Assembly: GCA_964036295.1 (NCBI GenBank)
Contig: OZ038469.1
Span: forward strand, 5,162,067-5,226,066
Origin: Plumapathes pennacea
Taxonomy: Eukaryota > Cnidaria > Anthozoa > Antipatharia > Myriopathidae
Reading direction: 5' to 3'
DNA length: 64,000 nucleotides
This document shows, piece after piece, positions 1 to 64,000 of the stretch; position 1 is the first letter of the stretch; every line of letters begins with the position of its first letter. Position numbers and translations under genes: made by a program. The notes under the pieces were generated by a model. That model had not been told where the DNA came from and did not search any database. It saw only the letters and a program-made list of their open reading frames with translations.

Positions 1-1168
1 TACCTGAGAAAGGCATGTGCCAGTGTGCTTGTTCCTTTCATTTTCGGAGACGAACTTATCCCTACTTGTTTCTGTTGCATTTTTAGTTTTCTTAATTTTT
101 GGTTTGTTTTCATCGACCCAGTTCACATGCAACCGTCAAATTTTTGGCTAAAGTATTTGTTCTGATTCGGCTCCGAGAGGCTGATTATGTCAACGTCGCC
201 ATGTGAGCTATTTCTCTTGAGAAACTGTTTGATATGAATAAAAAACTTATGCAGACTCCCAGACACAAGCTGGTTACAAATACCAGATAATAAATGTGAG
301 AAGATAAGCTAAGTAGTATATATACTTTAGTTTGGTATTCATTGCGTATAGTACATTGTTGTCTGACAAATTGGCCCAATCTAGTCCAGTAACCAATATT
401 GTGGACAAAGTAACGGAAATGCAAAGAGTAGTTTTCTTGTTAGTAAAATACAGTGTAGCTACCCCCTCCCCCCACCCCACATGTTTTGTGCATTTTCTTG
501 CAATATTGAAAATCACTGATATTTTCATTCTGAAAGTATGGCTATTACATATTTGGTGTGCAAAAATTAGGTCCTTGGTATACAAAGGCTTACATTATTT
601 TAACTGTTTGAAACCAACAGCAGAGACATTATTGGTACATAGGAGGGGTGACCCTGGAGAGTTCTTGGGGAGTCCCTGGATATTTTGCACAATGGTTTGA
701 CTATATGGCACAGCTTTGATGGATAAATAATGAGGTGGCTGGGGAATGGCTTTTAAATAATGTCAGTGTTAAATGGTTTTGATGAAAATTATTAGCATTC
801 ATCTGTAAGCACTATCTTGGAGATCATCTTTTTGATGCATTCAATAAATGGTTCAGGTGCATGGCCTATCTCAACATGCAGGATTTTTTTTTTCTGAAGT
901 GGAGGTTTTAAAACTTGTCCCTTGATTGAGACCTTTAAAAAATGCACTTGCGCTGCCAAGTTGTTGCATGTGAGTTTTCTCTAGATGTCTTCTTGTTCAA
1001 AGATACATAAAAAGGGGCCAAATTTTTACCATGATAGGATAATTATTTAAAAGGGTCAGTATTTCTACCTATCATCTTGGAATGTAGGATGAGGGGTTGA
1101 ACTTCAGGGTATGTACAGTATATATAGCCAACATGAGAGCTAAATTGATATTTTTCTTTCACCTGCCA
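1..1168. other. upstream region, no gene seen
   Basis: I see no convincing coding exon here. The open frames are short and lack family signatures. A pyrimidine-rich splice acceptor ends at about 1169, just before the COA6 start codon, so part of this stretch may be a 5' UTR intron of COA6. Confidence 0.4.
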
Positions 1169-1188
1169 GATCAATAGATTGTCACAGA

Positions 1189-1860
1189 ATGTCTGCCCCA
1201 AATGCAAAAGAAAGAGCAAAATGCTATAATACTCGGGATAGATACTTCATGTGCAAAGCATCTCATGATAACAGTGACTCAGCTTGTGAAGAAGAAAAGA
1301 AAGATTACTACTCCAGCTGCCCAGCAGCCTGGGTAAGTACACTAAAAAAACCTAAAGGGGATAGGGAAGCAATTCCTCTCCTGATATAAGTAAATGATAA
1401 TAAAATAATAAATGTGATAGAGTCAACTCCTCTAAGACAGACACCCTTGCGACCAGCCCCAATTCTGTCTGGTTTATACGGGTGTTTGTCAGTTAGAGTT
1501 ATTAAAAAAATGACTGAAAAATACAGCAGCAACTGCTCCATCTTAGAGAGGTGTCTTAGAGAAGATTATGTATTATGTACATGTGACTGCATGTTCAAAT
1601 TGCCCTTCATGTATTTCCAAGTCCAAACGGTCAGTTTGCGCCCTGGTTCTCTGCAGTTGACTGTTTTTCAAATTAATGGAATGCTATAGAGAGTTTACTT
1701 TCCAAAATAGAAGTTTTTTTAATTACAGTATATTATCTGTTTTTACAGTTTTCTATTATTGCTATATTTCTCACAGGTGAAATATTTTGCAAGAAAACAA
1801 ATTTATGATGAATATCAGAAAAAACTGAACACAGAGGGTTTCAAGCTGGAGGATTCCTAA
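1189..1860 (+). CDS. COA6: COA6-like cytochrome c oxidase assembly factor
   Basis: Two exons, 1189-1332 and 1777-1860, join in phase 0 (TGG|GTAAGT donor, CTCACAG acceptor) to give 75 residues, the usual COA6 length. The family hallmark is visible: a CX9C pair (C12, C22) followed by a CX10C pair (C33, C44) that forms a disulfide-linked helical hairpin. The start MSAPNAKER and the WVKYFxxR segment after the junction match the conserved COA6 pattern. COA6 acts in the mitochondrial intermembrane space in copper delivery to COX2 during complex IV assembly. The ATG at 1189 is the first in-frame start and gives a full-length protein; a splice acceptor about 20 bases upstream suggests a non-coding first exon. 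No damage is seen. Confidence 0.93.
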
Positions 1861-2258
1861 TATTGTGGTGTGGACTCCCTGGTGATGGTGGCATTTCATC
1901 AAATTACCACTGCTGCAATCTCTAAAATGCCAAGTACTAAGTCAACAGCAAGGCTGGTGTCATTTAGTGGATTTGGAGCCTCCATTCCCCCTCCCAATGA
2001 AACAACCACATTTACAAGAGTAACTTTACTGCAACAGCTGAGTACCAGAACAAAAGTTGTTATATGTTGATTAATCCTTTTATAACTCTTACATGTTCTA
2101 TTGATTTCTTTTTTTTTTCATTGACTTATTTTCATTTTTGCTATTTGTAGTTATCATTCAGTCATGTCAATACAGTGCAAATATTATGTGCAGAATACAG
2201 ACGAGCCTAAAATGTCCATGTCTTCAAATTTGCAAAGGATTTTTCCTGAAATAGAAAT

Positions 2259-2302
2259 AAATAATAATAATAATAATAATGATAATAATAATAATAATAA
2301 TG

Positions 2303-2375
<73 letters not shown>
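2259..2375. repeat. (AAT)n microsatellite
   Basis: About 39 AAT triplets with two GAT interruptions near the left end. Poly-Asn and poly-Leu readings through it are artefacts of the repeat. Confidence 0.97.
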
Positions 2376-2377
<2 letters not shown>

Positions 2378-3296
2378 CACGAAATAATCTTGCAAAAATA
2401 CTTGTTGGAAGCGTTTTTATAGGTGAATCCAAATCTGAATCTTCCGTGACAACGGCAGCTATGAATAATTATTGTTTTTAAAGAGCTGTGCCACTTTCCA
2501 AATTTTTACTAAACTCTTAACTAATGTTTGGAATGTTACAGATCTTGAAAATACAAACGCATATAGGTAGCTGATTGATGACGACGAAATAGAACAGAAT
2601 AGAGATTTGAACTTGCAATGTCAGAAACAAATCCATTTGCAAGTTGCGAGTTTTTTTTTTTTTTTTTTTTTTTAATACGTATAAAGCGAAAAGTCAGGTA
2701 TAATATTTATTGTGGTTTGAGAAACATGACGGCCCGTTTGTCAAATGTTGATCTGACTCCGAAAGAATACAACCAATTTTTCATATTTTGTCCTAAAGTT
2801 TAAATAAATAGAAGTGCATCGTATTTTATATCAAGTATGAACTCTTTTATATGGAAACTTAATTATTTTATTATTATTATTTTTGGAATTTTGTTTTGTT
2901 TTGTTTTTTTGTTTCTGAAAAACTAGAAGGTAAAATGTCCCACTGCGAGCAGAAAACACTTCCAGACACCTTAGAACAAAACTCTTTCGATAGGGGATAC
3001 TTTGTAAAGAAAACAAAGATCAGTAGGTAGCAGAGCGAACAAATTACCACGAACATTTCTTGATAAGTTCTTCAAGATAGGAAGCCTTGGTTCTTAGATC
3101 ACAAACTTCTTGTTTTACTCACGAGACACGCTAACGCCTTCGGGAATACAAGCTTCCGTACAGTGCATGTATTTCGAAGCGAAACTTGGAAAATACTATC
3201 AACTCGTACACAAATTTCAGCTGGCAGATTGTTATGCGCTAAAACATGGAATGCCGTCAAGTAATAATTCTAATAGGCGCCCCGGGTTGAATGCCT

Positions 3297-3298
<2 letters not shown>

Positions 3299-3340
<42 letters not shown>
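3299..3340. repeat. poly-T tract, 42 bases
   Basis: An uninterrupted T run followed by a GC-richer segment. It could be the poly-A tail of a retroposed element inserted on the minus strand, but no body is recognisable. Confidence 0.9.
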
Positions 3341-3341
<1 letters not shown>

Positions 3342-4311
3342 ATGCGCGCCCTCCTCCGAGGTCCCAAAATTATATACGCGACATTCTTAACTTATAACCG
3401 CTGACCACTGTATTGTGCAATGCTCGACACTCGAGTCAAATGCCCTGTTCTAGTCGGTTCCAGTGCGCAAGCGTCCCTTGGGAAATGCTCGGATATTTTC
3501 GTAAATTGTCGAGCATCGTACCCTTACACTGAGCAGAATTTGGCCTTCTTGCGGCCACCAATATCTTGCCCATCGACAGAAAAAGAGCTCGCGTTTAAAG
3601 AGTTAGCTCATCGTCAAATCAACCTCTGTATTTCTTCGTAAATTGACCGCTACATGGCTGCGGCTTCTGGTGATTGATTTTGTTTTTCTCGAGTTATCAA
3701 ACTTCTTTAAATCACACTGAAACAGTTAAACCGAGGACCGAGGTCACTGACCCGATAAACGAAACCTAGCGGACAGGCAGCACTCCACTTCCATTATGAA
3801 ACTCCTACTTACTATTATATTATGAAAGAAAGACCAGGTGGTAAAAGAGCATTTGATTGTTGCAACAAAATCACGCAGACTACAAGCGGCAAGTTGTACC
3901 GCGGCGTCTTGTACAGCCGTCAGACAAAAGGCCGTGTTTTCTCAATTAAAAATTTAACCGAGACTGTTTAGTTTGCAAACAATATTATATCACCGCCGTA
4001 TGTATACTTCCTATTGGTATACAAACAATTAACTCAGGCCAACTCTTCACCTCTGCATAATTACCGTAATCATCATAATGTGCATTGTGCGTAAATTCGA
4101 TTGCCATGACAACGTGAGTATGAAGTGCAATGTTTACGTCATGAAGACCCTTGTGGCTTTGTTTAGAGTGTTCTGCATTGTTGTACACCTGACCCCAAGG
4201 GATATGGTTGCTTGGAGCCGTGCAGCCTCATTTGTTTGATGGCTGCGCCGACTGTGTGATCAAGACCATGTACAAGTTCGCTTATATTTGATACCGCTTT
4301 AGTTTTTCGCC

Positions 4312-7300
4312 ATGACTGTTGGCCTTACAGATCTCCTGGACTTGGCCATCAGTCCCGAGATAGGTCCGGTGAACTTCTTCCACTTGAGGAACCTGTTGCA
4401 TAGCATAGTGAACCACTTTGGTATCGGAGAAGTACAAGCGAAACAAGCAGAAACTCGGTTGCCGCGAGGAATTAGTTCCTCGTCTGCCTCCAGTTCATCC
4501 AGCACGGACAGTGATGATGAAGATACGTCGGACAGCAGTGATGAAGGTTGGTGGTGACACTTCATAACATACTCAATCAACTATTTGTGAAATGCTGGTC
4601 AGTAATTCACGATGCCGTCGTGATGAATTGGGAAGCTTTCAGACTTTTTCTAGATTATATGAAACAAAAGGCAGAACCGTAACTTCGAAGGCGCGCTTTT
4701 CCGCGGATGATTAGGCTATGTCAACTGATTTCCTGGACTACTAAAGACTGATATTTCCCTCGTGTTTCGTCTTTGATTCGGTTTTCTTTATGGCCATTTA
4801 GAGACCAAGCAATTCTATGAAGCAAGGGATATTGCGATCCCGTTAAAAGTGTGGACGCTGTTGTTATTAACCGACGGAACAGAAATCTTAATCCTTATGA
4901 CATTAAAGTTATTAGGAATGTACAGACAAATCAATTCACACTCGCGCTGTTGACTAGTACTTTCACCCAGACAAGTCATCATAACAAAAGAATCGATGGG
5001 CTTACTGTTTACATTTAACTACCCACTTAAATAGTGTCTCGAGCAATCTTTAGGTTAATTAAATAACTTGCCTGGCTTGCAGCGAAGAGTTTGTCATCAA
5101 CAAGTTTAGTTGCTTGGTCAGTTGTTCAAGGTCGCGGCAAGTCTATCTTTGTGTCGTTTCAAAAGAACAATGATAATTGATCCGCTTTACCTGTTGTCTC
5201 GTTTTAAATACAGCGATCGGCAGTAACCACATGCCCGGTCTTTTCTCAGGATTCTTCTTAAATCAATATTGTCTTTTAATAATGTAAGTCGGTGTTCTTT
5301 GCGTTTGCAACTGCCACACTGCTGTTAGTTTTTGTTCTGTGCGCTGCGAGGTTATTTTGTCACTGAAGTAAGGTCGGTGTACCTAATTTGCTAAACTCCG
5401 TAAACGAGCCGAGAATAGAGCGTTAGCGCTTCGTAAGACTTAGACTGCAATTGTCGTTCTGTTACTTGCAGAAGTCCGTGCGAAGGGCCAATGCTCAAAA
5501 CCTCACGATCCTACACATTGTGTACAGCGTCCAGCACATACACAGAAATCCTTATATTGATATTACTGCCGTATGATTGAATAAATTGCTGCAATCTTAA
5601 CTTTAATTGTCCAAGTAGTTTCACGCAAAGTTTTCCCCGTCAGTTAAGGTGTGTAATTTTTACCTATTTCTACTTGCAATTTGCTTCCAGCATCGGAGTC
5701 TGAAGATGAAGGCCATGTGAGTGAACAAGAAGTGACGCAAACGATAATAGATGAACAGGGACAAGAGCAGACGGTGACGGTCAAAGTGCCGAAACCCAAG
5801 CGAGAAAAGTCGGCGAGCAAGGAAAAGAGCGAGAGAAGGGAAGAAAGGAAAAAGAGCAAAGCGGGCGGTCACGTAGAGAAAGAAAGAAAGAAATCTAAGC
5901 ACCATGACAGCAAAGAGGACACAGGAAAAGAAAGCAAAAAGAGTCATAAGAAGGATAAAGAAAAAGCAGCTTATGGTGACTACAGTGAGTCGTCGGCTTA
6001 CTCCAAAAGTGACAAGAAGAAGAGAGATAAGAAATTGTCTATGGATAACATCGGAGAAACCGCAGAGATCATCAACTTATCGAGGCGAATAGAGGCGGCA
6101 GAGAACGGCATCAAAAGTCTGCGCAACATCATTGACTCCATGGTCAACCAAGTGGACTTCGGCGATGAAGTGGGAGGAGCGCTAAAGGCACAGCTGGAAC
6201 AAGTTCAACAGCAAATGAATAAGGTTGAACTGGTTCCACAAGAACCACCCGGTAAGAAAGACAAGAAGAAAAGGAAAGAATCCAAGCATGCCAAAGATGC
6301 CAAAGCAGCGGACGAAGTACCTAAAGAAGGGATTATCACGGAGAGCGCTGCTCCGATAAACGAGAATATCGTAGGTGTAATACCGCCACCATCAGCAGCG
6401 CGGAAAACCTCGCTAGAAGTTCCCAAGCTGCAACCAGGACGAACCCCTTTACGCGGACGAAAGATTAGCGTTCCCTTAAAAGGCGATCAACAGAGTGGCG
6501 AGAGGTCACCAAGCCAAGGAGAGAAGCCACCAATGCGCAAGCGCACGACGCTGCGAGACTTGCAGCTGCGCAAAAAGGCGCGCGAGGAAGGAATTAGCGT
6601 GGAGGAGCTGGAGGCGCAAGAAGCTGCACAAGAAGGCGAGAAGAAAGACAAACCACAGAAAAAGAAAGAGAAGAAAAAGAAGGAGGACGAGAACAACAAC
6701 AAAGACAAGGAAGGCAAAGAAGACGAGGACGAGTCGAGTTCAGAAGATGAGTCGGTTGACACGGCCGAAGAAGAGGCGGCCATGGACGAGATGATCATGG
6801 AAGAGATTGAGGCAGCGCTGGAGAATGCGGACGATCCTGAGGCCCAGATGTACGCACTCAGGCTGGGAATCGAACAAATGACCAACATGAAACGGAGCTT
6901 TGGCCAAGCCCAGGATGAGTTCCGCAAAGACATGGAAAAGAACAGAAAGGCCATCGAACAGATCTCTAAAGATCTGGCCTCCTTCCGTGCTGCCAGAAAA
7001 GCCCAGGTTTGAGTTTGATCATTATACACTGAGCGACAAAAGACACGTTACGTGCATGTCTAATTTATGATGCAAATTTTATTGGTTTCAATACATATGA
7101 AAAAATAAATCATATGGAAAAAAATCACATTCAAGTCAACCGGGGAATGTCAAGAAATGTTCCCTGAATTTCTATTGAAATTATTGAAATAATTGCAAGG
7201 TTTCGTTCGTCGCTTACTAGTGCAACATCTCGCTCAGTATATGACGTTTTTTCGCCCCTTCTTCCTCTTGTTTCTCTCTTTTCCTCGATATTGTTGCCCT

Positions 7301-10300
7301 TTTGTCGCCGTTTTCTTCTTACCAATGCTCGTGTACCAGGAATGAATAGAGTGTTAATATGTGACTTCAACATTCTGCAAACAGTTCTATTCGAAGATTG
7401 AACCACATAACATGCGATATACACCGATACAGTGCGCCAATATAAGAACGTGCAACATTTAAAATCGATAATTTCATAGACTTCTTATCGATAGTTCGAT
7501 AATCGAAGTTCCAGATACCGTTTTCCTCTATTATTTGGCACCAAGAGAGTATTGAATCATTCCGTCTGCACTTATTATCTGAATTTTTACTTAATGATAC
7601 TAAAACGGATAACATTCAACGTTTTAATCTCAAAATACAAAGTATTTTCTTGCTAAATATAACTTTGCGCACGCAGTTTATTCGGTAGCCGGGTTTTTGT
7701 AGTAAGTCGAGTTATTTTTTTGTTGCAGGACGCAGAAGGATTCAACGCAGTGCATCACGTGCATAGCATCGTGTTGGAACTACAAGCGAAACACGAGAAG
7801 TTGGTGGCGACCACGGCGGAGTTAGTAAACGAGTACAACCGGCGGGAAAAGAGCATGGAGGAGCTGTTCAATGGAATAGACCGACTGGATCAGAACAAGG
7901 CCGACAAGTTAAACGTAACCAAAGAGATCGGCATAAAAGCCGACAAGATGGACTTGGACAGCAAAGTCAGCACCAACCAGTTCGACGAGAGTTTCACTCT
8001 GCTGGACCGGAGTCTGAACGACGCTCTGGAGAAGATGGATAATCAGATGAGCATCGAGGACGCGCTGAAAGAAACCCTCAGTGAACTGCAGGGCAAATTG
8101 AACCTGAAGCTCGACCGCAACGACTTGGATTCACTCCGAGAACAGCTAGAGAGTCGGATCAGAGAGATTCAAGTCATAAGAACGACGATCAAAGAGAAGG
8201 CAGAGGACGCCGAGCCAGCAGGATTCAGAAGGTATGAAAGCTAAAACGTTCAACTATAGAATACATCCCTAAATATTAATTACCAAAGTATATCTGCATG
8301 TATACTAGCGGGAATAAGTAACTGTGCAGGTCTGAAATGTCCGATAGAAATTGTATTTCAAGAATCTCAACAATGTAATAGTCAAATAAGGATTTCTGTA
8401 CAAACCCAATTAATCAACAGGGTCACAGCGTCAGTCATTTCATTGGTGGGAGTAAGAAACAGCAAGGGTCCAAATTCAGTTTTCTAAGTCAATATTCGGA
8501 AATTATTATCATATTATAAGTTGTATGCGTGCACAGTTAGTATAGGTAATCGCATGATTTCGAGTGCAATTTGGAATAAATTAGCACGAGTAAATTTTTC
8601 AAAGATCACAAAATTGCACGAGCGCCGCGCAAGTGTAATTTGTGGTCTTTGAAAAATTTACGAGTGCTTATTTATTCCAAAATTGTACGAGAAATCATGT
8701 GATTACTTGTTAATAACATGCATACAATAGATTCCGTCGCGTAATTTTTTTCAATTTCGTTACATTTCACAAGTGTCTCTCAAGAACTTTGTTTTCTCGC
8801 AAACAGAATCGGAATCGTCCTGAGGAATTAAAACACGCCCTTTTGTTTTGTTTTGCTTCGCAAGTACGCGCACTAGCTGTCGGCAATTTTTAATTTCAAA
8901 TTTCTGCACTGTTAATTACACATTTCTGCACTGTTAATTACACATTTTTGCACTGTTTGGGATAAATTGACGTGCGCTCAGCCAATCAGAATGCAGAAAT
9001 TATTGTATGCATGTTATTAATAAGGTAATACGATTGCGCATTTGAGCACAACATTTCTTGCGCACAATCGTGGTTTTAGTAAATTGTTGGCATTTTATCA
9101 GCTCCAAAACTCGCAAAACCAATTTTTTTTTGTTTTGTTTTTTCACGACATTTTTTTTTCAAAGAAGCGCAGTAGAGTTCACTTTCGTGCATGCTCTGTG
9201 CCCCACTTCGTTTTCGTGTTACAAAAACTATGGCGTCAATCCAACATGCCGCCGTATGATAATGCGATTTTCGGAAACACACAGGAATACCTACCCTGAT
9301 TTTTTGGCTATCGATCTGTACTTGAGAGATTTGCATTTTTTGAAATCATTAAGCAGTTCTTTCGGAATTTTAGTTGAAAGTCGTGCATTGTAACTTGTTT
9401 ACTTCGGGCAAAAATCGCGTGATATTCCGGCCACAACGGTAGCTAAGCGGAGCCGGTAGCCCCTATTTTTTATATGAGTTCGAATCTGGGGCCGTACCCA
9501 AAAGGAGTCTTTGTACCGAATTTAAGGAAAATGTATCAAGTGGAAACCTTAAACCTAGAATCTGCTCTTTGTGGCATATGTCATTCTGAGTGCAGTTACA
9601 AAATGTCCTGAAAATTCAACTTTGCAGGAACGTGGGAGAAAAAGTCCACTGCATCTCATGTGACCGTCCTCTGGAGGTGCAGCCGGGAGGGGTATCGGGT
9701 CCGAATATGCCCAAAATGCAAAGCATGCCGGGACAGAAGTCCAGCAAGCCATACACAACGTACGAGTTGGAACATATCCGGCAGCATCAGAAAGTGAACC
9801 CGAGTCGACGAGCTGTCATTGGCGCGGACCTGGGCTACCACGCGCAGAAACTGAAGGGGGAAGTGGTCGCCATGACGGGTTTGGTAGACCTCATTGATCT
9901 GCCGCCATCGCAGCGCTACTGTGGAGGCAGCCATACCATCATGCACCCGTTCCGGCGCTCCTTCAAGTCCACTGGTAGTCACTTCAATCAGTATGTGGTG
10001 ATCAGAGAAGACGGGGAGACCACAGTTTCCTTGCCCAAAAGAGACTTTATTGTGCCTAAAGAATCGCAAATAAAACGCTACATGAAGCCAAAGTTGCCTG
10101 CTATTGGCGCCAACAACTCCAGGGTCCCCTCGCCGCCTACGGACTATGAAGCAGACTTTGGCGATCGTCCGGCAAGCGCCCCTGCGACTCCATTGATGAG
10201 CAATCACAAAGACAGCAGAGAGAGGCATCTAAGCGACAGTCAGTCCATTCCTCCCTCCCCTCCTCCGGAGCAGTTTAGTACGCCCACACAGATTGAGCAA

Positions 10301-10336
10301 ATATCGGTTATCATCCCGTCAGAAGCGGAATCTTAA
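4312..10336 (+). CDS. QRICH2/C16orf96-like protein (DUF4795 C-terminus)
   Basis: Four exons, 4312-4546, 5691-7006, 7729-8231 and 9628-10336, have GT-AG junctions that keep frame and total 920 residues. Exon 1 encodes a hydrophobic, helical N-terminus resembling the C16orf96 start, then a Ser/Asp-rich tail. Exon 2 (residues ~79-517) is Lys/Glu-rich low complexity followed by a coiled coil. Exons 3-4 hold the conserved region: long coiled coil, then a CxxC pair (C693, C696) in the HCISCDRP motif typical of DUF4795 proteins, a conserved block to about residue 800, and a Pro/Ser-rich end. Vertebrate QRICH2 is a sperm-flagellum structural protein, so a ciliary or sperm role is likely by family; expression is not shown here. 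The human QRICH2 Gln-rich repeat region is absent, so C16orf96 is an equally good name. Confidence 0.82.
8545..9020. mobile_element. palindromic MITE-like insertions in intron 3
   Basis: Two nested inverted structures lie in the third intron of the QRICH2-like gene. 8545-8705 folds on itself around a GC-rich centre near 8624-8630. Next to it, 8710-8729 and 9001-9020 are perfect 20-base inverted repeats enclosing about 270 bases. No transposase is present, so these are non-autonomous element remnants. Confidence 0.65.
9430..9495 (+). repeat. possible tRNA-derived SINE promoter fragment
   Basis: A stretch resembling Pol III internal promoter boxes: an A-box-like TAGCTAAGCGG near 9440 and a B-box-like AGTTCGAATCT at 9477-9487, about 27 bases apart as in tRNAs. 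It does not fold into a convincing full cloverleaf by eye, so a SINE head is more likely than a working tRNA gene. Confidence 0.3.
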
Positions 10337-12421
10337 CTATTTCATTCTTGAGAAAGTGATCAGTATGATGAACTTCAATTTTCTCTTTCAGTTCCTCACC
10401 AGGAATATGTTATGAAGTGAGGAGAAATTGGCTTTTGATTCCTTGTTTAGGCCCAAAGCTGATTCCACTATCAACTCTCGATACATTGCTCATGCAGTTT
10501 CTTCTTAAGGGTTGTGAGAATTTGCATTTTGAGCTTGGGATTGAAATGGTTAAATGATAGAGTAGTAATAATATGGCAATGATAGCTTGCTCAGAATGAA
10601 AGCTGGTTGAAATATCAATGTTCGCTACATTATTAACACATGTTTTCTTGAATGGATAAGACGACTTGTTTGTGAACCCAAAAATGAAGTAGCTGATATT
10701 TCATACCAGCACAAAACAACTTCCATATTTGTGTAAAAAATAGATATCTATGCCAGAGATAGGGTTTTGTTTGTTTTAGATACAAATTGCCTTTCAAAGG
10801 TGGTGTGAACTTCAAAGAAAATTTACATTTGTTATCTTGTAAAAACTCTTGTAGTCTCAGAAAAGTGATACTTCTATGATTTATCACGAGATTATAAGCG
10901 GTGAACTTGTACCATGGGTGGCCTGAACACGAACACAAGAAGCTTTATTTTTTGAAGCAACGGCTTCGCTGTCCAGGGATTCAAATGAGTGATGTTTTAC
11001 TTGTACAAACTTGTGTAATGGATTTGGAATATGTCACGGGTCCTTTTAAAGTTGTTCTTGGTGTTGTCCTTGTTATTACTTATTTTTATCATTCCGATCC
11101 CTTCCTTCCTTTTGTAGTTTGATAGCTTGTAAACTTGAGCATGCGTTTAGTAAACAGTAGAACTTCCAGATACCCCGCTATAGCTATCTCAAACTTTCAA
11201 GCGAGAAATAGTTTGAGATACGGTACGAACCCCACTATTCACAGTTGGCTGTGTTCAAAGCAAAGCCGACGTGGACTAATCAAACGACGGCGTGAGAACC
11301 AGCTGCCATAAAGGACGAGTTTGTAAAAGTACTGGGACCGAAATAGAATCAAAGGACAATCGCCTTCACTACTATTTTGCGAACATTGTGCTTGTCTTAT
11401 TATTGCCTAATATTCAAAAAACCGAGTCCTTTAGTACTAGTTGGTTCAGAAATTATAAGATTGGGGGAAGGGTGCTTCTGTTTATTAACTACCCCACCTG
11501 CTCCTCCTTCCTCATCTACTGACTCGTGTGATATGGTACTGGAGGTTTTAGGCAAAACCATCTCTTGATTATAATATCGAGTGACACGGAACTAACATGC
11601 AGTTAATTATAGGGTGGCCCTATGTAACGTTATTCCTTGTTTAGCAGAAGACATTTTAAAGCTCCGGAAATAATCTCCTTTTGAGAAGTTCTTTAAGGTT
11701 CTTTATTTTGTGTTAGTGAAGGTTGAGAGATTAATCAATCTGCTTTAAAGTTCCAACGCAGTTAAAACAATTCAAGTGGTCGCAGTGTAGCTCTTGTTAC
11801 CAGAGTGAAATCGATCTGGACACGTATCCTACCAGATTCAAATTCAAATTCAAATCTCTTCAGGGTAGAATTTCCCCGGAGTCAAATTTTTCTAGACAAA
11901 TCTGACTAAAAACCCCAAATGGAAACCGATAAATTGTTACCTATACATACTTCTTAGTCTACCAACTTCAGGATTGATCTATCTCTATTCTACACAGCAT
12001 ACTTCTTCGACAATTACAATATATTTAACCAAGTCCTTTCTAAAATCAAACGTGTAATTAATATAATAGCGTGATTCACAACCTGCTATAAAATCTCTCC
12101 TTTTAGCGCTTATACAGACTACACTACAACTACACAAACTTGTCATTTTTCTGTAAGTTAATTAACAGTTATGCGAATTAATTGGTTTAGAAATGGACAA
12201 TCTAGATCATGCAGCCTCTGATGCGAAGACACAAGTATCGGACGGTTAATACAGCTTTGTGCAGTTAACGCCTGAAATCACCCTGGTTGACACGAGCTGC
12301 TATTTGTTTTCCATAGGTTATTATAACTACAGTAATCTGGATACTACAGCAGTTTTCTCTAATCTGCCTTCAAATACAGTCGCCTAATTGGCAGGCTAGG
12401 CAATTACGAGTAAAATGGAGC
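10337..12421. other. convergent intergenic region, no gene seen
   Basis: This lies between the 3' end of the QRICH2-like gene and the 3' end of the OLD-like gene, so it should hold both 3' UTRs. A short hairpin around 11180-11225 may be a transposon remnant. No exon signature was recognised. Confidence 0.45.
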
Positions 12422-15400
12422 CTAAAAGTCGTTATCATCACTGTCCTCAAGTATAATAATCCCGCTGAGTAAGTCTTGGGGAAGTTGTGCTTTTTTGTTT
12501 ATCCCCTTGCACTGCCACCGACTCATGAATTTTCTCAAATGAGTAAAGGGGCTTTCATTATCCGCAAGGCAAATCTTTATGGCATCTTTCAATATCTCCC
12601 ACGGGATCTTATTCCAACTGACTTTATCTTGCAGTTTCTTCCTGACTTGTTCAACAGTGATGCTGTGATGGGATTCAGAAACGAGAGTGCTCGTGGATGG
12701 CCCGTTTGGGTGGGCAGGTTTTAACGGTGTGTCGTTACTGCTCTGCTGCTGTGGTGGAATAATGGCTGATACATCACTAGGTGTTGTCTTAATTCGCTTG
12801 CTGGTGTTTAGAACAGCCTCTTCGTTTGACGGTGTCTGGTTGGTTACCTTTCTTTTGCTTCCTGCCGATTCCAGTTCTTCTTTCGTTGACAACTCTTGGT
12901 CTTCTTGGCTGCCTGGAGTACCCTGCACTGTAGGATGAGCTGTGCTTTTGTTACGAACATTTTTCTTACTTGCCTGGGGGTTTATCACTTCAAGAACTTT
13001 CTTCCTCGCTTCAAGATTTTGAATCAGGGCTTCTTGAAGATCACGTTCCCAAATCCAAAAGCCATTCTTCTGAAATTCCCTTCGTACCAGCTGGGTTCCA
13101 AGGCCAGATACACTTTCAATATCTTCAAGCAAAGTTTCCGCGTCTGCGAGGGAGCCTTTCACTTTAGAAAGCTGCTTGTACAGGACTGATTTTTTCCAGT
13201 TCTCGGAATTAAACGCCTGGATTTCTTTCTTCAGCTTTACAGATATTACATCAGCATCTAAGACAACGGCACAGGGAATCTTCAACTCTCTGGCAATGGT
13301 GTAGGCTTTCACTGCTTCTGCACATCCACCAACAGCTAGGATATCCCACTGATTCATTTCCCTTGCCTTCATAACTTTCCTGGCTTGCTTAAACTTCTCT
13401 GGAACTCTGCCTTCCCTATTCACGATGCTCGCCTCTGACATCATGAACTGCTGCACTGCTGTGAGAACCCTTTGATCTGTTTCTGTCTCTACAAAGTACA
13501 GGCCAGTTGCGAAGAACATTTTATGCATGGAAGGTCGCATTAGCATTGTCGCAACTTCTTGAGCAAAGGCTACCTGCTGTGTCATCGTCTTGGAGGACGA
13601 CTGAGGGGTTCCAGTGGCACGTCTTGGCTGTGCCTGAGAATCTATTGCAGGGGCGCCATCTAGTGTTCCAGGGGAGTGACCCTTCTCTCCTCCTAAGGCT
13701 GGCACCCCTTTGTTTGATGCAGTCTTAGTACAAAGGGTTCCAGCTGCTTGGGCTCGTAGAACCAGCCTAAACGATGTAAATCGATGTCCTACAGAGGACA
13801 TGTGGTAAAGGCAGCTCAAGGTCTGCATGCTGATGAACCCTGATGAGTGAGAGATAGTGACACACACCTGGTCTGGCGGTCGCCGAGTCTCCAGCCAGCG
13901 TCTCAACTGGACCTGCTGAGGGGGGTGGAGTGAGTGTCCAGGTTCATCAAGAAGAACACTGTCAGCTCCTGACAAATGGACGGCACAGAGGACCATGAGA
14001 AGATCCATATCACCACCGCTGAGGTCTGTCAGTTGAGTTGTGATGCTATAAGATGAATCTACGTTCTGCACTGTGCGTTTTACTAACACTTCCAGGCTGC
14101 TGGTCAAACACCGCGACTGCTTGACTATCTGCTCACCTAATTTACTCAGGCCTTTACCTACATCAAGGGACGAGGTGCCATGGGAGCGTAACAGCTCATT
14201 CTCAAACCTCCTTATGGCTTGTGCGTTCTGTTCACAGGTCTCATGGAAATGCTGCTCGCGCACGTGGATGCCAAGGCCACAAAAAGTATTAAAGGCATCA
14301 ACCACATTCTTGAACTTCCTCCGTTTCAGCTCATCTGAACTGTGACAAAATGACAGGAGAAACGAAACTAAAGTTGCAAGCATTGAAACCTGAGACACGA
14401 CCACGTTACTGAAACACAAATCCGCCTTGTGGCACCTCTAGTCCCCGAGCGAAGCGAAGCGAAGTGAGGGTAATAATCACGGCGCTAATGCAGCAAATTC
14501 GCTTTGTGTGGAGACTCCAAGCCAGTCGCCATCTCGAAATCTAATGTTCGTCAGTCAGTCTGTCAGTCTGTCAGTCTGTCAGTCTGTCAGTCTGTCATAG
14601 GGCGACCTCTAAGGCAATGACTTAATAATAATTATCGATTAGCGTCAAAGCGAGGTCAAACAAAGGTTTGAATGAAGCAACAACTGTACGTAACTGCGTT
14701 TACGAAAATGAATTTGAAAACTGGAAAACTTGACACAGCACGGTCTCGCGAAGCTCGTCTGCAAAAGAGAAGGGAACTAGCACGGGCAAGGCGAAATCGT
14801 GAAACAATCGAACCGCGCCAAATACGTCTAGAGAAAAGACGACAAACATTTGATAACCGACAGCATCATGAACGGAAGCTTGCCGAAGAAACGGCTCCGC
14901 AAAGGGAACAGCGCTTGGAAGCAAATCGGGAGCTTCAGACGCCATCTTGTGTTAAACTCAGATCCTTATTCAGAAAGGACAAGCAACAAAGGTTAGTCAG
15001 TGGAAAGCGAACAATCACCGTGACAAATATATTCTAACCGTATCTTGTAACTCGATCACTTCAAGAATGTATTAAAATCTGTATGCTGATCATTTTCCCT
15101 TAGTGAAGTATTGTTTTAGTACGCTTCTGTCGCCAGTTTCGGCTACCGTATTGGCTCAGAGCAATCGAAACTTGGAGTCTTGAATGATTTAGTCAGATGT
15201 CTTATTATTTCTTTCAAGACTAAAACTGTAACAAATACTGTAATTTGACATGCGGTGATTGCAGCGAGAATCGTTCACAAGCCCTTAGAAGTATGACTAG
15301 GTCTGAAGCCCGTGTATAATTTGAAGTAAGCCGTTGAAGTTTTGCTTTGATTCTGGGAGAAATCATGTTGTTTTGAGCGCGTTCACGTACAAAACAATTC

Positions 15401-18400
15401 GAGCTCATTAAACATGCATGCCTGAGTCTTGTGCGTGTAATCCAGACTAAAAACAAATTGCACAGGAAGCCTATTTAATTGTACTGCCTATGAATTCAAA
15501 ATTGGAAAATCAGCGTTCCTTTTTTTCCGTACTACGACGGCCGACCAACTTCAAAATTGAATTGAATATTAAATTTGAGAACGTGCTTGGCAGACTGTAT
15601 GAATTAATTTGACGTGCAGACCGTGGGAAATACGTACTTCGTCACGCAATCGACTCTTATAACACACACCATTCTTTTTCATCTCCTTTGCGTGTAGCAC
15701 TTGACTTCGAAGAGAAGATTGAGTCAACATTTCGGTAAAACAAAGGCTACTCTTGTTGGGAGTACCAAAGTAAAAGTCCCATCAATGGCAGAGCGAGGGG
15801 GTATCTGCGATTATGTATTTCTAGTATTTTTAGGCGATTCGTTACAAAACGCGGTAATCCTCGTATGCCCCTCCCACAACTGTGTCTTCAGTTCGATCTG
15901 GTGTCCGTACGTGAAACGAAACTGCTTGAGCTCAGCGCGACACCCAGGGGTTTTCTACAAGGTATACGGACCTCTGCCCTCTACAAATGCAATTTTCACG
16001 CCAAAATTCGTTCGTCGATCTTATTGGCCACGAGTGCCTGGCTTTAAGTATTTGGCAACCCCCTCCACGTAACGCCACTAAATACACATTTGTCGTTGCA
16101 ATGTTTTAGACTGGCGCTTCTGTCAAAGGCTACTCATAGCCAAGAAGACTCTTGTTGATTAACTAAATGCAACTGGAGGGAAAATAAAATCTCACGTTCA
16201 GCCTACGTATACGCAAAGTCACATCCCAGGCACTGGACAGGCCAGCCGGGGGTGAGGGGTGTGGTGGATTGGTTGGATGACACGCCACCTCCCCATGGGT
16301 TTTCGATGTAATGAGATTTTTTGAATATTTATTTTTTACCTTAAGTGGCTGATTTGTTACATTTTCAAGATATGACCCCTATTTTAAGGTTTTGCATGCA
16401 TGGGATCGCCCACGTTATTCCAAATTATGTCTTCCCCAACAAGGTAGTGTTTGGAAACAAGCCCTAACTTTGTTCAGAAGCGAATAAAATCTAACTAAAT
16501 ATCAATATTTTATCAGCGCCGGTAAAATATTTTTGGAAAACCGGAAGGGTTGGGATGGTTAACATAAACACTGAGACCCGAAGATTAGATGAAATATACA
16601 AATACCTCAAACTGGAATGGATCAGCATTCTCTCCACTTTATTCACGTCAAGTGACAGCCTGCTTCCTTGTCCGAAGGGTCCTCTGTTCTGTGGAAGAAT
16701 ACAGAGACTGCTTTCCAAGAAATGTTTGGCCACTTTCTCAACAAACGGTTGCTTTCCAGTGGAATGGATTTCACCAGGTTCACTTTGTCCATGCAGACAA
16801 CGTGAAAGCCATTTCAAAACATCTGATGACTTCTGCATTATCTCAGCAAGATCCTTTTGGTAGCCATCTAGCCTTGTTCTTACACTGCCAATCTTCTTTA
16901 GGTTTTCGCCAGGAGTTTTATAGCAGTACAGGTGTGGCGATCCAAAGCGTTTGCAGCTCACCAGATTAGAGACCAGTTCCTGAAGAGACAGATTCTCCAC
17001 TGTATTACTGGCATCCTTATCTGAGAAAAAAGAACAATTTAAAATTAAAGAGTTTAGATACGTTTTAAACGTGCATGATGCTGTTTTTGAAAGCACTAGC
17101 AACACTGTAACTTTTCACTTGTTTGGCACTACAACAGTTTACCTGGCTAACCTTTGCGCGCAAGCTCGTACATGTTGTTTTTTCTGATACAAATTCTTGC
17201 TCTAACTTTTTGTATCGTTTTGTCAAGGCAGGTTGTAATTTTTTCCATTACTCTTGTGAAGACCAAGAAGAACAATGATCAATACCTTTCATCGATTGTT
17301 CGGTGAATTCATACAATGTTTCGTTATGGTTGGGAACGTTTTCTATAAAACGCATAACATTTAGATGAATAGAACGCTTTGTGTCTCTTGTTGATAGTCC
17401 TGGTCCACTACCAAAGCACCGTATTAAACTTAAAACACAGGACCTATATGATATAATGAATGGTGCTTTGCCTGCTTTAGTTTGTTGTCCCCGAGCGAAG
17501 CGAAGCGAAGTGAGGGTAATAATCACGATGCTAATGCAGCAAAATCGCTTTGTTTGGACACTCCAAGCGAGTCGCCATCTCAAAATCTAATGTTCGTCAG
17601 TCTGTCATAGGGCGACCTTTTAGGCCAGGTGCCTAAGCCATTAGCCAATGAGGTGCCTGAGGCAATGACGTAATAATAATTATCGATAATTATTCCGGCC
17701 GGTTCATGTGCGTGGTTAGTTTTACTGACAACAATTATTGCACGTAACTGCGTTCACGAAAATGAATTTGAAAACTGGAAAACTTGAAACAGAACGGTCT
17801 CGCGAAGCTCGTCTTTAAAAGAGAAGGGAACAGGCACGGGCAAGGCGAAATCGTGAGACGATCGAACAGCGCCAAATACGTCTAGAGAAAAGACGACAAA
17901 CATGTTATAACCGACAGCATCATGAACGGAAGCGTACCGAAGAAACGGCTCCGCAAAGGGACCAGCGCTTGAAAGCAAATCGGGAGCTTCAGACGCCGTT
18001 TGTGTTCAACTCAGATACTTATTCAGAAAGGACAAGCAACAAAGGTTAGTCAGTGGAAATCGAACAATCACCGTGACAAGTATATTCTACCCATATCTTG
18101 TAACTCGATCACTTCAAGAATGTATTAGAATCTGTATGCTGATCATTTTCCCTCGAAGTATTGTTTTAATACGCTTCTGTCGCCAGTTTCGGCTACCGTA
18201 TTGGCTCAGAGCAATCGGAACTTGGAGTCTTGACTGATTTAGTCAGATGTCTTATTTTTCTGTCGAGACTAAAACTGTAACAAATGCTGTAATCTGACAT
18301 GCGGTGATTGCAGCGAGAATCGTTCACAAGCCCTTAGAAGTATGACTAGGTCTGAAGCCCGTGTATAATTTGAAGTAAACCGTTCAAGTTTTGCTTTGAT

Positions 18401-20250
18401 TCTGGGAGAAATCATGTTGTTTTGAGCGGGTTCACATACAAAACAATTCGAGTCGTTAAATATGCATTCCTGAGTCTGGAGCATGCAGTCCAGAGTAAAA
18501 ACAAATCGCATAGGAAGCCTATTTAATTGTATTGCCTATGAATTCAAAGTTGGAAAATCAGTGTTCCTTTTTTCCCGTACTACGACGGCCGACCAACTTC
18601 AAAATTTGAGTATTAAATTTTGAGAACGTGCTTGGCAGACTGTATGAATTAATTTGACGTGTCGACCGTGGGAAATACGTACTTCGTCACGCAATCGACT
18701 CTTTTTTCAACGCAAAGGTATAACACACACCATTCTTTTTCTCCTTCCTTTGCGTGTAGCACTTGACTTCGAAGAAAAGATGAGTCAACATTTCGGTAAA
18801 ACAAAGGCTACTCTTGTTGTGACCAAAGTAAAAGTCCCATCAATGGCAGAGCGAGGGGTATCTGCGATTACCGTATTTCTAGTAGACATCTATCGGTTCA
18901 GTGACAACTGAATTGATTGACTTACTTGATATCTATTATTTGTAGACACATGCAGTGGAACAACTAACTTGGGGCTCTTAGCGCTTCTAGTCTGGTGCAA
19001 GGCCCATGGCTTAAACAATGGATTGTGCTCTTGTTTAAGATCATTCGGATCTAACGGTATCACAATGGAGACAATTAAATTGGGAGCAAATATATACCTT
19101 CGATAGTAAAGCTGATTCCAGGCAAGTCTCCCATGATTTGTCTCACAGACGTCAAAATAGCATCGTTTTCCTGCTGTAGTCTTGTTGGGGACCAGACATC
19201 ACCCACGCTAGAGAAATAAACAAATAATGTAACTTGAATTACACGAGAAAGATAGAATTGTGCATAATGTTCCAGCTAACCAAGTGGATGTAGTTTGAAG
19301 CGACATCTGCGTTATGCTGTACCGTTATTTGCGGCTGGAGACAAAACATGAAATGTAGAAAACAATACATTTTGGTAACCTCTCTTAATCTTCAGTTTCT
19401 CACCAGTTTTGATGACAAGGCTTAGATGAAAGCTGATTGAACTATTAATTCTCACCACAGAATTCGTAAACTAAGTTTTTTTAAAGTTTGGGAGAATATA
19501 CATTTAGAATAAGTTAATAAATATAAAGTAAAAGTAGTCTTACATGCTGCATGAGTGACTCAAGTCATTCCAGGTTCCTGGGTCAGTAGCTTGCACCCAC
19601 ATGAACACGTCCGAACTCTCTGGTGGACGAGACTTCTCTGATGCTACTGCTTCCTGATTAATTTTCAACAACTTTGGAAATAATTTGTCAATAATTTCCT
19701 GAATGAGAAGGCCAACACAAGGGTTACTCCAGTCTACTTCAGGACTAGGATTCGACTCAAAAATGACTTTCCCGTCGTTCACTTTTCCAACACCGCCCTT
19801 TTCAAACAGATCACGTAATGTTTCTTCAGGAACGTCCCAAAATATGTTCTCCTGGTGAAATTTATCCATCAAAAACGACAAATTGCCTTGACTAAAGCGT
19901 GCTAAATCGTGGCATAAAACCAGGTTCTTTAGCATTGTAATGCAAGAAGCAATAACATGGCAGATATCACAAAGCAGATACCACACTCTTAGGCTTGAGA
20001 AGAGTTCACCTTCTGCCCGTGTGAACACGGCATTGACTTCAACAAATGATTTTGGGGCATTGACATCCCAAATATGAACATTTGTACACTCTATACCCAG
20101 AATCCGTTTGACAAGAAAGTCAATGCACTTAATGATGTTGCTTTTGCCAGATCCATTAGGTCCAACGATCAGTGCATGCCCTTCAGTCAAGTCCAAGTCA
20201 ACATCCTTCAGGTTGTAAAAGTTGTTAATTCTTACTCTTGTGAACTTCAT
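12422..20250 (-). CDS. OLD-like ABC-ATPase/TOPRIM protein
   Basis: Four minus-strand exons, 20250-19544, 19207-19098, 17020-16606 and 14339-12422, splice through GT-AG sites with matching phases to exactly 1,050 codons (1,049 residues). The N-terminus is RecF/SMC-like with Walker A GPNGSGKS (residues 30-37). Exon 4 supplies the ABC signature LSGGD (517-521), Walker B SVLLDEP (538-544, E543) and a switch histidine in TISHS (H575). A TOPRIM-like region follows: FVETETD (E695) and the DxD in VVLDADV (772-774). The linker after TOPRIM is polar with basic NLS-like clusters (SKRK, SKRIK), and the C-terminus is acidic. Prokaryotic OLD proteins, including Gabija GajA, are DNA nucleases; nuclease activity here is inference. 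The Gly usual after the TOPRIM Glu is Thr. A splice acceptor at 20263, just upstream of the start, implies a 5' non-coding exon. Confidence 0.85.
14549..14598. repeat. short 8-base tandem repeat (GTCAGTCT)
   Basis: About six units of GTCAGTCT lie near the 5' end of Helitron-like copy 1. Copy 2 has a single unit at the same place, so the array expanded after the copies separated. Confidence 0.85.
14672..15037 (+). CDS. STPR-type peptide-repeat ORF in transposon
   Basis: A 121-residue open frame within Helitron-like copy 1. Residues ~25-90 are very rich in Arg, Glu and Gln with a period of about 23: REARLQKRRE, RQIRLEKRRQ and QREQRLEANRE with ET/EETAP linkers. This matches the score-and-three-amino-acid peptide repeat (STPR), a DNA-binding module known from silkworm FMBP-1 and seen in transposon-borne proteins. 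The frame ends soon after the repeats, so it is probably the N-terminal exon of a lost larger transposon protein. The homologous frame in copy 2 has a stop after REARL. Expression is unknown. Confidence 0.5.
   Translation: MKQQLYVTAFTKMNLKTGKLDTARSREARLQKRRELARARRNRETIEPRQIRLEKRRQTFDNRQHHERKLAEETAPQREQRLEANRELQTPSCVKLRSLFRKDKQQRLVSGKRTITVTNIF
17488..18882 (+). mobile_element. Helitron-like element, copy 2 (STPR frame broken)
   Basis: The second copy, 1,395 bases, lies in the intron between exons 2 and 3 of the OLD-like gene with the same ends and orientation as copy 1. Its STPR-like frame, starting at about 17762, carries an in-frame TAA near 17816 where copy 1 has a Gln-Lys stretch, so it is a pseudogene. 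Copy 2 also has a short segment (GGCCAGGTGCCTAAGCC) missing from copy 1. Confidence 0.55.
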
Positions 20251-20282
20251 TTCCAAAAAGGGCTGTAATAAAAGAAACAAAA

Positions 20283-22096
20283 TGGTATTTAATCTTTCAG
20301 ACCGTAGGACGAATGCAGCATTGGTCTTTCACTCTTTTACTGGTGAGCTAATGTACAGTACAACCTTTAGAAACACTAATGTTTAATTGATAAAAATGCC
20401 ATAGTTGGAGTTAATAGTTCGATCAGCTGCTGTATCAGTGCCAAATTCACCCATCCATATGGCTCACGCATTTTCAAAAGAAAGTTGGACAGGTCCCGAT
20501 TGTTCCAAGAGTAGACAGCGTTATTATTCACTGGAAAAATTGCTATCTAATCGATATAAAAGTGGTATTAAAGCCTATGGCTTTATCAACTGTACAAGTA
20601 CTTACGCTATTAAACAACCAGGGCCAAAAGTGCTTGATTTTTGATGAACTTGATTTTTTGTTATCCCTCACTGACCTGCTGACGCGCAAACAAAAGAACG
20701 TCTGTCCATAACGCCGGAACCGCAGTTACCCAATCACATAACAGATGATAGACAATAATTATGTTATGCCATCCAATTAATATTTATACTAACTAAAACT
20801 ATGCTGGTGTTTCCGTTTGTTAGGAAACTTTGCATTTTTGTCGCAGAAATTTAGTACGCAACTATACCTCAAATCAATGCCACGATATATTGTCAAATGT
20901 TACCAAAATATATCACGTTCTTCGTAGTTTCTCGAGTTTCTCGTCCGACTGAATAAATTAATAACTGAGCAGTTTACCCAGAATCGCGTACCTGTTCCGA
21001 AAATTCATGCATGGTTAAATTCGTCAACGTGTTCGATCGTACAAAATAAACTTATGATTGAACATGGAATTTATCCAAGGTAATAAATATGGATATGCTG
21101 CCGAACGCCATAGAGATCATGCTCTTCTTTCCGACGTTTCTAGTGTCAGGCCTTCGTCAGAGCATACAAGAAACTTATAGCTTATCTAACGAAGGGCAAC
21201 GTATAACGTAGCACATACCCATTTATTACGGCGTTCACTCATAAAGTACATTGTATTGCTACTTCAACACACCAGACAAACCTCTACTGACTGTTTACGC
21301 CGTCGATCCGATTTGCTTCGTGAGTACCGACATCTTGTATTTTTCAGGCTTCTCAGAAAGCTAGAATACAGTTCCTACCCTAAGCGTCCTTTATCAGTTG
21401 CATGTTCACGGTTGTCCATCACGATCAGTACAAAATATGTTAGCTTTATTAATGATGTGCTCACTGCATGCGCTCGGCTTCTGGCTGACTAGCCGTAAAT
21501 TCATACGTATCGTGGAGAAATATTGTGGCGTCCTCACTTCATGATCAGTCCTGCTAATTGTTGTCGCCAACATTTCTAGGAAAAAATGGAGTAATTGCGC
21601 TATACAGCTGTTCTCTTGATACTGATGTATTTCTCCCTCGTGTACGAGTTTCAGGCAACACCGACATAAAGGTCAACAACATAGTATGGACAAGTATCAT
21701 TACACGATGATCTCTCTACCAGCACATAACTCATATCAACGTCCATGGGACCCATGACATTTACGGTGAATTTATAACCAGCGATTCATACCTGATAGAG
21801 ATCGAATTGTCACTCACATTTTCAAACAGACGATGCAAATCAAAACACCCAGCTCGATATCCTTCGCTTGCCTTGTGGAGCAAAACCGCGTATCAATTAC
21901 GCTGGAAGTTCTGTTGTCCAATCAAATAATTGAATATCAATTGTGAAATCATGCATTACTGGTATGCTAGTATTTATCGGTATGTATGAAATGATAATCT
22001 GACTCAAATCGACAAAAAAAATCATGCACTCTCATAGTTCGGAATACAAAGAAAAGGCCAATTGAGTCAAAGCATTTGCACTGTTTTGATGCAGTA

Positions 22097-22149
<53 letters not shown>

Positions 22150-22503
22150 ACTTTATTGAAGTGTCAATGTATTTAGCATAACAATACTAATAATATAGAT
22201 GCAAAAATATTCAATTCTGATTGGCTGAGAACAGGGGTGTTGTATTTAATTTAGTGTGCAAGTGTGCAAAAAGGTTAATCAGATGTGCAAAAGTAGTTAA
22301 TCAGAGTTAATTACACAGATTAATTGATTTTGCACACTTCGTTGCCATGGCAATCACGCAAGCAAGTCGCAAGCTCAATTTTTGCATCGAGAAAAAATGG
22401 TGGCCAAGAGCGAGAGTTTGAATAAATTTGGTTTAATTCTCTTGAAATACTAGTCTATTTGCTGGTTTTCTTATGAAGGGGTTAACTACCACCTTAATTG
22501 CAG
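20283..22503. other. intergenic region between divergent genes
   Basis: Upstream of both the OLD-like gene (minus) and the fibrinogen-like gene (plus), so it should contain their promoters and any 5' exons. Visible contents are an AAT microsatellite at 22097-22147 and a repeat-like segment around 22200-22350 with several TGTGCAAA motifs and TTAATCAGA repeats. No exon with a clear domain was found. Confidence 0.45.
22097..22147. repeat. (AAT)n microsatellite
   Basis: About 17 uninterrupted AAT triplets, the second such tract in the window. Confidence 0.95.
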
Positions 22504-23437
22504 CTGACAAGGGTCATATCAAGTCAAACCCAGAACGCCACTGTCTCGACATCTTAAACTCAGGTACTTTAGATGTGCTGTAGTGAAATTATTTGATAGT
22601 TAATTATTGTGAAACTGTTTATCAAAAGTAATCCATTTTTTTAAAGCTAGTATATCACTGCATGCTTTAGAAACTCGTGTCAAACCTCGCTGTGATTTTT
22701 AAGAGTGCTTTGTTCTTTTCCTGGATTCTTCAATTTAAACAAGACCTCGCTCATTTTACTAATATTTTAGTTGGATGGTTGTTAACAATCTTTTGTTCAC
22801 TTCAGGTAGCAGCCGTGGAAACGGACTGTACTGGATCGATCCAAATGGTGGCTTCACTGATGATGCTTTCCAGGCCTTTTGCGACGTGGCTACTGCAGGA
22901 GGGGGTTGGACACTAGTTGCTACCAAAGTCTCGTACAACTTTCTTTTTATTAAGTCTTCTTTCTCCGCCCAGGCCGCTCAGCTAACCAGCAGCAACACGG
23001 CAAGCCGAATCCACCCGGCCATGGGAAACTGGACCGAGGTGATGTTCCGTTTCAGTGACAGGAGTGACGTGCGTCTCATCTACAACAGAAAAGGAGGAGC
23101 GCCGAGCAAGGCGAAAGAGGGGTTTGACAACTTCTTGATGGGCACCACCGGGTCTACTGGAACAGATGTCAACGGGTTTTACAAGTACACACCAGCAAAC
23201 GGAGGAAAACGAAACCCGGCTGTCGGTTTTGCTACAATAAAGCGTCTGTATTTTGACTCAAACAACATGATCTCAGAATGGAGCGATGGAACCGACAAGT
23301 GGCTGAACATGTGGAAGGGTTACGACCACACCGGAAGCAACAACTACATCTACAGCGACAATAACAAGGCACTCGGCACCAAATGTGTCGCCGGCTACTG
23401 CTACCTGACCAAACCTATCTGGTTCATGGTTCGTTAG
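22504..23437 (+). CDS. fibrinogen-like (FReD) lectin domain, 3' exons
   Basis: Two exons, 22504-22563 and 22806-23437, join with matching phase (CTCAG|GTACTT donor, TTCAG acceptor). The product carries the fibrinogen C-terminal opening: CLDIL, SRGNGLYWIDPNGG, then an FCDVATAGGGWTLVATK block. Later parts fit loosely: WNMWKGYDHTG-like segments, a DNNK stretch where FReDs bind calcium, and a C..GYC pair, ending IWFMVR. The usual C-terminal NLNGxY segment is not seen, so it is a short variant. Such domains act as secreted carbohydrate-binding lectins in innate recognition and are abundant in corals. The first listed exon begins in phase 1, so at least one upstream exon, presumably the signal peptide, was not found. 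Confidence 0.78.
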
Positions 23438-23683
23438 AAGAACAGTCGGTCATGTTTTCATTAGTTGTTTTATTCAGACGTAACTGCTACCGCTTTTTTT
23501 AGCTGTATGATTGTCAAAACAGTGGCTTTTCTAAAGGCAAAAATGAGTGTGACACATAGTTTAGATTAATATAATGCAAGCGCTGAGAGTTTGCTTGTTG
23601 AAATATGTTGAATAATGCAATTTTTGAACACTTTCTAATTTTGTGAAAATTTTAGCAATTTTAAAGAGCCTTTTTGATATTAT

Positions 23684-23689
23684 AATAAA
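23684..23689 (+). terminator. polyadenylation signal AATAAA
   Basis: AATAAA about 250 bases after the stop codon of the fibrinogen-like gene, in an AT-rich stretch. It is the first such motif downstream on this strand. Confidence 0.55.
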
Positions 23690-23945
23690 AGTGAAATATC
23701 GTTTTAAAACTTACTGTATCGACATAATGAATACTATGTCCGAAGGTATACAGCACATAAATGCAAGGTTTCAAAATCTACAAAGGCAAAATACTTGTAG
23801 TTAACGTTTTTGTTAAGGTCGACGCCAGTATGGGTCCGTATTGCAGACGAACAGACATCATTTCCGATTCATCTATTCCAACGCTAAATTTAACATATAT
23901 ATCCACATCTTACAGCACAAACAAGCATCTCTATCACTTAAAAGA

Positions 23946-23997
23946 CATATATATATATATATATATATATGTGTTTTTTTTTTTTTTTTTTTTTTTT
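23946..23997. repeat. (AT)n followed by poly-T
   Basis: About 25 bases of alternating AT and then 24 T, separated by GTG. Simple sequence with no coding meaning. Confidence 0.95.
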
Positions 23998-24654
23998 AAT
24001 AAACGTAGCATATACCTTTGGTAGTCGGTTCAATTTTGAGGTATGGCTAAACTAAACAATACTCGCAAAAATTTCCTATTCCTTGATTGTAGTTTTCATT
24101 TAAGCTTCGATATTTTTGGCTGAAAATTGAATATACATCATGAAGCTCCTTGCCTACTTTTTGAATACACGAACAATAAGCTCTTGCTGTCCGACAACGG
24201 TTACCCACAAGAATGCCAAACATTCACGTTTCGTAACCGAGTCTTTAGATTCTCTATATTGCTGTATTTACGTAGTTGTGCATCTAGATCATTCTACAGT
24301 CTAATAATTGAAGAAATAAAGAATTATATAATTTATCTGTACGGGCTGACACAAGGCTAAGTAGATTCGTAGACCGCAAATTTCTTCCCGTTAGTCTTTC
24401 TCAAATAGTCAGAGGAAGTAGATCAGTTACAAACTAATGGAGAAGCAAGACTATTCATTATTTTATAAAAGAAAGCTAATTTATACATCTGTCTTCTGGA
24501 TTTGAGAGCCAAGCTCATTCAAACGTTTTGTACGACTTGTCCCTTTCTTTAGCGCCCTAACCTGAGTTTCAAGCACTTAATTTTTGTGACATCACAATTT
24601 CGCAGTTTTCAAAAATCTCGAAAACCGCAACATTGAAGTGTCGCGAAATATATA
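23998..24654. other. intergenic region, nothing recognised
   Basis: AT-rich sequence between the microsatellite and a palindrome. No exon, RNA gene or repeat unit was recognised. Confidence 0.4.
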
Positions 24655-24805
24655 GAGGATATTACACGGCGGCGCGAAGATATAAATTTTATTTTCGAGT
24701 GGTAAAAACAATATTTTACGAACGAGCGCTTCGCGAGTGAGTAAAATATTGTTTTTAGCACGAGAAAATAAAAGCCATATCTTCAAGCCGCCGTGTAATT
24801 TTCTT
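24655..24805. mobile_element. long palindrome, MITE-like
   Basis: Two arms of about 70 bases read as imperfect reverse complements around a GAGCGCTTCGCGAGTG-type centre near 24725-24740. The arms carry matching TTACACGGCGGC and GCCGCCGTGTAA ends. No coding capacity. Self-complementary non-autonomous elements of this kind recur in the window. Confidence 0.7.
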
Positions 24806-25127
24806 TTTATTATATTAGACACGAGTGTTTTACGAGAAATTGCACAAACAACCGTGCAAAAGCAGGAAATAATTTCAACGATATCCTCACTAGTGAGGAC
24901 ATGGAAAATACGCCACTCGGGTCCCGGATGTAGTTTCGTATGGATTTTACGCACGGTATATTATTATGCAAAATTTTGCTTTTTCATTGGTTGATGAATG
25001 TGATCGTTAGTTTCCGCGACTCAGATTTGCATAAACGATCGTTCATGAAACTTTGAATTCACATATGGATCGGGGCACTGTTCCTTTAATGTTTTTTTAT
25101 TTCCGAAGATTAAATGAGCAGTGTTAA

Positions 25128-25340
25128 GAGAAGCGCATGCGCGCGCGTTTTATCAAATCCTACTAACATTCGCCAAATCTTTTCAAGTTTGAAGTCTAAG
25201 AAGGCGTCCACAACGTAGGTGAGCGATCGAGTGGCAGATCCACTGCCGTTGTGGACGCCATCTTGGGTTTCAAACTTGAAAACCTTGGGCGAATGTTAAT
25301 TTTCAAGATTCGACCAAATGCGCGCGCATACGCATCTCAC
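25128..25340. mobile_element. inverted-repeat element near GPCR 3' end
   Basis: Left and right halves are imperfect inverted copies: AAGGCGTCCACAACG pairs with CGTTGTGGACGCC, TTCAAGTTTGAA-type arms flank these, and GCGCATGCGCGCGC outer ends face each other. The element sits about 45 bases past the stop of the GPCR, so it is probably transcribed in its 3' UTR. Confidence 0.65.
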
Positions 25341-25383
25341 GACACTGCCCTTTTAACTGGCCAGTTCATCTCACCGCTCACTG

Positions 25384-26361
25384 CTAAGGGTTTCGGCAAC
25401 ATAATCGTCGAAGTTGTTTCATAGCTTCAGTCCGTATTTCAGGCAATCGCAAGCAGTAGAAGAACGGGTTTAAACACGAGTTTAGCAGAAGAAATGTGTA
25501 GGCGAATTCCCGAATACACTGAGTGAGAGCAGTGTGTAGGATGGCTGAGAAGATTAAGGCCGCACAAAAGAAGGGAAAGTAGCAAATGACGAAAATTACG
25601 TAGATCCACATCATGGTAGATGCTAATTTTTTGTACTTCGCCACGTTCAATGTGCCTCCTGCCTGTCGTTGAGCTTGAACGTCGGCTTGAGGTTGAGCCC
25701 GTTGGCCGTGCTGAATTCGCAAGCGCCGGTATATCTTGATGTAGGACACAGAAATGACGAGTAAACTAATGGGAAGATTTGTTAGAAAAGAATACGTCCA
25801 TAGGACCCTGTTCCAAAAGTTTAACAATGCACAAAATAGTGAAAACGACCAGGTGAATGTAAGGACTGCACAAATTCGCCTGGTCGTCACAATCTGTTGA
25901 TATCTGGGATAAAAAAACAGGGCGGTGTATCGGTCCACACTTATCGCTGCCATGGTGAGACAAGAAGCACAGCTGAACAACGTCGAGGTAAAAGCAAAAG
26001 AAGAAATCAAGAGACAGTTGTGAACACTGCAAGGATTAATTGCTTTCATGGAAAGAAAAGCAGAAAACTGGGGTTGGACAAGTAAACCGGCGCCAAGATC
26101 AGTCAGCAGAAGAGAGCACAGTAGAAGCTTGGACTGCAAGTGAATGGAGGTGACGTGACGCATTGCTAAGAGAACCAAGAGGTTTGTGGTAGTTGCCGAT
26201 ATGGCCAGTGGCACATTTAAAACAGCGTTCACGAGGTATGGAACAGAACTAATGTCCAAAGTCTCAAAATTAACATTCGAGTAACCACGGCAAAACTCTG
26301 AAACGTGTGGCTTTGATGTCGTGTTGCTGTGGCAAGTCGTCAAAGCTGAAGTAGGCGCCAT
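25384..26361 (-). CDS. rhodopsin-class (class A) orphan GPCR
   Basis: A single-exon 325-residue receptor with seven hydrophobic segments. Class A landmarks: N60 (TM1), D88 in LLLTDLG (TM2), D143-R-Y (end of TM3), W171 (TM4), CYFP at 260-263 (TM6), and NPFFY at 298-302 (TM7), followed by a short tail with a Cys pair at 321-322 likely to be palmitoylated. The N-terminus has an N-glycosylation site (NTT). The short second extracellular loop (about 182-195) has no cysteine, so the common TM3-loop disulfide is missing. This is also seen in melanocortin and related MECA-group receptors. Intronless GPCRs of this size are numerous in cnidarians and mostly lack known ligands. The ligand cannot be inferred. 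Confidence 0.88.
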   Translation of the reverse strand: MAPTSALTTCHSNTTSKPHVSEFCRGYSNVNFETLDISSVPYLVNAVLNVPLAISATTTNLLVLLAMRHVTSIHLQSKLLLCSLLLTDLGAGLLVQPQFSAFLSMKAINPCSVHNCLLISSFAFTSTLFSCASCLTMAAISVDRYTALFFYPRYQQIVTTRRICAVLTFTWSFSLFCALLNFWNRVLWTYSFLTNLPISLLVISVSYIKIYRRLRIQHGQRAQPQADVQAQRQAGGTLNVAKYKKLASTMMWIYVIFVICYFPFFCAALIFSAILHTALTQCIREFAYTFLLLNSCLNPFFYCLRLPEIRTEAMKQLRRLCCRNP

Positions 26362-28219
26362 GTTGTTTCACTCTACGTAGAGAATTGAACTGTGTTAAAA
26401 CAAAAAGCCGCCAAAGCCCTGTTAGGGAAAACGTCTTGTTATCTGTAATCGCAGAAGTTGCTACGTGCGTTGTCAGCAGGTCTGTAAGTTGCGACGCACT
26501 GAGAAATAAAATGGCAAAGTATTGGACTCTTGCTACTCTATTAGGAAAATAGTTCCTCTTTTGACGGTGTCAATGTGAATGACAAACTTTAGTCTTTTAT
26601 AATAACGATTTGACTTAAATAGACTGACAATATGTGACAGACAGGCCGCTGTGTTTGCACTCATTAGACTATTAGATAAGTTAGAATATTCCGTACCGGA
26701 AGACAATTTTTGATCGTCTTGCAGTGCCTTGGTTTCGCGGTTCCTACGTGTTTGCATTGTTCCAAATCAGGAACAAAAGCAAAACCCGATAACGATCTGC
26801 TCACGGAAGCAAGTAACGCCGACCTTTTTTATCGCAGTGTGGATTAGTGTGTTCTTCATTAATTAAAACCACTCGCAAATTGGGCTTCGTTTATGTTTTC
26901 ACCAGCCCATGCTCACGCGGGAAATTTTCTTAATTCGTATACTTTGTGCAAAATATTTCTCTTGCTCTCGTAAATTTAGAAACTCGAAATACGAAACAAG
27001 TGAGTTTATTTATTTTTCACTTCGCGGAACAAAATGAAAAATGCTGTCGATATAACAGGTGATATACAAGTTTCTCATTTTCATATAATTGCTTATAATT
27101 ATTAGAAATAATTTTGCGAGTTTCGCAAGCATAACGGCAACTGTCAGGTAACACAAAACATTTACATGAAGCTCTAATGTTTATCTAAGGAGGCGGCAGA
27201 TACTGAACTTAAAAATTTTTCATGTCCACTGTCTCTGTTTCAAGTTGCCGTGAATTATTTTCATTTTTTTGGCGTTTAAAAGTGCACGAATCCGTCACAA
27301 ACACCTTAGTGACTTGCCGGAGATACCAGTAAGGTGCAAACAGCAATATTTTACTAAAAATGTTCACTGTTATTGAACAATGTTCCCTAAAAGCCAATAA
27401 CCTATCACTTTACACAATATTTATTATATTTATGGTGGATCTGCGCACACCTGTATTATACATTTTACTTCCTTCCTTATGTTTTACTTTCTGATCGTTA
27501 AGAACTTGCAGTCATTCCACATACTGTAATGTGTTAGTGTTTAACTCATCTTAGCTATGTTAGTTGAGCCTCTTTGCACTTCCGTACATGAAAAGGAAGG
27601 GTGAACTGTGCAGTTTTCTGTTAAAATTTCCTGAGGTCATTAGCGTAAACAACACAACCCTTTTTTGAGAACTGTTTAATAGGTATGATCAGTCCAATAT
27701 TGACTCAATTCACACTCAAACGAGGATGGAAATTAACTTCCACAGTAGCGTCAAATTAAAAGTTCAGGGTTTGTAATAACAATAAACCTAAATTTGGAGG
27801 ACTGGCTAAACCATAGTCACTCGGATGCGAGTCATGGTCATGGAAAAACTCCAGAATATTGACAAGGAGAAACGTGAAGATGAACCCGAATGACGGATTA
27901 TATAAGCGCTTTCGCAATACGCGCAGCTTTATTTTAATACAGTTATTCTATATTGCATGACGTTTTTTATTCTGACTAATGAAATAACATTTGTTGTTTA
28001 GTTGCCTCTTATTTGTTCATCAGGTAGGAACCATTTCGAACAGCGACCGCCGTCAATTAATACATTCATTAAAATCTTCCTTAGGAAGGGCCTTTTATAG
28101 TGCGCCCCCGCGTTTAAGTCAGCATGTTTATATAATGCTATGGTTGCTAGTCATTAGAATTATAAAACCAACAGCATTTGGAGTGTTTCGAGTTTAAAAC
28201 ACGATAGTTTTAGGTCGTC
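26362..28219. other. intergenic region, no gene seen
   Basis: Upstream of the GPCR. AT-rich, with several short open frames lacking homology cues. The GPCR promoter should be here, but I cannot point to a specific element. Confidence 0.4.
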
Positions 28220-28722
28220 ACGTGACAGATATATAAACAATAAACTACTTTTGGTGAAGAAATATGCACGGATAATTGTCCGAGGATATTATCTGTTCCG
28301 AGAAGCGAACAGTTGCCCGAGAGCGAAGCTCGAGGGCAACTGTGAGCTTCGAGGAACAGATAATGTCCAAGGACAATTATCCGTGCATATTTCCGAAGCC
28401 AAAAGTAGTTTATTGTCTTTATTATCCTTCAAATATTTCCTCTCGCAGCCCAAATAACGGCGCGGAAACTGTGAAGCCTTTTAGTGCTTTCTGGAACTGC
28501 ATTTTCGACCAATAAATTGATGTCCTCCTCAGTAGTCGTCTTGCAATGATTTTTGTGACTAAATAAATAGAACTGTGTTCGGATATTGTCAATAAACAGC
28601 GTTAGTTCGCCAGGCGGGGGTTATTCGCTGATAATGTCCGCTCACGAGCGGACTTTATTCGGTCACGTGTCACGATTCTACCAATCACGCGCGGGAGGAA
28701 ATATTTGATGGGTCATAAATGT
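28220..28722. mobile_element. repeat family A, copy 1, with internal palindrome
   Basis: Closely related to 54225-54650. It starts with a hairpin of ~80-base arms (AATAAACTACTTTTGG and, inverted, CCAAAAGTAGTTTATT) and then an asymmetric ~310-base body ending AATATTTGATGGGTCATAA in both copies. No ORF of note. A non-autonomous DNA transposon or SINE-like family; the class is not clear. Confidence 0.75.
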
Positions 28723-28784
28723 ATATAACGCGTCACCGCGCTGCGTTCATTGCATATTATCCCTTGGACGCACATGCGAAGTCA

Positions 28785-29135
28785 TACCCCCACCACCGTA
28801 CGCGGTCAGCGGCGATTGTAGTAGCGTTCAGGGGCAGGGGCTTACACGCCTTGCACAACTGCTTGTCAGGGATCCAGTAGTGGGCCATTTTTGGGTCGTA
28901 CTTATAAGGTCCGACCCTGCCGTGTCTGTCGTACCGCGATTTTTTTCATGGGCGAAAGTCCCTGTTATCTGCATCTACGACTTCCCGCCGGACCTTCCAG
29001 ATTTCGTTGTATAATTCCTGGAGAATATCGTATATTTTTGTATTTTTATCCAGCCCAAAATCAGCCGCACTTCTCACGACAACTATGTTGTTGTTGATTG
29101 GATTTTTACACACGTACTGCAAAACGTACAATGAT
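28785..29135 (-). pseudogene. decayed copy of beta-helix gene last exon
   Basis: This minus-strand segment is homologous to about 350 bases of the last exon of the neighbouring beta-helix gene (around 30160-30510). Shared peptide blocks include EVVDADNxDFRP, GPYKYDxKM and YWIPxxQL. There is one in-frame TGA right after DFRP; the reading is otherwise largely preserved on both sides, but the flanks of the parent exon are missing. It is a truncated tandem duplicate lying just downstream of its parent, and no start or splice sites are evident. Confidence 0.8.
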
Positions 29136-29826
29136 GATTAAACATACGGCTGTATATTTTTACGAGTCGTGCAGTATTTTGGCGAGCCGTCTACACGCCT
29201 AAGTGTCTAATAAATTATTTTTTATACAACTCCCTTAGTAAAAGATGTAAATTATTTTTAAATCGCGGTACGTTGTGTGACCAAAGTGACATGTTTTCCG
29301 CGCGGGATATGTCAATCAAGTTTAGTGCCGTGTGCAGTGTAAGCAAGCGCGGATTTTGTACTTGCAGTACTTCTAGTAGTTATTTTCTGAGCCGAGTAAC
29401 ATTGAAGCTGAAAGAGGTACTTTAAACAAAGTTTGCGGGGAGATCTGAGATACTACATCACATAATGTGGTCATAAACAGAACAAATAAAGGGTAGATAT
29501 CCACCGCTATTCACCGACACTGAGGCGAATAATTGTTTTAGTATATACCACACAAGTTTAATAGCCATCTCCCAAATAGTTATTTTATTTCCGACAAAAG
29601 TGGGCAAAAATTGGGTTCGCGCGCCATTTTGTTTTACCGGAAGCCGCCGGGAGGTGAATAGTACTTGATATTCCGAGATTGAGGAGCCAATCAGAGCGCG
29701 CGAAAAGCACTATTCACTTGTGTTGTATATACTAAGATTGAATATTAACTGTCTTGAAATAATTTGGATGACAATATTAATGATTAAAGGGACATTTATA
29801 TGAACACAATATTTGCTACCCAGTTT
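29136..29826. other. spacer downstream of beta-helix gene
   Basis: Contains a repeat-like segment at about 29500-29745 with CTATTCACC/GGTGAATAG ends pointing inward. No coding sequence recognised. Confidence 0.4.
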
Positions 29827-29832
29827 TTTATT
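29827..29832 (-). terminator. polyadenylation signal (AATAAA on minus strand)
   Basis: TTTATT on the plus strand, read AATAAA on the minus strand, about 75 bases after the stop of the beta-helix gene. Position and strand fit a working poly(A) signal. Confidence 0.6.
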
Positions 29833-29907
29833 TAGACTTCACTACAATACCAAAACAAACCAAAGCCGGCAGTAGTCACAAGTCTCTTAGTTAATGAACC
29901 AACGCCT

Positions 29908-32900
29908 TTAGTGTGCTTGAGTCTTGAAGCGCCACACATCCCCTTTGTACACCACTATAGTACTGGGCTGGGCGTCCACTCGCCAAAAGTACTCGGTGCC
30001 AGGCAGCAGCGCTTGCTTAAAGTAGAACACGTTGCTACCTCCCCCCACGGGGCCCTGGTACTCAGCAGACGTCGGGCAGGCATTGGTCACTGCCTCTCGG
30101 GTGCGGCCCAGATACACGTGGTGTGTGTTGGTGTCGTAGCCGTTGAGCCACATCAGAGCGTCGCGGTCAGCGGCGACGGTAGCAGCATTCGGGGGCACGG
30201 GCGTACACGTCTTGTACAGCTGCCTGCCAGGGATCCAGTAGTCCGTCATCTTGTTGTCGTACTTATACGGTCCTATTCCACCATGTTTGTTGTACTGCGA
30301 TATTTTCCGGGGACGAAAGTCCATGTTGTCTGCGTCAACGACTTCCGGTCGGATCTTCCCAAATTCATTGTATAACACTGTTTTCCCAGCTAAAGGATAT
30401 CGCTTTTTTTTGTGCTTTCCTCCATTGGCAAAATCAGCAGCGTTCCTCATGACGACCGTGTTCATGTTAATTTGCACTGGGTTGTTTCGAACGTACTGCA
30501 AAACACACAGCGTGCACGCACCATTTTGTTTGTCGTCTCCTTTACCCGTTTCCTTGTCGAACACCAAGTTGTTCAACACAGTGTGGTTGTTTCCTTTTAC
30601 CATCATGCCACCGGTTTTCCACACCACGTTGTTCTTCATGGTCCCTCCATACCCGACTCTTGGCGGTTGACCGTCAAACCTGAGCCCGTACTTAGGACTG
30701 GAGTGGACCCAGTTCTGCTGCAGCACCGCCTCTGACTGGGCCTTAATCTGCGTCTGTACGCTTGCGCCATCGTGTTGAATTTTTCCCCAACATTGACCCT
30801 CAAAATGATTTAGCTTAATCACAGGATTAAATTTGGAAGGACGGAATCCGGCGCTAGCCCCGTTAAAACGCATTGTGTTCCTTATAAACCTGAAGAAAAG
30901 ATTGTTGTAATTCATAAATTGAGTCATATCATATCATCATATCATTCTCATATCATATCATATCTTTAATACCAAATCACTTAATTTTCCTCTGTTGTCA
31001 CGTTTCAAAACGATTAAAGCGGAATTCATGAAAATCTCTACATGGTTATTACAAGCATCGTAGGTGACAACTTGGAACTTTTAGAAAAATCTAGAACGGG
31101 AAACCGAATTTAGTTACTGCTGCATAACATGCTAGGACAAACTAGTGTATATGAAAGTTTCAATTATTTCAATCACAGTCGCGCAACTATTGGTCAACCT
31201 GACATGGAGCTCCTTGTAGATTATGCGTTCTTCTTTAGAAAGAGACTTAAAACTTATAAATATCGCAAAATACACATTGACTTTCACAATCATGTGCATC
31301 CGCAAGCGGTACTTTTTACTTCTCGTATAAACGAGTGTCTGTCAAGTAAATCCCTCTTCTGAGCTTGGTTTTGTTTATACATAATTGCACTATGACCAAA
31401 GGAGCAGTTATTCCCTCTGTCTGCCAAGTTTTATGAGATATCCCGCTAGAATATCTCAGCCAAGTAAACTGCGCATGATTATGAAAGTGACTTCTGAATT
31501 TATTCTTCGTAAACGTCGTGTTATCTTAAAGAGAGCTTTTCGGATGACTGCTGAAAACCAAAACCAAAACCAAAAGCAAAGTTATTGTTATTGTTATTGT
31601 TATTGTTATTGTTATTGTTATTGTTATTGTTATTGTTATTGTTATTGTTATTGTTATTGTTATTGTTATTGTTATTGTTATTGTTATTGTTATTGTTATT
31701 AAGGCCTTGTTCCGGGCATTTCCGTTTGTTGTAGCCGGGTCCAGAAGAAACCTGTCTGATATTTCACTAATTGCTTCACTAGTCGGAGGCACAATGCAGT
31801 TTAATGTGAGGACATCCGTAGCCCAGTGTTTGATTTTTTGAAGCTATTGCCGAGTGCACTTTTGCGTTGTTCCATGCAGCGATACGAATCGTTTGAAACG
31901 ACGTGTCGTGGGTTGGAGTGTGCCGCCCGGGACTGAAAACCCTTACCCTACTTCAGACCAAAATTTGCAATTTCGACCCTATTTCAGACCAAAATTTGCA
32001 ATTTTCGACCCTATTTCAGACTAAAATGTGCAATTTTTGACCCTATTTCAGACCAGATATCAAAACCTCCGACCCTATTCCAGACTAAAATGCTAAAATC
32101 GATACCTTATTTCAGACTAAAATGCTGAAAAGGAAACCCTTTGGAGCGGCACATACCTAATGTATATGGCTCATATATGGGAGTACCCCCCTCCCTCCCG
32201 GGCATCAATTAAGTTGTTGACGCTTACTAAAAATAAGCACCTGTGAGGTGCATGTGTCTACTGCGTTTTTTCTTTTATTTTTTGAGTAAAGAAATGACAT
32301 TTGCCACAGGCCACCCCTCTTGCACCACACGATAATTTGTGACGTATTTCCGTTAGCTTGAATCAACTGGCCCGCTGCCGAAATGTCGCGTCGCATCTGT
32401 GTTTACGCTAAACTGATGTTTTTTTTTTTTTCTGGGAACACCGGGGAAATTTAAAAATAGGGAAAACGTACACGCTTAATGCAGGAACAGACTGAGGGAA
32501 TGATGCCCAGACATTGAAGGCATTTCACAGATTAAAACTCTGATCAGCACAAAGAAGCACTTGCGTTACCTCGATTCCAGCGCCGCGAGGCGAGGCTGAA
32601 CTACTGGAGAAATATAGGTTCCCGGAGATGAAGGTTGCTTGAGGATGCAGTAGCCATTGATAAGAAATATGACTATTCAGTTGCCATTGGCAGTTATTGT
32701 AAACATTTCACCCCACAGCCGTACAAATAAAATTAGTAGCGATCAGCAGAACTAGGCTCAAATAAAGTAGAAATTTATTTTAACTTGTACGCGAATGACC
32801 AAATGGAAGATTCACAGGTGCTTCACATTTTACTGTCTCTGTCGACTGAAACATCGACACAAAATAATAACTGGTCGACTTACGTATCGTTGCAACGTGT

Positions 32901-35632
32901 TGTCATACTTGACACAGTTCATCAGGAAAATCGGGCAATGCATAGTACTGGCCAGAACCTTTCATTCGAGCGTTTTCGGCACACATTTTTCCAAAACTGT
33001 GATTTGAGACAAAATTAACAAGTGGCTTTAGTTTCCCCAAAAGGGGCTCGATGCTGTTCTGCGTATCCGCGTCAAGCGTCTGCAGCTTTCCCTCGGCGAG
33101 GCAACTCATCACTCTAACTCCGTATCGGTTCAGTTGACGCCAAGTTCGTCGATTCACAACACTGAAGAAACCTTTCGTTTGAGCTTTAAGCTTGAAGCAA
33201 TTCATATGAAATATTCACTAACCCGATCGCCTCGCTGAAAAAGCTGTGACCTCATGGGTTTCTCGTGATCACGAGCTTGTCACGAACCAGCCTTCGCCGC
33301 CCTGTCATTGTTTCCTCGAGAAAAGGTGAAGTTCGTGTACAATCGGTATTCCAGTGCTTCCTTTTATTGGTCCCGAATATTAACGCGCGATCATTTATCG
33401 ATTCCTACATTACTCATTACTTACATTACACGACCAATAGCATAGTGTCTACACTTCTTCGAAGCATTAGACACAAAAAGGGGAAACAAATTTGCTTGTA
33501 TGTTACCTGTCTCGGTAGCCATTGGAGAAAACATCTGCCAGGCCTCCGCTCTTACTCCTCATGTTGGCTGCCGTCCAGTCGTTGAATTCAAACAAGTTGT
33601 TCTCCAGTCTCACACCCATGCCTTCGTATTGTAGCACCGCGCCGTCCGAGCCGTAAAACGTGTTGTTGAAGAACGTAAACGTTTTGCCGCTGCTGCCGAC
33701 TTTGGTCCATTCAGGAGGATCAGCATTACCCAACATGCGTCTGGAATACGAGGGATAACTGAAGTTTAAAGAGTGGAACGTCAAGTTACTCACAGGGCTG
33801 TGTTTCCCGACTGCCAGCGCCTTCAGAGTTGTGGCAAAGAAAGTCATCTGTTTGATAACGAGGTGTTCACTCCTTGTGATCACAAAGGCATACGTTTGGA
33901 CCTTGAATAATGATTAAAAAAAAGGATCAGAACCGCATTGTATTCTTACAACAATGCCTTGCTATGTTTCTGTCATTATTTTTATATATTTCTATATGCA
34001 TCTATAATAGGTCTACATTTACTTATATAGGTTTACCTCTCTACATCAATGTTAACATGATTATCACGTCTAAAAGCACGCACACTTATCCCATTTTGTG
34101 TCTTTGTATCTTATCACGTTTCCCTATTCTACTGTTTTTCTTTTTTGTCTTGGTTTTTGTGAAGAGCATACTGAGCAGCATAAGAAAGTCAAAATGTAGA
34201 TTCTCTCCTCCTTTTGAAGCAAATGCACGAGTGTTGTAATTATAACTTATAGTTTAATCCGGTTCATTTGAGTAAATCAAAAGCCAAGTTCCCCACACTG
34301 TATAATATTTTTTTGGGTGAGAAATTGAAAGAGAAAATTGAAGTTGATCACTCTTGGGAGTCTCGCTCTAGTCCAGAGATTGCTTATTCAATAATTCATA
34401 TGGTGCGTGCGGACACTTGCCACACCAAACTTGAATCCCAGCATCTGTCGCGTTTTCACCCGACAAAACTTGTTTACTGTTACTTGTAACTTACATTATC
34501 ACTAGATACACATAGATCATCATCCAATCATTGTAGAAACCAGACAGAAATACATGCTATATACGGGTAATGGGTACATTAGCCATGGAAAGGACCAGCA
34601 ATGTATATAAGTTGGCCTTCCTGCTGGAACCAATGCAGCCTTTCACTAACACTTCCTGTCCCCGGGGGTTCCTGCATAGGCTGTTTTGTACTACAATTGT
34701 ATTTTTTAATTTAGGTATTTCGTCTCCTGCTAAAGTCGGTTTCTTAATATGTTAGGGATTAATAACGTTAACACTGTGTTGTTGAGTAATACAGGTGCTT
34801 TGTCAGATACCTTGCCGCGCACATTCGTGGGTTTGTTGCCGTCATAAGTCTTTACGTACAAGTTCTTGGTGTTCTTGTCGTAGAACCATTCCCCCGCCTG
34901 GTCCAGGAAATCCAACTTGTCTTCCAAAAAGTACTGGTTCATTTTAGGTTTGAATTTGATGTCGCCAAATACGTCGTAATACGTAAAAGAGTTGCTTTTT
35001 GGCGCGTGGCTTTTCACGACGGCAGTGAAGGTGTTGAAGCTGCCGATGTTCAATATTGCCATGGCTCCTGTCGCGTTCAGCCCGCTGTTCGCGAGGTTCT
35101 TCGGACTATTGTCAATCATCAATCCACGCTTTGATCTAGGAGACGACTTCGCCCAGTGCTTGTTGAGGAATACAGTTTTGTCGGACCACAGTGCATTGGG
35201 CCAGCGGGCATTGGTCATCATGACGTCATCAACAAAAAGTTGCCAAATGTCTCTTGGTATAGCGGCCTTGTAGATCCCATCTCCATGCTCGTACCATTTC
35301 TTAGGTTTCAACTCAATAGTGCCATCAATGATAGGAACTTCATCTTTGTATCCTCGGATGATGATTGGTGCGTCTGCGCTTCCTTTTTTGGCATCAATCT
35401 GCACATCCTCGTGGTAACGACCGTCTCTGATATGGCACTCGTCCCCAGGCTTTCCTAAGGCGTTAACGCACTTCTGAATAGTGCTGAATGGCTTTTCGAT
35501 CGTGTGGCCTTCGTTGGTGTCGTTGCCTTTTATTCCGTCCACGTAGAACACATCTCCGGCCACCGTTGTGAGACAACTCAGAGAGGCAAGTGTGGCGACG
35601 AGGAACAAAAACGGGCTAATTCTTGACTCCAT
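29908..35632 (-). CDS. secreted right-handed beta-helix protein
   Basis: Three minus-strand exons, 35632-34811, 33901-33507 and 30889-29908, join in frame (AAG|GTATCT, CAG|GTAA donors; TTCAAG and CTTCAG acceptors) to 732 residues. Residues 1-26 are a clear signal peptide ending TTVAG. Next come YVDGIKGNDTNEG and PFSTIQKCV, the start typical of DUF1565/pectin-lyase-fold proteins, then repeated short strands with Asn-rich turns (LENNLFEFND, MKNNVVWKTGG, VLNNLVFD) as in parallel beta-helices. The C-terminal ~120 residues (PVPPNAATVAADRDALMW, YFWRVDA, GDVWRFKT) look like a fibronectin-III-like sandwich. The fold is shared with polysaccharide lyases (PL6-like) and with non-enzymatic adhesins, so an extracellular polysaccharide-binding or cleaving role is plausible but unproven. 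A decayed partial copy lies downstream. Confidence 0.82.
31536..31700. repeat. (TTATTG)n microsatellite at a MITE end
   Basis: About 20 perfect TTATTG units at 31580-31700, preceded at 31536-31562 by a terminal sequence close to that of the MITE at 63635-63948 (TTTTCGGATGACTG followed by GAAAACCAAAACC). It lies in the second intron of the beta-helix gene. Tyr-Cys and Ile-Thr repeats read from it are artefacts. Confidence 0.9.
31943..32137. repeat. ~31-base minisatellite, six degenerate units
   Basis: Six tandem units built on GACCCTATTTCAGACCAAAA plus a variable AT-rich remainder. The first three are most alike and the last ones have drifted (AGACTAAAATGCT). It lies in the second intron of the beta-helix gene. 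Confidence 0.85.
34216..34376 (+). repeat. dispersed repeat B, copy 1
   Basis: Related to 52650-52800. Shared stretches include GAGTGTTGTAAT, TAGTTTAATC, GGTGAGAAATTG and CTCTTGGGAGT in the same order. It lies in the first intron of the beta-helix gene. No coding capacity; element class unknown. Confidence 0.6.
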
Positions 35633-36779
35633 GGAATCAGGGATTTGTTTATCCTAAGTACGACGAAGGAAAAATAAACTCAACTTTAATTAATGTAAGA
35701 CTGACCGAGGAATAGAGAATAATTAATGAAAAAACATATATGCACTTTAACACATTTACTAGATATAAATTTAGAAGATACATTAGTTCAACGTACAGAG
35801 AAAAGCTTTTTGGGCTACAATAGAGCTTTATGATCGAGTATGATTGTTCTGGTGTTAAAAATGTTCCTTTATTGTTCTTGTTCCTTTACAAAGGAGCCTG
35901 TGTAAACCAGTCGCACTTGTCTTTGGTTTTGGCCGCTTATATTTACAGGTGAAAGAAATGACAGTTAGTACAGCTGTCGGCAAGCTGAATCAGCCTTGTA
36001 CGCTGTAGTCTTGTGTGCAAGGAAGTTCTAAATCACGAGGACTAAACCTATATACCGAATTGTACAGTTAACCCGGATATAAATTAATCTCCCTGATAGA
36101 CCACCTTTTGTGAGCGACAACTTGTTCGTCCTATTACGTCGATTGACCAGATCGTTCTTTAGTCACAAAATTAAAATAATTTCAAAAGAAATACAATGTA
36201 ACAAGCAATTTCATAACTAAAGGTGCAAGACTGTGCTTATACTGAACGGAAGCGCCTTGTGTCGTTCAGTGTTAACTTCAAGGCGTGACTCTAGTGTATC
36301 ATAGTTTCACGACTCGCTCACATTGAACATCACTTTAACAATCAAATATCACGAGGAGCAAATGAATATAATTTACTAATCGCCAAGGGCGACGACAGAC
36401 CACACTGGTCCAGCTCTTCCAGAGTTCAGTGCTTGTTTCGTGAGAAAGATGGCAGCTTATCGGCAAGCGTCAGTTACCGGCTGTTTTATTTATATTAAGT
36501 TCCCCTGGATAATTTGCAAAAGGATTGCATTGTAGGAAAACTGGACCTGGGAATGCGACCGATCTTCTGTGCTCAAACTAACCTATAACATAAATCAACA
36601 AGGTGAACAACCTTGAAGCGAGGCTTATTGTATTTATAACATATTTCATTATGAGTAGAAGTTTATTTAAAAAAAAATCTATTTAATAAACCACTGCAGG
36701 TGGATAGAATTAAAGAAAGTAAGTTTGCACAACCGTGCGCCAGATGCAATTTTAAGTACACTGTGTAGATTGTAACGTA
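35633..36779. other. upstream region of beta-helix gene
   Basis: Should contain the promoter of the minus-strand beta-helix gene. No exon or named repeat recognised. Confidence 0.4.
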
Positions 36780-37016
36780 CAATCATGGTCAAAATTGTTG
36801 GAACGATTTCAAGTTTACCCCTCTCCCCTATTCAATGTTGAGTAGTTGAGCATGGTTCGGCTTACAGCTGCACCACGCGCCAACATTGAATGGAGGGGAG
36901 GGGGAGGGGGAGGGACATGAATACAAAAAATATAAGACCCTCATAGGTTGTACGGATTTACATTGTGCTCCGGATGTGCGTAAGGGAAGCGTCCCAACCA
37001 CTTTTGACAATGATTG
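36780..37016. mobile_element. TA-flanked MITE family C, copy 1
   Basis: A 237-base element with ~25-base terminal inverted repeats (CAATCATGGTCAAAATTGTT against CAATCATTGTCAAAAGTGGTT), flanked by TA on both sides as for Tc1/mariner-type insertions. Inside is a second hairpin (ATTCAATGTTG/CAACATTGAAT) and a G-rich tract at 36893-36914. A second copy lies at 57753-57983 in the opposite orientation. Confidence 0.85.
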
Positions 37017-39160
37017 TAGATTCAGCATGCCAGGCGTACAAAGGTTTGCTTGGACAGGGAAGCAAAATGAGTTTCTACACGTCGAACGTGAATTTTGTTT
37101 ATAGAACAATTCTATAGAAGTAATTATTCGCTCTTTATTTATGTGATGAGCTGCCACACGTTAAAGAAAAGCGGACAAAGATTTTACTCGAAGGTGAGTA
37201 CTCTGGTAAAATCTGAAAAAAAAAAGGCAGTGAGGTACACATTATCATCTCTGCAGCAGAATAGGTCGTTTCCAAGTTCTTTTTTCCTCAAAATAAGACC
37301 TGATAAATGCAAATTCTAGTGTATAAAAATATATTTAAATTGCATGAAAAACAACATATTTAATTTTAAGCCTCAAAAACCTCGATTTCTTACGAAATTC
37401 ACCTCCTCTGTAGCGCTGACATGTAGCACATACAAACACCGAAAATTAAGTTATCTGTCATGGCTTCACTAATCGCCACCTCTGCTTGATATTAAGAGAC
37501 TGTTCGTTCTGGAGAAGTACATTTGTAAAGGTTGGTTAAAATGGGGCTGGACTTTGCACTGTTCAAGCAATTATGTCTACCGTGCATAACAAAGTGTGAG
37601 CAGGCGGTGGTGGTATTATAGTCTAAACCTATCGTTATATAATTGAGTATTCTTACAAAAATTGAGAAAACAAACCCCACGTACCTTATATCCTCAAGAT
37701 GTGGAAATAATGAGACCAGTTATGTACGGACCTTCTATAACCCCACAATGATCCAAGACAATGTGGGCGGGTCATAACTATTGGCTTACGGCAGCTCATG
37801 ACACTTTATGTCAAAAGAACCCAATTAAATGTTTACACGGCTTTAAGAATGATGACAACACAGCATCCGTAATAACCTGATTTCAAACTTTATATCTAAA
37901 AGTTCGGCCAGACCTCCCCGACACCCCAAGGTCCAGTATTTTTTGACTAATCTGAATCTTTTCCACTCGAAAGAATTAAAATTTGATTATCGTTGGATTT
38001 TACCTCAATGTATCCCTGGAAAAAAAAATCACTGGAACGTTTTAAATCAACGCACATGATGCACGTATTTTATATCGTTAAAGTCTTGGACTGCAGAATA
38101 TCTATTTGATATTATCGTTTTCAGGCACATTAAGGATAGAATACAATTTAGGAAGGCAGTTGGCTTGCAATTCTTAAAATTGGCAAGTTTCATGAAATTT
38201 AACGGAGCGCCGGCGGCATCGAGTTCTTATTTCATGTGTACGCTGGAAGGCAAATTGTTTACAAAATTAAATAGTCGTACTTCTACGCATCGTTTTATAC
38301 TGAATCATCAGACACTTTCATCTTCGGAAACCTATAGTTTTCCGACTGTTGTTTCTTGTCTTTCAAGCGCTCACGGCCGTGCCTCTGCATACTTCTTTTG
38401 TGTGGAGATCTGTGAAATAATCATGTTCTGTTCGCTATCCCCATTTTTCCCGATTTATCTCAAATTACAGTTTCTCGAAAACTCTTAATTCTTGGTTTGC
38501 ATGTGACGTCATAAGAAGGCCATCACAGAAGTAACGCACCCTACAAGTCCGATACACTAATATGTTCGAGACTGTTATGCCTTAATACTTACTGCAAAAT
38601 TCTGGGTCGACACAAAATATCTATCGGGAGCTATGGACGTTTGAATACCGTGACAACAAAACCGTGTGACACGCTCGTGGCCGACTAAAATCGTTGCTTG
38701 TGTCTGAATTATAACGTTTTCCTTCACGAAACATTTTAAAATTGGCACTGCGAAGGATGTGAAGTAACATAGAATCAAACTGAGTCGTACATCAGCTTCA
38801 TTTCGTGTTCCGAGTTATTGGCCGCCATGTTGGTGTACAACCTTGGTCCACCAACATGGCGCCGCATACAAACTCTTATCAAATCTCCAAAAAACAAATT
38901 GCCGCTGCTTCGCCAAAATTAAGCCTGGACAATCCAAAATTGGCATCTGGACTAATTCAGGTGTGCTCTTTTCAGTTCTGGAGTCAGAAAGGTACAATCT
39001 GTTATTTTGGAGGGTGCTGCGGTCGCGTGACCCGTGAAAACCACGTGAGTGCAAACCAAGAATAGCCGACGTTACGCAATGTTTTGATGGCCAGCCGACG
39101 CAAATGAACAGAAATGCGTTACGATAACTTCCCATAAACTGATTTTATGCCTGTTTTGTC
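37017..39160. other. intergenic region, no gene seen
   Basis: No convincing exon. A short inverted pair around 38820-38860 (GCCATGTTGGTG and CACCAACATGGC) is probably a small transposon end. Confidence 0.4.
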
Positions 39161-39800
39161 CCTATGTTATATGTAGTTTTCACTCTTTTAAAGCTGTTCT
39201 AAAGCTAGTTCTTGCATTTCTAGGGATTATAATTTCAAAGCATATTAAAAATTCTATAAATTTCTAGCATAACCTAGAATAATTCTAGAAATTCCCAGAA
39301 ATTTCTCTGCAACAAGTTGGAATAATTCTAGATCTCCATTATTATCATTTTGGTGAATTCTAGAACTAAAATAATTCTAGAAATTTCTTGAATTAGTGCT
39401 GGAAAAATCCTAGAATAATCCACCTTTATTATTCTGGTTAATGCTAGAAATTTCCAGATTATAAATTTCCAGAAATTGCTAGTTTTGGTGTTTCATATTT
39501 AACATCCTGGTAATTTCCAGAAATTTCTAGATTTAGAGCTGGACTAATATTCTAGAAATTTCTTGAATAATACAGCTTCATTAATCTGGTTAATGCTAGA
39601 AATTTCCAGACAAGAAATTTCCAGAAAATATTTACAGCTTTAATTTTGAATTTTGTTTCATTTAACATCCTGGAAATTTCTAAAAATTTCTAGTCTTAAA
39701 GCTGGAATAATTCAAGAAATTTCTAGAATTAAAGCTGGAAAAATTCCAGAAATATTCTAGAAAATTCTAGAATCATCCAGCTTCATTTCGCAAGGGCTAC
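39161..39800. repeat. HSE-like GAA/TTC array, copy 1
   Basis: About 600 bases dominated by TTCTAGAA, AAATTTCCAGAAA and related self-complementary blocks. A higher-order unit of about 160-175 bases is visible: ATCTGGTTAATGCTAGAAA and TTTAACATCCTGG each recur one unit later. Three 18-base stretches of four alternating TTC/GAA blocks lie at 39375-39392, 39550-39567 and 39711-39728. The block ends CATTTCGCAAGGG, an end shared with the related block at 49640-49965, so it is a repeat family. Confidence 0.8.
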
Positions 39801-42179
39801 AGGAACACAGCATTACGCATACAGAACCACGAGTAAAGCTGACCTTAGGGCAGAACTCCCCGATCTTAATCAGTTAATCTTTTTAGCAATTACTAAGTAT
39901 TGAGACACAGAACAATTGCTCGTTTAGCTTGACTTGGACAGGAACTTATGCCGAAATAGAATGTATCGCTAAATTGGTTACTTTCTCTATTGCTACAAGA
40001 TTTGCAGTGTCCTGGAGTGTGAACCCATATAACTGTATAGAAAGCGGCTTCGCCATCGACAAGTTCTAATAAACAACTATTGATACTCCATGAAAGGACC
40101 TATAACTATAATCCTAATCACCCATGATAAGTAACCCGGCTTAATCATTAAATCTGCACTTGTAGAATGTCGAACAAGGTTGTTGAGTGTTTTTGATAGG
40201 AACAAATGAGTCCAATTTTATGCCATAACAGAAGATGTGTAGTTTAATTACAGCAACTGCTGAATGTTCTGTATCGTTCATGCAGAATACTAATAAATCT
40301 TATTAGTATTCTGTGTGAACGATACAAAAATACTAAATTAAGCTCTTCTTGAGACTTGAATCGGGGATACAAGAGCATGCACTTGACCTGGAAGAACGGC
40401 AAGACTTGGACAAAAGGCTTTGAATTATTAATGAACATTATAAGGAGAGGCAGAATGTGAGAGATATGATCTAGATTTGTTGCTGAGGTTTAGTTTTTAA
40501 CAATTTGATGTAAATACATGGATTCATTTGGTATAAGCTCTGCGTGTCATACAGTGTTCTATGGCTTTGCACGGCTTGGGGCAGTACTACATTGAAAGTA
40601 CATTCTTATCAGGCACTCTTTCGTTGCTCCGGAGTTTAATTGTTTCATTCAACTACGAAATCAATATAACTATTCGATCCTTGCTTTCTTTCATTTACTT
40701 CGACCGAACGTTGATCTCAGTGACACATACAGACAACCTTTGGATTCATTTTCTGAGATCTCTTAAAGGTAGGTTAAACGCATCAGGTAATATTCCTGCG
40801 CTACGTACATCCTCTTAATTTTCCACTGACAAATATACAACAGTAAAGTAGTCATAAAAAGAGATTATGTTTCATCAATGTTCTTACGCGTAGTTTTATA
40901 TCAGTGTTCATTACACATTTTCAAAGAAAACGACAACAGCATATTCGATAATCTTAAACGAGAAAATGTCAAACTCAAACTCAAACTCAAACATTATCGT
41001 CAAGTTAAGTACTTCATCAGATGGCGAATTTGTGAAACACATAGTTTATTCTCAAATTCAAAACACAGAGCCGTTTATATGCTTCAAAACAGCTGACTAT
41101 AACTCCTGTTCGAACGCCATGGCTCGTGAAAGTAACCGGTTGGCCGTAGCATGTATATGAAAGTCTTTATTGCAAATAATTATATCAAAAAAAAAAGAAA
41201 TTGATAATAGGTAGTTTTTTCAGTTGCTTCACTGAATAAACGAGGATGCTGGAAGTAAGTTATATAAATACAAATTATGTTTGGGTAAACTCTCTCGGTT
41301 TATATTGGGATTCGGCAGTAAAAAAAATATTGGCAGGTTGAAATCTCAGGTTCTATTTTGCTTTTGTTAATTCTCATCCATTTGCTTGTGACACCTCGAC
41401 TTTCCGATAATTCGAGAACTTTCGTTTTCCCAGAGCGTTCGAATTTCCGCAAACTCTACAATAAATAATTTAATTTCTGATAATTCCATATTTCTTCGCC
41501 GTATGCAAAGTAACACTAATTAACACTAATTGCAAGTTTCGTAAGGAAACGGTACGAGCCACAAAAAAAGATAATAACGTTATTACTTTTTACCCATATC
41601 GTTGTTAGTTAAAGTTTCCATCCAAGTGTAAAATCCATGTGTATGAACCTTTATGACAATAAATTAGGAAAGGAAGATTTTTTTAGGTTTGACTTAAAAC
41701 AAAATAGAGTAGAATAAATATAATATTTTTATGTTCAGAATAATATTCGGGTGGTAGCTGTTTAAATTTGCTGTGTGTCCAAATTCAGTCATTTTTTCAT
41801 GGACTGAAACATGGTTGGTAAACCATATAATACTTTCAGAAAAAGACGGTCAAAATCGTCAGGGTAATATTCAAAGATTTTCCATATCTGAAGCTGCCAT
41901 TTAAACCATGATAGTTTTCTTTACAAAGGAGCAATTCCATTTATATTGTCGTTCAAAAGGCGTAAATGTTTATCATGTAACCAAGATTACTATGGCTATT
42001 GAGTTCTAAAAAATACAAACGGGCCTCTCTTGACTAAATATAAGTTTCATACTTGTGCATATTTTAACATGCAAAGAAATGCGAATGTAAGTATAGCCTT
42101 TTCCGAGAAGCTGAAACGTCAATTGCGGATCCGGAGCACAGAAACTGACGAATGACGCACTGTTTGTTACGTTAATTTG
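39801..42179. other. intergenic region
   Basis: No gene recognised. Contents are a 55-base perfect-looking hairpin (40271-40325), a short AAACTC repeat near 40976-40995 and a degraded transposon-like stretch near 41390-41470 (ACTTTCCGATAATTCGAGAA). Confidence 0.4.
40271..40325. other. compact 55-base hairpin
   Basis: Arms 40271-40296 and 40300-40325 are 26-base inverted copies with two adjacent mismatches around a three-base centre. No outer element ends were identified. It may be a small MITE core or an RNA hairpin. Confidence 0.7.
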
Positions 42180-42239
42180 CATATATATCAGAACTTGAAG
42201 ATATTACTATGCAGTGTTTAATCGATGTCTATATATAAT
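42180..42239 (+). promoter_or_regulatory. possible TATA elements of secreted peptide gene
   Basis: Two TATA-like runs, CATATATATC at 42180-42189 and TATATATAAT near 42230, lie 90 and 40 bases before the ATG of the secreted acidic peptide. The first would give a 5' UTR of about 60 bases. AT-richness makes chance matches likely. Confidence 0.25.
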
Positions 42240-42270
42240 AAATAATTTTCATGGTTCAGACACTAAGAAA

Positions 42271-43227
42271 ATGGCAGCCTCGTGGAAGTTGGTCGTCGCC
42301 TTGTTTCTTGTTCTTACCGTGCTTGGCGCTCAGGGAAAACCGATTGAAGGCACCTTGGGTGACCCCTTTGCATCCGTTGATGACGCGTTTGCATACGCTG
42401 ACGACGTCGATGACGCTTCGGCTTCCTATGGCGCTTCTGCATTTTCTGGTGACACTCTCGCAGACGACGAGGCTGATGGAGAGCATGATGAAGGTACAAT
42501 ATAAAGAGAGATTTTGCCATCAAATCAAATATTTGCCAATTGTATTGGTATGTTTACAGGGAACGCTTGTACACCTCTCCACCCATGAATAGTCCAATTA
42601 TATTAATAGAATAGTCGAAGCTTTCTGGGCGGATACTCTCGTAAGCGGACAGCTCTACTTACGGACGCCTACACGGAACCCGTTTAAACTCTAGCTCAGT
42701 CACACTGTGTGTTTACACACTCTCGTAAGCGGATCGTTCCAGTCACGCACACTATTTTTCTGCTTTCCAACGGTATCCACTTACGTGAGCTACATTTATG
42801 GACTTTGCTCTCTGCGGCCGAGTTTTAGCCTCCGTTGGCCGTAATATAGAGGGTCCGTATTGCATGGATTTTATACATAATTGATAAATTGTATGGTGAT
42901 TTTGTCGGAATCAATAGAACTGTCCTTAATATAGAGGTATCTGTAAATAGAAACTTGACTGTACTTACTAGAAATACGTTACGGTTATTCATATTTTATT
43001 GCCATCAATATTCTCAATATACTGCTGTCATACAATGCAATTTAGTCCCAGTTGTTACTCATTTTCTCACTCTTTTAGGCAAAGACATCATTTTCATCTA
43101 AATCCGAATAAAAAAAAAGGATATTTAAGGTAAGTGCATAACTGATTGCACCAAATGTGATCTGACATCGAATTCTTTTATTTCAGAGGGGCTTGTTTTT
43201 GAGACAAGGATATTTTGGCGGAGCTAA
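42271..43227 (+). CDS. small secreted acidic protein precursor
   Basis: Exon 42271-42493 begins MAASWKLVVALFLVLTVLGAQG, a textbook signal peptide, followed by an Asp/Ala/Ser-rich stretch (DDAFAYADDVDDASASYG and DDEADGEHDE) without cysteines. A GAAG|GTACAA donor and a TTTCAG acceptor at 43186 join in frame to a short second exon ending EGLVFETRIFWRS at 43227, giving 87 residues. The family is not recognised. It could be a peptide-hormone or other secreted precursor, or an acidic matrix-type protein. No Gly-Lys/Arg amidation site is seen. The second exon is less certain than the first. The ATG at 42214 is in frame, but the one at 42271 is preferred because the signal peptide starts there. Confidence 0.6.
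42600..42970. mobile_element. degraded DNA-transposon remnant
   Basis: In the intron of the acidic peptide gene. It shows repeated CTCTCGTAAGCGGA blocks and ATATAGAGG(G/T) motifs, with a right end whose reverse complement begins TACAGTCAAGTTTC. This resembles the CAGT(G/C)(G/A)A-type ends of the element at 50410. Heavily decayed. Confidence 0.4.
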
Positions 43228-43264
43228 GGAAAGAACTGGATTTTACTAGGATTTGCGTTGTATA

Positions 43265-43409
43265 GACCAGTTTGTCAAGGTTGCACGCGCATCCAAGTTT
43301 GACGGGCCACAATTATCGATATGATAATTGCTGTGAAAGAAAGCTGAAAGTTGAATTTGAAGTTTTGGCCCGTCGAGCTTGGATGCGCGCGTACTTTGAG
43401 AAACCGGTC
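43265..43409. mobile_element. TA-flanked 145-base MITE
   Basis: Imperfect ~33-base terminal inverted repeats (GACCAGTTTGTCAAGG... against GACCGGTTTCTCAAAG..., both leading into GCGCATCCAAG), with TA on each side. No coding sequence. Confidence 0.75.
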
Positions 43410-45314
43410 TATTGAGATATATGGAAGACCTTCCATCTTCAGTAGATAGCCTCGTTGTCTGCTGTACAGGCTAAGACTATTTTCAGTCTTCTGTCTCCAC
43501 AAAATAGCGCCGTGAAATTATTTCAAGAAAACAGGGGGTAGCATCTTCTCCACTCTTTTCGTCACCACCCCTCCCCACCCCTGTACGTCCTCATTTTCTT
43601 TAAAGCACCATAATTGTACCCGTAAAAATTAAAAGTCGCTTTGAATTTTAACTGAAGGCATTTCTTCTCTATTTCAGGATTATAAGCAGTCAAGTGCCTC
43701 TAAAGATGTAGCTTCCTCAGATATTTGTAGCTTTAACATTACCATTGTCCCATTCTCATTCCAAACAACTAAGGGCATACAAAGCACTAAGGGAGAGAGT
43801 TGTACAATAAATTGATACTGCTGTGATTAAAGGGAATGGAGAGAGAATGGATACACATGCAATTGGTGGCCCTTGCAATGGACTCGGGGGTCTGGAGAAA
43901 AATTTTAAAAGTGTTTATTATTCCATTATTCCTGCTCTATAATTTCCACTGTTTCATTAATACAGTCTATAAAATCCTAATATTCCGTTTCACGTTTCAC
44001 AAAAGTCACATTATTCCTGGCAAAGTATTCCATTATTCCAGGAAAATGTTATTGCTGATAGTTTTTCCCAAAGAAACGCAGCTATCCCGCCATCCATGAA
44101 AATCCAAGTTAGTGGCTATTATTCTACTGAATTTATTACACATTATTCCTCTTTAGCCCCAGAAATGGAACCTGATGGATTCACCATAAAATTTCCAACG
44201 AACAAATTATCTACTAATTTGGCTTACAGTGTGCAGTGCATAAAAGTTTACCCATTCTAGCCTCTCATCCCCTCCATTTAGAGTTTTAATGTCTCCTTTC
44301 GATTTGACGCGTCACTTTTCTTGTAGTAAGCTCTCGAACTGTTCGAAAAATTTGTTCCAGATTCGGGCTCCTTCTTTGAAGCACTCCCATAAGGCCTTTG
44401 GAACCAACAAGTTCATTCATGCGGAAGCCTTTATTCACAAACGATGATGATGATGGTTTTAAATCAGTTCTATGGCACAAATTTTACGTGACTGTGTATT
44501 TTATGTTCAATTTTACAATTAGTATGCATGAGATTGAACATAAATTGTCGGAGGCTCGTATGGCTGTCTGTTATACCAAAATTCTGGTTAATGATAATAT
44601 AGAGGAAAAATCATAACACCGGGGACATTCTCCCACAAAGCCCCTCACATCGGGTTAGTCAGGTTGAGCGACTTAGTAAACGGCCTAACGTCCTACCCTA
44701 GGGCGAGATAGCTCAGACAGGATCAAAGTTTCTTCCAACGCCGGGATCAGCGAACCCGGGCCGCAATGGCAAAAAGCCAGCGCTTTCTAACCATATGAAC
44801 ATCTCAAGAGACCAATGTCAAGTTAGTTTTTGCTCACTTATCAATAGACTATTAGGTGTCAAAACTTCAAAATATGGAGTTTGCGATGGAGGGACTGATT
44901 ACTCAAGTGCAGGAAAATATTGACTATGAAAGCAAAACGTTGACTGAAATCAAGAAAGGTAATCCCCCGTATAAGTCATATTCCAAGGTAATCTCTCACA
45001 AAGCTATTTTATAAGGTAGCCCAGTCCCCCGCGGATATATTACCTCGCGCGTATTGAGATGATGCCATTACCGCGTATATTGTTAAAAATGTCGTTTTTC
45101 TATTTTGCAGTACAATACCTCCCAGTTGGTTGTTTTTTTTTTTCGGATATTCAAAATATATTACTCGGTTTGAGGACTCAATGAATATTTGCGCGCCCCT
45201 AAAAATGTTCTAAGATATTCTAGAATATTCGAAATATTCTATACACGTGCTATTAATCATTGTAAAGGTCTGGGAATGAAGAATGCATATCTGCTATTAC
45301 GTTTTTCGTACACG
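43410..45314. other. intergenic region
   Basis: No firm gene. One exon-like stretch at 44874-44958 is listed separately. A weak tRNA-like string near 44700 was judged not to be a tRNA gene. Confidence 0.4.
44874..44958 (+). other. possible isolated first coding exon
   Basis: An ATG opens an 85-base frame reading MEFAMEGLITQVQENIDYES and then KTLTEIKK, ending at AAAG|GTAATC, a fair splice donor. Composition and lack of stops look coding and it would form an amphipathic helix, but I found no partner exon. It may be an orphan exon of a decayed gene. Confidence 0.2.
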
Positions 45315-45318
45315 TTAA

Positions 45319-46511
45319 GGTATCAGGATACCCTCGTGAACGACATGCGTTCAAACCCATTTTTCGCGCTAGCGTTACATTTAACTAATAATAAAGTATA
45401 TATTTTCTGAAAGCTCAACAATCATAGATTTAGGGTAAAGCTTTATATTTTTTTGAATTTGCTAAAGAAAGAAAGTTATCAGCTTCTGAGTGAATTTTGA
45501 CCTTGCCTCATTCAAAAAGCCTAATGTCACTCAGATTTTACCCGATTTGATTGTTTATTGTTTCAGTCTAATGTTCACACAATGAAGAAAAAATTTGATA
45601 TCTTGTCCATATACAAAGTTATTGACTTTTAAAGTTGGCCGATCATATTTCTAGCTACGCGCAAGACAAAAGCGGGCATATCTTCCGAACCAAAAAAAAA
45701 AAAAAAAAAAAAACGGAGACACTTGTTTTAACTTTGATATTGATTCACATGTTTCCCAAGTTTCAAGCCAATCGATTAAAATCCATTGAAATGCAGGTTT
45801 CCGAAAGAAACACTTTTCCGCGTTTTGAAAACACCGAGAAAAACACATTTAAAGATTCTAACCAGGGAGCCGGAAACCTGTTTACATAATCGCCTCATCT
45901 GTCAGCAATCTGTCAAAACACCGCAGTTAGTGCTTTCGCATAGAGGCTTTCCAGGCATCTTGTCGGTAATTGAAACACGCAGCACAAAAGACCGCCGTGT
46001 ATAACTACGGACATCAACGCTTCGTTCGGGTAAGTTTCGCAACATCTATTTTCGCTTCACAGTTGCACTGACCACTCAACACCAATTCAACCTTTTGCAG
46101 CCACAGTTGGAATTTGGAATGAGTTCAAGCAAACGACAAACTCGTTCTAAACGTAAAAAAGCGTTCACAAAGGCATACAGGGAAATATTTCTTACGGCAT
46201 TTCGATATTTTTGCAGATCTGCTGTTATAGTCATGCGTTATCCGTCGCGCGGCTAAAATTTGTACTTTATTGTTTTGCATGACTGACGCGCAAGCCGCAT
46301 GCTGTGCAGTTAAGGGAGATACTAACGATCTGTTGACAAGTAGCTTCCGGCGAGAAAGAGAAATATAAAATTCTTTCGTTTAAATATCTCGAGGAAAAAA
46401 TTAGGCATCCAAATTTTGTTTTCAGAAACACAAGGTAAAACATGTAATAATTTCGTTAAGCCAAAAAAAAAATTTTCGAATCTGGCAAAGTCCAGAGGGT
46501 ATCCTGATACT
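45319..46511. mobile_element. TTAA-flanked non-autonomous element
   Basis: A 1,193-base block bounded by TTAA at 45315-45318 and 46512-46515, with matching ends GGTATCAGGATACCCTC and, inverted, AGTATCAGGATACCCTC. TTAA duplication is characteristic of piggyBac-type transposition. The end motif is itself nearly palindromic (GGTATC-AG-GATACC). No transposase frame is present. It includes a ~21-A run near 45690. Confidence 0.7.
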
Positions 46512-46744
46512 TTAAAAGTAGAGTGCAATATACATCAGATCGATGAAATATTTTAGCGAAGAAAGTAGGTCTTTCGGGAGCTAAGACTTTTGAGCAGTTT
46601 GGCTATGTTCGTGAGGTGAGAAGACATGCGTTTCTAAAGTACTGTTACAGTTTTCCATTTTTTTCCTGTTTCATTTAACAGGGTCTTTAGCATTTTCGAA
46701 TAGTTTTGATTCCCGTTTACGAAACAATCAATCTTCAAATTAAA

Positions 46745-46905
46745 GAAGTGCTGACTACGTTCCGCCACCATGGACACGCAAGTTACAAACATTCACGAAT
46801 TTTCAAAGGTACGTTTGGGAAAAAAAAAAAAAAAAAAAAAAAAACAGAAAGATTTACGGCACTGTGCGAGTCGCAATTTGAATCACTTTGACGGCCAGAG
46901 GTGGA
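46745..46905 (+). repeat. dispersed repeat D, copy 1
   Basis: Closely matches 63380-63526: CACCATGGAxACGCAAGTTACAAACATTCA, AGGTACGTTTGGG and TTTTGACGGCCAGAGG-type blocks in the same order. A 26-base poly-A sits inside this copy. Repeat class unknown; a SINE-like or gene-derived fragment is possible. Confidence 0.7.
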
Positions 46906-48502
46906 CTTCAAAGAAGATTTACTAGAGATTTCATAATGCATTTGAAACACCCGTGCTATTTATACGGATAAAGCTTATACACAACTGACCTTAATTATCT
47001 TCGGTTCTTCTGTCGACTCAGCTTGCCAAGGTTTCAGCGCAAAACTTCAGTTTTTCTGCCCAGTTGCTTCATTTTGAGTTGAATTGTTTTCCATGGTTAA
47101 ACATTTGGGAAAAGCTTCATTCCTTAACTGCTTTTCCATTGCCACAGACTAGAAATTTCTCTCACAAAAATAAAATAAACCCTCCTCGCTTGAGTTTGAA
47201 AAAGATAAAATCAACAGCGTCGCGTCCGCGCTTACATTTTGGCGCTCAAAAGAGAGCGCTTCTGATTGGTTAATGTGACTCGCTCCCAGTGCCAACGTGG
47301 GGCAACGAGAAGCCATTTTACACGTGAGGAAATATAGTTTGCGAACGTCAAGTCAATTTAAAGGCGGTTAACTAAAATTATGAATATGGCTACCTGGTTG
47401 GAGCAATCTTCAGTAAAAAGCGATGGACCTGTGCAATTTTGGAAAAGCTGTTGCTACAATGTACGCCGTATGTTATGCGAATCATTTTCGTGGTTGAAAT
47501 TAACTTCGGGAACAAATCTCCATCGAACACGAACTCAAAATAGACTGTAAATTGTTGGAGCTAAACCAGGACACACCACAAAAACATGATAAGAGAATTC
47601 TGGTGGAGGTGAGTTTGTTTTTTATTCTGATTCTAATATATTCCTGGAACTGCAGTACTTCCTGTACGACTTCTGTTATCTTGTGATCATCTGGTAATGA
47701 TGTGTATTTCAAATGAATTGTTGCATATCCCGGTGTACTTGTTTCACAAAAGCAATCTAAGTTTTCCCATATAGTATTTTATTATTTTAGAGTGTAATAA
47801 TATCATCTGCAAGTTTTTATGGTCTTACAGCATGGTGATTATATGCATTTCAGTTTTGTCAATGAGTTTTCTTGACTTTCATGGAACTTGGTTGTGAGAT
47901 TTTGGGTTTCTTGTTATGGCTGGAGATTGAATTGTCTGCTATAATTCCGTTAGTTTCCTTTTCAAGATCCTGCTACAGTGTGATTCATTTCAGACAATAT
48001 TGTGTGAATCAAAATACAGTAGTAATTATTTTCCTTTGTGAGGCAGCTATTTAGGACTGGCCTACTAGATTTCAAAGAGAGAAAAGTATACAATCATCTG
48101 CTTTATGTACACACACCCAGGTTCAATGTTTCTGTTAGTCTTTTGTCTGATAATAAATTTGTAGTACATGAAGGAACTTCTCAGCATGATTGTATCATTC
48201 AGTTGTGCCCAGAGAAAAGGTTTGTAAATTTAACAGTTCATGCAGATCATCAGAATGAAATTGAACTTCTATTCCAGCTGCAGTTTTCAAATTATATAGG
48301 ACATATTTTATTTGATCCAGTTTGAATCACATGGTTTTTCACAGGTTACTTGAGAAAAATTTAAGGCATGGTGTTTCACAGAGTTTTCACATGTCCACTT
48401 TAAATAGTTTTTCAATCATTTTTCTATCACAGGTTTAGCATGTGATTTGAAACAGACCATATTATTTATATCTTCAGTAAAACATTAATTTTTAAAATAA
48501 AA
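46906..48502. other. region without recognised gene
   Basis: Contains a 95-residue open frame at 48038-48325 with no recognisable domain just upstream of a decayed reverse transcriptase, so it could be part of an old LINE. Nothing else stands out. Confidence 0.35.
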
Positions 48503-48712
48503 CCTCTTGGCCCCTTATGTTCCTCAATCATTCATAAATGACATGCATGCCTATCTCCACAAAGACTTTCAATCAGCCCTCTTTACTGATGATTTAAAGT
48601 TAGCCTTTTGCACAAGGATTGTTTAGCTGCTCTAAACTGTCAAGCCTAGATGGGGCTATGCCTTCAACGTAACTAAATGCAAAATTATACACATCCAGAA
48701 AGCAGGATCATG
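48503..48712 (+). mobile_element. decayed LINE reverse-transcriptase fragment
   Basis: Read across frameshifts, this gives recognisable non-LTR reverse-transcriptase blocks: PLGP, then FINDMHAYL, ALFTDDLKLAF (the F/YxDD active-site motif), and AFNVTKCKIIHI (the thumb-side NxxKC motif). Stops and frameshifts separate them, so it is inactive. Jockey/CR1-like elements are the likely source. Confidence 0.75.
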
Positions 48713-49639
48713 AAAATAATGACAGTCTTTATCTTGCTAGACAATTTTTGAATGTGGCCAAACCATCACTGACCTGATATCACAGTGATCAATAATCTGT
48801 AGCAACCTGTGGTCTCTGTATACCAAAACGACAGTCTGACAGTCTAAACTGATGGCAACCAGCACTGACCAAGCAACCTTTCTACTGAATTACATTCTTC
48901 TCACAGATGGGGGATGAAAAATGTTTTAAAATGAGCCAACAGCTGTCAGTCTTTAATCAATTGTCCCAAACTCAGTACAAATCATCAAAAAGCCATGTGC
49001 TCCATCCAGCCAATGAGTAACTTTTTGTTATTATTTCATATTAATTTTCTATTGAAGTTAATGTACAGTGTTCTGTGATGGCATATAGTAAACAGTTGGG
49101 GGACAGAGGTCTTATAACTGGGATGTTTTTTGTGTTAACAAGTAGATGGGCTTATACCCTGGATTCTGTGGTAACTATTTTACCTTAAAATATGATTATG
49201 ATAGCCTAATTTAAGAATATTTTACAAAGGAACTGGCCTTTACCTGAACTGCCTGGGGAAATGGAGTAAAACAGTATATTTTATCATCATTTTTAGAAGA
49301 ATAATATCTTTTGTATTTAAATAGCCTATTTTGCATGCTATTTTTTCAGCTTGTCTTTGAGAAATAGAAATAAAATACACTACTTGAGTCTATCATGCTA
49401 TAAAATAGAATTCAAATAGACTATTTTGCATGACTATTTAAGCTTGCTTTGAGAAAATAGCAATACACTACTTGGATGAAATTAAAACAAATAAGATAGA
49501 TGCCCTATTTTCCTTGTAATATTTTAAATTAGTAATAGAATAGGACTTGGCACCAATAAGATAAAATTGTGCTACCATTAAGATAGCCATAAAATAAGAT
49601 TAAAATTAGATTGATTTGTAAGGCCGATCAGCTAAAACC
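48713..49639. other. decayed sequence past the LINE fragment
   Basis: Probably further degraded LINE at the left, then AT-rich sequence with repeated (A)TAGCCTATTTTGCATG-type segments around 49320-49440. No gene. Confidence 0.35.
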
Positions 49640-49965
49640 TCATTTTTATTTTTCAGAAATTCTAGCTTCTGAAAGAAATTTATGAGCTAGAAAAAACTTG
49701 AATTTTCTTAAGCAGACAAAATTCTAGAAAATTATGGCTTCTGAAAGAACTTGAAAGCTAGAAAAAACTGGAATTTTTGGGGCTACAAAACAATTTTTGA
49801 AATTTCTAGCTAATTCTGAAAGATTTGAAAGCTAGAAACAACTGGAATTTTCTTGAACTAGAAAAAACTGGAATAGCTATCCAAAAAAAGCTGGATAGGG
49901 ACTAGAAATTTCCAGAAACTTCTAGAATGTTCTAGATAGCTCAAAAATCATTTCGCAAGGGAGGC
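49640..49965. repeat. HSE-like GAA/TTC array, copy 2
   Basis: Related to 39161-39800: repeated AGCTAGAAAAAACTGGAATTTTC blocks and the same end, CATTTCGCAAGGG. At 49905-49932 six GAA/TTC triplets alternate at exact five-base spacing, a perfect extended heat-shock-element pattern. Confidence 0.75.
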
Positions 49966-50682
49966 TACGTAATTCCGCAAAAGTCTCTGTCTTGAACTGA
50001 CAAACTTGTCTGGCATGAAGCTTTTGACGTGTGACGAGTAACGTTTGAAGTAATGTTTTGCAATAAATTTGCCTTTGACAGCGGATGGTTTACGGAAGTA
50101 CGTCTTTCGATTGTGCGATCACTTTATGTTTGAATCATCGGTCATTCCGCAGTACCGAGGAAACGACAGCAAAATTAAGTGTAATTTTCGCAGCTTACGT
50201 AACGACTGTAAAACCTCAAGAATTAGACAAGAGATTTAAATACGAATTAGTTCATTACATTTTTATAGCATGATTTATGCGTAACAAAAATTGACACAAT
50301 GTGAATTTGTAGCTCAAGCAAGACCGAGTTAGATGAATTGGATGACTACCAATGCAATTACAGAGCCAATCAAAAAGCGAGCAAAAACACGTTTGACCAA
50401 TTAGAATTACAGTGGAACCTCTATGGACACATCCTCGGGACAAGTAAAAGTGTCCCCTAAATAGAGGTCTCCCTTGAATGGAGGTTTATTGCTCGCGGGG
50501 GCCTGGGGCCCACGAGAGCTTAAAAATGGGAATTTTTATTTATTTTTTTTTTCCTTTTTGTGGGTCGAGGATCAGCACACGGTGATTGGTTCATATTATC
50601 ACGTGCTGGGCGATGACGTAATTGACTTCGCTAAACAACTCGAGATGTGGCCAGTGAATTGCTCGTTACTTGTGTGTAAAAG

Positions 50683-52533
50683 TTAACTGCATCCCATCCA
50701 AACTCAACACCATTTGGCTCTGTGGAATAGGCACGGATAAACTGGATTTTCGGGAACGATTTTGGCTCGCGTTCACCGCACAAGCTTTGAGAATAGCCGT
50801 AAACAAATATTTGATGGTACCGCTGTCACCGATAAATATTTAGTTCCGACGAAACTTTCTGTGGCGACACGAAATACTTTTGGGAAGATAACAGGGCGAA
50901 AACAGAAACCAAAGCTACGGTGAGCTTTAGCCGTAAAACAATGACGCTTTATGCTTTACTCTGTACATGACATCTGTTGCCTCATAAAATTCTTCTGCGT
51001 ATCATTGTTTCGCAATGGTCAGTGAATACCAGAAATGAAAAATACACCGAAATACACCGAAATAATTCTGAGGAATGAGTTTGCAGTCACAAATGGACTG
51101 AACACACTGTGAACAAAAGCGCAATAATATTGTAAACATCTCTCGTGTGACATTCCTCGCTGTCAATTTTATATTTGTTACAGAGCACGAATACTCGAAA
51201 GCCTGATAGAAAGAAACGTATTGAGTTAATAAAAGAAAACACATAAGTAGTGAAGCGAAAAAGTAAACTGCATCCCATTCAAATTCAACGCCATTTGGCT
51301 CTGTGGAATAGGCACGGATAAACTGGATTTTAGGAAAAGATTTTGGCTCGCGTTCACCGCACAAGCTTTGAGAATAGCCGTAAACAAATGTTTGATGGTA
51401 CTTCTGGGGTATTGCAAATATCTCTGTCGCCGATAAGTATTTAGTCCCGACAAAACTTTCTGTGGCGACACGAAATACTTTTGGGAAGATAACAGAGCGA
51501 AAACAGAAACCAAAGCTACGGTGAGCTTTAGCCGTAAAACAATGACGCTTTATGCTTTACTCTGTACATGACATCTGTTGCCTCATAAAATTCTTCTGCG
51601 TATCGTACATTGCCTGTTGAAGTGTTTCTTTCATTCGATCATGTAGTCTTTGTTTCGCAATGTTCATTAAATACCAGAAATGAAAAATACACCGAAATAA
51701 TTCTGAGGATTGAGTTTGCAGTCACAAATGGACTGAACACTGAACTGTGAACAAAAGCGCAATAATATTGTAAACATCTGTCGTGTGACATTCCTCGCTT
51801 TCAATTTTATATTTGTTACAGAGCACGAATACTCGAAAGACTGATAGAAAGAAACGTATTGAGTTAATAAAAGAAAACACATAAGTAGTGAAGCGAAAAA
51901 GTAAACTGCATCCCATTCAAGTTCAACGCCATTTGGCTCTGTGGAATAGGCACGGATAAACTGGATTTTAGGAAAAGATTTTGGCTCGCGTTCACCGCAC
52001 AAGCTTTGAGAATAGCCGTAAACAAATGTTTGATGGTACTTCTGGGGTATTGCAAATATCTCTGTCGCCGATAAGTATTTAGTCCCGACGAAACTTTCTG
52101 TGGCGACACGAAATACTTTTGGGAAGATAACAGGGCGAAAACAGAAACCAAAGCTACGGTGAGCTTTAGCCGTAAAACAATGACGCTTTATGCTTTACTC
52201 TGTACATGACATCTGTTGCCTCATAAAATTCTTCTGCGTATCGTACATTGCCTGTTGAAGTGTTTCTTTCATTCGATCATGTAGTCTTTGTTTCGCAATG
52301 TTCATTAAATACCAGAAATGAAAAATACACCGAAATAATTCTGAGGATTGAGTTTGCAGTCACAAATGGACTGAACACACTGTGAACAAAAGCGCAATAA
52401 TATTGTAAACATCTCTCGTGTGACATTCCTCGCTTTCAATTTTATATTTGTTACAGAGCACGAATACTCGAAAGCCTGATAGAAGAAACGTATTGAGTTA
52501 ACAAAAGAAAACACATAAGTAGTGAAGCGAAGG
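50683..52533. repeat. three tandem copies of a ~0.58-0.64 kb unit
   Basis: Units begin at about 50683, 51262 and 51900 with TAACTGCATCCCAT/TAAACTGCATCCCAT. The second and third are nearly identical; the first is more diverged and lacks two internal segments (around TTCTGGGGTATTGC and GTACATTGCCTGTTG). All keep a minus-strand open frame of about 110-120 residues beginning MCGEREPKSFPKIQF, but it has no recognised domain and changes at its end between copies. Confidence 0.9.
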
Positions 52534-52649
52534 CTGGATTAATCGTGGCCTCTGATTAGAAATATGAGTTAAGGTCAAACTGTCAAAATCGATTGTGCAT
52601 AAAAAGATATGTCACGCATTCTCAAGATGCAGGGTCGCTCAACCTTTAA

Positions 52650-52800
52650 GAAGCAAGTGTATGAGTGTTGTAATAATAATTTTTAGTTTAATCAAGGTGT
52701 CAAAAGAGCAAGGTGTCAAAAGGCAAGTTCTCTATACTGTGTGATATTTTTATGGTGAGAAATTGGAAGTCTCTCTTGGGAGTTCCACTCTTGTCCCCTA
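52650..52800 (+). repeat. dispersed repeat B, copy 2
   Basis: Related to 34216-34376, with the same block order and an internal duplication of AAGGTGTCAAAAG. It lies inside the TA-flanked inverted-repeat pair. Confidence 0.6.
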
Positions 52801-53749
52801 CTTGCCATTTTATATTCTGGTCTCGACCCAACTCACGCCGCGAGCTCACTGGCAAGGCCAGTCTAGTTAATAATTAACATGCTGAACAAAAATGCCTGTT
52901 TTCTTGAATTGGAATACAGTAATTAATTTAAGCAAACAGAAAAGGACATAAGAGAGTGATTTTGTATAACTCGATCTTTATATGCGAATAGTCTCCTCTA
53001 AATGTTAATGATATGAAACAACGCAAAAAATATAATCTGGATACTAATAGACAATGCACGGTTGAAACCAAACTTTCACGGTCAGTATTACTTTAACATC
53101 GCATGCTTTACTAGGAAACAAGAGACCTCTCTTGCAAGAAAATAACTGGATCATAGCCTTTAGAAATAAGTGTCCACAAGTAAGTGGCTTAAGTTCCGAA
53201 AAAAGGTAAATAACCGTGAATCAACAGCTGTAAACACAAACAAGAATTGTTGAATGTGTAATTTTTTCTTGCACCGAAATAAAATATGTTTATTGCTTTA
53301 CTTTTTCTTGTGTACGCATCTCATTAGAATTTAGTGGAACTCGTTAGCATACAGTGAGAGGGTTATACGAAATCACTTTAATCTAAATTGAATTCATGTA
53401 TCAACCATAGGCTATTTAAATTCCTATTGACTTTTAAATTTCTATTGACTTGCTACTTGTTGGTTTCTCGTTATTAAAGTAGAACAAAATTTAATTATCA
53501 ACTCTCAGTGGTGGTCCTGTGTAACAGATTATAGTTAATTCATTTTTCCCCTTAATGTTTCAAATAGCATTCAAGAAGCTGGGATTGGGATAGTGTCCCC
53601 GTCGTAATCAATAGAAGGATTGTATGAGCGTATTGTCAGTAAAAGGAGAAATTTTCCCTTAATGGAAGTGTCCCAAAGTAGAGGTTCCACTGTACGGGCA
53701 AAACCAAAACCAAGTAATGCGAATGCATGCCATCGCAACTTGCGATTAC
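52801..53749. other. spacer, nothing coding recognised
   Basis: AT-rich sequence up to the C-type lectin remnant. The only feature is the right inverted-repeat end finishing at 53692. Confidence 0.4.
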
Positions 53750-54084
53750 CTTTCTCGTAGGTGTAGTCAACACTTGGAACATTCCACGTCCTCTCACCTG
53801 CAGTCGTGACTGATGCCAAGCGTCTGAGTACAATCTTGATTTACGTGCAAGTTGTTTGGCAGATTTTTGGCCCAAAACCGAGCTTTATCAGGACACCCGT
53901 CCACCCAGGCGTAGACACCCTCACCAGCGATGTGATTTAGACCAATCCAGTTCCTGTCACCATTATGACAATGCTGGATGAAAACGTTTTCCTCTTGACT
54001 GCGAACAGTGACCAAGTCTGCGCCCATACTTCTGCACTTTGCATTTGTCTTGATTGAAATAGCTCCAGAAAGTATCACACACAT
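53750..54084 (-). pseudogene. C-type lectin domain, broken or partial
   Basis: On the minus strand, the frame from 54084 reads CRSMGADLVTVRSQEEN, then NWIGLNHI, YAWVDG, FWAKNLPNN and DC, a clear C-type lectin core (WIGL motif, WVDG, WxxNxPNN). The frame ends at 53794. The expected end, TWNVPSVDYTYEKG, lies directly after it but in another frame, and its cysteine is Ser. A CAG|GTGAGA donor at the frame end is an alternative explanation, but no further exon was found. The N-terminal CPxxW and CY part is also missing or shifted. It is probably a pseudogene or a single exon of a larger eroded gene. Confidence 0.65.
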
Positions 54085-54224
54085 CTATACAAACCAGGGA
54101 GAAAAGAAAGACAAACACCTTTTTAAATATTATAACTTCAACTTCGATTACGCTGGAAAGGAAAGTGTAAAAAAAAAATGAACTCAGGCTGTAACACTGC
54201 AACTTTTCAGGGAACGCGCTAGAC

Positions 54225-54650
54225 ATAAACAATAAACTACTTTTAGCGAGGAAATATGCAAGGATAATTTCCGGAGGATATTATCTGTTCCGAGAAGCGA
54301 ACAGTTCAACTGTGAGCTTCAAGGAACAGATAATGTCCAAGGACATTATCCGTGCATATTTCCGAAGCCAAAATTATAGTTTATTGTCTTTATTATCATT
54401 TAAATGTTTCCTCTCACAGCGCAAATAGCGGCGCGGGGACTGTAAAGCTTTTGGTGCGTTCTTGAACTGCTTTTTCGATCAATAAATTTATTAAACAAAT
54501 TGTGATCAAATAAATAAAATTGTGTTCGGATATTGTCAATAAATAGCGATAGTTCGCCGGGCGAGGGTTATTTGCTGATAATTGTAATCCGGTCACGTGT
54601 CACGCTTCCACCAATCACGCGCGGCATGAAATATTTGATGGGTCATAATG
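54225..54650. mobile_element. repeat family A, copy 2
   Basis: Matches 28220-28722: the same leading palindrome (shorter loop) and the same tail ending AATATTTGATGGGTCATAA. About 80 bases shorter through internal deletions. Confidence 0.75.
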
Positions 54651-56280
54651 TTTTATATTTCTATAGCTACCTGTTTGATGGAAAACAACAATTGTTTATA
54701 ACTTCTTTTTCAATTCAGAATTTCTACCTGGCATGACAGCATAAGAAACAGAGAGCGGATTGTGTGTTTCTTCGCAAAGAGCTCTTTTGCACATGCGCAA
54801 AATCCGGTGGTACTGATGTACTGACAAGGAAATATGCGACAAAATTATTAACCGCAATAAAAACCAGACAAGATAAACAGGAAGAACTAAGTAACAAGGC
54901 ACATGGTATAATAACCATCAAATATATGTTTTGAATAAAAAGAGTCGGGAACTACATACAAATGGAAATCAAGCCAACGTAATATACATATTAAACAGGA
55001 CAACATATGGTACCTCTACCCATGAAGATACTGAGTTGTACTCTGGGTTTAGATTTCTGCCATTCGTTAAGTGGTTTGCTGTCAGCAAAATGGCCGGTGT
55101 TTTGTTGCAGGATTTTGTAAAGTTTGCCCTTTAAGCGACAGAATAACAGAACAAAAACTTTAGACTTGATTATAAGTACCAAACTTTGAAATTGCAATCC
55201 ATATGAACGGGAATATTGGTTTACCTTACAGAAAGCATTCTTGAAAAGCGTAATGCCGTGTTCACGGAAGAGCGGGCGATGCAGATCTTCACAGGAAATC
55301 CAGTCCTGTGAAAAAAATAAAAATAAATAAATAAATACATAGTCACGATACAAGCCGCGCGCTGATTGGTCGAAAACCGTGGTTTGCCAGAGTATAAACC
55401 ACACTTACCCGTGGTTTATAAGTTATAAACCACGCTTACGTCATCCTCTGGCAAAAAAGAGAAAATAATGCGAGAATGGAGTCACCAATGCCCAACTTCG
55501 AGATAAAATTTGGCTTTAAGTGAAGGCACCGTAGTGGTAGTACGGTTCACCGTGAATCGGTAAAGAACGTGACCTCATCAAAAAGCACTTCAACAGTTTG
55601 GAGAGGGAAAATCTATGTCGAAGAACGGCAAGTTTCTTGTCAGCGTCGTGGAAAGCGACTCGGTTTAAGCACTGTCCCTAAGTACAGCATACTTGGGAGT
55701 CACAATTACATCAGTGGGTTGTTTGAATGAAGTTGAATGCTTCAACAAGGAAGGAGAGAACAAATCATTCAGTTGAAGAAGATCAGCCGTGAGCAATCAC
55801 TGAACATGAACGGCGAAGACAGACGAACAGACGTGTTTGTAGTGATGCAAGAGAAAGAATTTCCGACGATGTGACTGAAAAAAATGATTGAAGAATTTTC
55901 GGACGGACTTCAAATGATTGTACTACGAGGTAGAGTCAAGAAATCGGTAAGTTTTCATTCACACAATTTTCGAGTCGGCCGTTGGAGCATTTGTTGATTC
56001 CCTTCAAATTTGCATTTGATGCACTAGCCGACTGTACGATTTCATGTACTTGTAGTCCAAAGTTCTACAGGAAATATAGTTCTTTACTGTGAGATGTTGT
56101 CTAATTTTATAGAACAGACGGCCTGGTTGAAAAATTGAAGCGAAAATATACTGACTTGGCAATTCGGACCGCCGAGCCGTTTAGGAGAATCTGTTTTTTC
56201 ATCGCTGTTAGCATTCCAACAATTTTGATGAATACAGACAGTTTTATTGTGAAAGTTTTGAAGTTCTATGTTATAAAACA
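54651..56280. other. region without recognised gene
   Basis: Includes a possible minus-strand exon (55225-55305), a CCAGAG/TATAAACCAC inverted cluster around 55376-55457, and a stretch around 55480-55960 that looks like eroded coding sequence of unknown origin. Confidence 0.35.
55225..55305 (-). other. possible 27-codon internal exon
   Basis: Bounded by a pyrimidine-rich acceptor (TTTTTTTCACAG) and a TGTAAG|GTAAAC donor. The 81 bases are open in one frame reading DWISCEDLHRPLFREHG and continuing to FCK, with two cysteines. It lies upstream of the C-type lectin remnant on the same strand, so it could belong to the same eroded gene. No domain identified. Confidence 0.25.
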
Positions 56281-56464
56281 AATAAACCAGCTTCAAGCGT
56301 GCTCCGTTCAGAAATAAAGCACGCAGCAAGTGCCGAGAGCACTCAAGAAGTGGGGAAAAACGCTCGCCTTCGGCTCGCGTTTCTCCCTACACTTCTTTCG
56401 TGCTCTCGTCACTTGCTGCGTGCTTTATTTCTGAACGGAGCACGCTTGAAGCTGGTTTATTTGT

Positions 56465-56500
<36 letters not shown>
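56281..56500. mobile_element. long near-perfect palindrome plus (AT)n
   Basis: Arms of about 85-90 bases (from AATAAACCAGCTTCAAGCG to its inverse CGCTTGAAGCTGGTTTATT) meet around GCTCGCCTTCGGCTCGCG at about 56371. Very few mismatches, so a recent MITE-like insertion. An (AT)n run follows at 56466-56500. Confidence 0.85.
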
Positions 56501-56505
<5 letters not shown>

Positions 56506-57752
56506 GAACCAAACAAACTGTTAGGTACGGGGTTATAACAGACTTTATAGGCAAAGCTCACTTTAATCCAACTTCTGCGGTGATGTTCCGTTTTCAAGAA
56601 CAAGAACAAGTACAACTCTTCCAGTAAGTACAAGTACAAGAGTACTAATACCAACTCCAACTCCACTCCGACTCCGACTTTCACTCATACTCTGAATCTG
56701 AGCTCACGTATTTATGGCCATCAAGTGTTAAGCCATCCAAGCGGTTTCTATTTTGTTTTTATTACACAAAGTGAACTGGAGAACGAAAAAGGATAGGAAA
56801 TAAATTTAGACTAAGTCACATTAGGAACTCACATCTCCGAATGAAAATTTCCACTAGGTTCCTCTATTATATTAACCCACCTTTTCTGAAATAGCACTGA
56901 CAGATCCCTATGGATATGATAGCTTGTAGTTAAGATCTGAAGAAGGAGAAGGTGCCCGGCACGCCTACGGCAGTGTGCGCACTCGCTGTTGCTCATTTCC
57001 TAAAACAGGATCTTCAATTAATAACAATATAACCTAGATTTCCCAAGGAAAGCCTCAGTGTTAATTACCTGACGTAAACAACAACGAAGTATTCAATAAA
57101 AACATCTATACGTTAACAAAAATCACTAATTCACTAAGTTATTGCCTTCCAAAACTACGGGAAGATTTTCTAATTTTAGGCTATAACAATAATATAAACA
57201 CAATTTATCCGAGACGTTTCCGACACAGATCAAAAGAAACTAAGAAATTGATCACGGAACACAAAACTTCCACTTTTGAAAGAGCCTTTAATTTCCCCAG
57301 AAGATGGAAACAAACCAAATAAAACGTAGTTTATGATCTACAAATGGGGAACGCTACAGGACCACACCTTTCTTTTTCTGCGCTGGCATGAATTCTTTTT
57401 CAAAATTATACCTACATTTCAAAAATAGCCTTCAGTCTTTTAAACTATATATCGAGTTGGTTATGACCGATGCTTGTCAAAGTGTGCTAAAGGTTCCCTA
57501 AAGAGATGCCGCACAGCTCCACACAGCACAAAACGTACACTAGCGAGGCGGATGAGCTGATCCGCTTCCCGCTATGTGCCCGGTATAGAAACCGTGGCGT
57601 AATCTAAACTAATATAGGAATTTCACTAGTTCAATAATCAGTCAGTAAGATGTTATGAACTGCCTACTCCGAAGAGGGATCGTAAAGCGTAAACCGTATC
57701 GTTTTGTTGTTGTTGATTTTTCGGAGCTTTGTCATTGCTGTTCTGTAATCTA
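56501..57752. other. intergenic with degenerate hexamer repeat
   Basis: A run at about 56598-56690 is made of AAGTAC-, CCAACT- and CCGACT-like hexamers. Otherwise no gene was recognised. Confidence 0.4.
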
Positions 57753-57983
57753 CAATCACGGTCAAAAGTCGTTGGGACACTCCACTTACGCACATCCGGA
57801 GCACAATGTAAATCCGTACAACCTATGGGGGTCTTATATTTCTTGTTTTCAAGTCCCTCCCCCTCCCCTCCATTCAATGTTGGCCCGTGCTGCAGCTATA
57901 AGCCGAACAAAGCTCAACTACCCAACATTGAATGGGGGGAGGGGGTAAACTTGAAATCGTCCCAACAATTTTGACCATGATTG
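57753..57983. mobile_element. TA-flanked MITE family C, copy 2
   Basis: Inverted relative to 36780-37016. Terminal repeats CAATCACGGTCAAAAGTCG and, inverted, CAATCATGGTCAAAATTGTT. TA precedes it; on the right the TA is mutated to TG. It has the same internal ATTCAATGTTG hairpin and C/G tracts. Confidence 0.85.
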
Positions 57984-60023
57984 TGTTTGTTCCGCAGAAG
58001 TAAAATCGCCGTTTAAGGTTCTTGGACTGAAGGGACGGGAAATATTTTGATACACCTTGGCAGATATTGTCTCAAGAAATCATTTTATGTCTAGTTTATA
58101 AAAAATAGAAACGAAAAACTGTCCGCTAGCAGAAAATAGGGCCCACATTAGGCTTCTAAAGGTTAAAAGCTCTGCTGACAGGAAATTTATATATTTTAAG
58201 TAGCTACATTTTACAGTAAGACGATCGACCGTATTGAAAAGATGCTAAACATATTTAGTGTAAAGGAAAATGGATCCTCGTTGAATTTCCTACTTGAAAG
58301 GGAGTACAGTATTCACGCATGCCGAGTCTGGTACCAGGGTGCAGCTGTTTAGCGGCGAAAATTCGCCATGACGGCAAGTTTCATTCACGGATTTTTGTTA
58401 TAGGACTTGCTTATAACACCTGATAATTTGATGAATCGAATAATAATTCATACAGCTTGCGAATAGCCGTGTTATGGTGGCGACAACTGTTCATGTGACG
58501 TCAGACGGAGATTGCTCAACATTACACCAGACAATACTCCGTTGTTTGTTGTCAAATTCGGCCGTTTTAAAACAGTTAAAAGTTGGGAAAGTGTACTACC
58601 GTGGATAGTTATATCTAAAGCCCATATTGGTGCATAATCCGCTTAATGTTTCCCTCGTATAGAAGGAAAAACAACATTACTCCACTGAACGACAACAAAA
58701 GAGATAATTAGATTCAAATCATTTGTTTGACTTTTAAGGGAGTAATGTTCTAAAAACAAAAAATGCTGTCGTGAAATTAGTAAAAAATGCATTGAAAGAT
58801 TTACCTAACGTTTGTCAAACATATCGCGTTTACAGTTTTGTTGAAAATGTCTTAAATGTTTCTTATTTAGCATTGACAAACTGGGCCAGACAAGGTCAAA
58901 CAAAGAATCAAACTTCACTCAAGAATATGGCACCGCCTAATAAAAAGAATGCAACTGTTCTCTCCTCTTATATCAGGAAGAATACAGTTCCTAAGCACAC
59001 AATGTGACAAAACGGCTTTAAGTAACGCAATCGGCACTTAACGGTCAAATATTATACACGTTTGTGAGTTAACTTCAATCAACTCTGAAATCACAGTTAT
59101 CTTCTCTATAGAGCATTCATAAACATGCCCGAGTTTGGTGGTTGTAGCTCTTTTCCCCTTAGTTCCAGAAGCGTTTAAACATTTTTACCGTTTTCAGACT
59201 GTAGCCGGGAAACCGAGAACTGCGTGCAAACCATGAATTTCGGCGCCGCGAGCTCAACTTTAATACAATGAGACAGGAGTCAATTCGACTACTTGCACTT
59301 TTTATTACAAACTATGAACGTGGGTTACAGTAGGACGTGGGCTTTCAAAACTATTCTTGCCTGGGCATTTTTCTCAAGTTTTGGCATCGTTTCCCTATGC
59401 TAATTTTCGAAATCGATGTGTGTGTGTCCGACCAGCCATGACCCCGACCGACAGTTAAAGGGAATGGCGTACGGTTATGCCTATTGTTGAAAAACAATCT
59501 TTGTTTCAAACGTGAAGTTTCAAGGCGTGTTTTCGTTTGGGCTTCATTTTGCCATGCTTACCCAACCACTAGAAAGCATCGATGCCCTCAACGAAATTTC
59601 GCCGACAAGAGCGAAATTTCGAGCGAAATTTCTCTTTGCAAACAATAGGCGCTTCAAAATTTTGTCCATTTTCGCTTTATGCAAAATTTCGCCCTTTTTT
59701 GCCATTTTTCGCACTTATTTGCCGAATTTCGTCGAATTTCGATGCCATTAGTTTGGCACAGTACTGTACGTCTTTACAAGCACTGAAACAAACAAACAAA
59801 CAAACAAAAAAGAGAGAGAATACATCGCAGAAAATGATTATTGCTCTAGATATTTAAAATGCTTCTCCATCTTGTTCCGCTTAGGAAGGAGATCTTCTGA
59901 CTAAAATATTTTCAATCAACATGGTTATATTGTAGACATTAGCGCACTTTTTTCTAAAATGATATATGGCATTAAACTATTTAACTATCGACGTTCTTTC
60001 GGAAACGTGCAACTTAAGACCAT
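57984..60023. other. intergenic region, no gene seen
   Basis: No exon signature recognised. 59590-59745 is unusually rich in GAAATTTCG-type words but lacks clean tandem units. Confidence 0.4.
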
Positions 60024-60606
60024 GTTTATAAGGAGATAGGGTTGGATACCCGGGTCAAAATTGGCCGGGTTTACATTAAGCAAAATAGAACAGCTAGGGT
60101 AAAGCAGGTACCCGGGCCAGCTTTTGTTTTCGTCGTTTCGAGATTTAAAACTTTTCTATTTGCCTTCTTCCCTCTCGGTCTAATTATGGTTCTTGGTTTC
60201 AGCAAAGTTTGGAGCTACAAAATTCATCTTGACACAGAAGTAAACAATTCATCATTAAGCTCAGTGAAATTATTGCAAATCCACCAGGAATTAACAAAAA
60301 AAAAAAAAACCTTTCTACGTTTCAAATACTCACATGAGGTCTTGCCATTTACTGCAACTTCGGTCGCGAAACATTTCCTTTCCGTGAATTAGGTCGACTG
60401 TAAATTCATGGAAGATCGAAATTGGTCATGTGGTGGCCAAATATAATATTTTTTACCTAATAAGGACGGACGATTATGAATTATGAATAACTCGCTGTGC
60501 CTAGGCGAGTTATCCATAGCTGACCATTTACAAGGGCAAAACAAAGCTCGACGGATACTAGGTAACTTTAGAGCCTGGGTAAACCTAACCCTATCTCCTT
60601 GTAAAC
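60024..60606. mobile_element. 583-base MITE with 20-base inverted ends
   Basis: Left end GTTTATAAGGAGATAGGGTT and right end (inverted) GTTTACAAGGAGATAGGGTT differ by one base, then both continue into GGxTACCC-like sequence. No clear target duplication and no transposase. It ends nine bases past the SPRY gene stop codon. Confidence 0.8.
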
Positions 60607-60614
60607 AACAGACC

Positions 60615-63299
60615 CTAAGGCTTTTTGACTGAAGTAGCGTTGTTAATGCACAAGGATTTGTGGATGTCTTCTAGCAACTGCTGCTGCGCATCAACGGTCT
60701 TCTTTAGTTCTTTGATGTCAGCGCGGCACTTTTCGAGTTCGGTTATCACGGCTTTGCTTTTTGCATACATCTGTTGGTAAGACAAGCACAATTTTATCAA
60801 GCGTGTCCATGCAACTGTGAACTGACAGAATCCATTGAAAAGTACCTATCTAGGGCCAGCTGGTATTATACACACCTGCAACAAGGAGTTCATTATACAA
60901 AATGGAAATACTTACATTTTCATGTCATTTATGGTACCAGGTTTTATCAATCTATATTTTAGTGTCTTCAGTACTCGGCAAACACGAGATGCGGATCTTA
61001 CATTATGATAGCTTATGTACAGCCGTCCCATTCTCTTTGTACCTTGGAAAGGAATGTTTGTGTTTTACCGTTGATAATCGTGTTCCAGGTCACGTGACTT
61101 TTCTTGGATTTTGCGGAAAAAATAACCTGAAATTGGTTTTCACGCTTATGTCTTTACGTCATACATATGCCGAGTTTCGACTGGTTTAGCATTGGCGCGC
61201 GCATTTTGCCTGTCAAGCGAGTGCAAGCGTTTGAAAGCGGTGATGAGTTCATGTGTTGTTGTCGAAATAAGATCGTTCAGATTTGGGACAAAAATCTCGT
61301 GGACGGACGCAAAACTACGGCATTACAACGTCAGAAAAGAAATATTATCGTTTGGCTGTATTGCTTTGAACGCCTCCTATATCTGCATAAGTTACCTCGG
61401 TAAATCGCAGCAAAGAAGAGCGCTACCGAAGAACTTTCATTAAACACTGCATTACGGCAGCTTATAAGCTTGAAACCTCAGCCGACTTCCTCTTCCGCGA
61501 GTGTTAAACCAAAGCTGTGTCCAACCGCCCTTCGAGGGCGAATTTACAGGCCAGAAAGCGAATTACCTTGGAGCCAGAAAAAAAAAGAAACCCGAACAAC
61601 TACCACTTAACTCAACTCTAAGAAACTAAGGTAAAAGGACATAACATATAATATATACAATATAATATATAATAATAAAACATATTTATAAGAACTTTTT
61701 TAAAACGGCTACAGGTCGGTTAAACCCTAGCTTTAAAAAATAGTAGCTAATTCCCGTTTAACACATACAAACAAAAGAATGATCTGTATCCTCAACTCAA
61801 CTAATATAATCGGTAACAATAAATGGAAGCTATATATGATAAAGATTAATAATAACAATGACAATATAAAAGTTCTACAATACTAGAATTGAAGTCATGT
61901 TAACTTATAATGGCAACTATATGTCCTCCCCTGCTCCATCTAATGTTTAAGTTGGGACAACATTCACACTCTAGACTAGTCGCTTTTACATTGGCAACAG
62001 CTACATTCTGTGAAATTTTATGGACCTGATTCTGTTTTTAAAAGCGTTTTGTATTTCAGCAGTACGGAGTGACATAATCTGTCAAGCTGTTCCACAATTT
62101 CGAGGCTTCATATCTGAACAAGTGGAGTATAAAGGTCGTCGTTTGGACTCTTGGGATCACAATTTTCTTTATCCCGCGTAGGTTTCTTGTAGTAGATCGT
62201 TCTTTCAATAGTGATTTCATGTACTTTGGTACCTGGTTGTTTAGTGCCTTGCTGATAACAACACAATTATAGTCCTGCATTCTACTATCTGAAGACTGGG
62301 CATCCCCATATTTTTAAGAAGCCCATCATATGTAGTTAATACGTCATTAAAGACAAATCTAAGCGCTCGTTCGTTTAGCTTTTCAAGTTTGTTTGTATTG
62401 TTTGTAAGTCTCCAGTCCTGTTAGTTTAAGATTTCATCGGCGACGATGAGAGCTGCATATTAAAAGGTCAAAGACTTGTCATATTCAATAGGAAGACTTG
62501 CATAGTACACATATTTTCTCAAAAACAGATTTCAAACATTCTTCTTGCCCAGAAAAAAGAGAAAGAACTTTGAAAATATGGCAAACACTTTCCATCGCGC
62601 GATCGAACGCCATTTTGTTTTGCTCAATTAAGATCCACGGATAATTTAGTCAGCGGAAAACATTACAGTTTTAGGTTATGCTGAATTAATACGTAACACG
62701 ATTATCAAAGGTAAAACACAGATGTTCTTTTCCGAGGTATAAAGAGAATGGGACGGCTGAATATATGCTAACATTATGAGTGAAACCATGTGCTACATTG
62801 TTTGTCGTTCAAGTGGCTTGCACAAAACTAATTTTTTCTTCGAGGTTTCTTGCGCATGCTTTCAGAGGTATTTTTAATGATGTTCTAGTTCTAGCTAATT
62901 ATACTTAGCAGAATATTGCCATAATTTGAAAACTTGCAGTATGATAACTTATGCCTTTAGGTTTGCTTCATGAAAAAGTTGACGAATCAGTCAACTAAAG
63001 TCGCTTCAAAGCCTATAAATTCTTGACGTGAGTATAATCACAAAATGACTCCCAGTTTAAAACCCAAACGTATCATAACCGAGGGGCAAAACCTGGTTCT
63101 TGCTTTACCTTTGCTTTCACAACACACGTTTCTTTAGATGCCAGAACGATGCCTGGGAAAACTTCCCGCCCTTCGAGTGATATCGCGCCCTCTGCAACCG
63201 TGCGTCCATTTAGGGTAAATGTAATGTGGGTTTGCTCCTCATAGTCTACAAGCGATTGGACCTCAATGCCAACAACATCACCTGGTTTGGCCACGGTAT
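60615..63299 (-). CDS. SPRY-domain coiled-coil protein, last two exons
   Basis: Two minus-strand exons, 63299-63109 and 60770-60615, joined in phase 0 (AAAG|GTAAAG donor, CCAACAG acceptor). The first encodes the second half of a SPRY domain: AKPGDVVGIEV, ITFTLNGRTVAEG, REVFPGIVL. This matches the usual GDVIGCxxD / FxxNG / FPxVxL order. The last exon adds a 51-residue coiled coil (ITELEKCRADIKELKKTVD) ending SVKKP. The exon begins in phase 1, so earlier exons lie beyond 64000 and the start is not in the window. SPRY modules bind protein partners; which family this belongs to cannot be told without the N-terminus. Confidence 0.72.
62060..62420 (-). mobile_element. LINE reverse-transcriptase C-terminal fragment
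   Basis: In the SPRY gene intron, same strand. Read minus, it gives KLEKLNERALRFVFND, a frameshift near 62275, then ALNNQVPKYMKSLLKER and RYEASKLWNSLTD. These are the conserved C-terminal blocks of non-LTR (Jockey/CR1-like) retrotransposon ORF2. Inactive. Confidence 0.8.
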
Positions 63300-63379
63300 C
63301 TAGAACTAAAAAGAGGAAAGGAATCTGACTTGGTCAATTGTTATGAATTGCAAGAATTGCAAGCCAGGAACACAGTACC

Positions 63380-63526
63380 TAAGCAGTCTCACTACGTACG
63401 TTCACCACCATGGAAACGCAAGTTACAAACATTCATGAGTTTGCGCAGGTACGTTTGGGGAACAGAAGGGCAAAAAGAAAAGGCAAAGTGCGAGTGGCAA
63501 ACTGAATCATTTTGACGGCCAGAGGA
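63380..63526 (+). repeat. dispersed repeat D, copy 2
   Basis: Partner of 46745-46905, lacking the poly-A insert: a GCAAAAAGAAAAGGC segment stands in its place. Confidence 0.7.
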
Positions 63527-63634
63527 AATGTACGTGCCATTTTTGACGTCATAAAAAAATTCCATACCTCAAAAATATCCAAATGAATCATGGATCTGCC
63601 TATATTCTAATGCTGATCAGCAGAAACACGACTA

Positions 63635-63948
63635 GAGCCGTTTTCGGATGACTGTCGAAAACCAAAACCAAAGTGATCACACAGGCCAATCACAGAGACT
63701 GAGAGAAAACAGTTCAGCCAATCAGAAGCCAAAGTAATTTGTGTTTGGTCTTGCGTTTGGTTTTACTTTCCAATCAGCAGTGCGAGTACACGCCATCGCT
63801 TGCGTGAGAAGTGTTTGGTTTTGGTTTTGGTTTTGTTCCTGATTGGCTGAGCATGCTGACAAACTCGTGTGGACCAATCCGAAAGCGAAGCAAACGCAAA
63901 ACCAAAGCAATGACATGATTACTTTCGACAGTCATCCGAAAACCGCTC
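63635..63948. mobile_element. TA-flanked MITE family E
   Basis: A 314-base element with ~27-base inverted ends (GAGCCGTTTTCGGATGACTG against GAGCGGTTTTCGGATGACTG, then TCGAAA), flanked by TA on both sides. The interior holds several ACCAAAACC/GGTTTTGGTT runs and CCAATCA/TGATTGG motifs. The same terminal sequence abuts the microsatellite at 31580. Confidence 0.85.
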
Positions 63949-64000
63949 TAAGAACAGTTCTTGTTGCAATTCACAATCGCTGTCTGCTTATGTTAGTGTT

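Follow-up and report, generated by a model that had tools for sequence, protein, structure and literature searches.

Intron-bearing OLD-like ATPase-TOPRIM genes form a multigene family in the cnidarian Plumapathes pennacea

Results

Structure of the gene in the window

The window, a stretch of 64,000 nucleotides from P. pennacea contig OZ038469.1, carries on its minus strand (20250-12422) a gene of four exons that join into 3,150 nt, or 1,050 codons, with a single terminal stop. All three introns are of the GT-AG type. The exon number and length confirm those proposed in an earlier sequence-only reading of the same DNA: the frame is open, and the acceptor at 14339 is aligned in 14/14 family members. 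Three acceptors (14435, 14408 and 14339) keep the frame of the last exon. We rejected 14435 and 14408, the latter with a better pyrimidine tract, and chose 14339 (CACAG at the intron end, T opening the exon) because this is the acceptor at which the 14 family members agree in their last exons. Some Pfam, PDB, tblastn and alignment runs were made with a model of 1,072 aa that includes 23 residues read from the intron (about 412–434), all outside every best Pfam stretch; in the exon-wise profile runs these residues stand at the start of exon 4. The features are as follows.

19544..20250, minus strand: exon 1, ATG start, ABC ATPase N-lobe and Walker A (Pfam and splice check)
19098..19207, minus strand: exon 2 (110 nt), GT-AG junctions; tblastn matches at two paralog loci, L060 and L064
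17487..18703, no strand assigned: repeat copy 2, in intron 2, 90–97% identical by block to copy 1
16606..17020, minus strand: exon 3, encoding the insert that separates the ATPase lobes, GT-AG junctions
14441..15658, no strand assigned: repeat copy 1, in intron 3, outside the coding parts of the gene
12422..14339, minus strand: exon 4, ABC C-lobe, TOPRIM, linker with basic clusters, C-terminal module and stop
13940..14023, minus strand: ABC signature LSGGD (residues 517–521) to Walker B VLLDEP (539–544)
13475..13495, minus strand: TOPRIM motif 1 FVETETD (residues 693–699; E695, D699)
13247..13264, minus strand: TOPRIM DxD motif VLDADV (residues 770–775; D772, D774), where the PF20469 match ends
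13025..13066, minus strand: metal-B motif region NGFWIWERDLQEAL, equivalent of NGIYIWKSGDIEAVY in P2 Old, with Gln for Glu
12590..12646, minus strand: core of the C-terminal module specific to the family; most copies read KLH..GGW..PWE.L
12425..12460, minus strand: acidic C-terminal tail IIILEDSDDNDF, SIM-like in the window copy only

Walker A (GPNGSGKS, residues 30–37, codons 20163-20140) lies in exon 1, and the C-lobe encoded by exon 4 comprises LSGGD, Walker B and the switch His (ISHS, residues 573–576). We take the acidic tail to be a candidate for SUMO interaction, which is not claimed for the family because its hydrophobic core is seen in the window copy alone. One further copy of the intron repeat was found near one end of a cluster of related genes on contig C3.

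Domain assignment of the window protein

The window protein exceeded the Pfam curated cut-offs for AAA_15, AAA_21 and OLD-like_TOPRIM (PF20469), and the profile search places it within the ABC-ATPase/TOPRIM proteins. Its TOPRIM score is modest (25 bits), and a genome-wide PF20469 search left the window copy outside the E 0.001 list, while seven other places matched the whole model. Searching PDB sequences with the window protein returned mainly Rad50 and ABC heads; the Thermus scotoductus (Ts) OLD (6p74) was matched in the Walker-A part only (E 0.002), a region common to OLD, Rad50, RecF and SMC heads. A paralog-profile search of PDB sequences gave five rows, none of them OLD. The single-sequence AlphaFold model had a pLDDT of 38, and Foldseek returned nothing at E < 0.001, with Ts OLD as the top row (E 0.04). 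The window gene is not a chance resemblance: it passes the Pfam cut-offs, and the genome holds a further 13 open copies.

The genome holds at least 14 open copies

The genome searched (290 Mb, 24 contigs) contains at least 14 open copies, one in the window, seven on contig C3 and six on C4, beside four broken fragments; that the window gene belongs to a multigene family goes beyond the sequence-only reading. First exons were found at 14 gene places, each with Walker A and a similar donor at the exon end, and tblastn with exon 3 found six paralog genes (L029, L039, L035 overlapping L027/L037, L038, L046 and L033). All 14 copies match PF20469 and keep Walker A, the Asp and Glu of Walker B and the switch His; LSGG is canonical in 12 of them. 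The TOPRIM Glu and DxD are identical throughout, the acidic residue (Asp) at +4 is kept in all copies, and the metal-B Glu is present in 13/14 copies, the window copy having Gln at a place where the alignment is ambiguous (one-residue gap). A basic stretch, EARKK, follows the metal-B motif, its register relative to the OLD catalytic Lys/Arg not being fixed.

A profile built from 12 prokaryotic and phage OLDs scored all 14 copies at 32–53 bits, the best of 280 shuffles reaching 5.5, and one GajA profile of PADLOC matched 14/14. Together with the Pfam profiles and a profile-profile comparison, these results bear out the proposed likeness to OLD/GajA, and they support an OLD-family ABC ATPase-TOPRIM architecture, as read from the sequences, for the window protein and its paralogs. 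The last-exon alignment (A1) used for family PF20469 and PADLOC matching, the paralog-profile PDB search, profile-profile comparison, shuffles and counts of near-invariant columns has rows (stop-to-stop or window frames) that start with up to dozens of intron-derived residues; alignment A3 and the sequences for dN/dS were cut back to roughly the acceptor position.

dN/dS was 0.25–0.61 in the 29 of 91 copy pairs with usable dS, pairs that are not independent of each other; in the other 62, dS was 1.6 or more or not computable, and the values were not printed. The paralogs evidently evolve, at the level of sequence, under purifying selection overall, with faster linkers. For the C-terminal module (alignment A6, which leaves out L047 for a repeat insertion and the near-copies L031 and L033), the one member with a full Pfam listing had no family above cut-off and others had weak matches, and no PDB sequence matched below E 0.1 (best E 0.12). 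FBA_2 (3/11 members, best E 0.0026, below cut-off in the member shown) and six other families (one member each, E 0.015 or weaker) were rejected as identities of the module.

The window copy is the most deviant member

All the motifs named in the sequence-only reading (Walker A, LSGGD, Walker B, switch His and E...DxD) are present in the window protein, with a refinement at two sites. Motif 1 reads VET, with T696 in place of Gly, versus VEG in the other 13 copies, and the metal-B motif reads DLQ versus [DNT]LE. The window copy departs from the family at 13 of 50 near-invariant columns, the most of all copies (next 10). Its dN/dS against its sister is 0.44, compared with 0.28 for that sister against another C3 copy; by segment, the window/sister values are 0.28 for ABC and 0.34 for TOPRIM. 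In neutral simulations of the last exon for this pair, 0/300 runs remained stop-free (mean 10.5 stops). With the metal-A residues kept, the Gly of motif 1 replaced and the Glu of metal B apparently lost, the window copy may encode a weakened nuclease, either a nickase or a regulatory partner, or be an early-decaying member.

Genomic setting and phylogeny

The setting is that of an animal, because the neighbouring genes are of GPCR, DUF4795 and collagen type. Window exon 4 had no match at E 0.1 among plasmids and phages and none confirmed among viral contigs. The paralog alignment matched patterns in GTDB and viral contigs, none of which was confirmed; one paralog gave only weak partial matches in plasmids, and a Synechocystis-type OLD query found no match of use in viral contigs.

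In a tree with the OLD classes, the animal copies grouped together at the end of a very long branch, but the placement of this clade among the prokaryotic classes, including P2 Old, was unsupported (28/31). The input set full-length prokaryotic proteins against animal last exons only; 10 prokaryotic rows were flagged as long branches and 12 rows of the whole set as odd in letter make-up, the Halobacterium locus L017 is in no alignment and the Cupriavidus locus L016 in one only. The sequence-only reading had looked to such a tree to relate the gene to the OLD classes: the grouping of the animal copies stands, and a nearest class does not emerge.

Discussion

Our best reading is a eukaryotic OLD branch that has multiplied in the manner of an immune gene family, with a presumed role in defence. 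We give a probability of about 0.6 to the whole explanation: a locally clustered eukaryotic OLD-type family that performs ATP-gated DNA cleavage, likely in defence, with the window gene as a dispersed member. By sequence, the proteins consist of an ABC/SMC-like ATPase head interrupted by an insert, a TOPRIM domain and then the family-specific C-terminal module. The TOPRIM E, D(+4) and DxD, with the Glu of 13/14 copies, correspond in sequence to positions of the OLD two-metal site. The protein may dimerise via its ATPase, and ATP binding or hydrolysis could gate the TOPRIM active site, so that intact copies would attack DNA that is foreign or aberrant, by nicking or degradation, and most probably serve in an intracellular antiviral or anti-element defence. 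The broader statement, that animals keep lineage-expanded, immune-like OLD nucleases for ATP-controlled cutting of foreign intracellular DNA, that these have a new C-terminal module and that the nuclease site is altered in one member or more, is put forward tentatively, at somewhat under even odds.

Bacterial contamination or a very recent transfer might be suspected, given that a 2019 abstract describes the OLD family from bacteria, archaea and some viruses, yet it is refuted by the introns, contigs of 18–28 Mb, the animal neighbours, the 14 diverged copies and the searches of plasmids, phages, viral contigs and GTDB described above. These observations agree with the sequence-only reading, which took contamination not to be implied, in view of the introns, and raised an overlooked eukaryotic branch as one possibility. 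Almost as improbable is a generic ATPase of the SMC/Rad50 type in which a stretch resembles TOPRIM by chance: it would fit the modest 25 bits and the PDB matches to Rad50/ABC heads, but PF20469 matches 14/14 copies, in full at seven other places, and the columns that bind metal are invariant. That the genes are carried by a mobile element and are not the host's own is very unlikely. The repeats in the window introns and near the C3 cluster end might hint at it; however, the repeat sits both inside introns and outside genes, first- and last-exon boundaries are common to the copies, these form two local clusters plus one dispersed copy, and reading two 8-kb stretches next to C3 copies by eye showed no transposase or polymerase ORF.

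The same enzymes might instead serve to maintain the genome, through DNA repair, meiosis or cell-cycle progression; this is a more serious alternative to a defence role, though we consider it unlikely. The Walker-A region shared with Rad50, RecF and SMC heads is compatible with it, and the archaeal OLD Cran1 is reported to function in the progression of the cell cycle and, it appears, to have no part in antiviral defence (PMC12796447). Against this, the 14 divergent copies, two clusters and fast linkers would, by general expectation, be unlike a single-copy housekeeping repair gene. That the window copy itself is catalytically dead or decaying within a functional family is a real possibility that falls a little short of an even chance; its 13 altered columns, including the motif-1 Gly and metal-B Glu, its higher dN/dS to the sister and the repeats within both large introns point that way, whereas the 1,050 open codons, the simulations, the intact metal-A E and DxD, Walker A and Walker B, and the ABC and TOPRIM segment values point the other way.

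Proteins of this kind may already carry names given automatically in databases. Among the literature matches listed, none dealt with eukaryotic OLD nucleases, most subscription papers lying outside the coverage. A 2019 structural paper states, from a KEGG search, that OLD homologs are absent in eukaryotes (PMC6755086), and later OLD papers, in the parts available, speak of bacteria, archaea and phages (PMC12796447, PMC7049728, PMC7853314, PMC10568477). An animal with at least 14 OLD genes that bear introns and are under constraint runs against the 2019 statement. The family would be a further candidate among bacterial defence enzymes retained in animals and, if the broader statement above is true, a case in which a class of anti-phage enzymes from prokaryotes has become a multigene defence system in a eukaryote. 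The intact paralogs and a natural variant with altered metal-B and motif-1 residues form a directly testable set.

Comparison with known systems

The retron Eco8 effector (NCBIfam) was the best match of exon 1, far below cut-off, and the retron-Eco8, retron-Eco2 and PARIS TOPRIM effectors were among the top structural rows, but their likeness to the window gene is head-only or fold-only. For several animal copies, BLASTP in the ABC region paired best with the compact OLD of the Synechocystis pSYSM plasmid type (L019, L075, L076), which is also one of the few plasmid matches, all weak, by tblastn; identity is 23–31% over about 80–190 aa, and the two stand apart on the tree. Class 2 OLD/GajA of Gabija combines an ABC ATPase with TOPRIM and has the metal residues of the animal copies; its partner, a UvrD-type helicase, was not recognised when the two 8-kb stretches next to C3 copies were read by eye. 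Cran1, a class 5 archaeal OLD likened here by description only, is likewise an ATPase-nuclease outside the classical defence classes, but it is an archaeal gene described as vertically inherited within Sulfolobales (PMC12796447).

Class 1 OLDs (phage P2 Old, Ts OLD and E. coli YbjD) share with the animal family the order ATPase then TOPRIM, the E, the acidic residue at +4 and DxD, and a hydrophobic-W...[D]xE metal-B motif (NGIYIWKSGDIEAVY in P2 versus the paralog consensus GFWIWEGDLExVVC). In known OLDs the metal-B ligands are an acidic residue at +4 and [S/T/D]-x-E (E404, T506 and E508 in Bp; E402, D541 and E543 in P2), followed by a catalytic Lys/Arg (Bp K562, Ts R487, P2 K550). The ABC signature is reported as degenerate in class 1, whereas 12/14 animal copies have LSGG. 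The animal genes differ further in having introns, in forming a multigene family and in their low identity (~20%), and their proteins are longer, with linkers and an added C-terminal module.

Gene model of the window copy

The OLD-like ATPase/TOPRIM gene of the window is built from four exons:

Exon 1: 20250-19544, minus strand, GT-AG junction
Exon 2: 19207-19098, minus strand, GT-AG junctions
Exon 3: 17020-16606, minus strand, GT-AG junctions
Exon 4 (last): 14339-12422, minus strand, acceptor CACAG|T at 14339

Spliced, they give 3,150 nt, or 1,050 codons, with a single terminal stop and GT-AG at every junction. Three alternative acceptors of the last exon keep the frame; position 14339 was settled because the last-exon acceptors of all 14 open family members in the host genome align at this point. 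The shared acceptor therefore confirms the four-exon model and exact codon count of the sequence-only reading. The Walker A, LSGGD, Walker B, switch His and E...DxD residues claimed there are all present in the spliced translation. Its nuclear localization signal was read from basic clusters: a simple basic pattern occurs in the last exon of 12 of the 14 copies, its position varies, and nuclear location is not proved thereby.

Assignment to the OLD family

Profile searches supported the proposed OLD-type ABC ATPase/TOPRIM placement. The window protein, searched in Pfam as a 1,072-aa version (an earlier splice model with 23 intron-derived residues), exceeded the curated cut-offs for AAA_21 (41.2 bits), AAA_15 (39.6 bits), SMC_N (41.3 bits) and OLD-like_TOPRIM PF20469 (25.1 bits versus 23.2). 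The PADLOC Old profile matched exon 1 (5.1e-11, model 2-80) and the TOPRIM part of exon 4 (1.4e-4, model 376-468), which are two ends of a single model. By itself the window copy is a modest match; the case becomes strong once paralogs are added, with PF20469 matched by all 14 copies and AAA_21 and PADLOC Old by 13 each (best Old match 5.7e-15). One profile each for GajA, PtuA and AriA also matches 14/14 copies, in keeping with the ABC head common to them. At the family level, membership of these animal genes in the OLD family, as judged from sequence, is well supported.

A clustered family in the host genome

The window is C8:5162067-5226066 of a 290-Mb, 24-contig genome. Querying this genome with window exon 4 yielded at least seven open copies on contig C3 (2.63-2.83 Mb), at least six on contig C4 (7.47-7.80 Mb), with last-exon frames of 574-833 aa, and at least four broken OLD fragments. 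A genome-wide PF20469 search found seven places besides the window over the cut-off, each match covering the full 67-position model; the window copy was absent from its E 0.001 list. A search with exon 1 recovered, besides the first exon of the window gene itself, seven first exons on C3 and six on C4. All of them stand upstream of a last exon, and we infer their pairing from order and orientation. Donors at the first-exon ends are alike in 14/14 copies. Among the paralog loci examined, six genes gave matches to exon 3 and two gave matches to exon 2. Matches continue beyond a stop in C3:2721251 and C4:7472268, and the C-termini of both copies are therefore shortened.

Three of the broken fragments (C4:7515312-7515976, 7534584-7535256 and 7547371-7548250) are each found immediately downstream of an open copy, which suggests that a dead second copy was already part of the unit that duplicated on C4. 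The C4:7491307 copy has LSRG in place of LSGG and a long repetitive Ala-Ser-Gly-Pro insertion within the conserved C-terminal module. In the C3:2794946 copy, whose frame is 833 aa, the ABC-TOPRIM linker is enlarged by a repeated GDKTDESSSENSALAEGAS-like unit.

Genomic setting and origin

The OLD gene of the window has DUF4795, rhodopsin-type GPCR and collagen-type genes around it, and near the C3 copies an ABC-transporter-like gene was recognized by eye; the OLD-like genes are thus on an animal chromosome. Other features of the region are:

14441-15658 and 17487-18703: two repeat copies, one in each large intron, 90-97% identical by block
29908-35653, minus strand: ORFs with right-handed beta-helix/GH141-like segments, Pfam matches under cut-off
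2125-2481: ORF containing an extended poly-Asn tract, probably simple repeat

An Arg/Glu-rich ORF of the same kind as the intron repeats occurs near the C3 cluster (locus L092, 7306-7821) and may resemble Helitron-type ORFs.

In a 38-row tree the animal copies form one clade, on one side of a 100/100 branch of 2.6 changes per column; its neighbour lacks support (28/31), and the tree carries long-branch warnings. Scans with short peptide patterns, which distant relatives would escape, confirmed no relative in viral contigs (window exon) or in viral and GTDB contigs (paralog alignment). One paralog searched against plasmids by tblastn gave weak partial matches only (best E 2e-4 among 22 records at E 1 or lower).

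Selection and divergence of the window copy

Among the 91 pairs of copies, the 29 with dS < 1.6 all gave dN/dS of 0.25-0.61. By segment, in eight chosen pairs, the ABC and TOPRIM parts gave 0.13-0.43, and the two linkers reached 1.62 and 1.14 in single pairs. When the window copy and its sister, C3:2730880, were compared in the last exon and half of their differences placed at random, a mean of 10.5 stops arose and 0/300 runs stayed open.

These two copies group at 100/100 with 54-56% identity, so the window copy seems to belong with the C3 cluster as a dispersed relative. It is changed at 13 of 50 otherwise-identical columns, the most of any copy (next 10, then 5). Two changes fall in the active site: Thr replaces the motif-1 Gly beside the TOPRIM Glu, and Gln replaces the metal-B Glu; both original residues are kept in the other 13 copies. 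The Gln lies at a one-residue alignment gap, and the adjacent Glu is a possible stand-in. According to PMC6755086, single metal-ligand substitutions made no discernible difference to B. pseudomallei OLD in vitro, and some nicking remained after loss of one entire metal site. For P2 Old, every single mutant made is described as abolishing killing of recBC cells in vivo. Because of these results, a weakened or nicking window enzyme is plausible.

Predicted role

The domains and residues of the animal proteins are present, and their function is a prediction. Published OLDs are described as dimerising via the N-terminal region, and P2 Old as requiring both ATPase and nuclease residues in vivo. The animal copies would share this OLD working cycle, with the linkers and conserved C-terminal module perhaps contributing eukaryotic targeting or the binding of partners. 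Clustered multiplication with fast linkers fits pathogen conflict better than housekeeping repair, but Cran1, as described in PMC12796447, offers a precedent for cell-cycle roles among OLDs.

Comparison with known OLD enzymes

The abstract of PMC6755086 gives the OLD range as bacteria, archaea and some viruses, and the paper states that OLD homologs from KEGG are absent in eukaryotes. A term search of a 2023 OLD review (PMC10568477) gave no instance of 'eukaryot', nor was a paper on a eukaryotic OLD found among the literature matches listed.

All 14 last exons share the signature Leu and Ser, the Walker B Asp and Glu, the switch His, the TOPRIM Glu, the Asp at +4 and both DxD aspartates. The conserved TOPRIM positions, together with the metal-B Glu of 13 copies, agree with the metal-site positions known from OLD enzymes, reported as E400, D455 and D457 (metal A) and E404, T506 and E508 (metal B) in B. 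pseudomallei, equivalent to E398, D453, D455, E402, D541 and E543 in P2 Old. The P2 Old segment NGIYIWKSGDIEAVY is the counterpart of the paralog consensus GFWIWEGDLExVVC and of NGFWIWERDLQEAL in the window copy.
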